In this document: positions 1 to 6,772 of the stretch, in pieces
Layout of the letters: each line of letters opens with the position of its first letter
How positions within the stretch are numbered: position 1 is the first letter of the stretch
NCBI GenBank assembly: GCA_030685015.1
Contig: JAUXWS010000103.1
Coordinates: 1-6,772 of the forward strand
Length of the DNA stretch: 6,772 nucleotides
Direction of reading: 5' to 3'
DNA from: a bacterium
GTDB lineage: Bacteria > CAIWAD01
Position numbers and translations under genes: made by a program
Notes under the pieces: model-generated
Database searches by the model: none
Seen by the model: only the letters and a program-made list of their open reading frames with translations
Told to the model about the DNA's origin: nothing

Positions 1-510
1 CGGGCGGATCCTGCCTTGCCAGGAATGGTGCTTAGCTTGGTCGCCGTGGGTGAACGGGCCGGCCAACTGACTGTCTGCACGCGCTTCCTGCTGGACTACT
101 ACCAGCGTGTGCTTGAGCTGAAGCAGAGCCTCTCTCGTGGCCTAACCTATCCCATTGTGGTTTGCCTCTTCATCTGGATCAGCCTGGGCGTGTTCGACGG
201 CGTGATCCGCGGAGTGTTTGAGTCCCTTTACAAGAGCGCGGAGGTGGTCCTCCCCACCTCCATGCACACCCTGTTTGCCTTCATCCATGTGCTGTTTCTG
301 ACGCCGCTGCTGGTGGCGCCATTACTGGCAGTGGGGTGGTGGCTGGCCCGACGTGCCCACTGGCCCCTGCCAGGCAACCTGACGATGCAGGGGAGCACCC
401 ATGGCGCACGCGGCCTCACACGGCACAATCGTGCGGTTGCCGGCTGGGCGCATAGGAACCCCATGGACTACACGCCCTTCGGCCGCGAGCTGGCGCATGT
501 AAGTGGATAA
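1..510 (+). CDS. Type II secretion/type IV pilus F-family (GspF/PilC) inner-membrane protein, 5'-partial, short C-terminus
   Basis: The reading frame is open from base 1, so the gene starts outside the window; 169 codons are visible. GspF/PilC proteins are polytopic platform proteins in the inner membrane that connect the assembly ATPase to pseudopilin or pilin assembly. The family signature is clear. A region like 'lP.mvvsLVAVGErAGQL' lies at in-window residues 6-23, with GERAGQL at 17-23. A DYYQR...LELKQSLSRGLTYP segment follows and leads into a first membrane helix at about 48-66. VLPT (83-86) precedes a second long hydrophobic segment at about 91-116. A full member would continue into a second F domain. 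Here only about 50 poorly conserved residues follow, ending in FGRELAHVSG (160-169). That ending resembles the opening of a second F domain cut short, so this may be a truncated or decaying gene. The stop TAA (508-510) lies inside a palindrome. The ATPase gene follows after 54 nt. Confidence 0.72.
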   Translation, partial: RADPALPGMVLSLVAVGERAGQLTVCTRFLLDYYQRVLELKQSLSRGLTYPIVVCLFIWISLGVFDGVIRGVFESLYKSAEVVLPTSMHTLFAFIHVLFLTPLLVAPLLAVGWWLARRAHWPLPGNLTMQGSTHGARGLTRHNRAVAGWAHRNPMDYTPFGRELAHVSG

Positions 511-560
511 TTATCCTTTTGAAAAGGAGAAAAATTCGTCATTTTCTCCTTCCAGGAGGG
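505..560 (+). promoter_or_regulatory. AT-rich leader of the DUF4143 ATPase gene with nested inverted repeats around the ribosome binding site
   Basis: Four repeat structures are visible. GGATAATTATCC (505-516) is a perfect 12-bp palindrome that includes the upstream stop codon. Bases 511-520 pair with 522-531 (TTATCCTTTT/AAAAGGAGAA, one mismatch). Bases 524-533 pair perfectly with 542-551 (AAGGAGAAAA/TTTTCTCCTT, 10 bp, 8-nt loop). CTCCT (546-550) pairs with AGGAG (554-558) of the Shine-Dalgarno sequence. The second and third pairings share bases, and so do the third and fourth, so at most two can form together. This gives a plausible ON state (524-533 with 542-551, binding site free) and OFF state (511-520 with 522-531, leaving CTCCT to cover the binding site). 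The same palindromes could instead be protein operators on DNA. A weak TTGAAA (519-524), 17 nt, TTTTCT (542-547) promoter-like pair overlaps them. Confidence 0.6.
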
Positions 561-564
561 ATAA

Positions 565-1881
565 ATGCGGGAAATCCTGCGTGACAAGCTGGCGGCGGCG
601 CTGAACGATCCGCTGCCTGGCCTGACCCGGCGCGACGTGCGCCTGCCGGCCGTTCCCAACAAGGCGCTGGCTGTGATCGGCGTGCGCCGCTGCGGCAAGA
701 CCTCGCTGCTCAGCCAATGCCTGTCCGACCGCCTGGCGGAGGGCGCGCCGCGTGAGGGACTGGTCCTCCTGGGGCTTGAGGACGACCGCCTGGTGGGGCT
801 GTCCACCGACGACCTGTCCTGGCTGATGGAGGAGTACTTCCGGCAGCATCCGGCCTTGCGCGGCTCGGGGCAGGTGACCTTCGCCTTTGACGAGATCCAG
901 GTCGTGCCCGGCTGGGAGCGCTTCATCCGCCGGCTCATGGACACGGAAGCGGCCAAGCTCTTCGTCTCAGGATCCTCGTCCAAGCTGCTCAGCCGGGAGA
1001 TCGCCACCAGTTTGCGGGGCCGGGCGCTGGAAGTGCTGGTGCACCCTTTCAGTTTCCGGGAAGCTCTGCGGCACGCGGGCCTCGAGCCATCCATCGCCTG
1101 GGAGCGGCAGAACCAGGCCGAACGCAGTTCCCTGGACCATCACCTGGGGAACTACCTGCGGCAGGGGGGCTTTCCCGAGGCTCAGGGACTGGCGCAGCAG
1201 GATCGCCTGACCTTGCTCAAGAACCATGTGGACGTGGTGGTGCTGCGGGACGTCATCGAGCGCCACGCCGTCTCCAACCCCTTGCCCTTGCGCTGGCTGC
1301 AGCGGCAACTGCTGGCCAATCCTGCCGGCACCTTCAGCGTGCAGAAGTTCCACGACCAGTTGAAGAGCCAGGGCGTGCCGGTCTCCAAGGACACGCTGCA
1401 CGCATTCCTGGCGCACCTGGAGGACGCATTCCTGGTGCGCACGATCCATTTGCACAGCGCCAGCGAGCGTCAGCGCATGGTCAACCCGCGCAAGATCTAT
1501 CCGGTGGACACGGGCCTGATCCAGCTCTACGAGCGGAGCGGACGACCCAACCTGGGGCACGCGCTGGAAAGCGTGGTCCTGCTGGAGCTGGAGCGTCGCG
1601 GCTATGAGAGCGCCTACCTCCGCACGGAGGAGGGTTGGGAGGTGGACTTCCTCGCCACCGCGCCGGGCCGGTCTTCCCTTTTGCTCCAGGTGTGCGCCGA
1701 TGCGCAGGATCCGGGAACAGCGCTGCGGGAGCTGCGGGCCCTGGCGTCGGCCAGACAGCGGCAGCCGGACGCGCGCGGCCTGTTGGTCACGCTGGACTCG
1801 ACCCCGCCCCGGGACCTTCTGCCGGAAGGCCTGGAATGGTGGCCGGCGGCGCGCTGGCTGCTTTCCATGGAGGAGGACTGA
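565..1881 (+). CDS. AAA_14/DUF4143-family ATPase
   Basis: This is a complete 438-residue protein, a normal length for the family. An AGGAGG site (554-559) five bases upstream supports the ATG at 565. The N-terminal P-loop ATPase has Walker A GVRRCGKT (39-46), Walker B VTFAFDE (104-110) and the family's SGSSSKLLS segment (135-143), followed by an RGR motif (151-153). The C-terminal DUF4143 half includes GGFPEA, DVVVLRDVIERH and the PRKIYPVDTGL segment. It ends in a restriction-nuclease-like fold remnant: E335 in GHALESVVLLEL, EVDF (359-362) and QVC (375-377), where an active nuclease would have E-x-K. Family members are abundant and often multicopy in bacteria and archaea, but their cellular role is not established. 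ATP binding is well supported; nuclease activity is doubtful because the lysine is missing. It follows the GspF-like gene closely but has no obvious functional link to it. The leader suggests its translation is regulated. Confidence 0.93.
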   Translation: MREILRDKLAAALNDPLPGLTRRDVRLPAVPNKALAVIGVRRCGKTSLLSQCLSDRLAEGAPREGLVLLGLEDDRLVGLSTDDLSWLMEEYFRQHPALRGSGQVTFAFDEIQVVPGWERFIRRLMDTEAAKLFVSGSSSKLLSREIATSLRGRALEVLVHPFSFREALRHAGLEPSIAWERQNQAERSSLDHHLGNYLRQGGFPEAQGLAQQDRLTLLKNHVDVVVLRDVIERHAVSNPLPLRWLQRQLLANPAGTFSVQKFHDQLKSQGVPVSKDTLHAFLAHLEDAFLVRTIHLHSASERQRMVNPRKIYPVDTGLIQLYERSGRPNLGHALESVVLLELERRGYESAYLRTEEGWEVDFLATAPGRSSLLLQVCADAQDPGTALRELRALASARQRQPDARGLLVTLDSTPPRDLLPEGLEWWPAARWLLSMEED

Positions 1882-2075
1882 CCAAGGATCCGTGCCGGCC
1901 CGTGATATGCGACCCGCCCGGGTGCGCCGGCCGGCGTCCGGATCGTCACGGGTCCACCCCAGGAGGTGGTGCGGAAGGACATGGCGCATGGATCGAGGAC
2001 GACAACGATGTTCCGTGTCCGGCCGGCAATGAACCCGTTTTGATGACCGGAATCACGAGTGGAAAGGAGGGCGAC
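1882..2075. other. Intergenic region between the ATPase and DoxX genes, with a 12-bp GC palindrome
   Basis: No frame here encodes a recognisable product. A frame that stays open into the DoxX gene from upstream gives low-complexity, unconvincing protein and lacks a ribosome binding site. CGCCGGCCGGCG (1925-1936) is a perfect palindrome that could form a short hairpin, but no T-run follows, so it is not a standard terminator. I found no remnant of the GspF second domain in any forward frame and no copy of the AT-rich inverted repeats seen upstream of the ATPase gene. No convincing -35/-10 pair was found for the DoxX gene. Confidence 0.5.
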
Positions 2076-2450
2076 ATGAAAATCACCTCGACCGTGTTGC
2101 GCGTGCTGATGGGCCTGCTCTTCCTCTTCGCGTCCCTCACCTACTGGTTCAAGTTGATCGTGCCCCCTCCCCTCGAGGGCGCCATGAAGGTGTTCAATGA
2201 CGGCCTGGAGGCGTCGCGCTACCTCATACCGACGGTCAAGGCCCTCGAGCTGCTCGGCGGTCTCGCCCTCGTGCTGGGACGCTTCGTGCCGCTGGCGCTG
2301 CTGGTCCTGGCGCCCATCGTGGTGAACATCCTGCTCATCCACATCTTCCTGGCGCCGGAGGGCCTGCCCATCGCCCTCTTCCTGGTCGTGGCCAGCCTGC
2401 TCGTCGCCTATCAGCGGCGCGACTCCTTCCGGCCGCTCTTCAAACCCTGA
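2076..2450 (+). CDS. DoxX-family integral membrane protein
   Basis: The 124-residue protein has four predicted membrane helices at about residues 6-25, 49-68, 70-92 and 96-112. The family-typical stretch ELLGGLALVLGRFVPLALL (58-76) is followed by APIVVNILLIHIFL. This matches the small DoxX/DoxD-like group, named after a subunit of the archaeal thiosulfate:quinone oxidoreductase. Most bacterial members have no known function and are often placed in redox or envelope stress settings. The start is set by a strong AAGGAGG site (2064-2070) five bases before ATG 2076; the frame extends further upstream but without family similarity. The WYL regulator begins 63 nt downstream on the same strand. The pair may be one transcript, although a hairpin lies between them. 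No redox-active cysteine is visible. Confidence 0.85.
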   Translation: MKITSTVLRVLMGLLFLFASLTYWFKLIVPPPLEGAMKVFNDGLEASRYLIPTVKALELLGGLALVLGRFVPLALLVLAPIVVNILLIHIFLAPEGLPIALFLVVASLLVAYQRRDSFRPLFKP

Positions 2451-2461
2451 TCGTACCCATT

Positions 2462-2486
2462 GGGGCGGCCGGCGGCGGCCGCGCCC
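2462..2486 (+). other. GC-rich hairpin between the DoxX and WYL genes
   Basis: GCGGCC (2465-2470) pairs with GGCCGC (2477-2482) across a six-base loop. GGG (2462-2464) can extend the stem with CCC (2484-2486) past a one-base bulge. No T-run follows, so intrinsic termination is unlikely. The hairpin may reduce read-through or protect the upstream transcript end. It could also be a chance product of high GC content. Confidence 0.35.
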
Positions 2487-2513
2487 GGACCAGACACGGA
2501 TCAAGGGAGGACC

Positions 2514-3554
2514 ATGGCCGACCAACCCCGACTTCAACGCGCCCTGCGCCTGCTCCAGATCCTGGGCGGCTCGGGCTGGGTGACCGCCCGCGGCCTGCGG
2601 AAGCGCCTGGACGGCCGGGAATCGCCCCGCACCATCCTGCGCACCCTGACGGCCATCGAGGAGGCTGGCATTCCCCTGGAGCGGCGCACGGCGGCCCACG
2701 GCGAGCTGGAGCTGCGCCTGCCCGGCGCCCTGCGCATCCCGCCCCACCGCCTCAGCACCGACGAGGCGCTGGCCGCCCTCGTGCTGGCCCAGTTCGGCGG
2801 GCATTTCGCGGGCAGCCCCATGGGCGAGGTGCTGGCCGGCCTGATCGACAAGCTGGAGCAGCTGCTGCCCTGGGAGGGCCTCTTCGCCCAGGCGGGCCTG
2901 GAGGACGGGCCGGAGCTGGTGCGCGTCAAGCAGGCGGGCCAGGTGGCGGAGGGGGGCGGCCTGCTGCTGGCCCTGCTGGAGGCCATTCTCGAGCGCCGCG
3001 TCTGCCAGGTGGAGTATCGCCGTCTGGACGGCCCCCAGGCGCGGAGCTTCGCCGTCCACGCCCACAGCCTCATCTTCCACGCCGGCGCCATCTACGCCCT
3101 GGTCTGGCAGCCCGACCACCAGTCCTGGCTGCATCTGGCCCTGCAGCGCCTGGGCGGCCTGGAGATGCTGCCGGCCACTTTCGAGCGGCGGCCCGACTTC
3201 CGCCTGGCCGACTTCATCAACGGCAGCTTCGGCATCTGGCACGCCGAACCCTGCGCCGTGCGCCTGCGCTTCGACCGCCGCCTCGCCTCCTTTCTCAAGG
3301 AACGGGTCTGGCATCCCAGCCAGGAATGGGCGGAGGAGGAGTCGGGCGACCTGCTGCTCAGCATGACGGTGGGCCTGTCGCCGGAGCTGCGGGCCTGGGT
3401 GCTGCGCTGGGGGGCCCACGTGGAGGTGCTGGAGCCGTCCGCTTTCCGCGAGGAGATCCGCCTGCAACTGGCCCTGGCCGCCGCCCGCTACCTGCCGGCG
3501 CGGGAGTCAGCGGCCCCCGCCGCGGCTGATTCCCGCCAGCCGGCCATCGATTGA
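2514..3554 (+). CDS. WYL-domain transcriptional regulator (HTH-WYL-WCX)
   Basis: The ATG at 2514 follows an AAGGGAGG site (2503-2510) and gives 346 residues, the usual size for this family. An upstream in-frame start at 2460 lacks such a site. An N-terminal winged-helix DNA-binding region (about 1-60) includes the RLQRALRLLQIL and SPRTILRTLTAIEEAGIPLERR segments typical of PafC/YafY-like proteins. The WYL domain lies at about 150-235; its name-giving triad is degenerate, reading I193-Y194-A195 within IYALVW. A WCX-type C-terminal domain begins near VRLRFDRR (about 248) and runs to AAARYL. WYL proteins are one-component regulators that sense nucleic-acid or nucleotide ligands and often control DNA-damage, defence or stress genes. 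The direct target cannot be read from the sequence. The adjacent DoxX gene is a candidate, and autoregulation is common in the family. The last 20 or so residues are alanine- and proline-rich and probably disordered. Confidence 0.9.
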   Translation: MADQPRLQRALRLLQILGGSGWVTARGLRKRLDGRESPRTILRTLTAIEEAGIPLERRTAAHGELELRLPGALRIPPHRLSTDEALAALVLAQFGGHFAGSPMGEVLAGLIDKLEQLLPWEGLFAQAGLEDGPELVRVKQAGQVAEGGGLLLALLEAILERRVCQVEYRRLDGPQARSFAVHAHSLIFHAGAIYALVWQPDHQSWLHLALQRLGGLEMLPATFERRPDFRLADFINGSFGIWHAEPCAVRLRFDRRLASFLKERVWHPSQEWAEEESGDLLLSMTVGLSPELRAWVLRWGAHVEVLEPSAFREEIRLQLALAAARYLPARESAAPAAADSRQPAID

Positions 3555-3605
3555 CCAGCTGCCACTCCATCTTGCCACCGGATGGGCGGGAAACAGACGA
3601 TCGCC

Positions 3606-3662
3606 CTGCGTCGCGGGAGCGGCGCAGCGGCTGGGCGGGGCGGTCCGGGGGGGCGCCCCGCC
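3606..3662. terminator. Two adjacent hairpins in the convergent gap, possible bidirectional transcription barrier
   Basis: Hairpin 1 pairs CTGCGTCGC (3606-3614) with GCGGCGCAG (3619-3627). It has nine pairs including one T:G wobble and a GGGA (GNRA-type) tetraloop. Hairpin 2 pairs GGCGGGGCG (3634-3642) perfectly with CGCCCCGCC (3654-3662) over an 11-base G-rich loop. They sit between the stop of the WYL gene (3554) and the stop of the minus-strand lipoprotein gene (3669), where terminators for both strands are expected. Neither has a T-run on either strand, so these would be non-canonical terminators, or transcript-end stabilisers used with Rho. Confidence 0.5.
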
Positions 3663-3668
3663 ACTATC

Positions 3669-4568
3669 TCAGAAGTCCTCGAGGCTCTCGAAGCTGTCCC
3701 CGGGGCGGACCTCGCGCTCGGTGATGGCGTTGTTCTCCTTGAGCACCTGGATCGTGCCGATCATGGCGCCCAGGGCGGCCAGCTGGGCCGGCGCCTCCTG
3801 CCCGATGTGGACCAGGTCCCCGGGAATGGCGAGGAACTCCTTGTGGTAGGCGGCAAGGCCGATCCAGGCCATGGCGCCGTTCCAGCCTCCCTCGTCGAAG
3901 AGGTGGCGCTTGACCCGCTGGAAATCGTCCAGCACCGCCTGGGAGTGGCGGATGGCCAGGTTGTCGCAGACGACGCCCACCCCCAGGTTGTAGAGGAGGA
4001 GCCCCACCCGCTTGGCCTGGTCGCCGCTCAGCTCCTTGCGCTGCAGGCGGCCGTCGGCCTTGGCGCGCTCGATCGCCTTGTCCTGCAGGCGGCGCCGCTC
4101 CAGCACCAGCTCCTCCTCCCCGGCGCCCCTTTCCGCCATGCGCTCGTCCAGCTCCTTCAAGGCCTTCAGCTCCTCGGCGGTGGCGGCCAGGCCGAAGATC
4201 TCCTGGCGCGAGTTGTCCAGGCTGCGGCGGGCCGTCGCCAGGTTGAGCTTGATCACGCGCACCCGCCAGATCGCCTTCTGAACGCTGCCCTCCTTCGGGT
4301 TGATGCCCACGTCCTGGGCCGCCAGGCGCAGGAGGGAATCCAGCAGCTCGGCTTCGGCCCCGCTTCCCTCCACCGACACCTCGGCCTGGCCGATGCGGCG
4401 GGCGGGGCGCCGGCAATCCGCCTCATCCTCGTCCGCCGCCGCTTGCCGGGCCGCCTGGGACAAGGCTTTTTTCATTTGTTGGGAGTCGATGCAGGAGGAG
4501 GCGAGGAGGGCCAGGATGCCCAGCAGGATCCACCAGCGCATGAGGGAGGAAGGGCAGGTCCGCGTCAT
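3669..4568 (-). CDS. Predicted lipoprotein of unknown function
   Basis: I do not recognise this 299-residue protein. A lipoprotein signal is visible: MRWWILLGILALLASS followed by C26, with an acceptable LASSC lipobox. After processing, Ile is at +2 and Asp at +3. In proteobacterial sorting rules Ile at +2 would favour the outer membrane. The mature part is helical and highly charged; residues about 110-177, rich in Leu, Glu, Lys and Arg, look like a coiled coil. A more hydrophobic helix pair (GLLLYNLGVGVV and GWNGAMAWIGLAAY) follows before an acidic tail. No start has a good ribosome binding site. ATG 4568 was chosen; GTG 4583 and ATG 4541 are alternatives, the last leaving a 16-residue signal. 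It is divergent from the histidine kinase gene and convergent with the WYL gene. The opposite-strand frame over the same bases lacks any plausible domain, so the minus strand is preferred. Confidence 0.7.
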   Translation of the reverse strand: MTRTCPSSLMRWWILLGILALLASSCIDSQQMKKALSQAARQAAADEDEADCRRPARRIGQAEVSVEGSGAEAELLDSLLRLAAQDVGINPKEGSVQKAIWRVRVIKLNLATARRSLDNSRQEIFGLAATAEELKALKELDERMAERGAGEEELVLERRRLQDKAIERAKADGRLQRKELSGDQAKRVGLLLYNLGVGVVCDNLAIRHSQAVLDDFQRVKRHLFDEGGWNGAMAWIGLAAYHKEFLAIPGDLVHIGQEAPAQLAALGAMIGTIQVLKENNAITEREVRPGDSFESLEDF

Positions 4569-4654
4569 GGCGGAATGTGGCACTGACGCGAGGCAGGGTC
4601 AACCGGTTGGAATGGGCCTGTGACCATCTTAACTTGTTCACAACTGGAACGGGA
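4569..4654. promoter_or_regulatory. Divergent intergenic region with short palindromes and a weak kinase promoter candidate
   Basis: This gap separates the divergent lipoprotein and kinase genes, so both promoters should lie here. AACCGGTT (4601-4608) is a perfect palindrome. TTGTTCACAA (4634-4643) has TTGT/ACAA arms. TTGGAA (4607-4612), 17 nt, TAACTT (4630-4635) is spaced like a sigma-70 promoter facing the kinase but matches the consensus poorly. The stretch 4630-4650 is less GC-rich than its surroundings. The assignment is tentative. Confidence 0.3.
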
Positions 4655-6049
4655 ATGCTCATGACCCCTGCCTCACTCGCGGTGGTCCGTACCCCCCTGG
4701 AGAGCGCCACGCTGGCCAGGGTGGCCTGGCTCATCGGCATGCGCTGCTTTTTCGTTTTCAGTATCGTGGTGGGCGCCTGGGTGGGCGGCCGCTTCTTCCC
4801 CGACCTCGAACTGGCGCCCTTCCTCCAGATCGCCTCGCTGGCCGCCCTCTTCAACCTGCTGGTCCACGTCATCAACGCCCGGGTGGCCCGCCTGCCCGAA
4901 GAGCGCAAGAAACCGCTGGTGCAGATCCTCATCCAGGCGCAGGTGCTGGCCGACTGGCTCGTGCTCCTCTTCATCATCCACCACACGGGCGGGATCGAAA
5001 GCCCGCTGCTGCACTTCTTCATTTTCCACCTGGCCCTCAGCGCCGTCTTCCTCAGCCCCGGCTTCACCGTGCTCGCCCTCGCTTTCATCGTGGCGGCGCT
5101 CAGCCTGCTCTTCGCCGCCGAGGCCACCGGCATCCTCGAGCCGGTGCAGCTGAGCGGCCTGACCAACCCGGCCAACCAGCGCAGCTGGTCCTACATCCTG
5201 CACGTCTCCTTCTGGCATTTCTCCACCCTGGCGGTGATGGCCTTCCTCCTGGGGGCGGTCATGCGCGGCCTGCGGCGCCGGGAGGCGGAGGCCCTGCGCA
5301 TCCGGCGACGGCTGGAGAAGGCCAACCAGGACATCCTGCGCATCAGCGAGGAGCGCATCCGCCTCATGCACACCATGGGCCACGAACTGCGCTCCCCCAT
5401 CGCCGCCGCCCAGTCCATGCTGAGCGCCCTCGAACTCAGCCACGGCGCGGAGCTGCCGGCCCCCGCGCGCGGCATCCACCAGCGGATCAGCAGCCGCCTG
5501 AAGGGCCTCACCGGTCTCATCGGCGAATTGCTGGATCTGGCCGAGCAGCGCCGCGAGCCCTCCCGCCCGGTGCGCCGGGTGGAGCTGGGCGGCCTGCTGG
5601 CCGGCCTGATGGAGGATCTGGAGGCGCATGCCGCCGAGGCGGGACTGCGCCTGGAGCGCCAATGGACCGAAGGCCGGTCGGTCCACGTCAGCGGCGATCC
5701 GGAGCGCCTGCGCCGCATTTTCGAGAACCTGCTCACCAACGCGCTCAAGTACTCGCGCCCCGGCGGCGTGGTCCGCGTCGGCCTGACCCTGCCCGCCGCG
5801 GAGGACCGGCCGCCCCAGGTCGAGGTCTGGGTGTCCGACGAGGGCATCGGCATCGCCCCCGACCAGCTGCCCCGCCTCTTCTCCGAGTTCTACCGCACGC
5901 CCCAGAGCAGGCGCCACACCACCCAGGGCACGGGCCTGGGCCTGGCCATCACCAAGTCCATGGTGGAGGCGGCCGGGGGGGAGATCCTGGTGGAGAGCGA
6001 ACTGGAGCGGGGCAGCACCTTCCGCGTCCGCCTGCCCCGTCTGGTCTGA
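4655..6049 (+). CDS. Membrane sensor histidine kinase (HisKA plus HATPase_c), no partner in view
   Basis: The 464-residue protein starts at ATG 4655 (GGAA at 4646-4649); ATG 4661, preceded by GGGA, is equally possible, and an upstream GTG at 4577 has no support. The N-terminal half has about six membrane helices. The TGGIESP motif at 111-117 resembles the TGG...P segment of RegB/PrrB-type sensor domains. A linker helix (about 200-235) leads to the HisKA H-box, with phosphoacceptor H243 in HELRSP. The ATPase domain has the N-box ENLLTNA (357-363), G1 DEGIG (395-399), an F-box-like FSEFYR and G2 GTGLGL (425-430), and ends in GSTFRVRLP. All residues expected for autokinase activity are present. 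The signal is unknown, and there is no periplasmic domain of any size, so sensing probably occurs within the membrane. No response regulator is present. The next gene, 161 nt downstream, is sigma-54-controlled flgB. A link to flagellar control is possible from position only. Confidence 0.93.
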   Translation: MLMTPASLAVVRTPLESATLARVAWLIGMRCFFVFSIVVGAWVGGRFFPDLELAPFLQIASLAALFNLLVHVINARVARLPEERKKPLVQILIQAQVLADWLVLLFIIHHTGGIESPLLHFFIFHLALSAVFLSPGFTVLALAFIVAALSLLFAAEATGILEPVQLSGLTNPANQRSWSYILHVSFWHFSTLAVMAFLLGAVMRGLRRREAEALRIRRRLEKANQDILRISEERIRLMHTMGHELRSPIAAAQSMLSALELSHGAELPAPARGIHQRISSRLKGLTGLIGELLDLAEQRREPSRPVRRVELGGLLAGLMEDLEAHAAEAGLRLERQWTEGRSVHVSGDPERLRRIFENLLTNALKYSRPGGVVRVGLTLPAAEDRPPQVEVWVSDEGIGIAPDQLPRLFSEFYRTPQSRRHTTQGTGLGLAITKSMVEAAGGEILVESELERGSTFRVRLPRLV

Positions 6050-6097
6050 ACCCCCGGATCAGGTCGGCAGAAAGTTCCCACTTCCCCCGCCCACGTT

Positions 6098-6125
6098 GGA
6101 CTTCGCCACTCCCGGACTTGGACTT
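6098..6125 (+). promoter_or_regulatory. Three GGACTT repeats upstream of the flgB promoter, possible activator sites
   Basis: GGACTT occurs at 6098-6103, 6114-6119 and 6120-6125. The first two start 16 bases apart and the last two are in tandem. They lie about 40-70 bases upstream of the -24 element. Sigma-54 promoters need an enhancer-binding activator bound upstream, so these repeats are candidates for its site. The repeats are short and not symmetrical, unlike many known activator sites, so chance cannot be excluded. Confidence 0.35.
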
Positions 6126-6164
6126 TACAAGCTGGATCAAGCACTTGGCTTCCCGTCGGCGGCG

Positions 6165-6179
6165 TGGCACGGAACTTGC
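6165..6179 (+). promoter_or_regulatory. Sigma-54 (RpoN) promoter of flgB
   Basis: TGGCACG (6165-6171), GAAC (6172-6175) and TTGC (6176-6179) match the consensus TGGCACG-N4-TTGC exactly, with the invariant GG (6166-6167) and GC (6178-6179) separated by ten bases. Transcription should start around 6190, leaving a leader of about 20 nt that contains the GGGAGG ribosome binding site (6202-6207). Sigma-54 control of rod and hook genes is well known in many flagellated bacteria, which supports this reading. Confidence 0.9.
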
Positions 6180-6210
6180 CGAAGGCCCCAGTGCCATCAT
6201 CGGGAGGACC

Positions 6211-6633
6211 ATGGCTTCCATTTCCGACAACCTGCTCTTCGCGCGCACCCTGCTGCCCATCATGCATTCGGGCCTGGACGCCTATGCCCTGCGGCAGAAG
6301 GCCATCGCCAACAACCTGGCCAACATCGAGACCGACGGCTACCAGCGGCGCAGCGTGCACTTCGAGGAGCAACTGGCCCAGGCCCTGGAGAAGAAGGGCG
6401 AGGGGCTGGCCCGCACCCATCCCGACCACCTGCCCCATCCCTCGGCCGCCCAGGCGGTGGAGGCCGAGCTGGTGGTGGAGCAGGAGGCGGACTACTTCAA
6501 CGGGCACAACGGCGTGGACATCGACCGCGAAATGACCGAGCTGGCCCGCGCCCAGCTCAGCTACCGCTTCGCCACCCGCCAGGTGCGCCATGTGGTGGAG
6601 ACGCTGGACCGCGCCATCCGCGGCGGCCGGTGA
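6211..6633 (+). CDS. flgB: Flagellar basal-body rod protein FlgB
   Basis: FlgB forms part of the proximal rod of the flagellar basal body and is exported by the flagellar type III system. The 140-residue product is of normal family length. It has the N-terminal rod signature ANNLANIETDGYQRR (33-47), where most homologues have an 'N-I-A-N-x-x-T-P-G-Y' pattern; here Asp42 replaces the common proline. HFEEQL follows, then a variable middle with TRTHP-like RTHPDHLP, then NGVDIDREM (100-108) and an amphipathic C-terminal helix ending RAIRGGR. ATG 6211 is preceded by GGGAGG (6202-6207); earlier in-frame starts would overlap the sigma-54 promoter and lack similarity. It is presumably the first gene of a flagellar operon, but flgC does not follow within the remaining 139 bases. 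Confidence 0.93.
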   Translation: MASISDNLLFARTLLPIMHSGLDAYALRQKAIANNLANIETDGYQRRSVHFEEQLAQALEKKGEGLARTHPDHLPHPSAAQAVEAELVVEQEADYFNGHNGVDIDREMTELARAQLSYRFATRQVRHVVETLDRAIRGGR

Positions 6634-6682
6634 TGGGGGCGGGCTGGGAGAGGGGAGGGACCCGGACCATGACGGACAGGCC

Positions 6683-6772
6683 ATGAAAAACATGCGCAGG
6701 AAAGGCTTGAGCATGCTGCGGCCGGGCAGCGGCCTGGCCCGGACCCGGGCGCCCCACCGCGCGGCGGGCCGG
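6683..6772 (+). CDS. Possible 3'-partial small or hypothetical ORF after flgB
   Basis: The frame from ATG 6683 stays open to the window end (30 codons) and has two further in-frame ATGs, at 6692 and 6713. The ATG at 6713 has the best ribosome binding site, AGGAAAGG at 6698-6705, seven bases before it. The visible product is rich in Arg, Gly and Ala (MLRPGSGLARTRAP...). It does not resemble the start of FlgC or FliE, the usual neighbours of FlgB. It could be a real gene with a basic N-terminus or non-coding spacer. A 17-codon frame that overlaps the flgB stop (6633-6686) is not considered a gene. Confidence 0.25.
   Translation, partial: MKNMRRKGLSMLRPGSGLARTRAPHRAAGR

Follow-up and report, generated by a model that had tools for sequence, protein, structure and literature searches.

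Tandem palindromes over the promoter of an AAA_14-DUF4143 (PDC-S01) ATPase gene: a probable private operator

The locus and its two palindromes

The window, as we call the whole stretch of 6,772 nucleotides that was analysed, is the entire contig C103 of a 3.6-Mb genome. An open reading frame (ORF) truncated at its 5' end closes with a stop codon at 508-510, and a short leader separates it from a gene (565..1881) whose product matches AAA_14 (2.4e-30) and DUF4143 (7.2e-16) in Pfam and is assigned by PADLOC to PDC-S01 (E 1.4e-91). When this leader was compared with the leaders of homologous genes, we observed two 21-bp palindromes of the form TTNTCCTT-N5-AAGGANAA, at 511-531 and 544-564. Their starts lie 33 bp apart, or about three helical turns, and the second palindrome abuts the ATG at 565. 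The features of the locus are the following:

1..510, plus strand: upstream ORF, 5'-truncated, with a T2SSF-like start and an RHS-like tail; outside the conserved unit
511..531, plus strand: putative operator site 1, TTATCCTT-TTGAA-AAGGAGAA, with half-sites at 511-518 and 524-531 and 0 mismatches to the consensus TTNTCCTT/AAGGANAA
517..524, plus strand: weak -35-like region, either TTTTGA at 517-522 (by homology to TTGACA of the relative L136) or TTGAAA at 519-524 (by scoring)
532..543, no strand: 12-bp spacer, giving the 33-bp site-to-site spacing that is the same in eight other tandem leaders
540..547, plus strand: -10-like region, either CATTTT at 540-545 (by homology to TATATT of L136) or TTTTCT at 542-547 (by scoring)
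544..564, plus strand: putative operator site 2, TTCTCCTT-CCAGG-AGGGATAA, with 1 mismatch to the consensus; adjoins the start codon
554..559, plus strand: Shine-Dalgarno sequence AGGAGG, which shares bases with the right half-site of site 2
565..1881, plus strand: AAA_14-DUF4143 ATPase, phage defence candidate PDC-S01, with an AAA module, a predicted winged helix at residues ~239-313 and a PD-(D/E)XK-like C-terminus

A preliminary description of this DNA had read the leader as a switch of mutually exclusive hairpins, and the three pairings that it named, together with the upstream stop codon, do lie where it had placed them: 511-520 and 522-531 are 90% complementary (9 of 10 bases paired), 524-533 is the perfect complement of 542-551 over 10 bp, and 546-550 (CTCCT) pairs perfectly with 554-558 (AGGAG). 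The AT-rich character that it had ascribed to the leader was likewise borne out, the G+C content being 35% in the element versus 69% in the surrounding contig. It had overlooked that these arms make up a 21-bp palindrome present twice in tandem. A larger inverted repeat (511-533/542-564, 74%) takes in all of the pairings, and, since the left half-sites resemble each other, as do the right ones, either right arm is a possible partner for each left arm. The pairings are real, but their switch-like exclusivity is a necessary by-product of two adjacent palindromes, that is, of four near-identical half-sites. In the window, the 54-bp tandem pattern has a single occurrence; 200 shuffles yielded none.

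Could translation of the upstream gene be coupled to that of the ATPase gene, as had also been proposed? The upstream ORF is chimeric, a T2SSF-like piece joined to an RHS-like tail. Another contig of the same genome, C37, carries window positions 232-496 with one mismatch (L025, 1-265) and then runs on into RHS core sequence; the two copies diverge 14 bp before site 1, so that the conserved unit seems to start close to that point. In the relatives that were inspected, the DNA upstream of the element is different again. The proposed coupling is therefore not conserved, and any coupling of translation to the upstream ORF is a local accident. The duplicate of 232-496, with its different continuation from 497, may be a repeat, a strain variant or an assembly fork.

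Two other genes of the window deserve mention. Positions 2514-3554, two genes downstream of the defence candidate, encode a WYL/WCX-domain protein, a possible transcriptional regulator; WYL proteins are known to regulate defence loci. On the minus strand, a 304-aa ORF (3669-4583) has a lipoprotein-like start and gave no Pfam or NCBIfam match.

Linkage to the ATPase gene and position on the promoter

We scanned 386 genomes for the pattern TTNTCCTTN5AAGGANAA-N12-TTNTCCTTN5AAGGANAA, allowing up to 3 mismatches and using the reversed pattern as the control. The scan returned 10 places versus 0 for the reversed control, and 9 of the 10 directly precede an AAA_14-DUF4143 ATPase ORF, in the correct direction and at a distance of 0-29 nt, with two of the nine overlapping the gene's alternative start. 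The pattern had been derived from five of these nine, and G354 had previously been spotted by eye; the new finds are G119, G345 and the leader of G365. The tenth place (contig C11 of G057, 3 mismatches) is in AT-rich DNA, away from the start of any such gene. The nine linked genomes (G000, which holds the window, G275, G119, G345, G218, G057, G035, G365 and G354) belong to unrelated taxa, each has at most one DUF4143-linked tandem site, and the nine tandem-site genes encode ATPases ranging from ~30% to 66% in identity to the window protein. Identities this low, in unrelated taxa, indicate that gene and site have stayed together through long divergence.

An alignment of the nine tandem leaders has 54 columns, of which 22 do not vary. 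Looser arrangements also occur and weigh against a double operator: the second site of L026 (58% identical) is degenerate, with 3 mismatches, and the close relatives L138, L140 and L167 have one site only. Overall, the view that the element is cis-regulatory is supported. The earlier expectation of a cis-regulatory element shared by relatives holds for the nine tandem leaders upstream of DUF4143 genes, but not in the form of an RNA family (see below). As a side observation, the closest homolog (L163, on contig C28 of G035; 66%) has a conserved operator, its reading frame is broken near the start, and ~60 N-terminal residues are missing; the phylum of G035 is represented by one genome.

An AT-rich palindrome in a GC-rich contig, situated at a breakpoint, might be the terminal repeat of a mobile palindromic element of the REP or MITE type. 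However, the tandem element is single-copy in the window's genome, where a DNA search with the whole leader found only itself, and it is without a matching downstream end. Over 48 genes, moreover, the arm words were found 94 times upstream and 7 times downstream. A mobile origin is largely refuted by these counts, and we consider it highly improbable.

The position of the palindromes relative to the promoter is seen most clearly in L136 (58% identical), which has the promoter TTGACA-n17-TATATT. Here, the -35 hexamer occupies positions 7-12 of palindrome 1 and the -10 hexamer positions 30-35 of the unit, which puts the predicted transcription start inside palindrome 2, so that arm 1 would not be transcribed. 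To the eye, L150 (TTGTCA-n17-TATATT), L146 and L155 have similar promoters, and in L167, a relative from a viral contig, AAGGTGTCCTTGACAGAAGGACACCTT is centred on the -35. The promoter in the window itself is weak (p 0.08), and a consensus scan found none; because its hexamers are poor, its -35 and -10 were placed by homology to L136. This weak promoter is presumably the active one.

The family at large was examined in 117 DUF4143 genes, most of them from ~30 genomes of many families, in which an inverted repeat was sought between -90 and +15, with 243 neighbouring ORFs as controls. A significant repeat was present at p<=0.01 in 31 of the 117 genes versus 12 of the 243 neighbours (Fisher 2.7e-8) and at p<=0.05 in 51 versus 30, respectively; half of the DUF4143 genes were without a significant inverted repeat in this test. 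A CIRCE-like operator turned up among the neighbour genes and served as a positive control. The arms are gene-specific and differ even between paralogs in one genome, and the upstream regions are more alike among closer proteins than among unrelated ones (p 6e-6, a small effect). A promoter at p<=0.1 was found for 65% of the DUF4143 genes versus 18% of the controls, and 38/117 versus 10/243 were leaderless, with a predicted start <=4 nt from the start codon (p 1e-12). A significant repeat and a promoter occur together in 38 genes; the repeat covers the -35 to -10 span in 30 of these, and its left arm begins upstream of the predicted transcription start in 34.

The spacing recurs as well. Direct repeats 31-33 bp apart amounted to 26 events in DUF4143 leaders, compared with 2.4 expected and with 4 in the 243 controls, and inspection shows that a 32-33 bp spacing is kept with other half-sites in L145 (CCGG type), L151 (GCCAATTTT type) and L137. 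We then applied criteria fixed beforehand to 44 genes of two other phyla. Inverted repeats were found in 12/44 at p<=0.01 and in 22/44 at p<=0.05, and there were 7 direct repeats at 31-33 bp versus 1.0 expected, whereas other distances were without excess (12 vs 10.4). The sequences thus show the palindromes, their spacing, their linkage to this gene subfamily, their overlap with promoters in relatives and their recurrence across the family.

Several further observations concern individual members. The leaders of L048 (G043) and L091 (G047) contain at least three copies of a gene-specific 10-13 bp word, direct and inverted, around TTGACA/TATAAT. The load of DUF4143 domain matches is unusually dense in G047 (34 in ~2.2 Mb) and G042 (19 in ~1.7 Mb). 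Among viral-contig proteins, a search with the single sequence gave no match and one with an alignment gave six relatives, including L167; a plasmid search gave four distant homologs. L154 and L155, distant homologs on plasmids of Sulfuricurvum kujiense and Calditerrivibrio nitroreducens, lie close to a site-specific integrase, and their leaders contain TTGACA and AAGGATAAA words.

Folding of the leader RNA

For the RNA of 505-580, the predicted fold is one long hairpin with an energy of -28.2 kcal/mol, which none of 200 dinucleotide shuffles matched (z -4.2). The tandem relatives have a similar potential to pair (z -2 to -7), and the pairing of 524-533 with 542-551 is perfect. All of this would suit an RNA switch, in which the leader alternates between folds with an open and a closed ribosome-binding site and is coupled to upstream translation. 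An RNA switch should also leave compensatory changes in its arms, the evidence that the preliminary description had itself called for. In the nine tandem leaders, 81.0% of cells were paired in the long hairpin compared with 78.8% in shuffled alignments, and 92.4% compared with 90.1% in the local hairpins; some covariation counts lean upward, yet none is far outside the shuffles, with the limited power that nine sequences give. The invariant feature is the sequence of the half-sites and not the structure, as is expected of a protein-binding site. Furthermore, the element overlays the promoter in relatives, many of which are predicted to be leaderless, and the upstream gene is not conserved. Rfam gave sub-threshold chance matches elsewhere in the window and none at the leader. 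The switch proposed at the outset is thus very unlikely.

Could the same DNA nevertheless serve twice, as an operator and, in read-through RNA, as a hairpin that prevents unwanted translation by burying the Shine-Dalgarno sequence? Folding predicts the Shine-Dalgarno sequence to be free in an mRNA that starts at 552 and buried in a read-through RNA that starts at 505, and the nine leaders keep the pairing potential, albeit as a by-product of the palindromes. On the other hand, the long hairpin is without clear covariation, and 26/45 cells are unpaired in its central five pairs. A dual use is therefore conceivable, although we lean against it.

The ATPase as candidate repressor of its own gene

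An AlphaFold2 model of the ATPase, computed from eight sequences, reached a pLDDT of 85 (an earlier model from two sequences, with a pLDDT of 55, was discarded). The order of its elements H239-251/H259-268/H275-287/E291-297/E309-313 is that of a winged helix, with a pLDDT of ~80-90 there, and the protein is accordingly predicted to carry a DNA-binding domain of this type. A sequence search of solved structures gave a chance match only. The top fold matches of the model are the archaeal AAA+ ATPases 2qen and 2fna (Z 15), and Foldseek also matched it to Orc1/Cdc6 initiators on DNA (2qby, E 1e-7; 2v1u). In all of these proteins, an AAA+ module is followed by a winged helix, as in the window model. 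By comparison, the window protein has a PD-(D/E)XK-like C-terminus in addition, and its sites overlay a promoter.

Orc1/Cdc6 proteins bind inverted-repeat boxes. Given that the predicted fold resembles Orc1/Cdc6 bound to origin DNA, the palindromes might be origin-like boxes, as in the archaeal initiators, or boxes targeted by the nuclease, the promoter overlap being secondary. The sites, however, track the geometry of promoter and start codon and not the intergenic region at large, which makes a function of this type quite unlikely. Some other, host-encoded regulator could bind the sites and have the ATPase gene as its sole or principal target. Nevertheless, nine unrelated families have the same motif beside members of one gene subfamily, with at most one DUF4143-linked copy per genome; paralogs of one genome carry different palindromes; and the ATPase has a predicted winged helix of its own. 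We consider a separate host regulator unlikely.

The explanation that we favour, with a probability of about 0.7, is that the element is a private double operator over the gene's own promoter, through which the ATPase represses its own gene. The palindromes would present themselves on the same face of the DNA, site 1 covering the -35 and site 2 covering the transcription start and the Shine-Dalgarno sequence. The AAA+ ATPase, with its winged-helix and nuclease-like domains, would bind the two sites in dimeric or oligomeric form and thereby repress its own gene; when binding is lost, for example because the protein engages invading DNA, repression would be released. That many relatives have their own version of the sites suggests that these proteins switch themselves off.

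In Thermus thermophilus, the RNA of TT_P0211 (AAA_14/DUF4143/HTH), which shares the AAA_14/DUF4143 domain make-up of the window ATPase, rose 6.6-fold only when a plasmid and Argonaute were both present (PMC4406477), so that at least one family member is regulated in response to invading DNA. PDC-S01, to which the gene behind the element belongs, is an ATPase fused to a PD-(D/E)XK domain and the fourth most common defence across prokaryotes; most PDCs await experimental validation, and PDC-S01 is a candidate (PMC12988326). In arCOG03166, listed as having a likely role in defence (PMC4158269), HTH and RecB nuclease domains are fused to an AAA+ ATPase; it may be the same family. We found no description of PDC-S01 regulation or of a cis-regulatory element in the papers searched, nor any account of such an operator for DUF4143, COG1373 or AAA_14; within a searchable literature that is limited, the supposition that the element is undescribed stands.

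The arrangement has parallels in known systems. Restriction-modification controller proteins act at palindromic, often repeated sites over their own promoter. The operators of type II toxin-antitoxin systems are likewise palindromic, often repeated and placed over their own promoter (PMC4803016). In contrast to both, the sensor/effector ATPase and the presumed repressor are here one polypeptide, and paralogs have private operators with a recurrent 31-33 bp spacing. RptR (PMC12255303) and the BrxR-type WYL family (PMC9122601) are transcriptional repressors controlling phage-defence genes; there they are dedicated trans-acting regulators, whereas here the presumed repressor would be the defence ATPase itself.

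Whether the reading extends to the whole family is a more tentative matter, on which we stand close to undecided: AAA_14-DUF4143 (PDC-S01) ATPases might be self-repressing one-gene systems. Members would then have a palindromic operator of their own, in many cases repeated at a distance of 31-33 bp, on a promoter that is strong and frequently leaderless, and the winged helix that reads this operator would also serve in sensing. The locus carries a caution, in that tandem palindromic operators mimic RNA switches if judged from sequence alone. Few unexplained defence candidates are as common as the PDC-S01 ATPases (PMC12988326), and a family-wide operator signature would tell how they are kept quiet and which DNA each protein reads. 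If the family-wide reading is true, tens of thousands of such genes would each disclose, in their promoter, the DNA sequence that the encoded protein recognises.
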